This document shows positions 1 through 50,174 of a stretch of DNA of 50,174 nucleotides, one piece after another. The notes below the pieces were generated by a model. It was not told the DNA's origin, did no database searches, and worked only from the letters and a program-made list of their open reading frames with translations. How positions within the stretch are numbered: position 1 is the first letter of the stretch; the number at the start of each line of letters is the position of its first letter. Location: the NCBI GenBank assembly GCA_003695675.1, contig RFIA01000090.1, forward strand, positions 1 to 50,174, written 5' to 3'. The stretch is from Chloroflexota bacterium. Its GTDB lineage: Bacteria > Chloroflexota > Anaerolineae > Aggregatilineales > Phototrophicaceae. The position numbers and the translations under genes are program-made.

Positions 1-1
1 C

Positions 2-2149
2 GTTTATGTCGCCACACTCCGTTCGGGCGATGTTGCCGGTAATGTGACCGTTGCTGCACAATGGCTGACTGCCCCTGAATCACCGGTACCGGTTGCTTCA
101 ACCGATATTCGCATCATCACAGCAGAGCAATTGAGCGTTGTTGTTGATGATGATGCCGTCCTCGCCGATGGTCAAGATTCGGCGACGATTGTGGCTTATG
201 TTCTTGATGGATTGAACAAACCGGTTGCAAATCAAGATGTTCGTTTCCGTCTCGTCAATGGCGGTGGTCAAGTCGTTCGTGGTCCCGGTGAGATGAGCAA
301 GGATCAGCTTGGTCCTGGTCGTTACGTCGCACGATACATCAGCCCAAGCACCCCGGGTACAGCGACAATCGAAGTTTCGCTGCCGACAATTACCAATCCG
401 ATTCGCACGACAATCGAAATCCAAGCTGTCGAAGCCTCGACTCTTGAAGCCTTCGCATTCCCAACTCGTGTTGGACGCCGTCTCGCCGATCCAGCTACAG
501 GCCAATTGCCACCACCGACAGAAGAAAACATCTCGACGATCATCGTTGCCGTCCGCGATGGCGATGGCGAACTTGTGACAGGTCTGACCGCTAATGATCT
601 TCAAGCTGATGTCATCAGCGGTCCCGGTAATGTCGCTCCTAGTAGACCTTTTGAGATTGACTACACTGATCCTCGTGGCGGTGGTTCGGGCGTTTACCAA
701 TTCCGATTTGATAGTTCGGGAATCACTGGCGATTCGGTCATTCGTATCACCAATACATCCGCACCCTCGATTCCGAGCACAGAAGTCACAGTGACAACGA
801 CGACTGAAATTGGGCGCAGTGTCATTGATCGCGTTGAGATGCTTTCGTTCTCAGAAGAACCCTTCTACACCGACGGCGTCGCCCGGGCGCTCGTTCTCGC
901 GGTTGCTGCTGATGAAGATGGTAACATCCCAACAGATAAGCCACTCGAACCTGACTTTTTGATCATCAATGGTCAGGGCAGTGTCGCTCCTGATCGAATG
1001 GCACAACAATTAGATACGCGGGGTAACTTGGATACGGGTATTTTTGTGACAACCTACACGCCTGACAACCGCAATCTTGACTCGCTAACATCAATCCGTT
1101 CGATCTTCAGCTCGGTAGATGCGGACGTTGTCACAGCGACAACAGAAATATCTCTGACGGCATTGGCAGCGCCCGATGTCATCATCTTCCCGAATCCGAT
1201 TCCGGCGGGTCGCGATTTCGGTGCTTTCATCGACATCTTCGACGTCAATGATCAATTTGTCGCATTTAATGGCGTATCGCGTTATATGCTCAGCATCGAA
1301 TCAGGTCCCGGTAGTGTGACAGATGCAAATTCGGTTGGTGGCCCTCCTGATCCGATTCCCAATGTTGATGCCATGGGTCAGCTTCTCGATTCTAACAATG
1401 CAGTTGTTATGGATGCAGCTGGTAATCCGATACTGATTACTGACGGTAATCCTAATGTTGAGAATTTCCTCGACAACATGAGTTCGGGGCAATACAGTAT
1501 CAGCCGTGACGAAGGCTCGAACCAAGATGTGACCTTCTCGATATCGGACGATGCCGTTGCCGGTAATCCGACGACCCAAGCTGTTCTTTCTATCGGTCAA
1601 GATGCCGTGGTTCGAGCTGTTGTTTCGCCGGATCCAGCAGATGCCGGTGAAGACATTCAGGTCATCGCTTTTGTCGAAGATGAATTTGGCCTCCCCGCGC
1701 TGAATCATGATCTGCGTATCACGATTGTATCGGGCAGTGCCAATGTTCTCGCGCCATCGGTCACCGTAGGTAGATTGCCGGGTAACCTTGATCCAAATGA
1801 CACCTCCGTGAATGATCGTGTCAATGAGCTAGAAGTAGCCGGCAAGATGTTTGATCTCGGTCAATTGACTGTTCAGGGGGTTCGCACAACCGATCCGAAA
1901 CTGGATGCCAACGGCAACCAAGAAGTCGACAATAACGGCAATCCGGTCTTCCTAACCACGAATGTCACGCTTGAAGATATTGAAGTTGGTAGCCAACCGT
2001 TCAAAGATGTCATCGGTAACGACGGTGCCTATGTCGGCGCTATTGCAGCGACCGGTGTGGCGCGTGGCACAGTTGTCATCCGTATCACCGATCTGACCCC
2101 GCCCAATCAGCCGAGCGTCGAAGTTGTTGTTCCGATTGCTCGCAGCTAA
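2..2149 (+). CDS. Invasin/Big-1-like repeat surface protein (5' truncated)
   Basis: The reading frame is open from base 2, and the residues before the first internal GTG (44) align with the interior of the downstream paralogue (TLRSGDVAGN versus RLRSSETAGN), so the gene starts upstream of the window. The visible 715 residues hold a chain of beta-rich Ig-like segments. One of them (LADGQDSATIVAYVLDGLNK) has the Big-1/invasin pattern of a short polar lead, an alternating hydrophobic strand and a D-G-L-N-K turn. The C-terminal segment begins VSPDPADAGEDIQ and ends in a beta-strand, with no anchor or sorting signal. By analogy with its neighbour it is probably an exported lipoprotein acting outside the cell as adhesin or scaffold. 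That role is inferred; the tandem paralogy is seen directly. It carries an insertion of about 40 residues (around 1755-1975) that the second copy lacks. A strong terminator follows. Confidence 0.75.
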   Translation, partial: VYVATLRSGDVAGNVTVAAQWLTAPESPVPVASTDIRIITAEQLSVVVDDDAVLADGQDSATIVAYVLDGLNKPVANQDVRFRLVNGGGQVVRGPGEMSKDQLGPGRYVARYISPSTPGTATIEVSLPTITNPIRTTIEIQAVEASTLEAFAFPTRVGRRLADPATGQLPPPTEENISTIIVAVRDGDGELVTGLTANDLQADVISGPGNVAPSRPFEIDYTDPRGGGSGVYQFRFDSSGITGDSVIRITNTSAPSIPSTEVTVTTTTEIGRSVIDRVEMLSFSEEPFYTDGVARALVLAVAADEDGNIPTDKPLEPDFLIINGQGSVAPDRMAQQLDTRGNLDTGIFVTTYTPDNRNLDSLTSIRSIFSSVDADVVTATTEISLTALAAPDVIIFPNPIPAGRDFGAFIDIFDVNDQFVAFNGVSRYMLSIESGPGSVTDANSVGGPPDPIPNVDAMGQLLDSNNAVVMDAAGNPILITDGNPNVENFLDNMSSGQYSISRDEGSNQDVTFSISDDAVAGNPTTQAVLSIGQDAVVRAVVSPDPADAGEDIQVIAFVEDEFGLPALNHDLRITIVSGSANVLAPSVTVGRLPGNLDPNDTSVNDRVNELEVAGKMFDLGQLTVQGVRTTDPKLDANGNQEVDNNGNPVFLTTNVTLEDIEVGSQPFKDVIGNDGAYVGAIAATGVARGTVVIRITDLTPPNQPSVEVVVPIARS

Positions 2150-2204
2150 TTGAGCGGCAACACATCCGTTGAGCACGATGCTTGACGGGTTGTTTAGAAA
2201 CACG

Positions 2205-2239
2205 ACCCCCATTGGCAACTCTGTTGATGGGGGTTTTTC
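2205..2239 (+). terminator. Rho-independent terminator
   Basis: A perfect 8-bp stem, ACCCCCAT with ATGGGGGT, encloses a smaller CAAC/GTTG stem with a TCT loop. It is followed directly by TTTTTCTT. It lies 55 bases after the stop of the first repeat-protein gene and separates it from the second. Confidence 0.85.
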
Positions 2240-2380
2240 TTCATCATGTTCAAGACGTGTGTAACAACTCCGGTCGTTTGTGTCCTAATTACGCGCTTAT
2301 AGATTTCTTCAATGTAGTTGATCTTATTATCTGATACACGTAGCTAACCGAACACAATTTTAGAAATTGGCATGATTGAA

Positions 2381-2409
2381 GTGACAAATGCCCTAGTTCG
2401 CGTTAAAAT
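2381..2409 (+). promoter_or_regulatory. Sigma-A-type promoter of the second surface lipoprotein
   Basis: GTGACA (2381-2386) and TAAAAT (2404-2409) are separated by 17 bases, each matching consensus at five of six positions. Transcription would start near 2416 and leave an untranslated leader of about 170 bases before the ATG at 2590. The rest of the 2240-2589 gap holds no convincing gene. A TTG-initiated extension of the lipoprotein frame to 2488 is rejected because it would bury the signal peptide. Confidence 0.55.
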
Positions 2410-2589
2410 TACTCATCTCAAGTGTCGGCGCAATAGATGGGGAAATTTGCCTGATGCTTTTTGCACCGGTAAACTTTTTGCGAAATCTTGCTGGGTTTGT
2501 TGAACCTGTTACATTTGGCCACAAAACGACATCGATCATTCAACCCATTTAGCAATGTTGTTACGCACAACGATAAGGAGTACCACACA

Positions 2590-5271
2590 ATGTATAGACC
2601 AAAGCTCAAATTGAGCGGCCTGTTCATCGGGCTGATGATTTTGATTGCGGCTTGCAGCAGTGGTGGAGGGACGACTGCGGCGCCGACATCGCCACCTCCA
2701 ACAGAAGAAGAGGCCGTTGAACCGACCGTTGAGCCAACAGTTGAACCAACTGAAGACACCTCGGCGCAAGTTGCTCAGGAAGCGACGACCTCTGCCGATG
2801 AGGGCGCAGCAGGAGGCGACGAAGGCGCGACTGTTGATGAAGGTACGGCAGGAGGCGATGAAGGCGCGACTGTCGATGAAGGTACGGCAGGAGGCGATGA
2901 AGGCGCGGCTGTCGATGAAGGTACGGCAGGAGGCGATGAAGGCGCGGCTGTCGATGAAGGTGCGGTTGAGGAAGAAACCCCGACTGAGGCGCCCACTGAG
3001 GAACCGACAGAGGCGGCTACCCCTACCCCAGTGCCGCAAGTTGTCGAAGCGGGCGAAACGATGATGGCAGGCAACGAATTTACATTCCGAGTCGAAGCTG
3101 CTCAAACTCGCCTTGTTGCCGATGGCGGTAGTGTGACAACATTGCTCGCATTCCTGTCGAGTCAAGATGGCGAGGGGATTTCGGGTGAGCGAATTCGTTT
3201 CGTGGTTGAATCCGGCGTTGCGACCTTTATTGATCCTACCGTTAATATCGAGCAGCTTGATCTTGAAGCACGCAAGATGCTCCCCGGTAATATCACTTAT
3301 GAAACGGGGAACGATATTGGCAATGGTGTTTACTTGGCGCGTCTACGCTCATCCGAAACTGCCGGTAATGTTCAGGTGTCGGCACAGTGGTTGACCTCGC
3401 CGGAATCACCAGTGCCACAAGTGTCTACCAATATCGAATTGGTCACTGCCGAGCAACTGATTGTGCGTGTTGATGACAATGAAATCCTCGCCGATGGCGT
3501 CGATTCGGCTGTGATTATTGCTTATGTTCTCGATGGCTTGAATCGTCCGGTTCAAGGCGCTGACGTCACCTTCCGTATTTTGGACGGCGCGGGCGAAATT
3601 CAAGAACTTGACTTTATACCCGATCTCGGTGGCGATGTGGTCGTCGATGGTGCGAGAGGCCGTTATGCGGCGTTGTATCGCAGCCCACGCACGCCGGGCA
3701 CAGCGACGATTGAAGTCTCGCTGCCGACAATTACCAACCCCATTCGCACGATGGTGACCATCGAGGCGGTTGAAGCCTCGACACTGAGTGGCTTTGCATT
3801 TCCTGAACGAGTGGCGCGTTTGCTGCCGCCACCGAATACACTCACCCGCGAGAATATCTCGACGATATTAGTTGTCTTGCGCGATGGCGAAGGCGAACTT
3901 GTTCCGGGTATGGAGAATGCGCTGGAAGCCGACGTCATCAGCGGGCCGGGAGAGATGCAAAGCAACACACCGGTAGAAATTAAATATGCGGATGGCACTG
4001 GTTCCGGTGTTTATCAATTTGCCTTCAAAGCAACAGAAATCACCGGGGAATCGATTATCGAAGTCACTAACCGTGAGGCGCCTAGCGTGCCGCGTGTGCA
4101 ATTTACGGTGCGCACTGTGACGGAAACTAGTCCGGGTATCATCGATCAAGCTGATATGCGCGTCTTTTCAGAAGAACCGTTCTTCTCCGATGGCGGAACC
4201 CTTGCGTTACTAGTAGCTATCGCGGCGGACGAAGACGGCAACATCGTCAATATACCGCCCGACCAACAGCAATTCTTACTGCTTTCAGGGCGGGGCACAT
4301 TGGTTGGCTGCGAGACAAACGATCCGTCAGTGCCATCCACTAGCGGACGTGTTTGTGACAATCCACCGATTGATTCCGGCATGACATCGGGCGACGAATT
4401 GCAGAGTGTTGTTCCCGGGATTGGCGGTACGGGTATTTACCTGACGAATTTCCGCGCTGGCAACGCCAACACCGACATCATCACCAATGTGCGAGCTGTT
4501 TTCAGCACAAATGCCGGTGATGTCGTGACACAAACAACGGGCATCAATCTTAATGCAGTGGAACTGCCCGAAATTGTGATCTTCCCAGAGCGCATCCCTG
4601 CCGGGCAGAATGCACGAGCCATCATCGACATTTTTGATGTCAATGATGAGCCGTTCGATCTCGGTGGTTTGATCTCGCGCTATGATGTGCAGATTGAGGA
4701 AGGGCCGGGAGAGATTCTCCGCACCGTCAATATCAATGGGGTGCCGATTGACTTGTCGCCAAAGAGCAACGGTGTCTATCCTGACTACCAACGCAATGAC
4801 AATCATAGTGGCGCGATTTTTGAGGTGCAGAGTACGACACCCGCCAGTCAAGACATTATCTTCAATATTGTTGATGATCTCGTCGCGGGCAATCCGACAA
4901 CTGAAAGTGTGCTGCAAATTGGTGACGAAACACAAATTCGCGTTGTCGTCTCGCCCGACCCAGCAGATGCAGGCGATGTGATTGAGGTCGTGGCTTTTGC
5001 CGAAGACGAATTCGGTCTCCCGGCTAAGGGGCACGAATTGCTCATCACGGTTGTTTCGGGCAGCGCGAATCTCGTCATGTCGGGTCAAATGTTTGACGAT
5101 GGCACGACTGAAGTATCGCCGGGCATCAGTGATGTGATCGCAAATGATGGCGTCTACGTCGGTGCTATTCGCACGACTGGTGTTGCACATGGCATACTCA
5201 CTATCCGCGTCACAGATTTGACGCCGCCTACTCAACCAGCGACGGAAATTCAAATTCCAATCGCACAATAA
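2590..5271 (+). CDS. Big-1-like repeat lipoprotein with acidic tandem-repeat stalk
   Basis: The start is ATG 2590, with AAGGAG nine bases upstream, giving 893 residues. The N-terminus MYRPKLKLSGLFIGL leads through a hydrophobic stretch to a lipobox (IAAC), so the mature protein should be lipid-anchored at Cys 19. A Ser/Gly/Thr/Pro segment with VEPT repeats and a 13-residue acidic repeat forms a stalk of roughly 130 residues. Several Ig-like strands follow, including a Big-1-type unit (LADGVDSAVIIAYVLDGLNR), and a conserved C-terminal module starting VSPDPADAGDV. It is collinear with the upstream paralogue over about 700 residues, so the pair arose by tandem duplication. The family suggests a cell-surface adhesin or protective layer; the ligand cannot be told. 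Promoter and terminator are both its own, so it is regulated apart from its sister. Confidence 0.8.
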   Translation: MYRPKLKLSGLFIGLMILIAACSSGGGTTAAPTSPPPTEEEAVEPTVEPTVEPTEDTSAQVAQEATTSADEGAAGGDEGATVDEGTAGGDEGATVDEGTAGGDEGAAVDEGTAGGDEGAAVDEGAVEEETPTEAPTEEPTEAATPTPVPQVVEAGETMMAGNEFTFRVEAAQTRLVADGGSVTTLLAFLSSQDGEGISGERIRFVVESGVATFIDPTVNIEQLDLEARKMLPGNITYETGNDIGNGVYLARLRSSETAGNVQVSAQWLTSPESPVPQVSTNIELVTAEQLIVRVDDNEILADGVDSAVIIAYVLDGLNRPVQGADVTFRILDGAGEIQELDFIPDLGGDVVVDGARGRYAALYRSPRTPGTATIEVSLPTITNPIRTMVTIEAVEASTLSGFAFPERVARLLPPPNTLTRENISTILVVLRDGEGELVPGMENALEADVISGPGEMQSNTPVEIKYADGTGSGVYQFAFKATEITGESIIEVTNREAPSVPRVQFTVRTVTETSPGIIDQADMRVFSEEPFFSDGGTLALLVAIAADEDGNIVNIPPDQQQFLLLSGRGTLVGCETNDPSVPSTSGRVCDNPPIDSGMTSGDELQSVVPGIGGTGIYLTNFRAGNANTDIITNVRAVFSTNAGDVVTQTTGINLNAVELPEIVIFPERIPAGQNARAIIDIFDVNDEPFDLGGLISRYDVQIEEGPGEILRTVNINGVPIDLSPKSNGVYPDYQRNDNHSGAIFEVQSTTPASQDIIFNIVDDLVAGNPTTESVLQIGDETQIRVVVSPDPADAGDVIEVVAFAEDEFGLPAKGHELLITVVSGSANLVMSGQMFDDGTTEVSPGISDVIANDGVYVGAIRTTGVAHGILTIRVTDLTPPTQPATEIQIPIAQ
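2797..2969 (+). repeat. 39-bp in-frame tandem repeat (about 4.4 copies)
   Basis: Units start at 2797, 2836, 2875 and 2914, with a partial fifth from 2953. Each encodes the 13-residue unit DEGTAGGDEGAAV or a one- or two-residue variant. Units 3 and 4 are identical and unit 2 differs from them at one base, which points to recent slippage or unequal exchange. Copy number is therefore likely to vary between strains. Confidence 0.9.
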
Positions 5272-5298
5272 TTGGTTGTTTGTGCAACGCTAGATTCG

Positions 5299-5338
5299 AT
5301 CCCGTTGGTCTTCGTATCAACGGGATTTTCTATTTTTT
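5299..5338 (+). terminator. Rho-independent terminator between convergent genes
   Basis: A perfect 9-bp stem, ATCCCGTTG with CAACGGGAT, has a 10-base loop and is followed by TTTTCTATTTTTT. It ends transcription of the surface lipoprotein. On the other strand there is no T-run after the hairpin, so it probably serves mainly the plus strand. Confidence 0.88.
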
Positions 5339-5373
5339 CGCCTGTTTGTCTCTTCGCTTTCTCGCATGGCATA

Positions 5374-6588
5374 TCATTCTTCGCGATAATATTGCCTGCC
5401 TTTGAGGTCATCGGGCAGGAGGTCATGGTCATGGTAGGCTTCGTAACCCGCACCATAAGCGAGGTCTTTCATCAGTTGTGTCGGGGCATTGCGGAGTTCG
5501 AGCGGAATCGGTAGATTGCCGTGCTGCTTGACGTCGTCCAATGCACGGAAGTAAGCCTGATAAGCCGACCGGTCTTTCGGGGCGCGGGCGAGATATACCG
5601 TGCCATGCGCGAGATTAATCTGCGCTTCGGGATAACCGATGGTTTCGACAGCGCGGAAAACAGCATTGGCAACAAGCAGCGCATTCGCATCAGCCAAGCC
5701 GACATCTTCACTCGCGAAGATGACCATACGCCGGGCGATGAACTTTGGGTCTTCACCGGCGGCGACCATGCGAGCGAGATAATACAAGGCTGCATCAACA
5801 TTCGAAGCTCGCATACTTTTGATGAAAGCGCTGATCGTATCGTAATGTTCTTCACCCGATTTATCATAACGCAACAATTTCGATTGCAAACTAGAACGCA
5901 CATTTTCAAGCGTGATCTCATCATAAAGATTGGTGGTGACTTCGAGCAGATTCAACAACTTACGGGCATCGCCATTCGCGAAGTTGATGAGGAAGGCTTT
6001 CACGTCATCCGGCACATGAACGTTGAGTGCATTGGCGCCGCGTTTCAACACTTCGCGCAAATCATCATCAGAGAGTGTTTCGAGGACGTAGACCTGAGCA
6101 CGCGACAGCAGGGCGGAGATGACTTCAAAACTCGGATTCTCCGTCGTTGCGCCGATGAGCACAATCGTGCCGTCCTCGACATACGGCAGCAGAAAATCTT
6201 GCTGCGCTTTGTTGAAGCGATGAATCTCGTCGAGGAACAAAATCGCGCCGCGTTCATCATGCGGTTCGATATCGACTTGTGCCCGGCTGAATAAGTCGTC
6301 GGGCACATTTTGTTGCGCTTGCGCCTGTCGAATGACAGCTTCGACATCTTTCTTCCCCGCAGAAACTGCGGAAAGCGCGAAAAAACGGCGATGGGTTTGC
6401 TCAGCGATGATGCGGGCAAGAGTCGTCTTCCCGACTCCCGGCGGCCCCCAAAAAATCATTGAAGGCACCTCATTCGTCTCGATAATGCGAGATAGGGGTT
6501 TGCCCGCACCGACAAGATGAGGCTGCCCGATAAATTCATCAAGCGATGACGGACGGAGACGGTCGGCGAGTGGTTGAGATTGAGTCAT
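5374..6588 (-). CDS. rarA: Replication-associated recombination protein A (AAA+ ATPase)
   Basis: The 404-residue protein has the usual RarA/MgsA length. It opens with the family's N-terminal pattern ([16 protein letters not shown]), then Walker A GPPGVGKT (48-55), Walker [11 protein letters not shown], a sensor-1 segment GATTENPSF, and the C-terminal tetramerisation part containing [13 protein letters not shown]. RarA proteins act at stalled forks and interact with SSB and the clamp-loading machinery. The ATG overlaps the stop of the upstream gene as ATGA (6585-6588), so translation is likely coupled. It is the last gene of a three-gene reverse unit and converges on the surface lipoprotein gene. 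Confidence 0.95.
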
Positions 6589-7568
6589 ACGTATCTTCCA
6601 AATAATCCACGCCGCTTTTTCAGCGGCAGGCCATGCGTGAGGGTCGTCAGCCCGCCTCCGTAAGCATCGTATATCGGGCGGGCATTTTCGAGCAGCAGCT
6701 TAAAATCTTTCGGACGCCCATAACGGTGAGCAATTTCCCAGAATCCTTTGATCGTAGCAAAATCGGGATGCACAACAATCGCGTCATCTGTTTCCGACGA
6801 CTCGTCCTCATCGGTCACAGACTCGTCGGTATTTTCGGGCAACGGATCCCACTTCCATTGGTCGGGATAAAAATAATAATACAAGAGATAGACAACCGGC
6901 GTCATCACCGAAACCCCGCGATGATGAAATGACCACAAATCGTGTCCGGCATGTGTGGCCGCTTCGGCGATGAGTACGAGCGCTTGTGTGGCGATAAGCT
7001 GCCGATATAAACCGCGTCCATCGCTTGCTTCAACAAGACGGGGAATATGCCCTTGCGGTCGAATCTCGTGCGCGACGAACTGCTTGGCATAGGCGACGCC
7101 CGCATCAAAATGCGTTTGCTGTTCGAGAACAATACCGGCGATGAGCCGCAACAACGCAAGCCAGAGCTGTTCATATAATGCGAGATCATGCTCGTTATTC
7201 AACGTGGCGATCACATCGGCAAATGTCGCCATCCAATCGTCGGCCCTTTCACCTGTGAGGGCCTTGTGACCGCGAATCATCTCGAAAGATTGCGCCAATG
7301 TCACCCACGTTTTCGTTGTCGTCAACAAATCTTGCGAAAAATCGAATTCATATTGTCGCAGAAAATCTATCGCTCGTGCACCGGCATTGGCATCTTCATC
7401 GAAACGGTAACGCAAAGCATTCCATTGTATCAAGGCGACAGGTTCAGTTGGTGATTCTTCACGCAGATATGCCCAAGCTGTACGAAACGGTTCCTCATCA
7501 GCATGAGTATGCGCCTGCTCAATATGGTCGGGTGTGAAGAAGAGTCCACAATGTATCGGACTGAACAT
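6585..7568 (-). CDS. Alginate-lyase-fold (heparinase/alginate lyase superfamily) protein
   Basis: The ATG at 7568 is chosen, with AAGGA about ten bases upstream. The longer frame to 7736 would overlap the preceding gene by almost 100 bases. The 327-residue product opens with the superfamily's HCGLFFTPDHIE lead. It is helix-rich, with a central LNNEHDLALYEQLWLALL block and then PQGHIPRLVEASDGRGLYRQ and HAGHDLWSF. These follow the order of conserved blocks in alginate lyases (NNH, an Arg/Tyr block, DLW). The Asn-Asn-His motif has an extra Glu (NNEH), so activity on uronic polysaccharides is uncertain. No signal peptide is seen, which suggests an intracellular role on oligosaccharides or a non-catalytic role. 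It is coupled to rarA by a 4-base overlap. Confidence 0.55.
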   Translation of the reverse strand: MFSPIHCGLFFTPDHIEQAHTHADEEPFRTAWAYLREESPTEPVALIQWNALRYRFDEDANAGARAIDFLRQYEFDFSQDLLTTTKTWVTLAQSFEMIRGHKALTGERADDWMATFADVIATLNNEHDLALYEQLWLALLRLIAGIVLEQQTHFDAGVAYAKQFVAHEIRPQGHIPRLVEASDGRGLYRQLIATQALVLIAEAATHAGHDLWSFHHRGVSVMTPVVYLLYYYFYPDQWKWDPLPENTDESVTDEDESSETDDAIVVHPDFATIKGFWEIAHRYGRPKDFKLLLENARPIYDAYGGGLTTLTHGLPLKKRRGLFGRYV

Positions 7569-7638
7569 AGACGACTGTCCTTGACTGCCTGACAATCTGA
7601 TGGCTAACAACCTGATGGAAGAAACAATACGGTGAGTG

Positions 7639-8556
7639 TTACAAAAGGGGTTGTGGTCGTGGCAGTTCGTCCATGACGTGAATATCGGTGACGCAAACAA
7701 CCCCAGACATCGCAAAAGCGATGACACCATCATCATCGATATTCAATCCGCGCAACGCGACCCCAGCAGGCGGGAGTTCGGCCATCAACTGTACCTGCCG
7801 GGCGTCTGCCATTAAATCAATCGCATGACGTTGATGCGTCGCAGCAAGGTCATTGCCATCATAAACACGAATGACGCCTGTATCCGGGTCGCTCGTCGCG
7901 ACTCGCCGCCCACTGCTCGAACAGGCAATTTGCCCTATCGTGTGATGAGTTTCGAGCATTTTCAACAATTTGCCGCCCGAGTCTGTGACCGCGATACGTT
8001 TACCGTCGGAACAAAAAATCACGGAACCACCGCGTGAAATCGCAATCGTCGGTCGCAAATAAGCATCGCGTTCAAGACCGAAATCGAACACGCCAACAGA
8101 GATGTGTTGTTGAAAGATACGTAATTTGGCATCTTCATCGAGAATGGCGACCAAACCCAGAAAACGGTCTAGCGCGATTGCAAGCGGCGACTGACCATCA
8201 ATATCAAGTGGAATTTCTTTCCCCTCAATCTCTAGCGCAAGTTCACCATTCCCATAATCATAGAGACGCATTTGCCCGTCGTCAGTTAAATAAATAACCG
8301 CGTAACCAGCGTCAACCACCGGCAAATAAACGCCATTGGGCACGACCAATTCGTTGAGCAATTCATGCCATGTATTACTTTTGCGGTCTGCTGCCTTGAA
8401 CATTTCTAGCGTTTGTTCCCCGACTGCGACGCCACTTGCAAGATCGTGATAAACAACACGATCTTGACGCAGCCAAATCGCCAGCAAAGATTGCGTGTTG
8501 GGGAGAATATCAAGGCGTTGAATCGCCTGATTGGTCAAGTGCAAACGCCAAGCCAT
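7639..8556 (-). CDS. Beta-propeller-like protein of unknown function
   Basis: The start is taken as ATG 8556; a TTG at 8565 would add three residues. The 305-residue product consists of repeating short beta-strands with alternating hydrophobic residues, such as GYAVIYLTDDGQMRLYDY, GLVAILDEDAKLRIF and GRRVATSDPDTGVIRVYD. This resembles WD40/YncE-type propeller blades that end in a V/L-R-V/I-Y/F strand. There is no signal peptide or membrane segment. It is the first gene of a unit with the alginate-lyase-like gene and rarA, separated by 70 bases from the former. No specific function can be assigned. Confidence 0.6.
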   Translation of the reverse strand: MAWRLHLTNQAIQRLDILPNTQSLLAIWLRQDRVVYHDLASGVAVGEQTLEMFKAADRKSNTWHELLNELVVPNGVYLPVVDAGYAVIYLTDDGQMRLYDYGNGELALEIEGKEIPLDIDGQSPLAIALDRFLGLVAILDEDAKLRIFQQHISVGVFDFGLERDAYLRPTIAISRGGSVIFCSDGKRIAVTDSGGKLLKMLETHHTIGQIACSSSGRRVATSDPDTGVIRVYDGNDLAATHQRHAIDLMADARQVQLMAELPPAGVALRGLNIDDDGVIAFAMSGVVCVTDIHVMDELPRPQPLL

Positions 8557-8566
8557 TTTTTCCAAT

Positions 8567-8597
8567 TTTGGGTTATATTTGGGATATTTTGGGATAA
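8567..8597 (+). repeat. Three 10-11-bp tandem repeats in the leader of the propeller gene
   Basis: TTTGGGTTATA (8567-8577), TTTGGGATAT (8578-8587) and TTTGGGATAA (8588-8597) are phased at about one DNA helical turn. They lie between the predicted start site and the translation start of the reverse-strand propeller gene. This is the arrangement expected of a multi-site operator. Confidence 0.6.
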
Positions 8598-8625
8598 ATG
8601 TAACCTAAATTACCCAATATGACAA
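8597..8625 (-). promoter_or_regulatory. Promoter of the propeller / alginate-lyase-like / rarA unit
   Basis: On the reverse strand TTGTCA (8620-8625) and TACATT (8597-8602) are spaced by 17 bases. They match consensus at five and four positions. The start site near 8590 would fall within the TTTGGG repeats, about 35 bases before the ATG at 8556. Confidence 0.5.
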
Positions 8626-8638
8626 GTGCGACGCCAAG

Positions 8639-9610
8639 TTATCCGCCGGATGGTGACTGCACACGAATCACCCCATGAGGTGAGACTACAGTATAATTGA
8701 CGACAAAATCCGCCGATTCAATCGTGCGCGATTCCAGCACATCCCCGACGAGATAATTGAACATACCGGCATCATATTCAGGCGAACGCCCGCTACCACC
8801 AAGTTGTAAATCAAAACGCGCATCAAGCGACTCGGGAACAATCAAGGTGATGTCGCCATCATGTGCCGCCAATGTGCCGAGCGAATCATCATCACCCGTG
8901 TTGACCGGGTCATATTCGGGCAGCGCGACCACAACATCGCCATTGCCAAGATTCACATTCAAACGTTCAATGGATAAATCGTCCATATTCAGGCTGACAT
9001 TCCCTGCCTCGCCGACGAAATCGACATCCAATGGTATATTGGCCGGAATTTCAAGCCGAAGTGTACCGCGCCCAAGCGCTTCAAGTTTTGGGAAGGCGCT
9101 CTGCCGCTCTTCGACGAGGGAGAATGACGCGACAACGATACCTTGTGCGTCGGGTTCACTTTCGACATATTCGACAGTTATCACACTTTCTTCGCTGCCG
9201 ACAAACTCGCCTTGGATCACATTGCTGTCATCGACGCGACGAACGAGTTCAACATCGGTCGAGAGTGTTTGCACCCGTAGCGTTAATAAGTTGATGCCAA
9301 TATCGACTGGTTGGCTAATCACCTCCTGATATTCGTCACGTTGCTCATCGGCTCGTGACGAAAATGCAAATACACTGACGACGGCAACAAGCGCAACTGT
9401 GAGGACGAAGGCGAAAATTTTGCCGAACGGTATTCGACTGCCCAACAGCACAGTCAGGCCGGTGAGAATCAAAAGCGCGGGCCACGACCGCAAAAAGAGA
9501 TCGTACAGACCATCATCGAGCGCATCGAGCCTATGCAAAAACAAAACCAATGCGATGAAAAAAACAACCAGCCCAGAAATAATATTCGTGCGACGTCGAA
9601 CTCTCAACAC
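8639..9610 (-). CDS. LiaF-like membrane protein with C-terminal beta-rich (DUF4097-type) domain
   Basis: The start is GTG 9610, overlapping the TAG of the upstream PspC gene by one base. A longer frame to 9898 only reads through pspC in another phase. The 323-residue product starts with basic residues (RVRRRTN). It then has a TM hairpin including LRSWPALLILTGLTVLLGSR, the signature of the LiaI/LiaF-type N-terminal region, and a third TM near residues 80-100. The rest is beta-rich with repeated short strands, as in the adhesin-like DUF4097 fold found in LiaF-type proteins. Such proteins sit with PspC and two-component systems in envelope-stress circuits. No kinase or regulator lies beside it here. 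Co-translation with pspC supports a shared role. Confidence 0.7.
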   Translation of the reverse strand: MLRVRRRTNIISGLVVFFIALVLFLHRLDALDDGLYDLFLRSWPALLILTGLTVLLGSRIPFGKIFAFVLTVALVAVVSVFAFSSRADEQRDEYQEVISQPVDIGINLLTLRVQTLSTDVELVRRVDDSNVIQGEFVGSEESVITVEYVESEPDAQGIVVASFSLVEERQSAFPKLEALGRGTLRLEIPANIPLDVDFVGEAGNVSLNMDDLSIERLNVNLGNGDVVVALPEYDPVNTGDDDSLGTLAAHDGDITLIVPESLDARFDLQLGGSGRSPEYDAGMFNYLVGDVLESRTIESADFVVNYTVVSPHGVIRVQSPSGG

Positions 9611-9972
9611 TATGCGCGAACCTGTCTCAGAAGGAAAATCGAACTCACAATCAAGAACATACCCGGCCAGAACACGCTTCGGCCAGACGAATTGTCGAAC
9701 CAACCTTGAAGATGCCCACCCCACGCCACAATGATGGCTACCGCAAGAATAATCGTCAACAACAAGCCCAATGGGCTGCCACGAAAACGTTCGCCGGGCA
9801 AGGGTTGCGGGGTCGTCCACCACAAGATGAGATACAATACAGCGAAAGCTCCGAGCGTGAGCAATGCGAGAATCACAAACAGGCTGCGTATCCACCATGG
9901 ATTAATTTTGAACAGAGCGCCTAGCCCACCACAAACGCCCCCCAACACGCGGTCGTCAAAACTTCGATACAT
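9610..9972 (-). CDS. PspC-domain membrane protein
   Basis: The start is ATG 9972; a TTG one codon earlier is possible. The 120-residue protein begins YRSFDDRVLGGVCGGLGALF, the PspC signature with the DRxLGGVCGG motif. An amphipathic segment and a TM helix (SLFVILALLTLGAFAVLYLILWW) follow, and then two more hydrophobic segments. PspC proteins sense or transduce membrane damage, and in non-enterobacteria they are often found with LiaF-like partners, as here. The last base of its stop is the first base of the downstream GTG. Confidence 0.85.
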   Translation of the reverse strand: MYRSFDDRVLGGVCGGLGALFKINPWWIRSLFVILALLTLGAFAVLYLILWWTTPQPLPGERFRGSPLGLLLTIILAVAIIVAWGGHLQGWFDNSSGRSVFWPGMFLIVSSIFLLRQVRA

Positions 9973-10035
9973 CAATCACTCACATTCATTGAACATAGAA
10001 CATCAAACACACGTTCAAAATATCCTTTGCGATCT

Positions 10036-10085
10036 TCACCGCTTTGTGCCTTTGCGTTGAATCTTTTTGCTTCGCTCTCGCAAAT
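10036..10085 (+). repeat. Dispersed intergenic repeat, copy A
   Basis: The core TTTGCGTTGAATCTTTTTGC (from 10050) is preceded by CTTTGTGCC. It matches copies at about 20851-20932 (same strand) and 22371-22434 (opposite strand). It sits downstream of the FHA gene's stop and upstream of pspC, and codes for nothing evident. Confidence 0.7.
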
Positions 10086-10107
10086 TGATGACCGGTGCCG
10101 GTTGCTA

Positions 10108-10554
10108 TCATTCTCTGAAATTGACGACAACCCGCACCAAACCAAATTCGAGTTCATCTCCATTACGCAACCGATACGGTTGGTTCGGATGAATCTGATA
10201 CCCGTTGATGCGCGTTCCGTTGGTGCTGTTGAGGTCTTCGACAAATACCTGAAATTCGTGGCGTCGCAACACCGCATGTTTGCGCGAAACCCCTTTATTA
10301 GCGGCATCATAGGCCGTCAGGTCAAAGTAAAATTGTTCCAGCACGGTTTCGTCATCAACGCGACCGATAATGATTTCTGACCGAAGCAAAATACGGCGAC
10401 GTTTGAACGGGCGTTTCTCCCCGATGACCAGATTAATCTCTATCGGTTTGAGGTTGGCAGGCGCATTCGATGCTGGCACGACGTCTGTCGGTGGCAGCGA
10501 AGCCGCCCCAATATCTAACATGCCGGTTTGTGCTTTATTGACTTGGTTTGCCAA
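10108..10554 (-). CDS. FHA-domain protein
   Basis: The start is TTG 10554, preceded by AAGGA with an eight-base spacing. No in-frame ATG lies close by except a later one at residue 12. The 148-residue protein has an unstructured N-terminus of about 38 residues and then a complete forkhead-associated fold. Recognisable are IIGRVDDE, the phosphothreonine-binding GVSRKHAVL block and DLNSTNGTRINGYQI. FHA domains bind phosphothreonine peptides, so it likely answers to a Ser/Thr kinase encoded elsewhere. It lies upstream of the pspC pair but is separated from it by a repeat, and it is divergent from the bactofilin-like gene. Confidence 0.88.
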   Translation of the reverse strand: MANQVNKAQTGMLDIGAASLPPTDVVPASNAPANLKPIEINLVIGEKRPFKRRRILLRSEIIIGRVDDETVLEQFYFDLTAYDAANKGVSRKHAVLRRHEFQVFVEDLNSTNGTRINGYQIHPNQPYRLRNGDELEFGLVRVVVNFRE

Positions 10555-10594
10555 AACATCAATCCTTACTTAATATCCAGCAATCATCTTTTTT

Positions 10595-10600
10595 ATTATA
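10595..10600 (-). promoter_or_regulatory. -10 element of the FHA gene
   Basis: A perfect TATAAT on the reverse strand lies about 40 bases before the TTG start at 10554, in the divergent gap. No good -35 hexamer is visible at 16-18 bases, so the call rests on the -10 only. Confidence 0.4.
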
Positions 10601-10691
10601 CAACCACAATGTTCTACTTCCCATAAACATATCGTATGCAGGATGCCAGACCTGCCGTACAATCAAGATGATTGATTATGGAGAATAACCG

Positions 10692-12224
10692 ATGCGCCGC
10701 AAATGGTTTATAAGAATTATACTCATTTTGATGATCTTCGCTGCAACCGGAACCGTCGCCGCCCGCGACATCATTCGCGGCGATATGTGCCATATCGAAG
10801 CCGAAACCGTCATCAACAGCAATGTGTTTGTCCTCTGCCGCACATTGATTATCGATGGCACCATCAACGGGAATCTACTCGGCACAGCCACAGCCGCAAC
10901 ACTTAACGGCACGATTTCCGGCGATGTCTATCTGATTGCCGGGCAGCTTGATGTCACAGGAATACTTGGCGATGATTTGCATTTTGCTGGCCCGGTATTG
11001 CGCATCGAACAGCCCGCAGAATTCCAGAATGAAGCGGCGGATATACTCAGTCTCAGCCTCAGCACAAGACTCTTTCAAGGCGCCAAACTGCCGAACAGCT
11101 TGATTAATGTCGGTTATCAACTCATTATTGATGGTGAAGTCGGCGGTGAAGTGAATTTTTGGGGTTCGGCGTTAGAGATTGACGGTATCGTTGATGGCGA
11201 TGTTGACGCCAATGTGGGCGACTCGGAAGCAACGAGTGTGCCACGTCTGCAATCATTGCTGATTCCTTTTTCATTCGATGTCAATCTCATCAATCCGGGC
11301 CTGCGATTGGCAGAAACAGGCGAGATTAAAGGCGAATTGCGTTACTCTGCCCCGACAGAAGGCATCATTGATGGGCAGGTTGGCGAAAGTATCATCTTTC
11401 TGTCGGAAACGACAGACTTTACCCCGGCGATTCCGCTTGTTGAACCGGAACAACCCGCATCACAAGAAGCCAATCGGTATATCTCCCGCGTCATCGGCGA
11501 GTTAATCCCACTTGGTATTATCGGCATGGTCGGCATATTGATAATGCCGCGTTATCTAGCGAGGCCAGCAAAAAATTTACAAAACAAACCCCTATCGAAT
11601 CTGGCGCTTGGATTGCTCTCGTTTATCGTCTCTTTCCCGATTATCGTCATCATCGCGTTTGTCAGCATCTTGATTGTCCTCTTTCTCCTATTTCTTCAGC
11701 AAGACAATCTTGCCATCTTCTTAGCGATTGTTTTGGGCGTTGTTGATCTCGGCGGCGCAAGCATTTTTTACTTCATCGCCATTTTCATCGCACGAGTCGT
11801 CGTTTGTCTCGCTATCGGGCGAATAGTGATGCGCAGCTTGCTCATCGACGATGGCAGCCAACGTTATCTACTTGTTAGTTTACTGCCGGGCGTCGTGTTG
11901 GTATCGCTTTTTGTCTCGCTACCCTTCGTCGGCCTGTTGTTGAATGCGCTTGCCGCTTTTATCGGACTTGGCGCCATACTGACAACCATCCGAAATCGCC
12001 TGCGCGTTATTCGGGCGGCGACACCACCCATGACGAATAATGCACATGGCAGCAACTTCGCCTCAGCATGGTCAACAACGACTGAGTATGACGAATACCT
12101 CAAACTCCCTGAAACAATCGAAGAAGCTATCAAACGCCCACCGCCCATCCCTCACGACCCTATCCGCCCATTAGGAATGGACAATCTCCCCGAAGGCTTT
12201 GAGTGGTGGGACGACGAGTCATGA
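10692..12224 (+). CDS. Polymer-forming (bactofilin-like) membrane protein
   Basis: The ATG at 10692 has GGAG about eight bases upstream. The 510-residue protein has a signal peptide (residues 1-24, ending TVAA). A right-handed beta-helix-like segment follows, with regularly spaced IDGTINGNL, LNGTISGDV and IDGEVGGEV turns characteristic of bactofilin/polymer-forming domains. Several TM helices then fill residues about 265-425. The tail is acidic and proline-containing and ends EGFEWWDDES. An exported bactofilin-like domain joined to a polytopic domain suggests an envelope scaffold. The precise role is unknown. It converges on the small acidic gene with a five-base gap. Confidence 0.65.
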   Translation: MRRKWFIRIILILMIFAATGTVAARDIIRGDMCHIEAETVINSNVFVLCRTLIIDGTINGNLLGTATAATLNGTISGDVYLIAGQLDVTGILGDDLHFAGPVLRIEQPAEFQNEAADILSLSLSTRLFQGAKLPNSLINVGYQLIIDGEVGGEVNFWGSALEIDGIVDGDVDANVGDSEATSVPRLQSLLIPFSFDVNLINPGLRLAETGEIKGELRYSAPTEGIIDGQVGESIIFLSETTDFTPAIPLVEPEQPASQEANRYISRVIGELIPLGIIGMVGILIMPRYLARPAKNLQNKPLSNLALGLLSFIVSFPIIVIIAFVSILIVLFLLFLQQDNLAIFLAIVLGVVDLGGASIFYFIAIFIARVVVCLAIGRIVMRSLLIDDGSQRYLLVSLLPGVVLVSLFVSLPFVGLLLNALAAFIGLGAILTTIRNRLRVIRAATPPMTNNAHGSNFASAWSTTTEYDEYLKLPETIEEAIKRPPPIPHDPIRPLGMDNLPEGFEWWDDES

Positions 12225-12229
12225 AATAC

Positions 12230-12586
12230 TTAAAGATCGTCCAAATCGCCCTTTTGCAGCCCAATCTCTAACGCCCGACCGACGAGTAAAATATGCTCTA
12301 TCCATAAGGCAACAACATCATCGTCGGCGTCGATCAGAACATCAGTGATTTCTTCGGGAGCGTCCAACAACAATTCTGTTGCGAGACAGGCCATCGCTTG
12401 CCAGACCGAGTCGCGGGTAGCCGGCGGCTCGTCTTCTAACAAGTTGTTATACCAACGTTCAATGATGGGATGAATCTGTTCACAGGATGACCCATGACCA
12501 AGTTGTTCATTAGCTAAACTTTCAAACTCAATTAACCATTTGGGATCCTCTGACGAGTCCGAAGATTGTAGGGGTTGCTCACTCAT
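12230..12586 (-). CDS. Small acidic helical protein, function unknown
   Basis: ATG 12586 has a good GGAG seven bases upstream. The frame to 12694 has no such signal, and its extra residues (MRFLVGCRLSFS) do not look conserved. The 118-residue product is strongly acidic. It has a Ser/Asp-rich N-terminus, then helices containing IIERWYNNLLEDEP and WQAMACLATELLLDA, and an Asp-rich C-terminus (LIDADDDVV, KGDLDDL). There are no membrane segments and no recognised domain. It ends five bases from the stop of the convergent bactofilin-like gene. Confidence 0.65.
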   Translation of the reverse strand: MSEQPLQSSDSSEDPKWLIEFESLANEQLGHGSSCEQIHPIIERWYNNLLEDEPPATRDSVWQAMACLATELLLDAPEEITDVLIDADDDVVALWIEHILLVGRALEIGLQKGDLDDL

Positions 12587-12777
12587 AAAGTTTCTCCTAA
12601 GCGTATGACAAAACGCCAACATGAGGATTTTTACTGCCCCCAGTGTATGTCCAATTAGCGAGAAACTCAAGCGACAGCCGACCAGAAATCGCATACATTA
12701 GAGAAAGGGTATCGTGGACATGCCCACCCTGTTACAATGATTGCGCAAATGAATGAGGTTCATCTTTTCAAATTTAT

Positions 12778-13785
12778 ATGAAGACAGATAAACGGATGAT
12801 AGCCGGTCTCGGTTTTGTGATTAGCCTGATATTTCTGGTGACTGCGTTCCGCAACCTCAAACCGGCGGATGTCGTAGACAGTATCGAACAAGCAAGCCCT
12901 GCTTGGCTTGTCGCCGGCGCTATTGTTTATTTCGTCGCGGTGTCGGTGATTTCGCTGCGCTGGCAATATTTGTTGCGAGCAATCAAAATGGTCTCGCTCA
13001 AAGATTTGATTCCGCTTGTGGCGATTGGGTATATGGGCAACAACATTTATCCCTTCCGCAGTGGCGAAGTCTTGAGAATTGTGCTCTTGCAACGCAATCA
13101 CAGCATCCCTTTCGCCAAAGGTACAACAACTGTCTTGATAGAGCGCGTCTTTGACGGCTTGGTGATGCTGACGTTTGTCGTCATTTCGTTGGTATTCGTC
13201 GATGTGTCATCGCCGGAAATTCATGCCGTTGCGATCATTGCGGCCCCAATTTTTCTGACAGCATTGTTCGTCTTCTTTGTGTTGGCCGCCAAGCCAGATA
13301 TTTTGCGACGGATTATTTTGCTCATCGCGCGGTATCTGCCGCAAAAGTTGGGACACGTCTTGCTGCAAACAGGCGAAGAAATCATCGCCGGGCTAGAGGG
13401 GTTGCGCAGTCTATCCTCCGTCATCGGCACGATTGTCAGCTCATATAGCACATGGGCGATTGAGGCCGGGGTCTACTGGCTCGTATCATTTGCATTTAAT
13501 CTCAACGTCGGTTACGATGTCATGCTTTTGATTGTCGGGGTCGTCAATCTCGCAGGGCTGATACCAGCTTCGCCAGGTCAACTCGGTGTGTTTGAGTTTC
13601 TCGTCAGCACAGTGCTAATCGGCGTTGGAATCGCCGACACACTTGCCATCGCCTACGCACTTGTTGTGCATGTCGTCATCTGGTTACCGGTGACTATCGC
13701 CGGGTTATTGTTTTTGTTCCGCGAAGGTCTCAATTGGCAGGCGATTGCTCAAGCACAGAAACTAGAACATGAAGCTGCGACGTAG
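12778..13785 (+). CDS. LPG-synthase-TM / UPF0104 flippase-like membrane protein
   Basis: The 335-residue polytopic protein shows the order of motifs of the lysylphosphatidylglycerol synthase TM family. These are ISLRWQYLLRA, GYMGNNIYPFRSGEVLR, TTVLIERVFDGL, and near the C-terminus GLIPASPGQLGVFEF. It lacks the cytoplasmic aminoacyl-transferase domain of MprF, so it resembles the stand-alone members found near glycosyltransferases, which are proposed to flip lipids or glycolipids. No glycosyltransferase is adjacent. The Shine-Dalgarno at the chosen ATG is weak. It is convergent with the following lipoprotein gene. Confidence 0.85.
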   Translation: MKTDKRMIAGLGFVISLIFLVTAFRNLKPADVVDSIEQASPAWLVAGAIVYFVAVSVISLRWQYLLRAIKMVSLKDLIPLVAIGYMGNNIYPFRSGEVLRIVLLQRNHSIPFAKGTTTVLIERVFDGLVMLTFVVISLVFVDVSSPEIHAVAIIAAPIFLTALFVFFVLAAKPDILRRIILLIARYLPQKLGHVLLQTGEEIIAGLEGLRSLSSVIGTIVSSYSTWAIEAGVYWLVSFAFNLNVGYDVMLLIVGVVNLAGLIPASPGQLGVFEFLVSTVLIGVGIADTLAIAYALVVHVVIWLPVTIAGLLFLFREGLNWQAIAQAQKLEHEAAT

Positions 13786-13863
13786 GCTTGTTCAGAAAAT
13801 GAAATAGTAATAGTAGGGTACGATATGCCGTGCTCTTTATGTATGTGTGTCATGCGCGACATA

Positions 13864-14532
13864 TCATCCACCGTACACGACCACATCTTGCACAACAATA
13901 TCATCATATTGCACCCATACCGTGTTGTCGACCGCAGCAAGCGCTACGCCGAGCGTTCCGGTGCTATAGTCATCATCGATTGCGTCGGCTAAAAAGACAT
14001 CATTGACGAACATCGCCAAATAATTGCCGGAACAAACAACGACGAGTTCATTGACGGTATCGCCTGCCTGAATGACCTCGCTGCCTTGCCATTCCGTCAG
14101 TTGAATCAGGTCGGGGGTTTGTGGCGTCGCCTTGCTGATACTGAAGCGTTGTCCGCTTGAAATCAGAAAATAGTAACCGTTGCCGAGTTCATCTGCACGA
14201 CACATTATGCCATAGAAGCCGTTGCCGCTTTCGCCACGTATTTGTCGAATTTGCACACGGACGGCAAGGTCATGATGACGTTCATGATTCAACGACCAAA
14301 TGAATCCGGCATCGCCGACTACGGCGCCTTCTAGCACCCCGTCGTTAATCTGAAATAAGGCGCGTTGCCCGGCAGCGCGATAGGTATCCCAGTTGGTGTT
14401 GGAATCGACGAAATCATAACGCAAGCGCGGGTTGCCAAATAATATTTCGCGGCGTGGTGATGGCAGATTGGTGCAGGCTGCAAACAGCACGCCCATACCG
14501 AACAATATGCCGATGATTTGATATTTTCGCAT
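13864..14532 (-). CDS. Lipoprotein with concanavalin-A-like (laminin-G/DUF1080-type) domain
   Basis: The 222-residue protein starts MRKYQIIGILFGMGVLF and reaches the lipobox FAAC at Cys 20. The mature part is a beta-sandwich type sequence: YDFVDSNTNW opening, DLAVRVQIRQI, GNGFYGIMCRADELGNGYYF, then WVQYDDIVV near the end. That order is typical of DUF1080/LamG-like sugar-binding lipoproteins. GGAA lies nine bases upstream of the ATG. A surface carbohydrate-binding role is inferred from fold only. Confidence 0.7.
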   Translation of the reverse strand: MRKYQIIGILFGMGVLFAACTNLPSPRREILFGNPRLRYDFVDSNTNWDTYRAAGQRALFQINDGVLEGAVVGDAGFIWSLNHERHHDLAVRVQIRQIRGESGNGFYGIMCRADELGNGYYFLISSGQRFSISKATPQTPDLIQLTEWQGSEVIQAGDTVNELVVVCSGNYLAMFVNDVFLADAIDDDYSTGTLGVALAAVDNTVWVQYDDIVVQDVVVYGG

Positions 14533-14650
14533 GGCCTTGTTCCACAGCAGGTCTCGTGCTACAAGTTGTTCTCAGCCAACCATACCGCAAATCAAGACGG
14601 TGTAGCAACCGCAACGCATGAAAATATCATAGAGAATTTGTTGAGATGTC

Positions 14651-14680
14651 TTGATACGAGTGCAAGTAAGGGTATATAAT
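14651..14680 (+). promoter_or_regulatory. Promoter of the bifunctional-nuclease gene
   Basis: TTGATA (14651-14656) and TATAAT (14675-14680) are spaced by 18 bases, with five and six consensus matches. The predicted start near 14687 leaves about 50 bases before the ATG at 14738, with GAGGGA in the leader. Confidence 0.65.
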
Positions 14681-14737
14681 CAATGCAGTTGGTTTCCAAA
14701 GAGGATTTTGGTCAATCGTTGAGGGATCTTTTTTCTG

Positions 14738-15262
14738 ATGATAGAAGTAATCATTGATAGTGTGCGTGTGAGCTTGATGTCGCAACATCGTATTGTTGTT
14801 CTCAAAGATACGATGCAAGATCGTTACCTGCCAATCTGGATTGGCCCTTTTGAGGCAGATGCCATTACGATGGAGCTACAAGAGATGCCGCCGCAACGAC
14901 CACTCACGCACGACCTGTTGACCACCGTGATTCGGGAACTCGGCGGGCGCATTGCGCATATTCTCGTCAATGAATTACGTAATGATGTTTATTATGCGCG
15001 TGTGGTCATTGATGTGGATGGTGAGCAAATCGAGATTGATTCGCGACCGAGCGATGCGATTAATCTTGCCGTCCGTGCCAAAGCGCCGATTTTTGTCGCC
15101 GAAAGCGTCATGGACAAAGCATCAGTCGAACCAGATGAAGATGTTGAGCAGGCTCGCTCCGGCAAAGATGATGGTAACGAGATTGACGAGAAGAAATTGA
15201 GCGCTTTTGTCGATTTTGTTGAGGGTCTTGATCTTGAAGACCTCGAGGATCAAGATGATTAA
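14738..15262 (+). CDS. Bifunctional nuclease (BFN/DUF151) family protein
   Basis: The 174-residue protein carries the family core: MIEVIIDSVRVS, VVLKDTMQDRYLPIWIGPFEADAI, then LTHDLLTTVIRELGG and RPSDAINLAVRAKAPIFV. These are the conserved blocks of the DUF151 family, some members of which have DNase and RNase activity. The C-terminal 50 residues are a charged linker and a short UVR-like helix (EKKLSAFVDFVEGLDLEDL). It precedes dnaB by 150 bases but has its own promoter, and dnaB has its own -10, so co-transcription is optional. Confidence 0.9.
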   Translation: MIEVIIDSVRVSLMSQHRIVVLKDTMQDRYLPIWIGPFEADAITMELQEMPPQRPLTHDLLTTVIRELGGRIAHILVNELRNDVYYARVVIDVDGEQIEIDSRPSDAINLAVRAKAPIFVAESVMDKASVEPDEDVEQARSGKDDGNEIDEKKLSAFVDFVEGLDLEDLEDQDD

Positions 15263-15357
15263 TCATCTCAGCTGACTCGACACGCAATCAATACCATTTA
15301 CTAACTGCGCACCGTCCTCAATGAGCGGTTTTTCCGTGCGTAAAATTCATAAACGCC

Positions 15358-15363
15358 TATAAT
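15358..15363 (+). promoter_or_regulatory. -10 element upstream of dnaB
   Basis: A perfect TATAAT lies 50 bases before the dnaB ATG. No -35 of good quality is visible at the proper distance. It suggests a start site near 15370 for the dnaB-dnaD-loader operon. Confidence 0.4.
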
Positions 15364-15413
15364 TAAAACGGTGCATTCCGCGCCGTTTCATTTTCTCTAA
15401 CCGACGGTTTTTC

Positions 15414-16772
15414 ATGACTGACCAATTTGCGTTGTTTGAACAAAACATTCCCTATAGTGAAGAAGCCGAACGTGCTGTGCTCGGTGCGGTGCTCATCGAC
15501 CCACCCGCTTTTTTGAACGTGGCGGCTTTCTTGCAAGCCGATGATTTTTATTTGCTGCGCCACGCTTATATTTGGACGGCGTTACAACGCCTCAACGAAC
15601 GCGGCGACACTATCGATAACGTCACGCTCGAAAATGAGCTGCGCGAGATGGGGTCGTTGAACGAAATTGGCGGCCCGGCCTATATCACGCAATTGGTCAA
15701 CGGCACGCCTTCTTCGGTTCATGCCGAATTTTACGGCAAAATTGTTGAGCGGGCATCATTGCGACGGCAATTGTTGGCGACAGCAGATGAAATTAAGGCG
15801 CTCGCACTTGATGAAGAAAAGCCTATCGAGAAAGTCACAGCAGAAGCCGAAACCAAAATCTTCAGCGTCACCGAGCAACAGTCGCGTCGTGATTTCGTGC
15901 CAATGCGCGACGCCATTAGTGAATATTTTGACCAACTTGAGCGCATCGTCGTCAATAAAGAGCAGGCTTATGGCCTGCCGACCGGCTTCCGCGATATCGA
16001 TGCGCTGCTCGGCGGTTTGCAAAAATCGGATCTCATCATCTTCGCTGGACGCCCTGGTATGGGAAAGACGAGCTTTGTTTTGTCGGCGGCTTTGAATGCA
16101 GCGCGGCTCGGCGCGCGAATCGCCATCTTTTCAATGGAAATGGGTGTCGAGCAGATTGTGCAGCGCTTCGTCTCGATGGAAACTGGCATCAACACGAAAG
16201 CGTTGCGTACCGGCGAACTTGGTCAGCATGAGTGGACGCGATTTGTGCAAGCATCGAACAATCTCGTCAACTTCCGCATTTACATCGACGACTCACCGGC
16301 GATCAATCCATTGCAGATGCGGACGAAATGCCGCCGTCTCGCCAGTGAGCAAGGACTCGACCTCATCATCGTCGATTACATGCAGTTGATGAATGCCGGT
16401 GGCATGTACGAAAACAATCGTGTCCAAGAGATTAGCTTCATCAGCCGCAGTATGAAGGAACTGGCTCGTGAGTTGAAAGTCCCGTTGTTCTCCGCCGCGC
16501 AGTTGTCTCGCGCTGTCGAGCAACGGCAAGACAAACGCCCGCAACTGAGCGATCTTAGAGAATCTGGTAGTATCGAGCAAGATGCCGATATTGTCATGTT
16601 TCTGTATCGCGATGAGGTTTACAACGAGGCGACAGAATTTCCCAATCAAGCGGACATCATCGTCGCGAAGCATCGCAACGGCCCGACTGGGAATATTCAA
16701 TTGTATTTCGAGAAGAATATCACCAAATTCATGGATGCCCGCGCTACCAACATTGATCTGAGCAATTTCTAA
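15414..16772 (+). CDS. dnaB: Replicative DNA helicase DnaB
   Basis: The 452-residue protein has normal DnaB length and no intein. The N-terminal domain (NIPYSEEAERAVLGAVLID) is followed by the linker and the RecA-like domain. That domain has the DnaB block GLPTGFRDIDALLGGLQKSDLII, Walker A GRPGMGKT (212-219), SMEMG, Walker B LIIVDYMQLM, and the C-terminal LSDLRESGSIEQDADIV. DnaB unwinds DNA at the fork as a hexamer. Its TAA shares an A with the ATG of dnaD (TAATG at 16770-16774), so the primosomal genes are tightly coupled. Confidence 0.97.
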   Translation: MTDQFALFEQNIPYSEEAERAVLGAVLIDPPAFLNVAAFLQADDFYLLRHAYIWTALQRLNERGDTIDNVTLENELREMGSLNEIGGPAYITQLVNGTPSSVHAEFYGKIVERASLRRQLLATADEIKALALDEEKPIEKVTAEAETKIFSVTEQQSRRDFVPMRDAISEYFDQLERIVVNKEQAYGLPTGFRDIDALLGGLQKSDLIIFAGRPGMGKTSFVLSAALNAARLGARIAIFSMEMGVEQIVQRFVSMETGINTKALRTGELGQHEWTRFVQASNNLVNFRIYIDDSPAINPLQMRTKCRRLASEQGLDLIIVDYMQLMNAGGMYENNRVQEISFISRSMKELARELKVPLFSAAQLSRAVEQRQDKRPQLSDLRESGSIEQDADIVMFLYRDEVYNEATEFPNQADIIVAKHRNGPTGNIQLYFEKNITKFMDARATNIDLSNF

Positions 16773-17488
16773 TGAAAAAATTCGATGGCTTCCCACCCGG
16801 CAAATTGAATACGGTCATGATACCGGCGTTGTTCTTTACCGATGTGCTGCCGCTCATCGATGACCTCGCTGAGCTTAAATTGACGTTGTATTGCTTCAGA
16901 GCGTTGCATCAAATCGAAGGGGAATATCGTTATCTGCGGCGCGTTGATTTTGTGCGCGATGTCGCTTTGATGGATGCCCTCGCTGCGATTGAATCCGATG
17001 ACGCGGCGGATACTGAAGCGCTACTCGACGCGGCGATTGCCCGCGCTGTTGAACGCGGCACATTGCTGCACGCAGAGGTGGCACTTGATTCAGGGGCTGA
17101 ACAATTGTATTTTTTGAATACCGTGCGTGGGCGTAGCGCCATCTCACAAATTCAGGCCGGACATTGGAAATCGGTTGCGGGGGAGCGGCCTATCGATATT
17201 TTGCCGGAGCGCCCAAATATTTATCGGCTGTACGAAAATAACATCGGTATGCTGACGCCGATGATTTCCGATGCGCTCAAAGATGCCGAACGTACCTACC
17301 CGGCGACATGGATTGAAGAAGCGGTCGAAATCGCTGTTAAAGCTAACAAGCGCAGTTGGCGTTATATCGAAGCGATTCTCAAACGATGGGAGACGGAGGG
17401 TAAAAATCGTGGAATCGATGGGGGACATTCTGAACAGAATGGTGAACGCTATGTCTCAGGAAAATATGCCGACTTCATCGAATCCTAA
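16772..17488 (+). CDS. DnaD-domain primosomal protein
   Basis: The 238-residue protein has an N-terminal winged-helix-like half and a typical DnaD C-terminal domain. That domain contains NIYRLYENNIGMLTPMISD, then WIEEAVEIAVKANKRSWRYIEAILKRW and a final basic tail. In Firmicutes DnaD helps remodel the origin and recruit the DnaB loader. Here it sits directly after the helicase and before a loader-type ATPase, which supports that role. The start overlaps the dnaB stop. Its end overlaps the next gene by 80 bases. Confidence 0.9.
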   Translation: MKKFDGFPPGKLNTVMIPALFFTDVLPLIDDLAELKLTLYCFRALHQIEGEYRYLRRVDFVRDVALMDALAAIESDDAADTEALLDAAIARAVERGTLLHAEVALDSGAEQLYFLNTVRGRSAISQIQAGHWKSVAGERPIDILPERPNIYRLYENNIGMLTPMISDALKDAERTYPATWIEEAVEIAVKANKRSWRYIEAILKRWETEGKNRGIDGGHSEQNGERYVSGKYADFIES

Positions 17489-18782
17489 TCCTGATGCGTT
17501 AGAAATACAACGCGACGACTGCCCGATATGTGGCGGTCTGGGCGTTGTGCGTTATGAAGTTCCGATTGATGACCCGCGTTTTGGCAAACTCTTCAAATGT
17601 CCCGGCGACCATCCCGCGCTTGAAGATGAGCGTCAAGAACGTTTTCGTAAAATCAGCAATCTTCAAGCGTATGAGGATAAAACATTCGCCAATTTTGAAA
17701 CCGAACGCCCCGGTTTATCAATTGCAGAAAATCGTTCACTACTTCTTGCTTACGATGTTGCGCGCCGCTTTGCGAGTAATCCTGACGGGTGGTTGCTTTT
17801 AGAAGGAACGTATGGTTGTGGCAAATCGCATCTCGCGGCGGCGGTGGGCAATGCACGGCTTGATGCGGGCGACTCGGTGTTATTTGTCACCGCGCCGGAT
17901 TTGCTCGACCATTTGCGCAGCACCTATAGTGCATCGTCTGAAATTGATTACGGTGAAATGTTCACCCGCATCCGCAATGCGCCGTTTCTGATTATCGACG
18001 ATCTTGGCGCGGAGTCGCCGAGCGAATGGGCGCAAGAAAAACTGTTTCAATTACTCAATCATCGTTATAGTCATCGCCTGCCGACGATTATCACAACCAA
18101 TGTAGACCTCGACCGGCTTGATGGCCGTGTACGTAGTCGTTTGCTCGATGAAGCCATCATTCATCGGGCCAAAATCATGGCGCCGGATTACCGTACTGTC
18201 ACACAAAGCGAACAACAGCAATTTTCGAGTCTCGTGTTGTATCACGATATGCACTTTGAAAATTTTGACACCCAGACGAACACCGTCAATGGCGAACGCG
18301 ATAATCTTGATAAAGCGCTTCGCGCCGCGTGGGATTATGCTATTAAGCCGCAGGGTTGGTTGATTATCCTTGGCGAGTATGGCACGGGGAAAACACATCT
18401 GGCCGCTTCTATCGCGCATTATAGGCAGCAGCACGGTGAAGATGTTCTGTTTTTGACCACGCCGGATTTGCTGGATTATTTGCGAAAAACATTCAACCCC
18501 GATGCAACCGTGACCTTAGCGCGTCGTTTGCAACAATTGCGCAATACGCATCTGCTTATTCTTGACGATCTTGATACTGATAATGCGTCATCGTGGGCGA
18601 AAGAAAAACTATTTCAGATATTGGAACATCGTTATGCTGCTGCAAAGCCGACTGTCATCACGACTGCAAAATCTATCGAAGATACCAATCCACGCATTCG
18701 CACTCGTCTGTTAGATAAACAGCGCTGTTCGATTTTTGCGTTGACAGTCCCCGATTATGCGACACGCATGAACCGGCGGTGA
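17409..18782 (+). CDS. Tandem-duplicated DnaC/DnaI-type AAA+ helicase loader
   Basis: The start is GTG 17409, with GGAGG nine bases upstream and a family-like opening ESMGDILNRM, giving 457 residues. A putative Zn site (Cys 38, 41 and 64, in CPICGG and KCPGD) precedes two AAA+ domains. Domain 1 has Walker A GTYGCGKS (133-140), Walker B LIIDDL and sensor TTN. Domain 2 has Walker A GEYGTGKT (322-329), Walker B LILDDL, and TTA in place of TTN. Both end in R-x-R-x-RLLD and are introduced by a related F-x-NF-x-T segment, which shows an internal duplication. Known DnaC/DnaI loaders have one such domain. Position after dnaB and dnaD makes helicase loading the likely job. The missing sensor Asn suggests the second domain is regulatory or slower. 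Confidence 0.88.
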   Translation: MESMGDILNRMVNAMSQENMPTSSNPNPDALEIQRDDCPICGGLGVVRYEVPIDDPRFGKLFKCPGDHPALEDERQERFRKISNLQAYEDKTFANFETERPGLSIAENRSLLLAYDVARRFASNPDGWLLLEGTYGCGKSHLAAAVGNARLDAGDSVLFVTAPDLLDHLRSTYSASSEIDYGEMFTRIRNAPFLIIDDLGAESPSEWAQEKLFQLLNHRYSHRLPTIITTNVDLDRLDGRVRSRLLDEAIIHRAKIMAPDYRTVTQSEQQQFSSLVLYHDMHFENFDTQTNTVNGERDNLDKALRAAWDYAIKPQGWLIILGEYGTGKTHLAASIAHYRQQHGEDVLFLTTPDLLDYLRKTFNPDATVTLARRLQQLRNTHLLILDDLDTDNASSWAKEKLFQILEHRYAAAKPTVITTAKSIEDTNPRIRTRLLDKQRCSIFALTVPDYATRMNRR

Positions 18783-18797
18783 GATGGCGGCGCAACG

Positions 18798-19655
18798 ATG
18801 ATGAAAGAAACCACATCAGGGCTGCGCATCACGCCATACAAACGTCGGTATCGACAGGTCACGAATGACCTGTTGTTTTTTAGTCGCCTGCAACATATTC
18901 ACCTTGATTGGCAAAATCTTGAGCAATGGTTGGACGAACCGTCCACATTTGCGTGGCTGGCGTGGCGAGGCAATACGCCGGTCGGCGCCATGGCGACCTC
19001 AGAACCACTCAATCATACGTGTTGGATACGTTTGATTGCGCTGCATGAAAATCGACAAGCAATTGTCGCTGCATTGTGGCAGGTCGTTGTACCGGCATTG
19101 CGGGCTGTGGATACACACACGGTCTATCTGTTGGCGACGCATGATTGGGTGCTGCCCTATATCGAACCGCTTGGTTTTGCTTATGATGAACATATTGTCA
19201 CGATGTTTCGCACGAGGCAACGTGTTGTGTCGGTGGATATTGAGGATATGATTATTCGCGTTGTGTCGTTGAATGATGTTGCTTCAATGGTCATGGTTGA
19301 TAACACCGCTTTCCTCCCGCCATGGCAACTCGCTGATGATGAATTGCGGCAAGCGATACGTATCGCCGCCGCGTGTACAATCGCTGAAATCGACGGTGCA
19401 GTCGTTGGTTATCAACTCAGCACACAATATCAAAACAGTGCGCACTTAGCCCGTCTTGCGGTATTGCCGTCGATGCAAGGCAGGGGAATCGGTGCCGCGC
19501 TTCTCAGCGATGTGTTACAACGGTTTGAACGACGCAGCATCTATACGATGTCGGTCAATACACAGATGAGCAACGAACGGTCGCAGCAACTTTATTATCG
19601 CTTCGGCTTTCGACGTAATGGATACGACCTGCCGGTTTGGAAAATCAATCTCTAG
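18798..19655 (+). CDS. GNAT acetyltransferase, double-domain
   Basis: The 285-residue protein starts at ATG 18798 or the next codon. The C-terminal half (about 145-285) is a clear GNAT domain with ARLAVLPSMQGRGIGAALL, which carries the Q-x-x-G-x-G/A acetyl-CoA motif, and QQLYYRFGFRRNGYDL. The N-terminal half has the same strand order (WLAWRGNTPVGAMAT, IEPLGFAYDEH) but no acetyl-CoA motif, so it looks like a degenerate first GNAT domain. Only 15 bases separate it from the loader gene, so it may ride on the dnaB operon. The substrate is unknown. Confidence 0.8.
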   Translation: MMKETTSGLRITPYKRRYRQVTNDLLFFSRLQHIHLDWQNLEQWLDEPSTFAWLAWRGNTPVGAMATSEPLNHTCWIRLIALHENRQAIVAALWQVVVPALRAVDTHTVYLLATHDWVLPYIEPLGFAYDEHIVTMFRTRQRVVSVDIEDMIIRVVSLNDVASMVMVDNTAFLPPWQLADDELRQAIRIAAACTIAEIDGAVVGYQLSTQYQNSAHLARLAVLPSMQGRGIGAALLSDVLQRFERRSIYTMSVNTQMSNERSQQLYYRFGFRRNGYDLPVWKINL

Positions 19656-19720
19656 TGCATTCCCTGAATGTTGTGTTACGCTGATACGTTGTAGCCAACC
19701 GCAAAAAGCGAAAATACATC

Positions 19721-20764
19721 ATGACGATAATCTATCATGAAGATCACGGCGACCTCGAACATTTACGTCACTCGACGATTGCCGTTATCGGTTACGGCAA
19801 TCTCGGTCGTCCATTGGCGTTGAATATGCGTGACAGTGGTGTGCGTGTTATGGTCAGTGAACACGATGAGCAACGCTATCGCCAAGCCATTCGCGAAGGG
19901 TTTGAATTGCAACCCATCGAGATTGCAGTGCAACAATCGGCGATTGTCGTGTTGACATTGCCCGACGAGGCGATGGCCGAGGTGTATCTGACATCGATCT
20001 CGCCGCACTTGCACAAAGGCCATTCGTTGATTTTCGCAAGCGCGTATAACGTCACCTTCGGTTTCATCGAACCGCCGCCGTTCGTCGATGTGGGGCTTGT
20101 CGCGCCGCGCACTATCGGGGCTGCCGTCCGCGAGCGATATGAAAACGGACAAGGCTTTGTCAGCTTTGTTGCTGTCGCGCAAGATGCAACCGGCGCTGCA
20201 TGGCAAACTGTACTCGCGTGTGCCAAAGCGATGGGGTCATTGCGCGCCGGTGCGATTGAAATCGGCTTCGAACAAGAAGCGCACCTCGATTTGTTTTTGC
20301 AACAGGGAATCTTGCCCGTCTTTCATCACCTGATTATCACCAGCGCAAATATTTTGATGAACATCGGTTATCCACCTGAAGCGGTGTTGATGGATTTGTA
20401 TCTCTCCGGCGAGTTCACCGATTATCTAATGCGGGCGGCGCGCGATGGCTTGATGAAAGCCTTGCGCTTGACATCGCTGACGAGTCAATATGGCACTCTC
20501 AGCCGCATGGATCGATTCAACGATTTGAAACTCGAACGGCTGATGGAAGTGACGATGGATGAAATCCGCAACGGGGATTTTGCACAGGAATGGGCGCGTG
20601 AATATGAAGATGGCTATCGGCGGCTGAAGAATTTGCTCAAGCGCCAAGAAGATACTGACCTGTGGGAATGGGAACAGCAAGCGCTCGACATGCTCTATCC
20701 ATTTCGCAACGAAGAAATCGATGATGACGAATTGAATGCGTTGGATGATGACAATTTGTCGTGA
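19721..20764 (+). CDS. Ketol-acid reductoisomerase-like protein with altered active site
   Basis: The 347-residue protein has the size and order of class I reductoisomerase (IlvC). A Rossmann domain carries AVIGYGNLGRPLALNMRDSG (21-40). Then come LVAPRTIGAAVRERYENG, AKAMGSLRAGAIEIGFEQE (169-187) and a knotted helical domain with DLFLQQ, MNIGYPPEAVLMDLY and SLTSQYGTLSR. Compared with the canonical motifs, the substrate Lys is Arg130. The first metal Asp is kept (190) but its partner Glu is Gln194, and the later Glu pair is replaced (Asp225, Ser229). The Ser near 252 is kept. The coenzyme site looks intact, so it may be an oxidoreductase or sensor, not a branched-chain amino acid enzyme. No ilv genes are nearby. 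Confidence 0.75.
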   Translation: MTIIYHEDHGDLEHLRHSTIAVIGYGNLGRPLALNMRDSGVRVMVSEHDEQRYRQAIREGFELQPIEIAVQQSAIVVLTLPDEAMAEVYLTSISPHLHKGHSLIFASAYNVTFGFIEPPPFVDVGLVAPRTIGAAVRERYENGQGFVSFVAVAQDATGAAWQTVLACAKAMGSLRAGAIEIGFEQEAHLDLFLQQGILPVFHHLIITSANILMNIGYPPEAVLMDLYLSGEFTDYLMRAARDGLMKALRLTSLTSQYGTLSRMDRFNDLKLERLMEVTMDEIRNGDFAQEWAREYEDGYRRLKNLLKRQEDTDLWEWEQQALDMLYPFRNEEIDDDELNALDDDNLS

Positions 20765-20850
20765 GGGCACTTTATCTCAAATGCGATTAACATTGGAGTT
20801 TTGTAACGGCTCAGCATACAGGCATGGATTACGCAGAACGAAACGATATT

Positions 20851-20932
20851 GAACTGCCAAGACGCCAAGATTTTCTGATAAAATTTGTGGTCTTTGCTAC
20901 TCTGCATCTTTGCGCTAAATCTTTTGCTTTCC
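20851..20932 (+). repeat. Dispersed intergenic repeat, copy B
   Basis: It starts with CTGCCAAGACGCCAAGATTT and ends with TTTGCGCTAAATCTTTTGC plus TTTCC. The second half matches copies A and C. It lies just 5' of the GH88-like gene and supplies the bogus N-terminal extension of that frame. Confidence 0.7.
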
Positions 20933-20971
20933 TACCTGCAAACACATCACCTGAGTAGTTACGGAGTTTTT

Positions 20972-22348
20972 ATGCAAATTCATACGGCACTTGAACCGCA
21001 ACATCTGACGTCGCAAATTGATACATTCGTCGCGATGGCTGTGCCGAAAGTCATCGCGCTTCACAAGCGTTGGAAGCGTGAACAAGGTTCGCCGGTCATC
21101 ACAGTCGATGGTGAATACACCGCCCGCACATGGACAGATTGGACGCTTGGATTTTTCATCGGGCAGGCACTGTTGTTGTATGATCTCACTGGTGATGCGC
21201 AATTGTTGTCACTCGGACGCGAACGGACGTATGAATGGATGCCGTCGCACATCTCGCACACCGGCGTCCACGATCATGGATTCAATAATGTTTCGACGTA
21301 TGGCAATTTGCGCCGTTTGATTTTGGAAGGGCGTCTTGACGCTGAGGCACGCGAACTTGATATGTGTGAACTCGCGCTGAAAATCTCCGGCGCAGTGCAG
21401 GCCATGCGCTATCAGAAGACGAACAGCGGCAAAGGTTACATCTATTCATTCAACGGCCCACATTCATTATTCGCCGACACCATTCGCTCAATGCGTTCGT
21501 TGGTGTTGAGTCATCATCTAGGGCATCATCTCGTTGGGGAAGCCGAAGTGCATATTGATTTGCTGCGTCGTGCGTTTGAACATGCGCTCACAACAGCAGA
21601 GTTCAATGTGTATTATGGCGAAGGTCGCGACACATTCGATGTCGCGGGACGTGTCGCCCACGAATCGATTTTCAATACCAATGACGGTCAATATCGTTGT
21701 CCGAGTACACAACAGGGCTATTCGCCCTTCACGACATGGACACGCGGCGCAAGTTGGGTCATTCTCGGATTCGCTGAATTGTTGGAATACTTCCCGCATA
21801 TTTCTGACGAAGTCTTCGCAGAATTCGATGGCAGGCAGCAAATTGAAGCGGTATTCAAGCGTGTGTTGCAAGTCACGTCGGATTATTATATCGACGGGTA
21901 TACCTGCGCCGATGGCATTCCATTTTGGGATACGGGTGCGCCGGGCCTCGCGTCTATTGGCGATTATCGCGCGTCAAAATCAAATCCGTATAATACATAC
22001 GAACCGGTAGACAGTTCAGCCGCTGCGATTACCGCGCAGGGATTGATTCGCTATGGCAATTATCTCAATAAAACTGGGGACGATTTCGTGGCGCAGCGTT
22101 ATATCACTGCTGGGTTGACAGTTGCGCAAACCTTGTTTGCTGAACCATATCTATCAAGCAAGCCACAGCATGAAGGACTCTTGTTGCATTCGGTTTATCA
22201 TCATCCGCGAGGTTTCGACCGCATACCGTCGGGACAAACTGTTCCCTGTGATGAATCGTCGTTGTGGGGCGATTATCATGCGTTAGAACTCGCTTTGCTG
22301 ATTAAACGCATGGCCGCTAATCAATATGTGACATTTTTCGGACAATAA
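20972..22348 (+). CDS. GH88-like unsaturated glucuronyl hydrolase
   Basis: ATG 20972 has GGAG five bases upstream. The frame back to 20885 only translates the dispersed repeat. The 458-residue protein has the helical-barrel pattern of family 88. Blocks include WTLGFFIGQALLLYDLTGD, HDHGFNNVSTYG (the HDxGF motif), FTTWTRGASWVILGFAEL, FWDTGAPGL, DSSAAAITAQGLIRYGNYL and the C-terminal LWGDYHALELALL. Such enzymes hydrate and open the unsaturated uronic residue left by polysaccharide lyases. No signal peptide is seen, which fits a cytoplasmic enzyme acting on imported oligosaccharides. No transporter or lyase is adjacent; a lyase-fold gene lies 13 kb away at 6585-7568. Confidence 0.8.
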   Translation: MQIHTALEPQHLTSQIDTFVAMAVPKVIALHKRWKREQGSPVITVDGEYTARTWTDWTLGFFIGQALLLYDLTGDAQLLSLGRERTYEWMPSHISHTGVHDHGFNNVSTYGNLRRLILEGRLDAEARELDMCELALKISGAVQAMRYQKTNSGKGYIYSFNGPHSLFADTIRSMRSLVLSHHLGHHLVGEAEVHIDLLRRAFEHALTTAEFNVYYGEGRDTFDVAGRVAHESIFNTNDGQYRCPSTQQGYSPFTTWTRGASWVILGFAELLEYFPHISDEVFAEFDGRQQIEAVFKRVLQVTSDYYIDGYTCADGIPFWDTGAPGLASIGDYRASKSNPYNTYEPVDSSAAAITAQGLIRYGNYLNKTGDDFVAQRYITAGLTVAQTLFAEPYLSSKPQHEGLLLHSVYHHPRGFDRIPSGQTVPCDESSLWGDYHALELALLIKRMAANQYVTFFGQ

Positions 22349-22370
22349 TCAGGAAATATGTTCGCAAACG

Positions 22371-22434
22371 GAAAAGCAAAAGATTCAACGCAAAGAACAC
22401 AAACGGATTTAGCTGTTTTCTTGGCAAACGTTAT
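22371..22434 (-). repeat. Dispersed intergenic repeat, copy C
   Basis: Read on the reverse strand it contains TTTGTGTTCTTTGCGTTGAA, then TCTTTTGCTTTTCC, nearly identical to copies A and B. It lies 20 bases after the GH88-like gene and is inverted relative to copy B. Confidence 0.7.
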
Positions 22435-22473
22435 ATAGACCGAGTAGTTATGGATAATTGCGAAGTTTAACGT

Positions 22474-23439
22474 ATGAAACGAAAGACTCTCAATCGACGA
22501 CAGTTCTTCACAGGAATAATGAGCGGAATATCATTAGTCGCCTTCTCACCATTGAATCGTGTGCTGGCTGCGCCGGTGTATCAACCGGATGAGGAACCAC
22601 CGATTGCGACAGAAATCCGGCAAAATCTCGAAGCCGTGCTCGCCGACAAAAATATGGCGCTCGACCTGCGTTATTATGACAACACCGCGAACGAACATTG
22701 GCGCATTCAAATCAATGCCTTCAGTTTCTTCCCCGTAGCGAGTTGCTTCAAAGCGTTCGAAGCGTTGTATTATTTCTTGAACACACCGCGAGATTTGTGG
22801 CAAGCTGATGACGGGTCGGCGTTGTATAGCGCAGTCGTTCACAGTGCGAACGTTGCCGCCGGTCGTGTGCTGACGGATGTCGCCGAGCGTAATCCCGCCG
22901 TGGGTAATCCGATTGAACGCTTCAACGATTTTTTGCGCATTGACGTCGGCATGTGGGGCGGTCTTTTCTCGTGGGATTGGGAAGGTAGCCCAACGGTTGG
23001 ATTCACTGACCCGCGATATGAGCCAAATGAATTCCGCCGGGTGTGGGTTGATGGCGAACCGTATTTGATCCGCAATGTTTTCACTGCTGCCGACCTCGCC
23101 CGGGGGATGGACTTCATCAATCGTGGCGAAATCTTCACGCAATTCGACCGTTTTCGCGAAGCGGCGCGAGCGACGAAAGCGCTGCTCTCAATACCTGCGC
23201 CGACATACCGCTCACCGATTGAGCGTGTATGGCCGAGCGGTTATATGGGCAAAGATGGCATCTTGCCCGCGACCGATGTGGCGACCGGACGAGTCGTCAA
23301 TGATGTCGGCATTGTGCGTATTGAAGGTGGCGAGTATTTGATTGCGTTTATGTCCGCGGGGGAAAATGAACAAACAGCGATTGCTATGCTTGAGTCCATC
23401 TTCGAGCAAATTGAATTCCATCAATCGATGCTCGCTTAG
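22474..23439 (+). CDS. Tat-exported serine hydrolase of the beta-lactamase/DD-peptidase fold
   Basis: The 321-residue protein opens with a twin-arginine signal (NRRQFFTG, then a hydrophobic run and VLAA before the likely cleavage near residue 33). The catalytic motifs of class A beta-lactamase-like enzymes are present. SxxK is Ser90-Cys-Phe-Lys93, SxN is Ser124-Ala-Asn126, and a GKDG near residue 264 stands where KTG/KSG is expected. A peptidoglycan or beta-lactam substrate is possible. The long mid-section around the omega-loop is atypical, so resistance should not be assumed. It converges on endonuclease V with a four-base overlap of stops (23436-23439). Confidence 0.75.
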   Translation: MKRKTLNRRQFFTGIMSGISLVAFSPLNRVLAAPVYQPDEEPPIATEIRQNLEAVLADKNMALDLRYYDNTANEHWRIQINAFSFFPVASCFKAFEALYYFLNTPRDLWQADDGSALYSAVVHSANVAAGRVLTDVAERNPAVGNPIERFNDFLRIDVGMWGGLFSWDWEGSPTVGFTDPRYEPNEFRRVWVDGEPYLIRNVFTAADLARGMDFINRGEIFTQFDRFREAARATKALLSIPAPTYRSPIERVWPSGYMGKDGILPATDVATGRVVNDVGIVRIEGGEYLIAFMSAGENEQTAIAMLESIFEQIEFHQSMLA

Positions 23440-24098
23440 AATTCTCCCGCTGCATTATGCGCGAGGCGAATCGGGCGCGGCAGACGATATTTTGGGGTAC
23501 AACGCAGCACGAGGTCAACAGCGCTGTCTATGTCTGCAAGATGCCCAACGCTGATGAAGACCGGTTTGACGTTCGTCCGTGTTCGCACAACATCGCCGAG
23601 ATAAGCGCCTTTATCCGTCAAGCGACTGCGCGAACCCTTCTCGTTACCCGGCATGTCAAATTCCCCGACGAGGCGCTTCTTGCCGCAGCCAATGGCCGGC
23701 TTTTGCAACCACAAACCGAGATGCGACGCAATCCCGATGCGGCGCGGGTGCATAATGCCCATACCATCGAAGATGAAGACATCCGGTTCGTGTTGCAATT
23801 GCGCGAATGCCTCAATCAACACCGGCCCTTCACGAAAGCTGAGCAATCCCGGCACATACGGGAACGGTGTCGGCAATGTTGTTGTGACCGTCTCAATCGG
23901 TTCGAGTTCAGGGAAGGTGACGACGACGACCGCCGCATTCGAGACATGATGCTTCACGCTGACATCGACGCCCGCAACGAGGTTGATGGTATTGATATTG
24001 AAGGGGCGGTCAGTAATGATTTCGGCGGCAAGTTCTTTTTGTAGTGTGATAGCTTGCTGCGGGGTCAGATTCCAGTCGTGGCGATGGTGGATTTTCAT
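23436..24098 (-). CDS. nfi: Endonuclease V (deoxyinosine 3' endonuclease)
   Basis: The 220-residue protein carries the full endonuclease V pattern. AGVDVSVK has metal Asp45, YVPGLLSFREGP has wedge Tyr81 and Glu90, FDGMGIMHPRRIGIASHLGL has Asp111 and His117, and GCGKKRL has a catalytic Lys. The last third ends VGHLADIDSAVDLV. The enzyme cuts one base 3' of deoxyinosine and starts repair of deaminated adenine. Its ATG overlaps the stop of the upstream Uma2-like gene as ATGA, so the two are co-translated. Confidence 0.95.
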   Translation of the reverse strand: MKIHHRHDWNLTPQQAITLQKELAAEIITDRPFNINTINLVAGVDVSVKHHVSNAAVVVVTFPELEPIETVTTTLPTPFPYVPGLLSFREGPVLIEAFAQLQHEPDVFIFDGMGIMHPRRIGIASHLGLWLQKPAIGCGKKRLVGEFDMPGNEKGSRSRLTDKGAYLGDVVRTRTNVKPVFISVGHLADIDSAVDLVLRCTPKYRLPRPIRLAHNAAGEF

Positions 24099-24421
24099 TT
24101 GCTGAGCATTTCTTGCAATGTTTGCACGATGTCAATCCGGCTAGGTAGGGGATGTTGCCACAATGTCGGCACATGTATTTTCAATCTCGGAAGAAGCGGT
24201 GTGAGGTAATTGCCGTCATTGTCGAGATCGATCGGTAGATACATACCGTCATCATTCAGGCGATAGAAACGCGGTTCGCGTCGCGTCGGGTCGATGAGCC
24301 AATATTCGCCGACGCCGCCTTGTTCATAATTGGTGAATTTCTCGCCCCGGCCGCGTTCGACACGCTCCGGCGAGACAATCTTTCCGAATATCGTGCGCGT
24401 TGTCGGGTACTCAATAGCCAT
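24095..24421 (-). CDS. Uma2-family (DUF820) protein, N-terminally truncated
   Basis: The 108-residue product matches only the second half of Uma2/DUF820 nucleases: IVSPERVERGRGEKFTNYEQ, GVGEYWLIDPTRREPRFYRL, then LTPLLPRLKIHVPTLW. Family members are usually near 190 residues and carry an acidic nuclease residue before the VSP block; here that position reads FGKIVSP. The start codon at 24421 and a leading GAGAAG make it translatable. It is either a shortened member or the remnant of a larger gene. The upstream 24422-24496 stretch does not encode the missing half. Confidence 0.6.
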   Translation of the reverse strand: MAIEYPTTRTIFGKIVSPERVERGRGEKFTNYEQGGVGEYWLIDPTRREPRFYRLNDDGMYLPIDLDNDGNYLTPLLPRLKIHVPTLWQHPLPSRIDIVQTLQEMLSK

Positions 24422-24496
24422 TTTCGCTTCTCATCAATATGTATCTGATTTATTGAAAGAGTATAGCAGGTTTTAAATGTTTTCTGTCAGGTCATG

Positions 24497-24528
24497 ATAA
24501 ACAAAAGGGGACGCATATCGCGTCCCCT
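24497..24528 (-). terminator. Rho-independent terminator of rpoB
   Basis: On the reverse strand the 9-bp stem AGGGGACGC with GCGTCCCCT has a five-base loop and is followed by TTTTGTTTAT. It lies 25 bases after the rpoB stop and closes rpoB as a single-gene unit. Confidence 0.9.
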
Positions 24529-24552
24529 CAAAGTTATTGATTTTATTCGCCT

Positions 24553-27500
24553 TTAGTCGCCCGAGTCGACCGTTAGACTGAGGAGACCGGTGTTCAATTT
24601 CGGCGCACGGGCTTTCTCTTCGTCCTTACCGAATCGGATGACTTCATCCTGATCGGTGATAGCTTCAACGGCGAGGCCGAGACTCTGCAATTCTTTGACG
24701 AGAACGCGGAAGCTTGTCGGGATGCCCGGCTCTTCAATCGGTTCGCCCTTGACGATACTCTCATACGTCTTGACACGCCCTTGCACATCGTCGGACTTGA
24801 CGGTCAGCATCTCTTGCAGTGTATACGCCGCACCATAAGCCTCAAGCGCCCACACTTCCATCTCACCGAAGCGTTGACCGCCGAATTGCGCCTTGCCGCC
24901 GAGCGGTTGCTGTGTGACGAGACTGTATGGCCCGGTCGAACGCGCGTGAACTTTGTCTTCAACAAGATGCGCGAGCTTGAGCATGTGAATCATACCGACC
25001 GTCACCGGACGATCAAATAGTTCACCCGTCCGACCATCATAGAGCAACTGCTTGCCGTAAAGTGGCACCGGCTTGCCCGTTTCCATCATCACACGATCAG
25101 CAATTCGCAGCAATTCACGTTCGTCAATTTCGTCAGGAATTTCCGTTTCCGGCGAAACATGCCGAATCCACAACACGAGCGAATAGAAGCGGGCGTTGTC
25201 ATCGCGGCGTTTGCGCTCTTCAACGGTCATATCCGAGTTGTCAAACAACACCACATCGTCGGGGTCGATGCCTTGTTCACGCAACCATTCTTGCATGACA
25301 GCGCGGCGTGCATATACGGTGTCGGTAATCAGCAAGTCGGCATCATAACGATCCGATTCGCCAAGCCATGCGTGAATGTAAAGACGGCGGACTTCATCGT
25401 CATCTTCAAATTCTTCGGTATCGTAACCATCTTCTTTGATCCAATCCCACGCGGCTTCGGTGGTTTCTTTCCAAGCGTGATCGATGATCCATGCGCGACC
25501 AAGTTCGGCACGGATTTCGTATTCTTTTGCGCCGTCGAACACCGGGGTAATCGCCCGGAAGCCGAGTCGGTCTGCCGCCCAACCGAGATGGATTTCGAGC
25601 ACCTGTCCGATATTCATACGGCCAGGCACACCGAGTGGATTGAGGATGATTTCAACCGGGCGCCCATCTTCGAGATAAGGCATATCTTCAATCGGGACGA
25701 TTTTCGAGATCACCCCCTTATTCCCATGCCGACCGGCCATCTTGTCACCAACCGTCAGTTTGCGTTTTTGTGCCACGCTGACACGCACCATCTTCTCGAC
25801 CCCAGCAGGGAGGTCGCGGTGCTCTTCACGGGTGAAGGTCTTGACATCGACCACCTTGCCCTTTTCACCATGTGGCAACCGTAACGATGAGTCTTTCACC
25901 TCGCGGGCTTGTTCACCGAAAATCGCTCGTAGCAATTTTTCTTCGGGGCTGAGTTCTTTCTCACCCTTCGGGGTGATCTTGCCGACGAGAATATCATTCG
26001 GGCCGACTTCTGCGCCGATGCGGACAATGCCGAATTCGTCAAGGTCTTTGAGCGCATCTTCGCCGACATTCGGAATATCATAAGTGATTTCTTCGGGACC
26101 AAGCTTTGTGTCGCGAGCTTCGATTTCGTGCTTTTCGATATGGATACTGGTAAATTTGTCTTGCCGCAACAAATCTTCGCTGATGAGCAGGGCATCTTCG
26201 TAATTGCCGCCATCCCACGAGAGAAACGCGCCGAGTACATCATGACCGAGCGCGAGGTCGCCATAAACCGTTGATGAACTGTCGGCGATGACTTGTCCCT
26301 TCTTGATATGCTCGCCTTTGTCGACAACTGGGCGTTGGTCAATGCACGTCGATTGATTGGAACGGTCATATTTGCGCAACCTATAGATGTGTTCTTCATT
26401 GGAAGCCGTTCGCACAATAATGCGGTCGCCTTGGACACTCAAGACCTCACCATCTTCTTCGGCGACAAGCACCTGCCCACTATCGTAAGCAGCCTGATGT
26501 TCCATGCCTGTGCTCACAATCGGCACATCCGGTCGCAGCAACGGCACGGCTTGGCGCTGCATGTTCGACCCCATCAGAGCACGGTTGGCGTCATCATGCT
26601 CAAGGAATGGAATCAGCGCCGCACTGATACCAACAATCTGACGAGGCGCGACATCCATATAATCAATGCGACGACTCGGCGAGACGAGGAATTTTTGGTT
26701 GTGGCGGGCCGATACGCGCTCATTGACAAATTGCCCCCGGTCGTCCAGTGGTGCATTAGCCTGTGCAATGACGTAATTGTCTTCTGTATCTGCCGACAAA
26801 TACTCGATTTCGTCAATCACGACCGGCATGATGGGCACCTGTTCAATTTTGGCTTTTGCCAATTTCTTCGCCAGTTTTTCGTCGATGACGTCACCCTCTT
26901 CAGCGATGATATTTTCTTTGGCATCCTCAACATCGTCGCGGATGATACGACCGATAATGTCCGGGTCGCTTGGTGACATGAATTTGATGACTTTGCGGTA
27001 AGGTGTTTCAATAAAGCCGTATTCGTTGACGCGGCCATAACTTGCGAGACGACCAATAAGACCGATATTCGGGCCTTCCGGTGTTTCAATCGGGCAAATC
27101 CGTCCGTAATGGCTGTGATGAACATCACGCACATCGAAACCAGCGCGTTCACGGCGGAGACCGCCAGGCCCAAGCGCCGACAGTGTGCGTTTATGTGTGA
27201 GTTCGGCCAATGGGTTGGTTTGTTCCATGAATTGCGAAAGCTGCGACGACCCATAAAATTCGCGGATAGCGGCGACAATCGGGCGAATATTGACGAGGGC
27301 GACCGGTGTCAAGTTTTCGGTCTCGCGAATTGACATGCGTTCCTTGACGACTCGTTCCGTCCGACGCAGGCCAATACGCAACTTGTTCATCAGCAGCTCG
27401 CTAACGGTTTTCACACGTCGGTTGCCGAGATGATCAATATCGTCAAGCTGAATCTTACCGTTGTTGATGAGAATCATGCGCTCAACAAGACGGATAATAT

Positions 27501-28485
27501 CGTTTTTGGTAATGGTGCGTACAGACGGGGCATCCGGGCCTGTTTGGTTGAAGCGTTGATTGATTTTATAACGTCCGACACGTTCCAAATCGTAACGCCG
27601 CTGGTCGAAAAGCTGACTGTACAAATATTCGCGGGCATTGTCGAGCGTGGGTGGGTCACCGGGACGCATCCGCCGATAAAATTCAAGCAGCGCGGCTTCC
27701 GCGATATTCTGCTTTTTCTTCAATTCCCATGACGGCTCCATTTTAATGGTGCTCTCGATATAGACGTGATCGGGATCATCGTCAACGGCGCGATAAAGCG
27801 CCAACAGTTCATCAGTTTCGCCGGTTTTGATGAGCCAACGATCTGGGTCGGTACCGTCATCGACAGCAGCCAACGCTCGCAACAAAATCGTTACGGGAAT
27901 AGTGCGCTTGCGATTGAATTTGATCGTCAGATAATCGCTTTTGCGTGTTTCAAATTCCATCCACGCGCCGCGATCTGGAATTAATTTAGCAGTCGAAAGC
28001 AAACGCCCTGTTGCTGGGTCTTCCTCTGCCGAAAAATAGGCACCCGGCGACCGAATCAACTGGCTGACGACGACACGTTCAGTCCCATTGATGATGAATG
28101 TGCCTTTCTCCGTCATCATTGGGAAGTCACCCATGAAAATGTCGCTGATAACGACTTCGTCGCCTTGTTCACGATTGACGAGCGCAACCCGAACATACAA
28201 AGGGGCGGCGAATGACAAGTCGCGCTCAAGGCATATTTCTTCGTTATACTTCGGTTCTTCAAACCAATACGTCAGCCCGAATTCGTGCGCTTCGGGGCTG
28301 TTGCCGGGTAAATACAACTTCAGATTGCCATTGAAACTCTCGATAGGGCTGATCTCGTCGAAGAGTTCCAACAACCCATGCTTAATAAACCAATCGAACG
28401 ATTGCAATTGCACCTCAATGAGAGACGGCAACGCCTGTACATCGCTGGTTCGAGCATAATTTTTGGTTCGGACTATCTCTTGCAA
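24553..28485 (-). CDS. rpoB: RNA polymerase beta subunit
   Basis: The start is taken as TTG 28485, with AGGAG seven bases upstream. The TTG at 28500 overlaps that Shine-Dalgarno. The 1310-residue product shows the conserved fork and active-centre blocks: [73 protein letters not shown] and [20 protein letters not shown] lineage insertion of about 130 acidic residues, containing [16 protein letters not shown], separates [14 protein letters not shown] from [13 protein letters not shown]. In the rifampicin-binding cluster the motif reads THKRTLSAL, where most bacteria have THKRR. Unusually, rpoC does not follow: a terminator and a Uma2/nfi unit do. No ribosomal-protein genes precede it. Confidence 0.98.
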
Positions 28486-28647
28486 AATGCCGCTCCTCAA
28501 TTCAATTTACGATAACGAGCGTGGAGTTTGATTTGAAAAAACTGAAACACACAGGAATACCATCCTGCGACTGGTGGGGAAAGATAAAATAGATTGAATC
28601 GCATACAACGATATTTATGTTGGTGAGTTGATTTGTTCCGAATAAGT

Positions 28648-28677
28648 AGTATACTGCAGTTAGGCTGTTTTTGTCAA
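28648..28677 (-). promoter_or_regulatory. Strong sigma-A-type promoter of rpoB
   Basis: On the reverse strand a perfect TTGACA (28672-28677) and TATACT (28648-28653) are spaced by 18 bases. The start near 28641 gives an untranslated leader of about 155 bases. The remainder of the 28486-28782 gap holds no gene. Confidence 0.8.
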
Positions 28678-28782
28678 GTTTTGTTTAAAAATAATCAAAA
28701 GTGAGATAAAGGGGGTAAAAGATTCCAACCACTGACTACTGATAGTGGCAGAGGCCGAACAAGTTGAAATGTAATGTAATGG

Positions 28783-29181
28783 CTATTGCGAATGCGTTTG
28801 CAACGCGGCCATCTCCTGCGATTCTTGCACCTCGTCCGTAACCGTGCGACGGCGTTGTACGAACATCAAGCCAATAATCAGCGTGATGCCCGCGACAATT
28901 TGTATGCGTGGAGGGAGATGGCGTATTTGATAAAAGATGCCACGCCGTCTGCTGCCCATCAAATCTTGTTTAAGACGACGAACAAATTTTTCTGATGGTT
29001 GTACCCCTACAAAGGTGACGTGCAGCCGCCGGATTATCCACAATAGATGGTTGACTTCTGCACGGGGTACACCGTACTGATTGACGATGCTGTCAAGATT
29101 TGAATCTCCTGCGATAAGTGCATCGGTCACAGCAGACAATAAATTTTCCAACGGGGTATTCGGTGAATCGGGATTGGACAT
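28783..29181 (-). CDS. Single-pass membrane protein, possible anti-sigma partner
   Basis: The 132-residue protein has a soluble N-terminal part (helices, with SEKFVRRLKQDLMGS) and one TM helix (IQIVAGITLIIGLMFVQ) followed by basic residues and a short acidic tail. It begins six bases after the stop of the ECF sigma gene, the usual place for an anti-sigma factor. The cytoplasm-facing soluble part would suit that role. No zinc-finger (HxxxCxxC) motif is present, so the assignment rests on position and topology. Confidence 0.55.
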   Translation of the reverse strand: MSNPDSPNTPLENLLSAVTDALIAGDSNLDSIVNQYGVPRAEVNHLLWIIRRLHVTFVGVQPSEKFVRRLKQDLMGSRRRGIFYQIRHLPPRIQIVAGITLIIGLMFVQRRRTVTDEVQESQEMAALQTHSQ

Positions 29182-29187
29182 CAGCGT

Positions 29188-29814
29188 TCAACCTTGTTTA
29201 CTTTGTATATTTTCGCCGGGATTGCCCGGTAATAAGTTCTGCGTTTGCAAGTCTTCGCGCAGCGCAATCAGGGTGCGATGATACAAAGATTTGATAGCAC
29301 CCTCTGTGCGTCCCATAATGTCAGCAATGGCAGCATTCGACAGTCGTTCGACAAATTTGAGAGTCAAGAGTTGTTGGCGTTCTGCCGGTAAACGACGGAT
29401 AGCGGCCAGCAAAAATTCGCGTTCTTCCGCATTTTCAGCGAGTTCGTCCGGAGGGGTGTCGGAATGTAAGCTGGTGACGAATTCTTCAAGCGGGATGATT
29501 TTGCGGCGGCTGCGGTCGCGATGCCAGTTGGCGACAAGATTGTGCGCAATCCGATACAGCCATGCCTGAAACGGCACGCCACGCTCGGTATAATTTTCGA
29601 TATGCGACATAGCCCGGAAGAAAACACGCGCCGTTAAATCTTCCGCATCGTGTTGGTTGCCGGTACGATAATAAACGTAACGATATATCTTGTCGACATA
29701 TCGTTCGTAGAGTTCACCAAAAGCGTCGTTGTTCGATTTTGCGAGTACAACCAACTCAGAATCGGGGAGGTCTTTCAAATTTTGTTTTGATTTGCGTTGC
29801 CAGAATTTTGCCAT
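29188..29814 (-). CDS. ECF-type RNA polymerase sigma factor
   Basis: ATG 29814 is chosen, with AGG seven bases upstream. The longer frame to 29898 reads through the promoter region. The 208-residue protein has region 2 (FGELYERYVDKIYRYVYYRT, DAEDLTARVFFRAM, PFQAWLYRIAHNLVANWHRD). A linker with IPLEEF follows, then region 4 (RRLPAERQQLLTLKFVERLS, IADIMGRTEGAIKSLYHRTL). It directs RNA polymerase to a stress- or signal-specific promoter set. The following membrane protein is its probable regulator. Confidence 0.92.
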   Translation of the reverse strand: MAKFWQRKSKQNLKDLPDSELVVLAKSNNDAFGELYERYVDKIYRYVYYRTGNQHDAEDLTARVFFRAMSHIENYTERGVPFQAWLYRIAHNLVANWHRDRSRRKIIPLEEFVTSLHSDTPPDELAENAEEREFLLAAIRRLPAERQQLLTLKFVERLSNAAIADIMGRTEGAIKSLYHRTLIALREDLQTQNLLPGNPGENIQSKQG

Positions 29815-29842
29815 TGATGCGCCTGCACATCCTTTTCCTATT

Positions 29843-29883
29843 ACTATAACCCATCTAGGACAGATTGGTTTCGCTGAAACCAA
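29843..29883 (-). promoter_or_regulatory. Probable promoter/operator of the ECF sigma gene
   Basis: A perfect 8-bp inverted repeat, TTGGTTTC-GCT-GAAACCAA (29865-29883), overlaps the -35 position of a reverse-strand TATAGT (29843-29848). The arm on the reverse strand gives GCGAAACCAA, resembling the AAC-type -35 of ECF promoters, so autoregulation is possible. No T-run follows the hairpin, so it is not a typical terminator for the kinase gene upstream. Confidence 0.4.
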
Positions 29884-29913
29884 GATCATTTGATGCAATT
29901 TATTTACGATTTC

Positions 29914-30831
29914 TTACGCCTGTAACAAGTTGAGGACATCTGTTTTTTTGGGCATCGACTGCAATGCGCCATAGGTCTCGCAGGCTTTTGCGGCAGCGGC
30001 GGACGCGAATCGCAATGTGTGCGCATCTGGCCATCCTTGTGCCAACGCAAAGGCGAATGCGCCGATGAAGGCATCACTTGCACCGGATGTATCGATAATG
30101 TTCGCCTTGAATGCAGGCAAATGCAAAACCTCGTCCGACGAATTTGCTCGCTTGAAAAAGCTGCCATCATTGCCTGCCGTGATACACACTGCACCGAGTC
30201 CGAATTCAAGCAATCGGTCGATGAGTTGTGCCGCATTGATGCTGTCAATGTTGAGCAGTATCTGTGCTTCTAGCAGGTTCGGTATCAAGTAATCGACATC
30301 CTGCCAGTAATCGACCGTATCCAGTGAGTGGTGCAGCGGCGCCGGATTGAGAATTGTCCGAGCGCCCTTTGATTTTGCGAGACGCAGCGTCGTTTTCACG
30401 ACTTCTTGTGCAATCTCAAAATTTGTGATGATAATCGTCTCTGAAGTGATTGCATCGGCGGCAGCTTCAACATCAGCCGGAGTCAATAATTTGCTGGCAC
30501 GCGGCGCTCCGATGAAACTTGGTGTCCTCTGATGCACAATCATGCTGATGATGCCCGTTTCAGCACTGGGATGACGTTTTATATAAGAAGTGTGGACATC
30601 TTCGTCATTGAGTGTGGCAATCAGTGTGTCGCCGAGTCGGTCATTGCCAGCACAGCCGACAATAGCTGTCTGTGCGCCGAGTCGTTGTGCAGCGACGGCC
30701 TGATTGACGGCTTTGCCACCCGGCGCGAAAATTACTTTATCGGTATGCGTCCCGCGATTTGGTTGTGGCCATGTCGGGACATCAAGTGTCAAGTCCGCCA
30801 CAAAGCCACCAACGGCTATGATATGTGTCAT
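29914..30831 (-). CDS. PfkB-family carbohydrate kinase (ribokinase-like)
   Basis: The 305-residue protein has the ribokinase layout. GGFVADLTLDVPTWPQPNRG is followed by the first PfkB signature APGGKAVNQAVAAQRLGA, then GCAGNDRLGD, ILNPAP, PNLLEAQILL and the second signature DTSGASDAFIGAFAFALAQG. In the anion hole the usual GAGD reads GASD; the catalytic Asp is kept. It phosphorylates a sugar or nucleoside; ribose is possible but not provable. Its ATG overlaps the stop of the small upstream gene (ATGA, 30828-30831). Confidence 0.88.
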   Translation of the reverse strand: MTHIIAVGGFVADLTLDVPTWPQPNRGTHTDKVIFAPGGKAVNQAVAAQRLGAQTAIVGCAGNDRLGDTLIATLNDEDVHTSYIKRHPSAETGIISMIVHQRTPSFIGAPRASKLLTPADVEAAADAITSETIIITNFEIAQEVVKTTLRLAKSKGARTILNPAPLHHSLDTVDYWQDVDYLIPNLLEAQILLNIDSINAAQLIDRLLEFGLGAVCITAGNDGSFFKRANSSDEVLHLPAFKANIIDTSGASDAFIGAFAFALAQGWPDAHTLRFASAAAAKACETYGALQSMPKKTDVLNLLQA

Positions 30832-31019
30832 GATGTTCGTTGATGCTCCCGCGCAACTTTCGCTATATGCTCGCGGATGCGCCGTTGGCCTTCTTCGGTG
30901 TAGACCTCAAAAATATAATCTTTGTGAAAACTCGGCCATTCGCCATGTTGATTTTGTAGCGCGCTGTTCAAATGGGGATTGACACCGAGATAGAGATTCT
31001 TATCCACATGAATTGCCAT
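30828..31019 (-). CDS. Small protein with a DUF4058-like N-terminal motif
   Basis: The 63-residue product begins MAIHVDKNLYLGVNPHLNSA and continues GEWPSFHKDYIFEVY. This resembles the opening (G-x-N/D-x-H/Y-L, then W-x-x-FH) of DUF4058 proteins, which are normally about 250 residues. The rest is a basic helix ending EHQRTS. It is likely a shortened relative, co-translated with the PfkB kinase through a 4-base overlap. The function is unknown. Confidence 0.5.
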   Translation of the reverse strand: MAIHVDKNLYLGVNPHLNSALQNQHGEWPSFHKDYIFEVYTEEGQRRIREHIAKVAREHQRTS

Positions 31020-31032
31020 CGTAACACACCCC

Positions 31033-31061
31033 TCGATAATCCTGTGACCTGTCTATATAAT
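31033..31061 (+). promoter_or_regulatory. Promoter of the glycyl-tRNA synthetase gene
   Basis: TCGATA (31033-31038), with four of six matches, and a perfect TATAAT (31056-31061) are spaced by 17 bases. A start near 31068 leaves about 40 bases to the ATG. No T-box leader is visible. Confidence 0.55.
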
Positions 31062-31110
31062 ACCACGAACTGATTTCCTGAGAGTCCCATCGCATTTTCG
31101 AGGAGCTAGC

Positions 31111-34110
31111 ATGACAGCGCCACTGAATTTTCAGCAGGTGATATTGAAGTTACACGAATTCTGGTCGTTGCAAGGTTGTGTCATTTGGGAACCGTATAAT
31201 GTGCAAGTTGGCGCGGGCACAGGCAACCCGGCCACGTTGATGCGCGTGCTTGGCCCCGAGCCGTGGCGCGTCGCTTATGTTGAGCCGAGTATTCGCCCAG
31301 ATGATGGTCGTTATGGCGAAAATCCGAACCGAATGCAGAAATTTTATCAATATCAGGTGATTCTCAAGCCCGATCCTGGCAATCCACAAGAAGTCTATCT
31401 CAAATCGTTGGAAGCGCTCGGCATCAACCCGCGCGAACATGATATTCGTTTCGTCGAAGACAATTGGGAAAGCCCGGCGCTTGGCGCGTGGGGTCTTGGC
31501 TGGGAAGTATGGCTTGATGGGCAGGAGATTACGCAATTTACGTATTTTCAACAGGCGGGGGGTATCGAACTCGATCCAGTGTCGATTGAAATTACGTATG
31601 GTATTGAACGCATTGTGCTTGCCCTACAAGAGCGCGATTCCGTGTGGGATATAGAATGGCGCACGGGCATCAGTTATGGCGAGATTATGCTGCAAGACGA
31701 AATCGAGCACTGCCGCTATTATTTTGAATTGGCCGATGTTGATGGACTCAAGCAAGTCTATGATGTGTATGAAACTGAGAGCCAACGCGCCCTCGCTGGC
31801 GATGCCGTCATCCCGGCTTATGATTATGTGCTCAAGATGAGTCATCTCTTCAATGTGCTCGACACGCGCGGTGCGATTGGCGTCACAGAACGCGCACACT
31901 TCTTCCGCCGGATGCGCGATATGACTCGCGATGTGGCGCGTGCTTATCTCGAAAAGCGTGAGGTGTTGGGATTTCCGTTACTTTCGATGCGCGATAGATG
32001 GCCGGAGTTAGCGGTACAACAAGCAGGTGAATTGCCATCCCCCCCGACTGAACCGGCTGATTTTTTGCTGGAAATTGGCACGGAAGAATTAGCGGCGGGT
32101 GATGTCGATGCAGCCCTTGAACAATTGGGGGCACTCGGCACGCAGTTGTTCGATGATTTGCGTTTGAGGCACGACGGTCTCGGTGTTTATGGCACCCCGC
32201 GCCGTCTCGTGTTGTATGTTCGTAATGTTGCGCCGCGTCAACCGGATACCGAAGACCTCGCTAAAGGGCCGCCTGTCAATCGTGCCTTTGATGATGATGG
32301 CAAGCCGACGAAAGCGGCGGTGGGTTTCGCACGCGGCAAAGGCGTGACTGTTGAAGATTTACAACGCCAAGAAATTGATGGTGGGGAATATGTCGTCGCG
32401 TTGGTGAAGGAAGCAGGTCGCCCGGCGACGGAAATTTTGGCCGAAGCATTGCCGGGCTTGATTGCCAATATCAAATTTGCGAAATCGATGCGCTGGAATT
32501 CGAGCGCTGTCGCTTTCTCGCGCCCAATTCGCTGGCTTGTATGTTTGTTGGGCGATGTGGTGCTGCCATTTGCCTATGCCAATATCGCCAGCCGAAATGA
32601 GACACGCGGTCTGCGTCCTTACGGGTCACCACGCATCACGTTAGACAACATCGCGGCCTATTTCGATACACTTGCTGAGCAGGGCATCATCTTCGATCAA
32701 GAGAAACGTCGCCGTCACATTGAGGAACAAGTTGCCGTCCTTGCGACAGAAGTTGGTGGACGTGTGTTGACAGATGCGGGTTTGCTGGATGAAGTGACGA
32801 ATCTTGTCGAGGCGCCGGTTGCGCTGCGCGGCACATTTGAGGAAAAGTATCTACAATTGCCGCGTGAGGTGCTCGTGACTGTGATGCGCAAACACCAGCG
32901 CTACTTCGCGATTGAAGACGGAGACGGCAATTTGCTGCCGTACTTCATCGCCGTGCGCAATGGCGACCGTGAACATCTCGACAAGGTAATTGCCGGTAAC
33001 GAACATGTCTTGCGAGCGCGTTTTTCCGACGCCGATTATTTCTATAACGAAGATCGCAAGCAACCGCTCGAATCGTATTTGCAGCGCCTGAGCACACTCG
33101 TCTTTCAAGAAAAACTCGGTTCGATGCGCGATAAGAATGAACGGGTTGCTGGGTTGATTGAAGCGATGGGTAATTTACTCGGAATGGATGCGACGGATGT
33201 CGGCATTGCACAACGGGCGGCGCATTTAGCAAAAGCCGATCTTGGCACACAGATGGTCATCGAGATGACGTCATTGCAGGGAACGATGGGGCGTGAGTAT
33301 GCGTTGCTTGAAGGCTACCCACAAGAAGTTGCGGACGCGATTTTTGAGCATTGGTTGCCGCGTGGCGCCGATGACGCGCTGCCCAAAAGCGACGCCGGTA
33401 TACTAATTGCGCTCACCGACCGGCTCGATAGTCTCGTCGGATTGTTCGCTGTTGGGATTACGCCGCGTGCCACTGCTGACCCTTATGGCTTGCGGCGTGC
33501 AGCACAAGGTATCGTCCAAATTTTGCTCCATGCCGAAATTGACCTCAACCTAGCAGATGCTGTCGATGTGGTCGCCGAAGTACAGCCGGTCGAAGTTAGC
33601 GTTGAAGTCAAGGCACAGGTGCTCGAATTTATCGCGGGGCGTCTGCGAGCATGGCTCGAAGAACAAGGCTGGCCGCACGATGTCATCACAGCTGTGTTGG
33701 CCGAGCAGAGCACGAATCCATATCGCGCACTCGTTGGCATTCGCGAGTTGAGTGAGTGGGTCAAGCGTGAAGATTGGGAGCATATTCTGGACAATTTCGC
33801 CCGTTGTGTGCGCATCACACGGACTGAAGCGAAACAATACAGTGTCAACGCAGGATTGTTTCAAGAAGAAGCAGAGCGGATGTTGTTCGACGCCTATCAT
33901 CAGGTACGGGCACAACTTGGCGATGATGGCAATGTCGATGCGTTTCTCACAGCTTTTGCGCCAATTGTCCCGACCGTCGCCGAATTTTTTGACAAAGTGC
34001 TGGTCAATACCGATGACAAAAGCCTCCGCGAGAATCGACTCGGCTTGCTGCAAGCAATCGGCTCGTTGCAAGATGGCCGTGCCGATTTGAGCCAGATGAG
34101 TGGCTTTTGA
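31111..34110 (+). CDS. glyQS: Fused alpha-beta glycyl-tRNA synthetase
   Basis: AGGAG five bases before ATG 31111 fixes the start. The 999-residue chain joins the whole alpha subunit to the beta subunit. The alpha part (about 1-300) has [49 protein letters not shown] and FTYFQQAGG. The beta part starts near residue 316 with [16 protein letters not shown] and includes [36 protein letters not shown] and the C-terminal anticodon-binding helices. The linker is about 15 residues (SPPTEPA). It charges tRNA-Gly in the cytoplasm. Most bacteria of this type encode glyQ and glyS separately; single-chain versions exist in a few lineages. No frameshift is seen. Confidence 0.96.
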
Positions 34111-34181
34111 AATTAAAAGGCAACCTTTTTCGCAACATTTTCAAGTTCTTCAGTGTTACCGAGCCGACTGCTCAACGTAAG

Positions 34182-36158
34182 TTATCGGTATAAAAGCTCG
34201 ACGTATGGTTGCAACGATGTCAATTCGGTTGGCAGATTTCCTGTTGCAGATAGGATGAGCATTTCCCTAGCGCGAGTCATTGCCGTGAATAATTTTTTCC
34301 GTTGGCTGTCAATATACTCTGAATCCACTTCTTGGCCCAAGACTTGAAAATAGGTGTGCAAGTGCGGGATGAGAACCGCATGGAATTCTAATCCCTTCAT
34401 TTGATTGAAGGTTCCCACATAACACGCCTGATTGCGCAGATGCGCCCAATGTTTGATGATGCGTTTTGTATGACATAAGATGGCAATACTGCTCGGCATT
34501 ATGCCATTGTGTATCAGTATGTTGACCTCATCCTCAACCCTTTTTATTTCCTGCTCTACTCTGTTAACGAGTATCACTTTTGGTTTATCGCCGCTTGCGA
34601 GTTCATAAGATTGCAAGTCGGGTTTAACGATTTCCTCGGATTCGTCGCCTGTGTTGTCGATATTGATGAGGCTGTGTGCTGCTAGCGTAATTTCGCGAGT
34701 ACAACGGAACGGCACACGAAGAACACGAGTACGCCCACGGACTTCGATTCCTTTTTGTTTCCACGAAAATGCCCGAAATAAACTTTGGCTTGGGTCATCA
34801 CAAATAAATAGATCACCGTTGCTTTTTATCAATTTCAAGATCACTTTTATCCACGATGGGGCGAAATCTTGTGCCTCATCAATTAAAATAAAATCATAAG
34901 TATGACGCAGTGGGTGGCCTGTTTGCAATTCTGCTAAGGTGACAAAAGGAACATCTGACCAGTCTCGGATCGATTCGTTGTGATGGTAATCAATATATTG
35001 ATCCATAATGGTATTGATGACTTCACGTTTATTTTTGTTGAGAGAACGCCCTCTTCCCTTCCTTTCGACATTTAAATATTCGGCATTGTCATAAAGTTCC
35101 AATTCTTTGCGCCATTCAATCTCGGAAGCAACAAATTCAGGAGTCAGATTACTCTGTTCCATCAAGTCTGCAAACCAATTGCTCAACCATTCCTCAATTT
35201 TTTGCGGAGGACGCCACTTTGATCCAAGAATATTGCTGCATAGCTTATGGAAATTGACCACTTCGATACTCGGTATGTTACCTATTCGTTTTTCTAAATC
35301 CTTCACAAGGTCTTTGTTGAAGGCTAGTACCAAAATGTTGGCATCGGGATAATTTGCCGCGAGAAATTGCGCACGTTTGGCTAATACAAGCGATTTGCCA
35401 CTGCCAGCGACTCCCCGCACCAACCGTACAGATGTGTTCTGGCTGACCGCAATAGCCTCATCAGTCAGGAAATCATCCATTGGGGATGCTGCTGGTTTTA
35501 TTTTGATCGGTTGTTTGATGATTCTTTCCTGTTCAACCGTAATTGTGCCAACATCCTCGCCTTTGGCGTCATGTACGATCAATTCAGGGTCTAACACACC
35601 ACGTATGATATTCAAAATATCTTTATTGAGCGGTTTTTCTAATCGCCACTTAGCTGGAATAGATTGTAGTGCCTTTTCAAAGCGGTCAGGCTGCAAATCT
35701 TCTGAATTGAGCACTCGTCCTTTTTCCCAAATAAGTCCCTCCGCCTTTCTTTTCGTATCGTTATCTAAATGTACGATGATGGCAGCATACATCCATGGAA
35801 AGCGAAGGACTTCCCGTCCCCTGTATTTTTTCCTCAGTTCGGCACGAGCCTCAAAAGCATCAGCAAGATTGAGCGCATAGTCATGAGCAATCTCGACCGG
35901 GTTGTCTTCTTCTTCCTCTACCCCATCCATCCCATCTCGTATGATGGTCACTTTTTTCTGTGTGATGCTTACAATATTCTTCCAATCTTTGACTTCTAGT
36001 ACAATGACGCCACGTTCGGCTGAGACGACCACAAAATCGGGACGAGATCGGGTTGTCTTACTTCCCACAATTTCAGGTTCTGCCACGAAAAAATATCGAT
36101 TTGATGGTAAAGATTTCAATAATCTCTCGACGCGTTTTTCGCCATACGTTTGTGTCAT
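34182..36158 (-). CDS. NERD nuclease-domain plus UvrD/Rep-like helicase
   Basis: The 658-residue protein starts at ATG 36158 with AGGATG upstream. Residues 1-60 form a nuclease-related (NERD) domain with the PD-(D/E)xK triad Asp41, Glu55 and Lys57 (PDFVVV, then VLEVKDW). A superfamily-1 helicase follows, with Walker A GVAGSGKS (249-256), Walker B ILIDEAQDFA, motif III CDDPSQSLFRAF, and the C-terminal motifs GTFNQMKGLEFHAVL and LFTAMTRARE. Nuclease-helicase chains of this kind occur in DNA repair and in phage defence. The gene stands alone between glyQS and dnaG and is visibly more AT-rich than both, which suggests acquisition. A defence role is inference. Confidence 0.85.
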   Translation of the reverse strand: MTQTYGEKRVERLLKSLPSNRYFFVAEPEIVGSKTTRSRPDFVVVSAERGVIVLEVKDWKNIVSITQKKVTIIRDGMDGVEEEEDNPVEIAHDYALNLADAFEARAELRKKYRGREVLRFPWMYAAIIVHLDNDTKRKAEGLIWEKGRVLNSEDLQPDRFEKALQSIPAKWRLEKPLNKDILNIIRGVLDPELIVHDAKGEDVGTITVEQERIIKQPIKIKPAASPMDDFLTDEAIAVSQNTSVRLVRGVAGSGKSLVLAKRAQFLAANYPDANILVLAFNKDLVKDLEKRIGNIPSIEVVNFHKLCSNILGSKWRPPQKIEEWLSNWFADLMEQSNLTPEFVASEIEWRKELELYDNAEYLNVERKGRGRSLNKNKREVINTIMDQYIDYHHNESIRDWSDVPFVTLAELQTGHPLRHTYDFILIDEAQDFAPSWIKVILKLIKSNGDLFICDDPSQSLFRAFSWKQKGIEVRGRTRVLRVPFRCTREITLAAHSLINIDNTGDESEEIVKPDLQSYELASGDKPKVILVNRVEQEIKRVEDEVNILIHNGIMPSSIAILCHTKRIIKHWAHLRNQACYVGTFNQMKGLEFHAVLIPHLHTYFQVLGQEVDSEYIDSQRKKLFTAMTRAREMLILSATGNLPTELTSLQPYVELLYR

Positions 36159-36332
36159 CAGTAAACATCCTTCTCTATTTTATGGGAACGACTTATTAAT
36201 ATTATTATCATACTATTGTTGATCTGGAATCATTAAGAAGGCTTCATCTTTTGGAAGGCTTTGATACAGCTGCAACTTTCTACAGCGATCTTGTGTTTAT
36301 TCTGAATCTTCCGTGAATGGCTTCATTCCGTA

Positions 36333-36361
36333 TTGCATGTATGACCATTCATACATATAAT
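36333..36361 (+). promoter_or_regulatory. dnaG promoter with embedded palindrome
   Basis: TTGCAT (36333-36338) and a perfect TATAAT (36356-36361) are spaced by 17 bases. The spacer is filled by an 8-bp inverted repeat, ATGTATGA-CCAT-TCATACAT (36337-36356), which touches both elements. A bound repressor would block polymerase, so this is likely an operator for the dnaG-rpoD unit. The rest of the gap 36159-36332 is AT-rich and holds no gene. Confidence 0.6.
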
Positions 36362-36393
36362 GCCGTCATAATTGGACGGTAGTGAGGGCGGCC

Positions 36394-38478
36394 ATGTCTG
36401 TAACTGACGAGATCAAAGCGAGGCTGGATATTGTTGCTTATATTCAGCAGTCAGTGCCGCTTAAGAAAGCCGGTCGGTCATACAAAGCGTGCTGTCCATT
36501 CCACAATGAACGTACCCCTTCTTTCGTCGTCAATCCCGATAGGCAAACATGGCGTTGTTTCGGCGCATGTTCTGAAGGTGGCGACATCTTCAGCTTTGCG
36601 ATGAAACAGCATGGGTGGACGTTCGTCGAAGCCCTCAATGAACTCGGTAAGCTCGCCGGTGTTGAAGTCAAGCCGCGTTCGCCACAGCAAAAAGAACAAG
36701 ATGCTTATCGCGAGCGTTTGCGCGGCTTAGTCGAAGAAGCGGCGCAATTTTATCATGAGTGGTTGTTCGCTGACGATGCCAACGCCGTCAATGCTTTGCG
36801 TTATGCACGCAAACAGCGTGGCTTCACCGACGAGACCATTCGTCAATATGCGATAGGGTATGCACCACCCGGTTGGCAAAATGCACTCGACCATTTGAAA
36901 TTGCTCGGTTATGATGAGGCGGATATTCTCGCAGCCGGGATCGCGACCAAAAATGAGGAGGGCGGTCGTGTCTATGACCGCTTTCGCAATCGTTTGATGA
37001 TTCCCATCCGCGATGGGCGTGGCCGCATTATCGGATTCGGTGCGCGTGTGCTCGACCCGGACGACATACCGAAGTATCTCAACTCACCACAGACACCGTT
37101 ATTCGATAAAAGTCGCACCTTATTCGGGCTTGATGTGGCGCGGAAGGCGATTCGTGACAGCGAAACGGCAGTCATCGTCGAGGGTTATATGGATGCGATT
37201 CAAGCGCATCAGGCTGGATTCATGAATGTTGTTGCGCAGATGGGTACCGCACTCACCGAGCCACAGTTGAGACAAATTGCACGTTCGGCGAAGAAAATTG
37301 TCCTCGCGCTTGACTCTGATGCTGCCGGTCAAAGCGCGACTCGGCGCAGTCTTGAAGTCGCGCAGCAAACATTGCAAGCGGACTTCGCCGGTCGCTTGTC
37401 GGTCGATATTCGCATTTTGCAAATCCCGGACGCCAAGGATCCCGACGATTTGATTCGCGAGTCGTCGCAGTTGTGGCAAGAACTTGTTGATGGCGCGACG
37501 CCGGTCGCTGATTATGTCATCGATATGGAGATGACGACTCTGTCGGAGAATGCGACGGTGCAGGAACGTGAGACGGTTGCGCGGCGTTTGTTGCCAATCT
37601 TGTTAGCTTCTGAAAATAATCTGTATCAGAAGGACAACATCCAAAAATTGGCGATGCGCTTGCGTATTGCAGAGCGTGACTTGCTCGCATTGGCAGACGA
37701 ACAACAACGCATCGACCGCGCCCGGCCACCGCGTCAATCTATTGCATCATCCGACACATTTGAGCCGCCGGAGATGCCACCGCTTGATTATGACGCGATG
37801 GATGCGCCACCGTTTGATGATGAATTCGATGATGTGGCGCTGCCCAATGTACCGTCACATCGCCCGATGCTTGTGCCGCAATCACGGGACGGTGCTTTGG
37901 AAAGTGATTGCCTGCGGATGTTGTTTCAATACCCTGATTTATTTTATCAGGCCAATCGCAAATTTCGCGAGTTGGCGGGCAATGATAGTGACTTGACGAC
38001 AGGGCCGTTGAATGCGCTGTGTGCAGATGATTTTTCGTCTGATGATTATCGTGCATTGATGATGGTTTTTCTGGCAGCTGTCGAGCAGGACGACTATGAT
38101 TTGCCAGAATTTCTCGAAGAAAATCTTGATCGTGATTTGCTGATGCTTTTAGATACGGTCATGCACGATGCCATTGACGGGCTGCGGCCTCATTTGCGAC
38201 ATGGCTTGGCGGCTGACCACGCGGCGCTGATGAAAGATTATGAACGGTTGACTGCTTCGCTTGATGTCGAAACTGAATTTGTTGGCCAAGTGTTGCGATT
38301 GCGCAGTCGCCGTCTGCAACGTGAACGTGAAGAATTGGTTTTTCTTCAAGTCGAATCGAACGCCAACCAAGATGATGATGGCGCACGTGTCTGTAGCTGG
38401 CAACTGAGCCGGTCGATGCGAGCGAAACGATTAATTGATATTGAATTGCAACGTCTTTCTCATTCATTTCGGGACTGA
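36394..38478 (+). CDS. dnaG: DNA primase
   Basis: ATG 36394 has GAGG about six bases upstream; the GTG at 36382 overlaps that signal. The 694-residue protein has the CHC2 zinc finger (Cys34, His37, Cys55, Cys59 in CPFHNERTPSF and WRCFGACSEGGD). The RNA polymerase domain carries FRNRLMIPIRDGRGRIIGFGAR, and the TOPRIM segment carries VIVEGYMDAIQAHQAG and LALDSDAAGQSA. The C-terminal helicase-binding part is acidic and helical, with a linker around residues 455-500 rich in Pro and Asp. It makes primers at the fork with DnaB. It is followed 55 bases later by rpoD, a remnant of the macromolecular-synthesis operon without rpsU. Confidence 0.97.
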   Translation: MSVTDEIKARLDIVAYIQQSVPLKKAGRSYKACCPFHNERTPSFVVNPDRQTWRCFGACSEGGDIFSFAMKQHGWTFVEALNELGKLAGVEVKPRSPQQKEQDAYRERLRGLVEEAAQFYHEWLFADDANAVNALRYARKQRGFTDETIRQYAIGYAPPGWQNALDHLKLLGYDEADILAAGIATKNEEGGRVYDRFRNRLMIPIRDGRGRIIGFGARVLDPDDIPKYLNSPQTPLFDKSRTLFGLDVARKAIRDSETAVIVEGYMDAIQAHQAGFMNVVAQMGTALTEPQLRQIARSAKKIVLALDSDAAGQSATRRSLEVAQQTLQADFAGRLSVDIRILQIPDAKDPDDLIRESSQLWQELVDGATPVADYVIDMEMTTLSENATVQERETVARRLLPILLASENNLYQKDNIQKLAMRLRIAERDLLALADEQQRIDRARPPRQSIASSDTFEPPEMPPLDYDAMDAPPFDDEFDDVALPNVPSHRPMLVPQSRDGALESDCLRMLFQYPDLFYQANRKFRELAGNDSDLTTGPLNALCADDFSSDDYRALMMVFLAAVEQDDYDLPEFLEENLDRDLLMLLDTVMHDAIDGLRPHLRHGLAADHAALMKDYERLTASLDVETEFVGQVLRLRSRRLQREREELVFLQVESNANQDDDGARVCSWQLSRSMRAKRLIDIELQRLSHSFRD

Positions 38479-38533
38479 TGAACACCCACAGTTTTTGTCC
38501 GGTAACGACTATTTTATGGTGGTGTGACGAATT

Positions 38534-40201
38534 ATGACGAAAAAACGCAAAACGAGGGATCCGGTTCAAATAACGGATACAGATGAAATGATCACCGCAT
38601 CTGTTACTGATGATGAAGTGGACGATGTTCTTGATTTTGATGACAATGATGGTGATAGTAGCGATGATGAGGTCGATAAAATTTTCGAGTCGCTGAAGTC
38701 TAAACGCGACAGACAAGCACAACCCGACTTGATTGAAGAGCCAGACAGTGATGACCTCGCAGGTATTGAGGATGAATTTGATGCGGACGAAACACCGCTT
38801 GATGGCCCTGCACTCGCTGATGATCCGGTGCGAATGTATCTCAAGGAAATTGGGCAAGTGCCGCTACTCAACACCAATCACGAAATATGGTTGAGTGCCC
38901 AGATTGCTGCTGAGCGCTTGCTCGACTCATTGATGGATACATGGTATCAGGAACACCCAGATGCCGAAGGACTTGCCGATCCAGTTGAGATTGTCGATAT
39001 GATCTATGCGCATTTGCTCTTTGCGTGGGACAAAGTCGAGGAACAAGCGAACGCATTCGATACACCGCTCCCCGATTTGTGTCTGCTTATCGATGAAGTA
39101 CAAGGTATCCTCGATAATTGGGATGGTGATAGCGACTCCTATATCCGGCAATATCTACAACAACGCGATTGGGGGCGCGACGATAGTTGGACTGAGATGG
39201 CACAATGTCTGTTTGCTGTCTTCCACACTTTATTTCTGCTGCCGCTTGTTATTCGGATGCGTCTACGCCGGTATTATGCTGAGAAACAGACTTTGCCGGA
39301 GCCTAAACTCGCGCATACATGGCTGATAGAAGATGAATATGCTGTCGAAGATTTGCCGTACCTATTTGAAACGCTTGAACAGAAGGCTGCATTAGCCGCC
39401 GAAGCATTGACACGCGCTAATCTGCGCCTCGTTGTCAGCGTTGCCAAGCGTTATATGGGACGCGGCATCAATTTTCTTGACCTCATTCAAGAAGGCAATA
39501 TCGGTTTGCTACGGGCGGTCACCAAGTTTGACCATACCAAAGGTTACAAATTCAGTACGTATGCGACATGGTGGATTCGTCAGGCGATTAGCCGGGCGAT
39601 TGCCGACCAAGCGCGGACGATTCGTATCCCAGTCCACATGTTTGAAACCATCAATCGCTTGACGCGCGTTCAACGTAGCCTGATTCAAGAACTTGGCGCG
39701 GAACCAACTGCCGAACAGATCGCACTTGAAATGGAATTCCTCAGCCCCGAAGAGACTGAAGCTATTCGCCTCATCCGGCGTAATGGTGCTCCGATGAATC
39801 CGTCATTGCAACGCAAGCTGCGCCGGGCGGCACAAAAAGTGCGTAAGATCATGCGCATTAGCCAAGAGCCGATGAGTCTCGAAATGCCGATTGGCCCCGA
39901 AGACAGTAGCTTACTCGGCGACTTCATCGAAGATGATAAAGTGCCCGGCCCGGTTGACGCGGCCAGCCGTCAATTGTTGAAAGAGCAAATTCGGCAGGCG
40001 CTCGGTGTCCTCAGCGAACGGGAGCGCGATGTGCTTGAAATGCGCTTCGGTTTGCAAGACGGCCAAGACCACACTTTAGAAGAGGTCGGCAAACACTTCG
40101 GTGTCACCCGCGAACGCATCCGCCAGATTGAGGCTAAAGCCCTGCGCAAATTGCGACATCCGACACGAAGTCGTCAATTGCGCGATTATCTTGAGATGTG
40201 A
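38534..40201 (+). CDS. rpoD: Primary sigma factor (sigma-70/SigA)
   Basis: The 555-residue protein has an acidic N-terminus rich in Asp/Glu. Region 1.2 ([16 protein letters not shown]) follows, then a long non-conserved insertion (about residues 115-275). Region 2 is [34 protein letters not shown] and [15 protein letters not shown]. Region 3 starts at [13 protein letters not shown] and region 4 ends with the helix-turn-helix [20 protein letters not shown]. It is the housekeeping promoter-recognition subunit. The Shine-Dalgarno is poor. The many TTGACA/TATAAT pairs in the window fit its recognition regions. It probably shares the dnaG transcript. Confidence 0.97.
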
Positions 40202-40209
40202 CACACAAC

Positions 40210-40240
40210 AGAGCGGCTCAATCGAGTCGCTCTTGTTTAC
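40210..40240 (+). terminator. Terminator after rpoD
   Basis: A 10-bp stem, AGAGCGGCTC with GAGTCGCTCT (one G-T pair), has a four-base loop and is followed by TGTTTAC. The T-run is short, so termination may be partial. Confidence 0.6.
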
Positions 40241-40275
40241 AGTCTGAGCAATAGGGTATTGTTTCCTGAACTCGA

Positions 40276-41241
40276 ATGACCAATCTGACATATTGCCCGG
40301 TTTGTGGTGAAATACTCGGCGAGCGCGAAGAGGGTGGTCGTCTGCGACCGGTGTGCTCGAATTGCGGTTATATTCATTATCACAATCCCGTTCCAGCTGT
40401 CGGTATGGTGATTGAGATGGACGGCGGCATCGTCTTGATTCAACGCGGTCAACCACCGCATCAAGGGGAGTGGACGCTGCCGAGCGGCTTCATCGAGATG
40501 GATGAAAGCGCCGAAGAAGCCGCTATCCGCGAAGCTGAAGAAGAGACCGGCCTCAAAGTGGAGATTGTCGAGTTGATGAGTGTCAATTCGTTTCCCGAAG
40601 GGCCGCCTGTCAGCGGCATTATCATCTTCTTCCGAATGCGTCCGGTCGGCGGGCAATTACGTGCCGGTGATGATGCCAACGATGTGCGGGTCTTCAAACC
40701 GGATGCGATACCCGTTTTGCCATTTCGCACACATCGTGAAACGATCTCCGAATGGTTGCTACAACAACAAAACGATTCGCCTTCATCCGCACACAAACAA
40801 GCGCCGGAATTTATCATTCGCCCGGCAGAAGCACGCGACCTCGAAGATATTTCCGGTTTGCTGGCGCTCATCCCGGCTAATCGTAATCTAAGCCAAGCCG
40901 AATGGCAGGCATTTGAGCAACGCTTTTATGAAGCGCCGGGTGTGGAGGTTTTTGTCGCGGCGGCGCGGCAAGAGCCACCCATCATCATTGGTTTCATTGC
41001 GCTGTCCATCGTGCGAACCTTAACCGAAGGACGCGGTTTCATCAATGATATGGCTGTCTTGCCGACCTATCAACGACAAGGCGTTGGGGCAGAATTGCTT
41101 GAGGCCGTCATGCGCCGCGCCGAGCGTTTGAATCTGCGCGAGTTGATGGTCAACACACGGCGTGCCAATCAACAGGCGCGTGCTTTTTATCTCGCGCTCG
41201 GTTTTTCTGACGAGGGTATTATGCGCCTCAAACTGCGTTGA
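40276..41241 (+). CDS. Nudix hydrolase fused to a GNAT acetyltransferase
   Basis: The 321-residue protein begins with a zinc ribbon (CPVCG and CSNCG). A Nudix domain follows whose box reads GFIEMDESAEEAAIREAEEE then TGL (residues about 73-95), with all invariant Glu and Arg present. After a Ser/Gln linker, residues from about 180 form a GNAT domain with FINDMAVLPTYQRQGVGAEL and QARAFYLALGFSDEG. The Zn-ribbon Nudix half resembles NADH/ADP-ribose-type pyrophosphatases. The acetyltransferase substrate is unknown. The fusion suggests the two reactions act on related small molecules or one regulates the other. Confidence 0.85.
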   Translation: MTNLTYCPVCGEILGEREEGGRLRPVCSNCGYIHYHNPVPAVGMVIEMDGGIVLIQRGQPPHQGEWTLPSGFIEMDESAEEAAIREAEEETGLKVEIVELMSVNSFPEGPPVSGIIIFFRMRPVGGQLRAGDDANDVRVFKPDAIPVLPFRTHRETISEWLLQQQNDSPSSAHKQAPEFIIRPAEARDLEDISGLLALIPANRNLSQAEWQAFEQRFYEAPGVEVFVAAARQEPPIIIGFIALSIVRTLTEGRGFINDMAVLPTYQRQGVGAELLEAVMRRAERLNLRELMVNTRRANQQARAFYLALGFSDEGIMRLKLR

Positions 41242-41264
41242 CAACACTGCGCTGCATATATACT
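41238..41264 (+). promoter_or_regulatory. Possible tmRNA promoter
   Basis: A perfect TTGACA (41238-41243) overlaps the Nudix-GNAT stop. TATACT (41259-41264) follows at only 15 bases, shorter than optimal. A start near 41272 would give a leader of about 35 bases to be removed by RNase P. Confidence 0.35.
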
Positions 41265-41305
41265 TCATATACGCCTTGTGATAGAATATAGGTGTAGCTT
41301 AACAT

Positions 41306-41692
41306 GGGGGTGAAATAGATTCGACACATGGGGACGTGTACACATTGCAAGTCGCGGCGCTCTGACCGCGTGAACAACGGAGCTAGCACACATAAGTGCC
41401 AACCAAAACACATTCGCTCTTCCCGTCGCTGCATAAGTAGCTGACCGGAGAGTGCTAGCCCCGAAGTGGCTAGCCGTCTGCCCCATCCGTCTTCGTCCGG
41501 GTGGTTCGGTAGGCGACACCAAAGACGAAGTGCGACCTCACCGATGCCGATAAGTGAGGCCAAGCGACATCGGCTAGTTGACGGTTTACCCGGTTGGCCG
41601 GGGCTGCCGTCGGCGAATGTAAAAGGCCAACTAAACTTGTAGAGATGTGTAGGCCAGCCATGTGGACTCGGGTGCGACTCCCGACACCTCCA
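41306..41692 (+). ncRNA. ssrA: Transfer-messenger RNA (one-piece)
   Basis: The 5' end GGGGGTGAAATAGATTCGAC and the 3' end with GGACTCGGGTGCGACTCCC then GACACCTCCA form the tRNA-like half. GGGGGTG (41306-41312) pairs with CACCTCC (41685-41691), A41692 is the discriminator, and the TTCGA-type T-loop is CGGGTGCGACTCCCG. The CCA is not encoded (CTA follows) and would be added later. The length of 387 bases is normal. In the middle is a tag reading frame from GCC 41398 to TAA 41436. Several hairpins that fit the pseudoknots (GCTAGCCCCGAAGTGGCTAG and others) follow it. tmRNA with SmpB rescues stalled ribosomes and tags the nascent chain for proteolysis. smpB is not in this window. Confidence 0.96.
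41398..41436 (+). other. tmRNA proteolysis-tag reading frame
   Basis: Starting at the resume codon GCC, the frame encodes ANQNTFALPVAA followed by TAA. The ALPVAA ending is a common ClpXP-directed tag terminus, which fixes the frame and supports the tmRNA call. Confidence 0.9.
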
Positions 41693-41715
41693 CTATAATA
41701 AAATGCAAATAACAT

Positions 41716-41748
41716 AAACTCCGGCGACAAATCTGGAGTTTTTATTTT
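41716..41748 (+). terminator. Terminator of the tmRNA gene
   Basis: A 9-bp stem, AAACTCCGG with CTGGAGTTT (one G-T pair), has an eight-base loop and is followed by TTATTTTAC. It lies 24 bases after the mature 3' end. The rest of the gap to 41872 holds no gene. Confidence 0.85.
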
Positions 41749-41872
41749 ACGACTCTGCAAGTCACTTGCCCACAAACACCCAAATTTTTGATGGGACTTT
41801 TTCAAACTCTTGCCGCAACAACCAACTCTGATTAGACTGATGCTCTGATTGTTCACAAACACGGAGTCTTGG

Positions 41873-42646
41873 ATGCAGCACGTCAACATGCGCATCATGA
41901 TGCTGATATGGGCGCTACTCGCCGCGGCATGTTCGGCGGTCGGCGCGAACGATGCTGAGCGCACGGCAGTCGCGGAAAATGAGTCGCTCAAAACCCGAGT
42001 CGCAATCATCAACGCGACGGCCACCCACGAAATCGACCGTGTAGCCATTACGCTTGAACATGCGCAGACCGAAGTCCGCAATGTGGTCAACCAAAATCAA
42101 TTTCTCGTCGCGACTTTACTGCTGCGCGGCACGCCGACAGAAGGCATTATCGTCACGGCAGCAAATGTCGTCAACTTACCAGCGACGGCGACACCCGCGC
42201 CACCATCGCGCATTGTTGACCCCAATGCAACCGGCGAGGTCAATGCCGTTGTCTCGCCTGTATCGGCCCCGACTCCCGCAGGATTGCCGACGGTTGGTGC
42301 ACAGCCGATCCTGTCACAAATTGTGACCGCGACCGGAGTCGGCGATGATGACTGCGCCGTCAATCAAACATCACAGTTCACATCGGACACCGCCGAAATT
42401 TATGTCGTCGCCGTTGCAGACAACATCGTGCCCGGCACGCAAATCGCTTCGCGCTGGTTTCGTGAAAATGTGGAGGTCGCTGCCTTTGATTTCGTTCCCG
42501 ATTTTCGTATCGATGACGCTTGCATTTGGTTTTTCATCGACCAAACTGACGCTGAATTCACACCCGGTGAATGGAGCGTTCAGTTATCGATTAACGGCGG
42601 CAATGTCGGCGCACCGATGCTGTTCACAATTGTCGATGGGGGATAA
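41873..42646 (+). CDS. Lipoprotein with coiled-coil segment and C-terminal beta domain
   Basis: ATG 41873 has GGAG six bases upstream; a TTG at 41849 would displace the signal. The 257-residue product has a signal ending in the lipobox LAAAC (Cys 20). A helical segment (about 30-90) with heptad-like spacing follows (ENESLKTRVAIINATATHEI). Then comes a Pro/Thr/Ala-rich linker (LPATATPAPPS) and a globular domain with two Cys, opening DDCAVNQTSQF and ending GNVGAPMLFTIVDGG. The domain's strand pattern suggests an Ig-like fold, but no family is recognised. It is likely attached to the membrane's outer face. Confidence 0.65.
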   Translation: MQHVNMRIMMLIWALLAAACSAVGANDAERTAVAENESLKTRVAIINATATHEIDRVAITLEHAQTEVRNVVNQNQFLVATLLLRGTPTEGIIVTAANVVNLPATATPAPPSRIVDPNATGEVNAVVSPVSAPTPAGLPTVGAQPILSQIVTATGVGDDDCAVNQTSQFTSDTAEIYVVAVADNIVPGTQIASRWFRENVEVAAFDFVPDFRIDDACIWFFIDQTDAEFTPGEWSVQLSINGGNVGAPMLFTIVDGG

Positions 42647-42671
42647 TTGGCGAGTTGGTCAATTGCTTTCT

Positions 42672-43493
42672 CTAATCGTCTAATTTGAAGAAAAATTGAA
42701 TCGGCAGTTCACCAAGATGGACAAGGGCTTTATGTTTCAAGAGCACGGGCTTTTCGACCTGTAGCCGATGCCGGTCAATATAGGTACCATTCAATGAACT
42801 TAGGTCAGTAATTTGCCAACCATCCGTGTGTTTCGACAACATCGCGTGCTGCCGCGAAACACCATTTTCTCGCGCATTGTATTTGGCGAGGTCAATATCC
42901 GGTCGCATGTTGGTTTGTGGGTCATACCACCCAATCAATAATTTCTCTTTTATCAGATTGACTTTCAGTGTTTGTTCCAATGTTGGGAAGACCAATACAC
43001 TATAGTTATGCTCCACAAGATTACTCAACATGCCCCAAATCCGCTCACCTTGACTTTTCAACTCGCTAAGACGCAGGTCGTCCTCGTTCATCTGTGTTTC
43101 GCGTGTCAGGCGCTGAATGATGGGAAGTGAACTCAGCAGGCGTTTAAAGTTTTCATCATAAGAATTATCATCAATGAATGACAAGTGTTGGATGTGCCGG
43201 AGCAATAATGGCATCGGGCACCGGTCCACCTTGACGGGGATAATGCGTTTGCGGAGTCTTTGAAACTCACGCCATTCCGCCGAGACATTGGGCGATCTTG
43301 CTGCGGCATGAGAAATAATGAGAATCATTATCTCCGCAACGCGCAATTGTTGGTCAACATATTCGTCCCAATGCATACCTGCTGGGACATGATTGATGTG
43401 GTCAACCCATGTTTCGTAGCCTCGTGCTTGCAAGTCGCGAGATAATCTATCTGCAAATGTATCATCATTGGTAGCATGACAAATGAAGATCAT
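42672..43493 (-). CDS. TIR domain-FHA domain fusion protein
   Basis: The start is taken as ATG 43493, where the TIR fold begins (MIFICHATNDDTFADRLSRD). A TTG-initiated frame to 43586 would add 31 residues without a Shine-Dalgarno. The 273-residue protein has a TIR domain at 1-90, including YETWVDHINHVPAG, MILIISHAAARSPNVSAEW and RIIPVKVD, with Glu73 or Glu76 as the candidate NADase residue. A helical middle (about 100-165) follows, then an FHA domain (about 185-270) with GVSRQHAML, WQITDLSSLNGTYID and LVHLGELPI. TIR domains in bacteria often cleave NAD in immunity; FHA domains bind phosphothreonine. A phosphorylation-gated TIR effector is a reasonable inference. It converges on the lipoprotein gene. 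Confidence 0.85.
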   Translation of the reverse strand: MIFICHATNDDTFADRLSRDLQARGYETWVDHINHVPAGMHWDEYVDQQLRVAEIMILIISHAAARSPNVSAEWREFQRLRKRIIPVKVDRCPMPLLLRHIQHLSFIDDNSYDENFKRLLSSLPIIQRLTRETQMNEDDLRLSELKSQGERIWGMLSNLVEHNYSVLVFPTLEQTLKVNLIKEKLLIGWYDPQTNMRPDIDLAKYNARENGVSRQHAMLSKHTDGWQITDLSSLNGTYIDRHRLQVEKPVLLKHKALVHLGELPIQFFFKLDD

Positions 43494-43789
43494 GATTAGA
43501 AATACTCTTATGAGTGAACATTCTGAAATATATTGGATAAATTGATTGAGAACAATATCAAAATATGAAACTAATTTTCTGGGCAAATCTTGCTTATGGG
43601 TTGTCTCTCCTTAATCTACGCTTATTGTATATCATTTATATTGTGCATTCGAATCGATTTGAATAAAGATTGCTTGCGGTGACGCATCAGAATTGCGACA
43701 GAAAATCGCAGAAGCACGCCTGATTGTCTTGTTCTGTGCTATATTTTAACAATAATCAGCAAATTAGCTTAGAGGGGAGTGGTTTGCGG
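43494..43789 (+). other. AT-rich divergent gap without a gene
   Basis: This stretch separates the divergent TIR-FHA and ABC-exporter genes. It holds a reverse-strand AAGGAG (near 43607-43612) with no usable start codon at the right distance, and a plus-strand TATATT near 43740. I see no hairpin, repeat or credible ORF. Confidence 0.4.
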
Positions 43790-45787
43790 ATGGGTTATCG
43801 TGGTAGCGGTTGGTTCACGTTTGTGCGCGACGACGACAATTTCTCGAAGCTCAAACGTGAACAGATATGGCCGCTTGTCAAGCGGGTGTTGCGATACGCC
43901 CGCCCCTATCAGACACAGATTGTTTTGATGCTACTCGCGATTTTAGCGACGACCGGTTTGCAATTGCTGACGCCGTTGATTTTTCGCGAGATTATTGATG
44001 ACGCGCTGCCGAATCAAGATGTGACACGCCTCAATTTGTTGGCATTCGGTTTGGTGCTGATACCCGTCGTCAGTGGGGTAATTCGTATCGCGCAACGCAA
44101 ACTCAATGCGGCTGTGGGGGAGGGCGTCATCTACGACTTGCGCGTGAGTGTCTTCACACACTTGCAACGTATGTCGATGAATTTCTTCGTCAATACGCGC
44201 ACGGGCGAACTCATCAGCCGTTTGAATAACGATGTCGTCGGCGCACAACAGGCGATTAGCAGCACACTTGTCGAGATTGTCACCAATATCGTCACCGTTG
44301 TCGCAACGCTTGTGGTGATGTTCACGCTCGAATGGCGCTTGACTTTATTGGGTTTGTTGGTGTTCCCACTGTTTATATTTGCGGCGCGACGGCTGGGTAC
44401 GCGCTTGCGAGAACTCGCTCGTGAGCAGATGCAATATAATGCCGAGATGAACGCGATGGCGAATGAGACGCTCAACATCGGCGGGGCTTTACTCGTCAAA
44501 TTATTTGGGCGTACCCGTAACGAAGTCGAGCGTTTCAGTGGCCGGGCGGTGCAAGTGCGCGACATCGGCATTGACCGCGCTGTTGCGGGCAGTCAATTTT
44601 TCGTGCTTATCAGTCTCGTCAGTGTCATTGGCACCGGACTCATCTATTGGGTTGGTGGGCATCTTGTATTGAATGGAGTTTTCACTATTGGGACGATTGT
44701 CGCTTTTGGTTCATATCTCACACAGCTTTATGGCCCATTGCAGAGCTTGACCAATGCCCCAGTCACATTTGCAACGTCGATGGTTAGCTTTGAACGTGTC
44801 TTTGAAGTCATCGACTTGCCGCTTGACATTACCGAAAAACCGGATGCAATTGTGCTCGATAATGTGCGTGGCGAACTTGTATTCGAGAATGTTGATTTCA
44901 AATATGAAATTGACGAGACACACTTGTTGCATAATTTCGAGCGTCCCGGGCGGGCAGAGAATGTGCGGGCTGTACTCTCTGGCGACTTCTCACGGCGCGA
45001 CGGGCAACATGAAGAAAAAACTAATGGCCGTCATCAACCGGCTGATGATGCGCAATCAAATGACAGTATAGGTGGCTACAGTCAAGTACGGGAAATGGCG
45101 CTGAAGAATATTTCGTTCAAAATTGAACCCGGACAGCTCGTAGCGCTTGTCGGGCCAAGTGGTGCAGGCAAGACGACGATGACGTATCTCATCCCGCGTT
45201 TGTATGACCCGACTGGCGGGCGTGTGTTGCTGGACGGGCATGATTTGCGCGACGTGACTCTAGACTCATTGGCGGCGCAAATTGGCATGGTGACACAAGA
45301 AACGCATCTCTTTCACGATACCATTCGCACGAATCTGTTATATGCGAATCTTGACGCGAGTGATGAACAAATTGTCGCGGCGTGTAAAGCGGCTAATATT
45401 CACGATTTCATCACAGGATTACCGGACGGTTACGACACGATTGTTGGGGAGCGCGGTTATCGGCTCAGCGGTGGTGAGAAGCAGCGTATTGCCATTGCCC
45501 GTGTCATCCTCAAAGACCCGCGCATTCTTGTGATGGACGAGGCGACGAGTCATCTCGACAGTCAGTCCGAAGCGTTAATTCAAGATGCGCTCAAAACCGT
45601 GATGGAAGGCCGCACGAGCATCGTCATTGCCCATCGCCTGAGCACAATTCTCGCTGCCGACCGTATCTTCGTCCTCGACCGGGGCGAAATTGTCGAACAA
45701 GGCACACATGACGCATTGATGACACAGGCTGGTCTCTATGCCCAGTTGTATGAAACACAATTTAAAGACGAACGCGAGATGATATAA
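43790..45787 (+). CDS. ABC exporter, fused TM and ATPase domains
   Basis: ATG 43790 with GGGGAG about ten bases upstream gives 665 residues; the frame to 43724 has no signal. The N-terminal six-TM exporter domain (about 25-310) contains FFVNTRTGELISRLNNDV. The ATPase domain has Walker A GPSGAGKT, Q-loop VTQET, signature RLSGGEKQRIAIARVIL, Walker B ILVMDEAT and switch IAHRLST. It would work as a homodimer or with a partner. Unusually, about 55 hydrophilic residues (HLLHNFERPGRAENV, later GQHEEKTNGRHQPADD) are inserted between the A-loop tyrosine region FKYE and ALKNISFKI. The substrate is not deducible. Confidence 0.93.
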   Translation: MGYRGSGWFTFVRDDDNFSKLKREQIWPLVKRVLRYARPYQTQIVLMLLAILATTGLQLLTPLIFREIIDDALPNQDVTRLNLLAFGLVLIPVVSGVIRIAQRKLNAAVGEGVIYDLRVSVFTHLQRMSMNFFVNTRTGELISRLNNDVVGAQQAISSTLVEIVTNIVTVVATLVVMFTLEWRLTLLGLLVFPLFIFAARRLGTRLRELAREQMQYNAEMNAMANETLNIGGALLVKLFGRTRNEVERFSGRAVQVRDIGIDRAVAGSQFFVLISLVSVIGTGLIYWVGGHLVLNGVFTIGTIVAFGSYLTQLYGPLQSLTNAPVTFATSMVSFERVFEVIDLPLDITEKPDAIVLDNVRGELVFENVDFKYEIDETHLLHNFERPGRAENVRAVLSGDFSRRDGQHEEKTNGRHQPADDAQSNDSIGGYSQVREMALKNISFKIEPGQLVALVGPSGAGKTTMTYLIPRLYDPTGGRVLLDGHDLRDVTLDSLAAQIGMVTQETHLFHDTIRTNLLYANLDASDEQIVAACKAANIHDFITGLPDGYDTIVGERGYRLSGGEKQRIAIARVILKDPRILVMDEATSHLDSQSEALIQDALKTVMEGRTSIVIAHRLSTILAADRIFVLDRGEIVEQGTHDALMTQAGLYAQLYETQFKDEREMI

Positions 45788-45854
45788 GCGCCTATAGTTC
45801 TCGTGTAAAAACTGTTATCATCGGCTAGGCGCTGCTAGACACTTTGTGGTACAA

Positions 45855-46496
45855 ATGACAGAACAATTTCTCATCGTTGGTCTCGGCAATCCGGGCAAGA
45901 AGTACGCGAACAATCGTCACAATTTCGGTTTTCGTGTTGTCGATGCGTTGGCGCAACGACATGGGATGATGCTCGCGAAAAAAGAAAAAAATGCGCTGAC
46001 GGCGAGTGGCATCATCAATGGGCATAAGGTGCTGCTAGCACAACCGCAGACCTATATGAATAATAGCGGGCAGGCGGTGCGCGGTCTTGTTGACTTTTAT
46101 AAATTGTCGCTTGAAAACCTGCTCGTGATTTCCGATGATCTTGATATTCCATTGGGAACAATTCGACTGCGGCGGGGTGGCGGCCCCGGTGGGCAGAATG
46201 GCTTACGCAGTATCATTCAACATCTCGGCACACGCGACTTCAATCGGCTGCGACTCGGTATTGGGCGGCCTCCCGGCAAAATGGAAGCGTCGAATTATGT
46301 CCTGACTGACTTCGAAGGTGACGATGCGATCCTTGCACAAGAAGTGGTTGACCGAGCGGTGCTTGCGGTCGAGGCATGGTTGGCTGATGGTATTGACCTG
46401 ACGATGACGCGCTTCAATGGAACGATTGATAAACCCGTGCCGCCGAAAAAGATCGAACAACAACCGTTGGAACAAGAGGAAGTTGATGAATTATGA
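45855..46496 (+). CDS. pth: Peptidyl-tRNA hydrolase
   Basis: ATG 45855 matches the family start (MTEQFLIVGLGNPGKKYANN); a GTG nine bases upstream is less likely. The 213-residue protein keeps Asn12, His22 (RHNFGF), the YMNNSGQAV block, DDLDIPLGTIRLRRGG, GGQNGLRSI and RLRLGIGRPPG. The C-terminus has an extra charged tail of about 20 residues (PPKKIEQQ to EEVDEL). It frees tRNA from abandoned peptidyl-tRNA and fits the ribosome-rescue theme with the tmRNA 4 kb upstream. Confidence 0.95.
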   Translation: MTEQFLIVGLGNPGKKYANNRHNFGFRVVDALAQRHGMMLAKKEKNALTASGIINGHKVLLAQPQTYMNNSGQAVRGLVDFYKLSLENLLVISDDLDIPLGTIRLRRGGGPGGQNGLRSIIQHLGTRDFNRLRLGIGRPPGKMEASNYVLTDFEGDDAILAQEVVDRAVLAVEAWLADGIDLTMTRFNGTIDKPVPPKKIEQQPLEQEEVDEL

Positions 46497-46644
46497 CAAC
46501 ACCATTTGAAGAAGCATATTTCAATATCTTGTTGAATATTGAACTTGATCGTTTGTCTTGCTTATTGAGTGGAGTCGTCACACTCTAGGCAAAGTGTTAC
46601 AATCTAAGAATTATATCGTGCAGACATCAAGGAGGGCGAGGGGC

Positions 46645-47844
46645 ATGGCCCGATGGACGACATTTGAAGAATTTCTCGCTGAAGCAAGAAGCGTAGACAA
46701 TGACCGTGAACGGCAAGATTTGGTGGTCGAATTGCTACGCGACCGCACAGAATGGCCATGGATTACTGGTAATCGAGCAACATTTGTCTATTCACGGATG
46801 GGGACGAAGAGCGCGGCTGTTAATCTCGATACCATTGAACGTGACCCCCCATTTGAACCGATGACGAATTTGCCCGGCACGTCATTGTGGTATGTGACAC
46901 TCAAGTTCGCACCAGACGATTTATTGGATTATTTGCTGGCAATCAATGACCCGATGACGCCGCTTGCGCAGGAAAAGGATATTCGGTCGCGGCTTGAACA
47001 TTGGCATCCCGACCAACGCAATCCTCTGCGGATGCGAACACCGGAAATGGATGTGTCGGTCTTGCGAATGCCTTATGCGCGTCCCTTCCCGGACTGGTCT
47101 GCAATGGCGATGCAAAATGTGCCGCGCGGCAATGTCGTTACACATACTATTGACAGCGTCAATTTGAATATGCAGGGGCGCAAGGTGTGGGTCTATGCGC
47201 CTTATGGTTATGCTGTGACCGACATGGCCTATCCTTTATTGATTATGCAAGATGGGCAATGGAATGCGGGGCCGCTACAGGTTGCGTCGATTGTCGATGT
47301 ATTGGCAAAACATCAGCATGTGCAGCCGATGGTGGTTGCTATGGTGCAGAGTGCCGGGCCACGCGACCGCGAGAATGAATACATTGACAATGATAACTAT
47401 AGCGCATTTGTCATCAATGAATTATTACCTTTTCTGACGAATACCTATCGTATCCGCGAGACCGATTTTGGCATTGGCGGGGTTGCGGCAGGGGCGGTCG
47501 CGGCGGCGCATGTTGCCCTCGCCCATGCAGACGTCTTCACACGACTCATCATGATTTCGCCACCCTTGGGGCGCGGTCGTTATGAAGAGCAATTACGACA
47601 ATACAACGAACGCTTCGCCCAAGCAATGCAACTACCGAAACGGATTTTCCAGTCGGTTGGGCGTTATGAGATGGGGTCGCGCTTTTACGAACCAGCACAA
47701 CGTTTGAAGACCATCCTCGAACAACGCGACGACGTGGCCTACAAATATGTCGAGATTGGCAGTGGGCACGGCTTGGTCAACTTCCGCGCCGTTATGCCAG
47801 AAGCTCTGTCGTGGGCGTTTCCCGGCGTCGCGGCGAAAGTATAA
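46645..47844 (+). CDS. Enterochelin-esterase-like alpha/beta protein lacking the nucleophile
   Basis: ATG 46645 has AAGGAGG nine bases upstream. The 399-residue protein has an N-terminal beta domain as in Fes-type esterases, with LWYVTLKFAPDDLLDYLLAI and the WHPDQRNP block. An alpha/beta hydrolase domain follows, with KVWVYAPYGY, YPLLIMQDG and NELLPFLTNTYRI. The nucleophile elbow, normally GxSxG, reads GVAAG (279-283), so Ser is Ala281. The catalytic-type His is kept in SGHGLVNFR (His375). It cannot be a standard serine esterase; a binding or structural role is likely. There is no siderophore gene nearby. Confidence 0.8.
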   Translation: MARWTTFEEFLAEARSVDNDRERQDLVVELLRDRTEWPWITGNRATFVYSRMGTKSAAVNLDTIERDPPFEPMTNLPGTSLWYVTLKFAPDDLLDYLLAINDPMTPLAQEKDIRSRLEHWHPDQRNPLRMRTPEMDVSVLRMPYARPFPDWSAMAMQNVPRGNVVTHTIDSVNLNMQGRKVWVYAPYGYAVTDMAYPLLIMQDGQWNAGPLQVASIVDVLAKHQHVQPMVVAMVQSAGPRDRENEYIDNDNYSAFVINELLPFLTNTYRIRETDFGIGGVAAGAVAAAHVALAHADVFTRLIMISPPLGRGRYEEQLRQYNERFAQAMQLPKRIFQSVGRYEMGSRFYEPAQRLKTILEQRDDVAYKYVEIGSGHGLVNFRAVMPEALSWAFPGVAAKV

Positions 47845-47923
47845 CTGCTCTTTGAATCCGTTCTTTCGCTGGTTTAAGAACATTTTGCGGTGACGATTCG
47901 CTGAGAATAATCATCCATATTGT

Positions 47924-48844
47924 CTATAGGTCTTCCATCTCTTTGCGCACGGTTTGCAGCAACGCTTCGGCGTGGAGTTGGTTGAGGGTGTAACACGGCC
48001 CGCCGAGTCGGTCGGCCAAGCGATTCGCCAATCCTTGATCGAAGGCGAGATGTTCCATATTGATAGTGATCGTGCGAATATCTTCCATTCTGATCTTGTC
48101 AGCGATTCTATGGGCTTCTTCTTGTGGCGAGAACGTCTCGCCCATCGAGACATTGCCCGCGCCGTCGGTGAGCACAATCATCAGTGGGGCGATGTCCGGG
48201 TGCAGATTCAATTCGCGATGGACAATTTCATAGGCGAGGAATAACCCGGCGGAAAGCGGTGTCTTGCCACCGACCGGAATATTGGCGAGCGCTTTCTTAG
48301 CGAGGGTGACCGAGTTCGTTGGCGGCAGCACGACTTGTGCCCGATCTTTTTGGAAGACGACGAGTCCCACACGGTCACGGCGTTGATAAGCATCGGTGAG
48401 CAGCGACATAATCGCACCCTTTGTCGCTTCCATGCGTTCAGAAACGGCCATACTCCACGACGCATCGACGACGAACAAGATCAAATTCGCCGCACGGCGC
48501 ACACGCACCTTGCGCTGAAGATCATCTTTGCGCAAGGCGTAGGCCATTTCGCTTTCACGCTCTTGTTGGAAGGGCGCCGCAGCACGAAGAGTCGCATCAA
48601 AGGCGATGTCGTTATATTGTCCATTGGCCGGACGCGCCTGAATGTACCGACCTCGTTTACGATCTGTGCGCGTGCGCGAACGCCGACCGCTCACACGCCG
48701 TGTCAATTTGTCAAGTGGGGTTTGCAATTGGCGCGGCGCAAATTCGGCCTTCGATTCGACTTGCTTGCCCCCATCCCACCAATACGCATCTTGATTGTCG
48801 AAGATGTCTTGTTGGCTCGGGTCAGTTTGCCCATAGTCGGGCAT
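47924..48844 (-). CDS. Chelatase-type VWA (MIDAS) protein, ChlD/BchD C-terminal-like
   Basis: The 306-residue protein has a basic, Arg-rich region (about 48-68) followed by a VWA domain with complete metal site: DASWSM (DxSxS), the Thr in GGKTPLSAGL and the Asp in VLTDGAG. This matches the C-terminal half of magnesium-chelatase subunit D; the degenerate AAA+ half of D is missing. It lies 20 bases after the AAA+ partner, the I-like gene, in the same operon. Such two-gene sets drive metal insertion with a large H/CobN-type subunit or act in other chaperone roles. No such subunit is in this window. Confidence 0.85.
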   Translation of the reverse strand: MPDYGQTDPSQQDIFDNQDAYWWDGGKQVESKAEFAPRQLQTPLDKLTRRVSGRRSRTRTDRKRGRYIQARPANGQYNDIAFDATLRAAAPFQQERESEMAYALRKDDLQRKVRVRRAANLILFVVDASWSMAVSERMEATKGAIMSLLTDAYQRRDRVGLVVFQKDRAQVVLPPTNSVTLAKKALANIPVGGKTPLSAGLFLAYEIVHRELNLHPDIAPLMIVLTDGAGNVSMGETFSPQEEAHRIADKIRMEDIRTITINMEHLAFDQGLANRLADRLGGPCYTLNQLHAEALLQTVRKEMEDL

Positions 48845-48864
48845 CTCATCATCCGATGTTGTGG

Positions 48865-49980
48865 TTACGGATTGACTTTTTTTTTGACAGCACTCTCGTC
48901 CGCACTAGCGTCGGGTTCACCGGCTTCTTCACCTTCACCCCACTCGCTGCTGGTTTGGTCAATTTGGTCGGCAAGCGAACTCATATCGACTTTGGCATCG
49001 GCGAATGGCCCGCGCTTGAGACGATGTGGGATGGCCAACTCAGTCGCCATCATGATATCGAGATTGTTGATTTGTGTGCGCCCTTCAAATGCGGCCTGCG
49101 CACGCGCTGCTTTCAAAATTACGAGGTCGGCGCGGTGGCCGTCAATTTGCCATTGGCTCGTCAACGACGCAATTGTATACAAATCGCGTTTGGTGTATGT
49201 CACATCATCGACTATTTCACGCGCAGCGGCAATGCGCTCAGAAAGTTCTTGCTCGGCGGGCGTCCATTCTTCATAAAATTGCTGGGGGTCGGTCTCATAG
49301 GCGATGTGTCGTTCGAGAATTTCCATACGGTCGGCCGCATCTTGAATGCCTTGCACTTCTACTGACAATGCAAAACGGTCGAGCAGTTGCGGACGCAGGT
49401 CGCCTTCTTCTGGGTTCATCGTGCCGATGAGGATGAAGCGTGCCGGGTGCGAAAAGCTGATGCCTTCACGTTCGACGACGTTGATACCCATCGCCGCCGA
49501 GTCGAGCAACAGGTCAACGACGTGGTCGTCGAGCAAGTTCACCTCATCGACGTAAAGAATGCCGCGATTAGCTGCCGCGAGGACGCCGGGATCGAAGTGC
49601 CGTTCGCCCTGTTGAATCGCTTTCTCGATGTCAAGTGTGCCGACGACGCGGTCTTCTGTCGCGCTGACGGGCAGGTCGATAAAACCGATACGCCGTTTTT
49701 CAACGGGTGGTTGTGTGCCATTGCCATAGCGCTCACGCACGATGTCTGACCATGTGTCTGGTCGATGAGGGTCATCATTGAAGGGTGAGTCGGCGATGAC
49801 ATCAATTTCGGGTAACAAAACAGCGAGGGCACGCGCCGCCGTTGACTTGCCGGTGCCGCGTTCACCGCGTATTAATACGCCCCCGATGCGCATATCAATC
49901 GCGTTCAAAATCAGAGCGCGTTTCATCCGCTCTTGCCCGACTATCGCTGTAAATGGGTAAACTCTAGGTCGCTGTGACAT
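48865..49980 (-). CDS. Magnesium-chelatase subunit I-like AAA+ ATPase
   Basis: The 371-residue protein starts at ATG 49980 with GGA seven bases upstream. It shows the ChlI/BchI order: YPFTAIVGQERMKRALILNA, Walker A GERGTGKST, FIDLPVSATEDRVVGTLDIE, Walker B GILYVDEVNLLDDHVVDLLL, HPARFILIGTMNPEEGDLRP and LLDRFALSVEV. The C-terminus is an extra acidic tail of about 40 residues (GEGEEAGEPDASADESA). ChlI forms a hexameric ring that acts on a D-type VWA partner, here the next gene. Whether the metal is Mg, Co or none cannot be told; bchI is therefore not assigned as a symbol. Confidence 0.9.
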   Translation of the reverse strand: MSQRPRVYPFTAIVGQERMKRALILNAIDMRIGGVLIRGERGTGKSTAARALAVLLPEIDVIADSPFNDDPHRPDTWSDIVRERYGNGTQPPVEKRRIGFIDLPVSATEDRVVGTLDIEKAIQQGERHFDPGVLAAANRGILYVDEVNLLDDHVVDLLLDSAAMGINVVEREGISFSHPARFILIGTMNPEEGDLRPQLLDRFALSVEVQGIQDAADRMEILERHIAYETDPQQFYEEWTPAEQELSERIAAAREIVDDVTYTKRDLYTIASLTSQWQIDGHRADLVILKAARAQAAFEGRTQINNLDIMMATELAIPHRLKRGPFADAKVDMSSLADQIDQTSSEWGEGEEAGEPDASADESAVKKKVNP

Positions 49981-50019
49981 GGTTTTTCCGTTTGATTATG
50001 TTGTTCCGTAAACAAGGTG

Positions 50020-50048
50020 ATTATACCTGAGCCGAATACCCTCATCAA
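50020..50048 (-). promoter_or_regulatory. Promoter of the chelatase I/VWA operon
   Basis: On the reverse strand TTGATG (50043-50048) and a perfect TATAAT (50020-50025) are spaced by 17 bases. The start near 50013 leaves about 33 bases to the ATG at 49980. Confidence 0.65.
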
Positions 50049-50134
50049 TTGCCGATGTAGTCCAACCGTCATCATGCATCAGGTTAGGTGAACTACTCGA
50101 ACAGCTATTTACAAAGGCAAAATCACTGTTAGTT

Positions 50135-50172
50135 TGGTATAATAGAAACGGATAATCCCTATCATTTAGGAG
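50135..50172 (+). promoter_or_regulatory. Extended -10 promoter and Shine-Dalgarno of a gene beyond the window
   Basis: TGGTATAAT (50135-50143) is an extended -10 (TGn plus perfect TATAAT). AGGAG at 50168-50172 is a good ribosome-binding site. The start codon should lie within about ten bases beyond the right edge, giving a leader of roughly 30 bases. The gene is divergent from the chelatase operon. Confidence 0.6.
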
Positions 50173-50174
50173 CA

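Follow-up and report, generated by a model that had tools for sequence, protein, structure and literature searches.

A conserved class I ketol-acid reductoisomerase paralogue of Chloroflexota with a substitution at the metal site

The KARI-like gene and its surroundings

The window analysed here is a 50,174-nucleotide stretch from a Chloroflexota bacterium (contig RFIA01000090.1). It contains a gene for a ketol-acid reductoisomerase (KARI)-like protein of 347 aa, starting with ATG (19721-20764, + strand). No Shine-Dalgarno sequence was evident ahead of this ATG, and promoters, terminators and inverted repeats conserved at the gene did not rise above chance. The protein consists of a Rossmann domain (residues ~15-177), a knotted helical domain (residues ~183-325) and a disordered acidic tail (residues 332-347), the last being of low confidence in the AlphaFold2 model. 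The dinucleotide-binding motif GYGNLG (residues 24-29; 19790-19807, +) is nearly invariant in the clade to which the protein belongs.

Both Pfam domains, KARI_N (E 8e-49) and KARI_C (E 5e-18), were detected well above their cut-offs, and the matches are far beyond chance. The AlphaFold2 model, which was made from 53 orthologues, displayed the class I KARI fold (mean pLDDT 90, pTM 0.85), and a Foldseek search with it returned KARI-fold enzymes throughout, among the matches listed. The protein thus has the domains, length and fold of a class I KARI, in good agreement with the original prediction, which had recognised the fold order and length. Its scores were nevertheless below all curated ilvC equivalog cut-offs, with 214 bits against 226.15 for TIGR00465 and 236.5 against 336 for NF004017.

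Upstream, a syntenic run begins with the gene for a conserved 174-aa protein that had no NCBIfam hit (14738-15262, +). It continues with the replicative helicase gene dnaB (15414-16772, +), a DnaD-domain protein gene (16772-17488, +), a DnaC/IstB-like AAA+ ATPase gene (17271-18782, +) and the gene of a GNAT acetyltransferase (18798-19655, +), a conserved neighbour that is separated from the KARI-like gene by 65 bases. This is the usual order in the window's family, with all genes on one strand, and a GNAT gene was found within 2 kb upstream of the KARI-like gene in 53 of 80 loci. Elsewhere in the order, families have retained the gene but lost this synteny, and different genes surround it. Because the neighbours differ in this way, the replication genes represent a conserved address and not a proof of function. 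None of the conserved neighbours names a pathway, and the predicted location outside amino-acid genes was confirmed.

Some further features of these loci were recorded. The ATPase has the look of a tandem helicase loader, as its single 503-aa ORF contains two P-loop ATPase domains of DnaC/IstB/DnaA-like type; syntenic homologues of it occur in many relatives. Downstream of the KARI-like gene lies a gene for a GH88-like protein (20885-22348, +; E 1e-4, below the Pfam cut-off). A tie to this gene or to the downstream beta-lactamase-like and endonuclease V genes was rejected, as these were never adjacent to the orthologues examined. In one lineage (loci such as L133, L134, L147 and L151) the KARI-like gene is preceded by an ECF sigma factor gene in divergent orientation, and a class IV aminotransferase gene, of branched-chain or D-amino-acid type and below equivalog cut-offs, is found downstream.

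The genome (4.7 Mb, 92% complete) contains three KARI_C genes. A second, canonical ilvC, for which the genome was searched, is present on contig C4 in the order ilvH-ilvC-leuA, with every canonical residue. Therefore, the copy in the window is probably not the BCAA enzyme. The third gene, on contig C122 (L002, 857-1888, -), is located between genes for an SDR and a Zn-dependent polyol/threonine-type dehydrogenase.

Metal-site and active-site residues

In MtKARI, Asp191 and Glu195 bind metal A; Asp191 also binds metal B, together with Glu231, and Glu227 is farther away (PMC8615647). The ligand assignment is the same in Sac-KARI, where the two ligand sets are supplied by different subunits (PMC5940873). 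The original prediction had pointed to Arg130, Asp190, Gln194, Asp225 and Ser229, together with GYGNLG, and all of them were found exactly as claimed. Arg130 (20108-20110, +) takes the place of the canonical Lys, with Gln (13/91) and Lys (4/91) as exceptions in the clade. Asp190 (20288-20290, +), the bridging metal ligand, is kept, Gln194 (20300-20302, +) stands for the canonical Glu of metal site A, and Asp225 (20393-20395, +) aligns with the first later Glu of canonical KARIs.

The reading of Ser229 as the replacement of a metal-ligand Glu proved wrong. Alignment with MAFFT L-INS-i and, independently, a HMMER profile against PDB chains placed a two-residue insertion between the later Glu positions, and the canonical E-x-x-x-E becomes D/E-L-Y-x-S-G-E in the branch of the window protein. 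Ser229-Gly230 (20405-20410, +) belongs to this insertion region, which is common to KARI-2 proteins, and the helix in the AlphaFold2 model is broken exactly at 229-230. Since the insertion lies there, Ser229 is an inserted residue and Glu231 (20411-20413, +) corresponds to the canonical second later Glu (230/231).

Where canonical enzymes have the four carboxylates Asp190, Glu194, Glu226 and Glu230, the window protein has Asp190, Gln194, Asp225 and Glu231. On this alignment a single metal carboxylate, and not three, has been lost (Glu194 to Gln), and Asp225 is a conservative carboxylate substitution for the first later Glu. Site B is thus complete in carboxylates (Asp190, Asp225, Glu231), with site A deprived of one of its two ligands. 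Gln can at times coordinate a metal, and site A might survive weakly. The catalytic Lys and His are replaced by Arg130 and Ser107 (20039-20041, +), the latter change having been missed by the original prediction. KARI-2 proteins have Ser107 too, as do 81 of the 91 rows of the clade. Glu186 (20276-20278, +) was found in 91/91 rows and also in canonical KARI.

Canonical class I IlvC proteins (the host enzyme on C4; Sac-KARI, 5yeq; B. anthracis, 8ep7) share with the window protein the fold, length, domain order, GxGxxG motif, Glu186, Asp190, Gln195 and Glu231, but they have Lys130, His107, Glu194 and Glu226 and do not carry the SGE insertion. The "putative ketol-acid reductoisomerase 2" of Saccharolobus (Sulfolobus) solfataricus (Sso-KARI 2; PDB 6jcv, 6jd2 and others), with ~37% identity, resembles the window protein in having Arg for Lys130, Ser for His107, the SGE insertion and Glu318, in its similarly short cofactor loop and in its position on the same tree branch. 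In contrast, none of the four metal carboxylates (Asp, Glu, Glu, Glu) is missing from this archaeal protein, and it was solved with Mg2+ and deposited as KARI (6jcv). The C122 paralogue likewise has Arg130, Ser107, SGE and Glu318, but it retains Asp190, Glu194, Glu225 and Glu231 and scores above the TIGR00465 ilvC cut-off. As Arg130 and Ser107 are common to Sso-KARI 2 and the C122 paralogue, they are old features of the branch and not losses peculiar to the window protein. Arg130 and the SGE motif are not signs of decay, being shared with Sso-KARI 2 and its four carboxylates. The claim that metal and substrate ligands had been lost thus stands for Glu194 to Gln; it does not extend to Glu231, which is kept, to the conservative Asp225 or to Arg130, common to Sso-KARI 2.

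The kinship with Sso-KARI 2, which shows the same Arg, Ser and SGE features and was solved with Mg2+ as a KARI, is what would be expected if the protein were a working isomeroreductase for another substrate, e.g. a branched sugar acid oxidoisomerase, in which Gln194 or water completes site A. The C122 paralogue is flanked by dehydrogenase-type genes, as described above, and a KARI-2 gene at locus L156 lies between genes for a Gfo/Idh/MocA oxidoreductase and an FMN hydroxyacid dehydrogenase; these neighbours suggest sugar-acid metabolism. However, such catabolic genes are absent beside the window gene, and none showed up as a conserved neighbour of its orthologues. Moreover, Glu194 was lost clade-wide and Asp190 in side lineages, which makes an isomeroreductase quite unlikely here.

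The top Foldseek match of the window model, by a small margin, was the cyclopropanol synthase BurG (PDB 7pcc-7pct), whose KARI fold has been recruited for a different reaction. It differs from the window protein in its two-Mg2+ centre (PMC9359912) and in its genomic setting. The HMMER profile run against PDB chains gave 233 bits for BurG versus 292 for Sso-KARI, which by score places BurG outside the clade. A BurG-like function was rejected, since the likeness is one of fold only, the scores are lower than for Sso-KARI and no such gene cluster surrounds the window gene.

Distribution, phylogeny and variation of the clade

A scan of 84,980 species by pattern and tblastn yielded 80 loci that were kept. 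With the exception of one MAG labelled Pleurocapsa minor, every locus had a Chloroflexota title or a placement in that phylum, and the clade is found so far in Chloroflexota only. The exceptional MAG (L113, titled Pleurocapsa minor GSE-CHR-MK-17-07R) shows the Chloroflexota gene order and falls inside the Chloroflexota clade; it has probably been mislabelled or misbinned. Among the 61 genomes from the window's family and order, 46 had the gene, and the remaining families of the order were mostly all-positive or all-negative. A 301-genome sample of the phylum gave orthologue-level scores in two genomes only, both from the same family as the window. Identities ranged from 43 to 63%.

Phylogenetic analysis (116 rows, LG+C20 PMSF, ultrafast bootstrap/SH-aLRT) recovered the window clade of 91 rows as monophyletic with support of 100/98; the distinct clade for which the original prediction had proposed a phylogeny does exist. 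It was joined at 100/99 with Sso-KARI 2, the C122 paralogue and three other KARI-2 proteins, versus the canonical KARIs, and the window protein carries the KARI-2 residues (Arg130, Ser107, the SGE insertion and Glu318). The tree shows that it is a vertically inherited class I KARI paralogue that derives from the KARI 2 branch, and not from the host's own ilvC. This conserved subfamily is not described in the literature searched.

Purifying selection on the gene is strong. Of the 14 close pairs that could be scored, 13 had dN/dS values of 0.04-0.14 and one (L066/L070) had 0.27, and the lineage with Asp190 changed to Arg had a value of 0.13. Loss of catalytic-type residues could indicate a pseudogene-like duplicate in decay, but the low dN/dS in nearly all close pairs effectively refutes this, and the intact ORFs in dozens of genera, the monophyly and the synteny leave the idea with hardly any credibility.

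The variation of the metal site was followed over the 91 alignment rows, a few of which are the same locus fetched twice. Position 194 was Gln in 80, His in 9, Glu in 1 (L111, the one member in which Glu194 is still present) and Asp in 1. Asp190 was kept in 84/91 rows and changed to Arg, Ser, Thr or Ala in side lineages; position 225 was Asp in 41/91, Glu in 37 and Ser in 11; Glu231 was kept in 86/91 and was otherwise Lys or Arg. From these counts, the replacement of Glu194 by Gln, which takes away a ligand of metal site A, is the single clade-defining loss, and complete loss of site B is confined to side lineages. At least two sublineages have Arg or Lys in place of Asp190 or Glu231. All rows with Ser, Thr or Ala at 190 had Lys or Arg at 231, and in the rows with Arg190 the Glu231 was kept. 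This pattern is suggestive: from across the dimer interface, a basic side chain may replace the metal cation, although the independent events are few. On the whole tree, parsimony counted five of them at site 190 and four at site 231.

Such erosion of the metal ligands, beside an unchanged fold and Rossmann motif and residues such as Glu117 and Glu318 that are invariant in the clade, would fit a non-catalytic regulator or ligand sensor. Here the KARI fold would bind a small acid, a dinucleotide or both, and report the redox or BCAA-precursor state, possibly to the replication or acetyltransferase proteins encoded next to it. The strongly kept place beside the GNAT and dnaB-dnaD-ATPase genes is in line with this proposal. 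Nevertheless, other families of the order keep the gene without that synteny, and the window protein contains no DNA-binding or partner domain. Conservation in the pocket is also high (Glu186, Asp190, Gln195, Glu231), and these residues would be needless for a pure scaffold. A sensor is therefore considered unlikely.

Possible function

The best explanation, which is held tentatively and at somewhat less than an even chance, is a one-metal or cation-assisted, NADH-preferring 2-oxo/2-hydroxy-acid oxidoreductase that would be devoid of isomerase activity. The protein retains the fold of KARI and the dinucleotide site, and most members also retain metal site B, formed by Asp190 together with Asp/Glu225 and Glu231 from the partner subunit. 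As the alignment shows, the Glu that holds metal A together with Asp190 is lost. Alkyl migration in KARI needs both metals and hydride transfer is less demanding, and for this reason a reductase without isomerisation is proposed. In the lineages where Asp190 or Glu231 became Arg or Lys, the basic side chain would function in place of the metal cation. The loss of isomerisation put forward in the original prediction thus agrees with the reading favoured here, while the loss of the two-metal centre was overstated.

The cofactor loop in the clade is shorter and acidic, with D/E at positions 49-51 in most members. An acidic short loop is typical of NADH-preferring KARIs (PMC5940873), and by analogy it suggests a preference for NADH. 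In BurG, the E232Q change at a later Glu abolished the rearrangement, yet hydroxypyruvate was still reduced with NADH (PMC9359912). P5C and several 2-oxo acids are among the substrates that ordinary KARIs reduce (PMC4353338). Against the one-metal reading, Asp190 was lost in several lineages, where the single metal would be dispensable, and this fits a non-catalytic protein too.

A further proposal, rather doubtful at present, is that this oxidoreductase family derived from KARI is exchanging its metal cofactor for protein charge, with site A lost at the base of the clade and site B then giving way to Arg or Lys in at least two sublineages. These proteins would be natural one-metal or metal-free KARIs with a new function. 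If this is true, metal-free KARIs arose under continued purifying selection and are widely kept beside replication genes of Anaerolineae. The clade would offer, on one fold, metal centres that range in nature from four ligands through one site to no site, and with these variants the separate roles of the two Mg2+ ions in isomerisation and reduction by KARI could be tested. Databases call such proteins "ketol-acid reductoisomerase", a name that probably does not apply to this conserved group. The gene is kept by the majority of an uncultured family of Chloroflexota.

The activities of ordinary KARIs on other substrates also raised a back-up role in pantothenate or proline synthesis, as ketopantoate or pyrroline-5-carboxylate reductase. 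KARIs reduce the latter compound and can act as ketopantoate reductase (PMC4353338), and an ApbA/PanE homologue was missing in half of the genomes bearing the gene. However, the presence of the gene was not associated with panB (Fisher p 0.22), PanE (p 0.14) or panB without PanE (p 0.69), and fifteen carriers had no panB. Nearly all genomes had proC, and that of the window has proC, panB and two ApbA hits. The co-occurrence test gave no complementing of a missing panE or proC; the substitute role was rejected and is regarded as very improbable. Separately, in about 20 genomes of the family and order panB was present and an ApbA/PanE ketopantoate reductase was undetected; canonical IlvC is one candidate for that step.

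Follow-up and report, generated by a model that had tools for sequence, protein, structure and literature searches.

Bacterial TIR enzymes are controlled by several kinds of sensor, NLR-type sensors among them. The known sensors also include Argonaute and STING (PMC11156904; PMC9402430) as well as SAVED (PMC9402430), and in TIR-STING activation is described as proceeding through filament assembly (PMC9402430). As set out in the parts of PMC11156904 on which we draw, self-association is mandatory for NAD-degrading TIRs, the catalytic residue of SPARTA is Glu77, a Trp46 mutant of the same system is almost inactive, and the adenine of NAD is stacked by an aromatic residue, which is Tyr105 in SPARTA and Trp in AbTir and SARM1; the same source states that TIRs may also serve as scaffolds. 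E77A is, in addition, the catalytic mutant of SPARTA in PMC10474274. For FHA domains, a key conserved Arg is reported to be critical for phosphothreonine recognition, its substitution abolishing FHA-dependent interactions (PMC11326605), and the FHA domain of Afadin, which is without two positive residues needed for phosphothreonine, is reported to bind Scribble independently of phosphorylation (PMC9355967). Both TIR and FHA are named among alternative effector domains in PMC8195603 (2021), and FHA appears as a sporadic effector, with PIN-FHA chains named, in PMC7159879 (2020). The portions of these two effector-network surveys cited here describe no TIR-FHA chain, and searches of open PubMed Central papers showed no description of FHA fused to TIR.

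The gene analyzed here encodes such a chain. It is located on the minus strand of the window, by which we mean the whole stretch of 50,174 nucleotides under analysis (contig C168 of a 4.7-Mb genome in 421 contigs, labelled G000), and consists of an uninterrupted open reading frame of 273 amino acids plus stop with an ATG start at 43493; the TIR-FHA frames of two other loci, L074 and L076, start at the same Met. The TIR-FHA fusion proposed by an earlier sequence-only reading is borne out by Pfam, since both domains score above their cut-offs: TIR_2 (PF13676) at residues 2-120 (E 2.9e-25, 89.6 bits versus a cut-off of 28) and FHA (PF00498) at residues 201-261 (E 6.2e-13, 49.4 bits versus a cut-off of 20.7). 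A vWA, STAND or EAD part was not found in the protein with Pfam. An AlphaFold2 model based on 13 aligned sequences has a mean pLDDT of 89.8 and a pTM of 0.54, a value that leaves the placing of TIR relative to FHA unfixed. The layout of this model is included in the following features of the locus:

42672..43493, minus strand: TIR-FHA protein, 273 amino acids (open reading frame, Pfam, start Met shared with L074 and L076)
43128..43493, minus strand: TIR domain, residues 1-122 (PF13676, model, fold matches)
43275..43277, minus strand: codon of Glu73, the predicted catalytic Glu (aligned to SPARTA Glu77, invariant in 15 of 15 proteins)
43017..43085, minus strand: linker helix, residues 137-159, after a low-confidence stretch at residues 128-135 (AlphaFold2 model)
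42687..43004, minus strand: FHA domain, residues 164-269 (PF00498; model matches the FHA domains of OdhI, GarA and MDC1)
42927..42929, minus strand: codon of Trp189, at the site of the phosphothreonine-binding Arg (alignment, genome-wide FHA comparison)
41849..42646, plus strand: convergent lipoprotein-like gene without Pfam family (near TIR-FHA in the window, G022 and G456)

With 38 TIR_2 matches, many of them in long open frames, the genome is TIR-rich for its 4.7 Mb, and it contains 30 FHA matches. Since chance alone would place a TIR in about a third of random 50-kb stretches of this genome, a TIR by itself is not rare and it is the combination on one chain that matters. Two further chains of the same genome carry both domains, one on contig C69 (TIR-FHA-FHA) and one on contig C180 (FHA-FHA-TIR). 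The case for a horizontal gain of the gene is weak, its GC content being 45.4% compared with 50.4% for the window, with 6.9% of stretches of equal size as low; a plasmid search returned three records, all with matches to TIR only.

By sequence, the solved TIR structures closest to the window domain are those of SPARTA TIR-APAZ (eight distinct chains at E values up to 0.1, the best being 0.00072). A structural comparison with active NADases, which had been proposed as a check on the initial idea of an NAD-consuming effector, turned out in its favor. The top fold matches of the modelled TIR were the Hydra TRR-2 TIR (Z 19.2) and SPARTA TIR-APAZ (Z 19.1, rmsd 1.7 over 125 residues, 23% identity), rows differing in Z by less than 1 being treated as tied, and the NADases SARM1 (Z 17.6) and AbTir (Z 16.4) followed lower in the list. 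Enzymatic TIR domains carry their catalytic Glu in helix alphaC. Two candidate catalytic residues, Glu73 and Glu76, had been put forward, and only the former can be retained. In the printed alignment, with residue numbers counted by hand, Glu73 pairs with Glu77 of SPARTA and Trp42 with its Trp46, and both residues are invariant in all 15 aligned TIR-FHA proteins, which represent 15 of the 21 distinct chains carrying both domains that the gathered loci contain. Glu76, on the other hand, is replaced by V, I and Y in three of seven compared proteins. Outside the 15-protein alignment the catalytic Glu is kept, as judged by eye, in the chains of C69, G015 and G436. It is lost in three of the 21 chains, namely one of G003 (G003a; Ile, from the alignment), that of C180 (Lys) and the FHA-FHA-TIR chain of G479 (Ser), the last two by eye, and some members of the architecture would thus not be enzymes. 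For the window protein, sequence and model together make the TIR domain look enzymatic, and an NADase half is credible.

The FHA half had been described as a full domain, which holds true for its fold but not for its phosphothreonine site. In the AlphaFold2 model the fold is complete and matches the FHA domains of OdhI, GarA and MDC1; the SRQH and LNGTY motifs noted earlier are both present in the translation, and Ser213 and His216 (SxxH) as well as Asn235 (N-G-T) are intact and do not vary among the 15 aligned proteins. However, the conserved Arg that follows a Gly where the third strand ends, the mark of a phosphothreonine-binding FHA, is missing, as Gly188 of this G-R motif is present and is followed by Trp189. 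Among the 30 FHA domains of the window genome, 29 have the Arg and the TIR-FHA protein of the window is the sole exception. We extended this comparison to 67 distinct FHA domains, obtained by a motif scan of loci gathered around TIR and FHA hits, in which linkage was defined by a TIR profile on the same open frame; the scan requires SRxH and N-G-T type motifs and thus leaves degenerate FHA domains uncounted. The Arg was retained in 19 and absent in five of the 24 TIR-linked domains, compared with none absent in the 43 others (Fisher P 0.0044, uncorrected for relatedness and to be taken as a guide only). The residues of the five Arg-less domains are W, W, W, L and K, and four of the five fall in one clade, so that they are not independent.

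This clade, which has a support of 0.995 in a tree of 16 proteins, unites the window protein with those of G022, G453 and G456 and with two copies of G451. The Arg position is occupied by Trp in the window, G022 and G453 and by Leu in G456, and since both G451 copies retain Arg, its loss is not clade-wide. The three proteins that have Trp in common are only 40-47% identical to each other, and conservation of this residue at such distance suggests selection and not decay. In theory, Arg197, eight residues beyond Trp189 and also Arg in G022, could replace the lost Arg in the window protein and that of G022. Because the corresponding residue is Ser in G453 and Ala in G456, it is no general substitute. 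From these residues we infer that the FHA domain of the window protein no longer reads phosphothreonine and acts independently of phosphorylation.

The five neighbors of the gene that were scanned with Pfam encode a Nudix-GNAT protein, the lipoprotein-like protein without family, an ABC transporter, an esterase and a vWA protein. In line with the earlier remark that no sensor or nucleotide-signal synthase adjoins the gene, cyclase, SAVED, STING, SIR2, Argonaute and ThsA-like families were absent among these five. Further housekeeping genes around it, recognized by reading of the open reading frames, are dnaG-, rpoD- and pth-like, and since the copy in G022 is also found near relatives of the ABC transporter and pth-like genes of the window, the chromosomal place is probably old. 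The lipoprotein-like gene, whose product has a conserved C-terminal part, lies close to TIR-FHA in the window, G022 and G456, three of the seven loci that were compared. Of 61 related genomes, 47 have a match to it, so that it is widespread in the family, and a match over both TIR and FHA was obtained in three of the same 61 genomes, among the matches listed. We therefore rejected a functional tie to the TIR-FHA gene and regard the lipoprotein-like gene as a chromosomal neighbor. The second, stand-alone FHA gene to which the sequence-only reading had drawn attention is real (10108-10554, minus strand), but its value as a hint of a pair was not upheld, given a distance of 32 kb and a chance of about 27% for another FHA in a random 50 kb.

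Elsewhere in the window, a protein of the NERD-UvrD nuclease-helicase type is encoded at 34182-36158 on the minus strand, with a GC content of 43% compared with 50% for the window, and is a PADLOC candidate by its match to a NERD+UvrD profile (E 5.8e-53). At 44-2149 and 2488-5271 on the plus strand lie the genes of two large neighboring proteins that, on reading, seem to be related, the first with weak matches to Big_1 and Invasin_D3 under their cut-offs.

The reading that we consider most likely, with a probability of about 0.5, is that of an assembly-controlled TIR-type NAD+-cleaving enzyme with a phospho-independent FHA domain. As a monomer or a loosely held dimer the protein would be inactive, and it would become active when copies are brought together. 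Helix 137-159 would serve, together with the FHA domain, for assembly or docking. In the window member and the three close relatives in which Trp or Leu takes the place of the Arg, the FHA domain would bind a partner or another copy in a phosphorylation-free manner. The activated TIR domains might then pair, so completing an active site that they share, and cleave NAD+, probably in the service of defense or a stress response. What switches the protein on would thus probably be assembly or a partner, not phosphorylation.

The initial proposal had been that the FHA domain couples the TIR to a Ser/Thr kinase, which would phosphorylate a partner or the linker, whereupon the FHA domain would bind and the TIR be released or clustered. 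The intact and invariant Ser213, His216 and Asn235 fit such gating, as do the Arg kept in most TIR-linked FHA domains and the supply of kinases, with 19 Pkinase (PF00069) matches in the window genome and 21 to 80 in each of the 12 genomes with relatives (459 matches in all). However, Trp189 of the window protein and the Trp, Trp and Leu of its three close relatives weaken the proposal, contig C168 is without a Pkinase match, and a search for kinases near the TIR-FHA genes, suggested along with the proposal, placed none within about 40 kb in the 12 genomes, among the matches listed. A kinase link is therefore unsupported for the window copy, for which we consider phosphorylation gating, with an unlinked kinase as its possible source, unlikely; it may apply to relatives in which the Arg is kept, such as those of G028 and G451, and may suit the wider group while being wrong for the window member. 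We are similarly doubtful about a non-enzymatic adaptor tied to two-component signalling, in which the TIR would provide self-association and the FHA domain would be a docking module. A scaffold role of TIRs is known (PMC11156904), the Glu is missing in the three chains mentioned above, and a histidine kinase or receiver gene directly adjoins the gene for TIR and FHA in four of 16 loci (G005, G003, G027 and C180 of G000). Chance estimates for this adjacency are low (P 0.008 for 16 loci and 0.010 for 17), but they were calculated only once the loci had been seen and take 2.6% per gene as an assumed rate; receiver domains number from 72 to at least 150 per genome, and two-component genes are thus common here. 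Moreover, such a neighbor is absent from the window copy and from the short stretches around the G015 and G436 genes, with which the count becomes four of 18, and the invariance of Glu73 and Trp42 in the 15 aligned proteins argues against an adaptor.

Another option, modelled on Thoeris, is that the TIR domain might make an isomer of cyclic ADP-ribose, a signal nucleotide to which an unlinked effector would respond. The small size of the protein, the matches of ThsB profiles to the relatives at L074, L077 and L116 and the occurrence of PF08937 among relatives are consistent with this, and the 38 TIR matches of the genome make unlinked partners possible. Nevertheless, no ThsB profile matches the window protein itself at E 0.001 and a ThsA-like family is absent among the five neighbors scanned, and we regard this explanation as improbable. 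It would likewise be a long shot to see in the Arg-less FHA domain a decoy or bait, that is, a former phospho-reader that senses an invader protein or the cell's own signalling state and leaves the killing to the TIR; if this were true, an FHA-rich bacterial family would use TIR-linked FHA mimics as guards of its phospho-signalling network.

Chains with both domains recur in other genomes. In 154 genomes of the order, with at most 16 candidates scored per genome, 15 places in 12 genomes span TIR and then FHA, all of them in the window's own family, among the matches listed. When 400 genomes sampled evenly across the phylum were searched, six candidates being scored in each, three places in two genomes spanned both domains, and both genomes again belong to this family. 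Two short patterns, run against 84,980 species genomes, yielded 13 loci, of which four are full length, all four from Anaerolineae or Chloroflexi. Confinement of such chains to the window's family is nonetheless ruled out, since G436, from another family of the same order, has an FHA-first chain (FHA-TIR, L131:1468-2283) with both Glu and Arg kept. This chain had appeared in the 154-genome search by its TIR part only, and more chains of its kind may hide among the TIR-only rows.

The loci of the relatives offered several observations in their own right. In G003, a TIR-FHA gene with Ile in place of the Glu, a gene for a single receiver domain and a second TIR-FHA gene, whose product has the Glu and carries Lys at the Arg position of its FHA domain, follow one another at L161:357-2483 in what looks like one operon. 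The FHA-FHA-TIR genes of C180 (L072:8613-12292) and G479 (L158:7309-9631), both by eye without the Glu, are each adjoined by a DUF4340 gene, and in C180 a gene for a GAF-PAS histidine kinase lies 66 bp after the FHA-FHA-TIR gene. Near TIR-FHA in G456 there is a gene pair of the two-transmembrane effector type (DUF4231 and SLATT_1, L076:5956-7705). Two related proteins of 143 and 127 amino acids (L069:10445-10876 and L076:3581-3964), 52% identical, are encoded near TIR-FHA in G022 and G456, respectively; they are STAS-like by eye and have no Pfam match. In G453, a gene for a protein of 304 amino acids with a DUF3592 match (L164:2191-3105) begins 3 bp past the TIR-FHA stop on the same strand.

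Since some TIR-FHA chains keep the Arg and others have lost it, they would make it possible to compare directly how one type of enzyme is controlled with and without phosphorylation. Among known systems, SPARTA TIR-APAZ is similar to the window TIR in having the same catalytic Glu and a Trp at the position of Trp46, in being the nearest solved TIR by sequence and in ranking among the nearest folds. It differs in having APAZ where the window protein has FHA, and no Argonaute family is present among the five neighbors scanned, so that the pairing of APAZ with a short Argonaute that marks SPARTA is not seen at the window locus. Consistent with this, the PADLOC matches of the window protein fall in its TIR part, the TIR profiles of Argonaute systems reaching residue 134 at most. 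The ThsA gene beside ThsB that characterizes Thoeris is also not seen among the neighbors that were scanned or read. The NADases SARM1 and AbTir resemble the window protein in their TIR fold, a likeness that derives from predicted structure, and have regulatory domains other than FHA. On the FHA side, the window domain shares the fold of OdhI, GarA and MDC1 and keeps SxxH and N-G-T, but is unlike them in its Trp for the phosphothreonine-binding Arg, in a long loop before SRxH and in its fusion to TIR. Although Afadin is an animal cell-contact protein, in whose description in the cited parts of PMC9355967 TIR is not mentioned, its FHA domain is similar to that of the window protein in that the positive residues for phosphothreonine are missing, and its partner binding is reported to be phosphorylation-free (PMC9355967).
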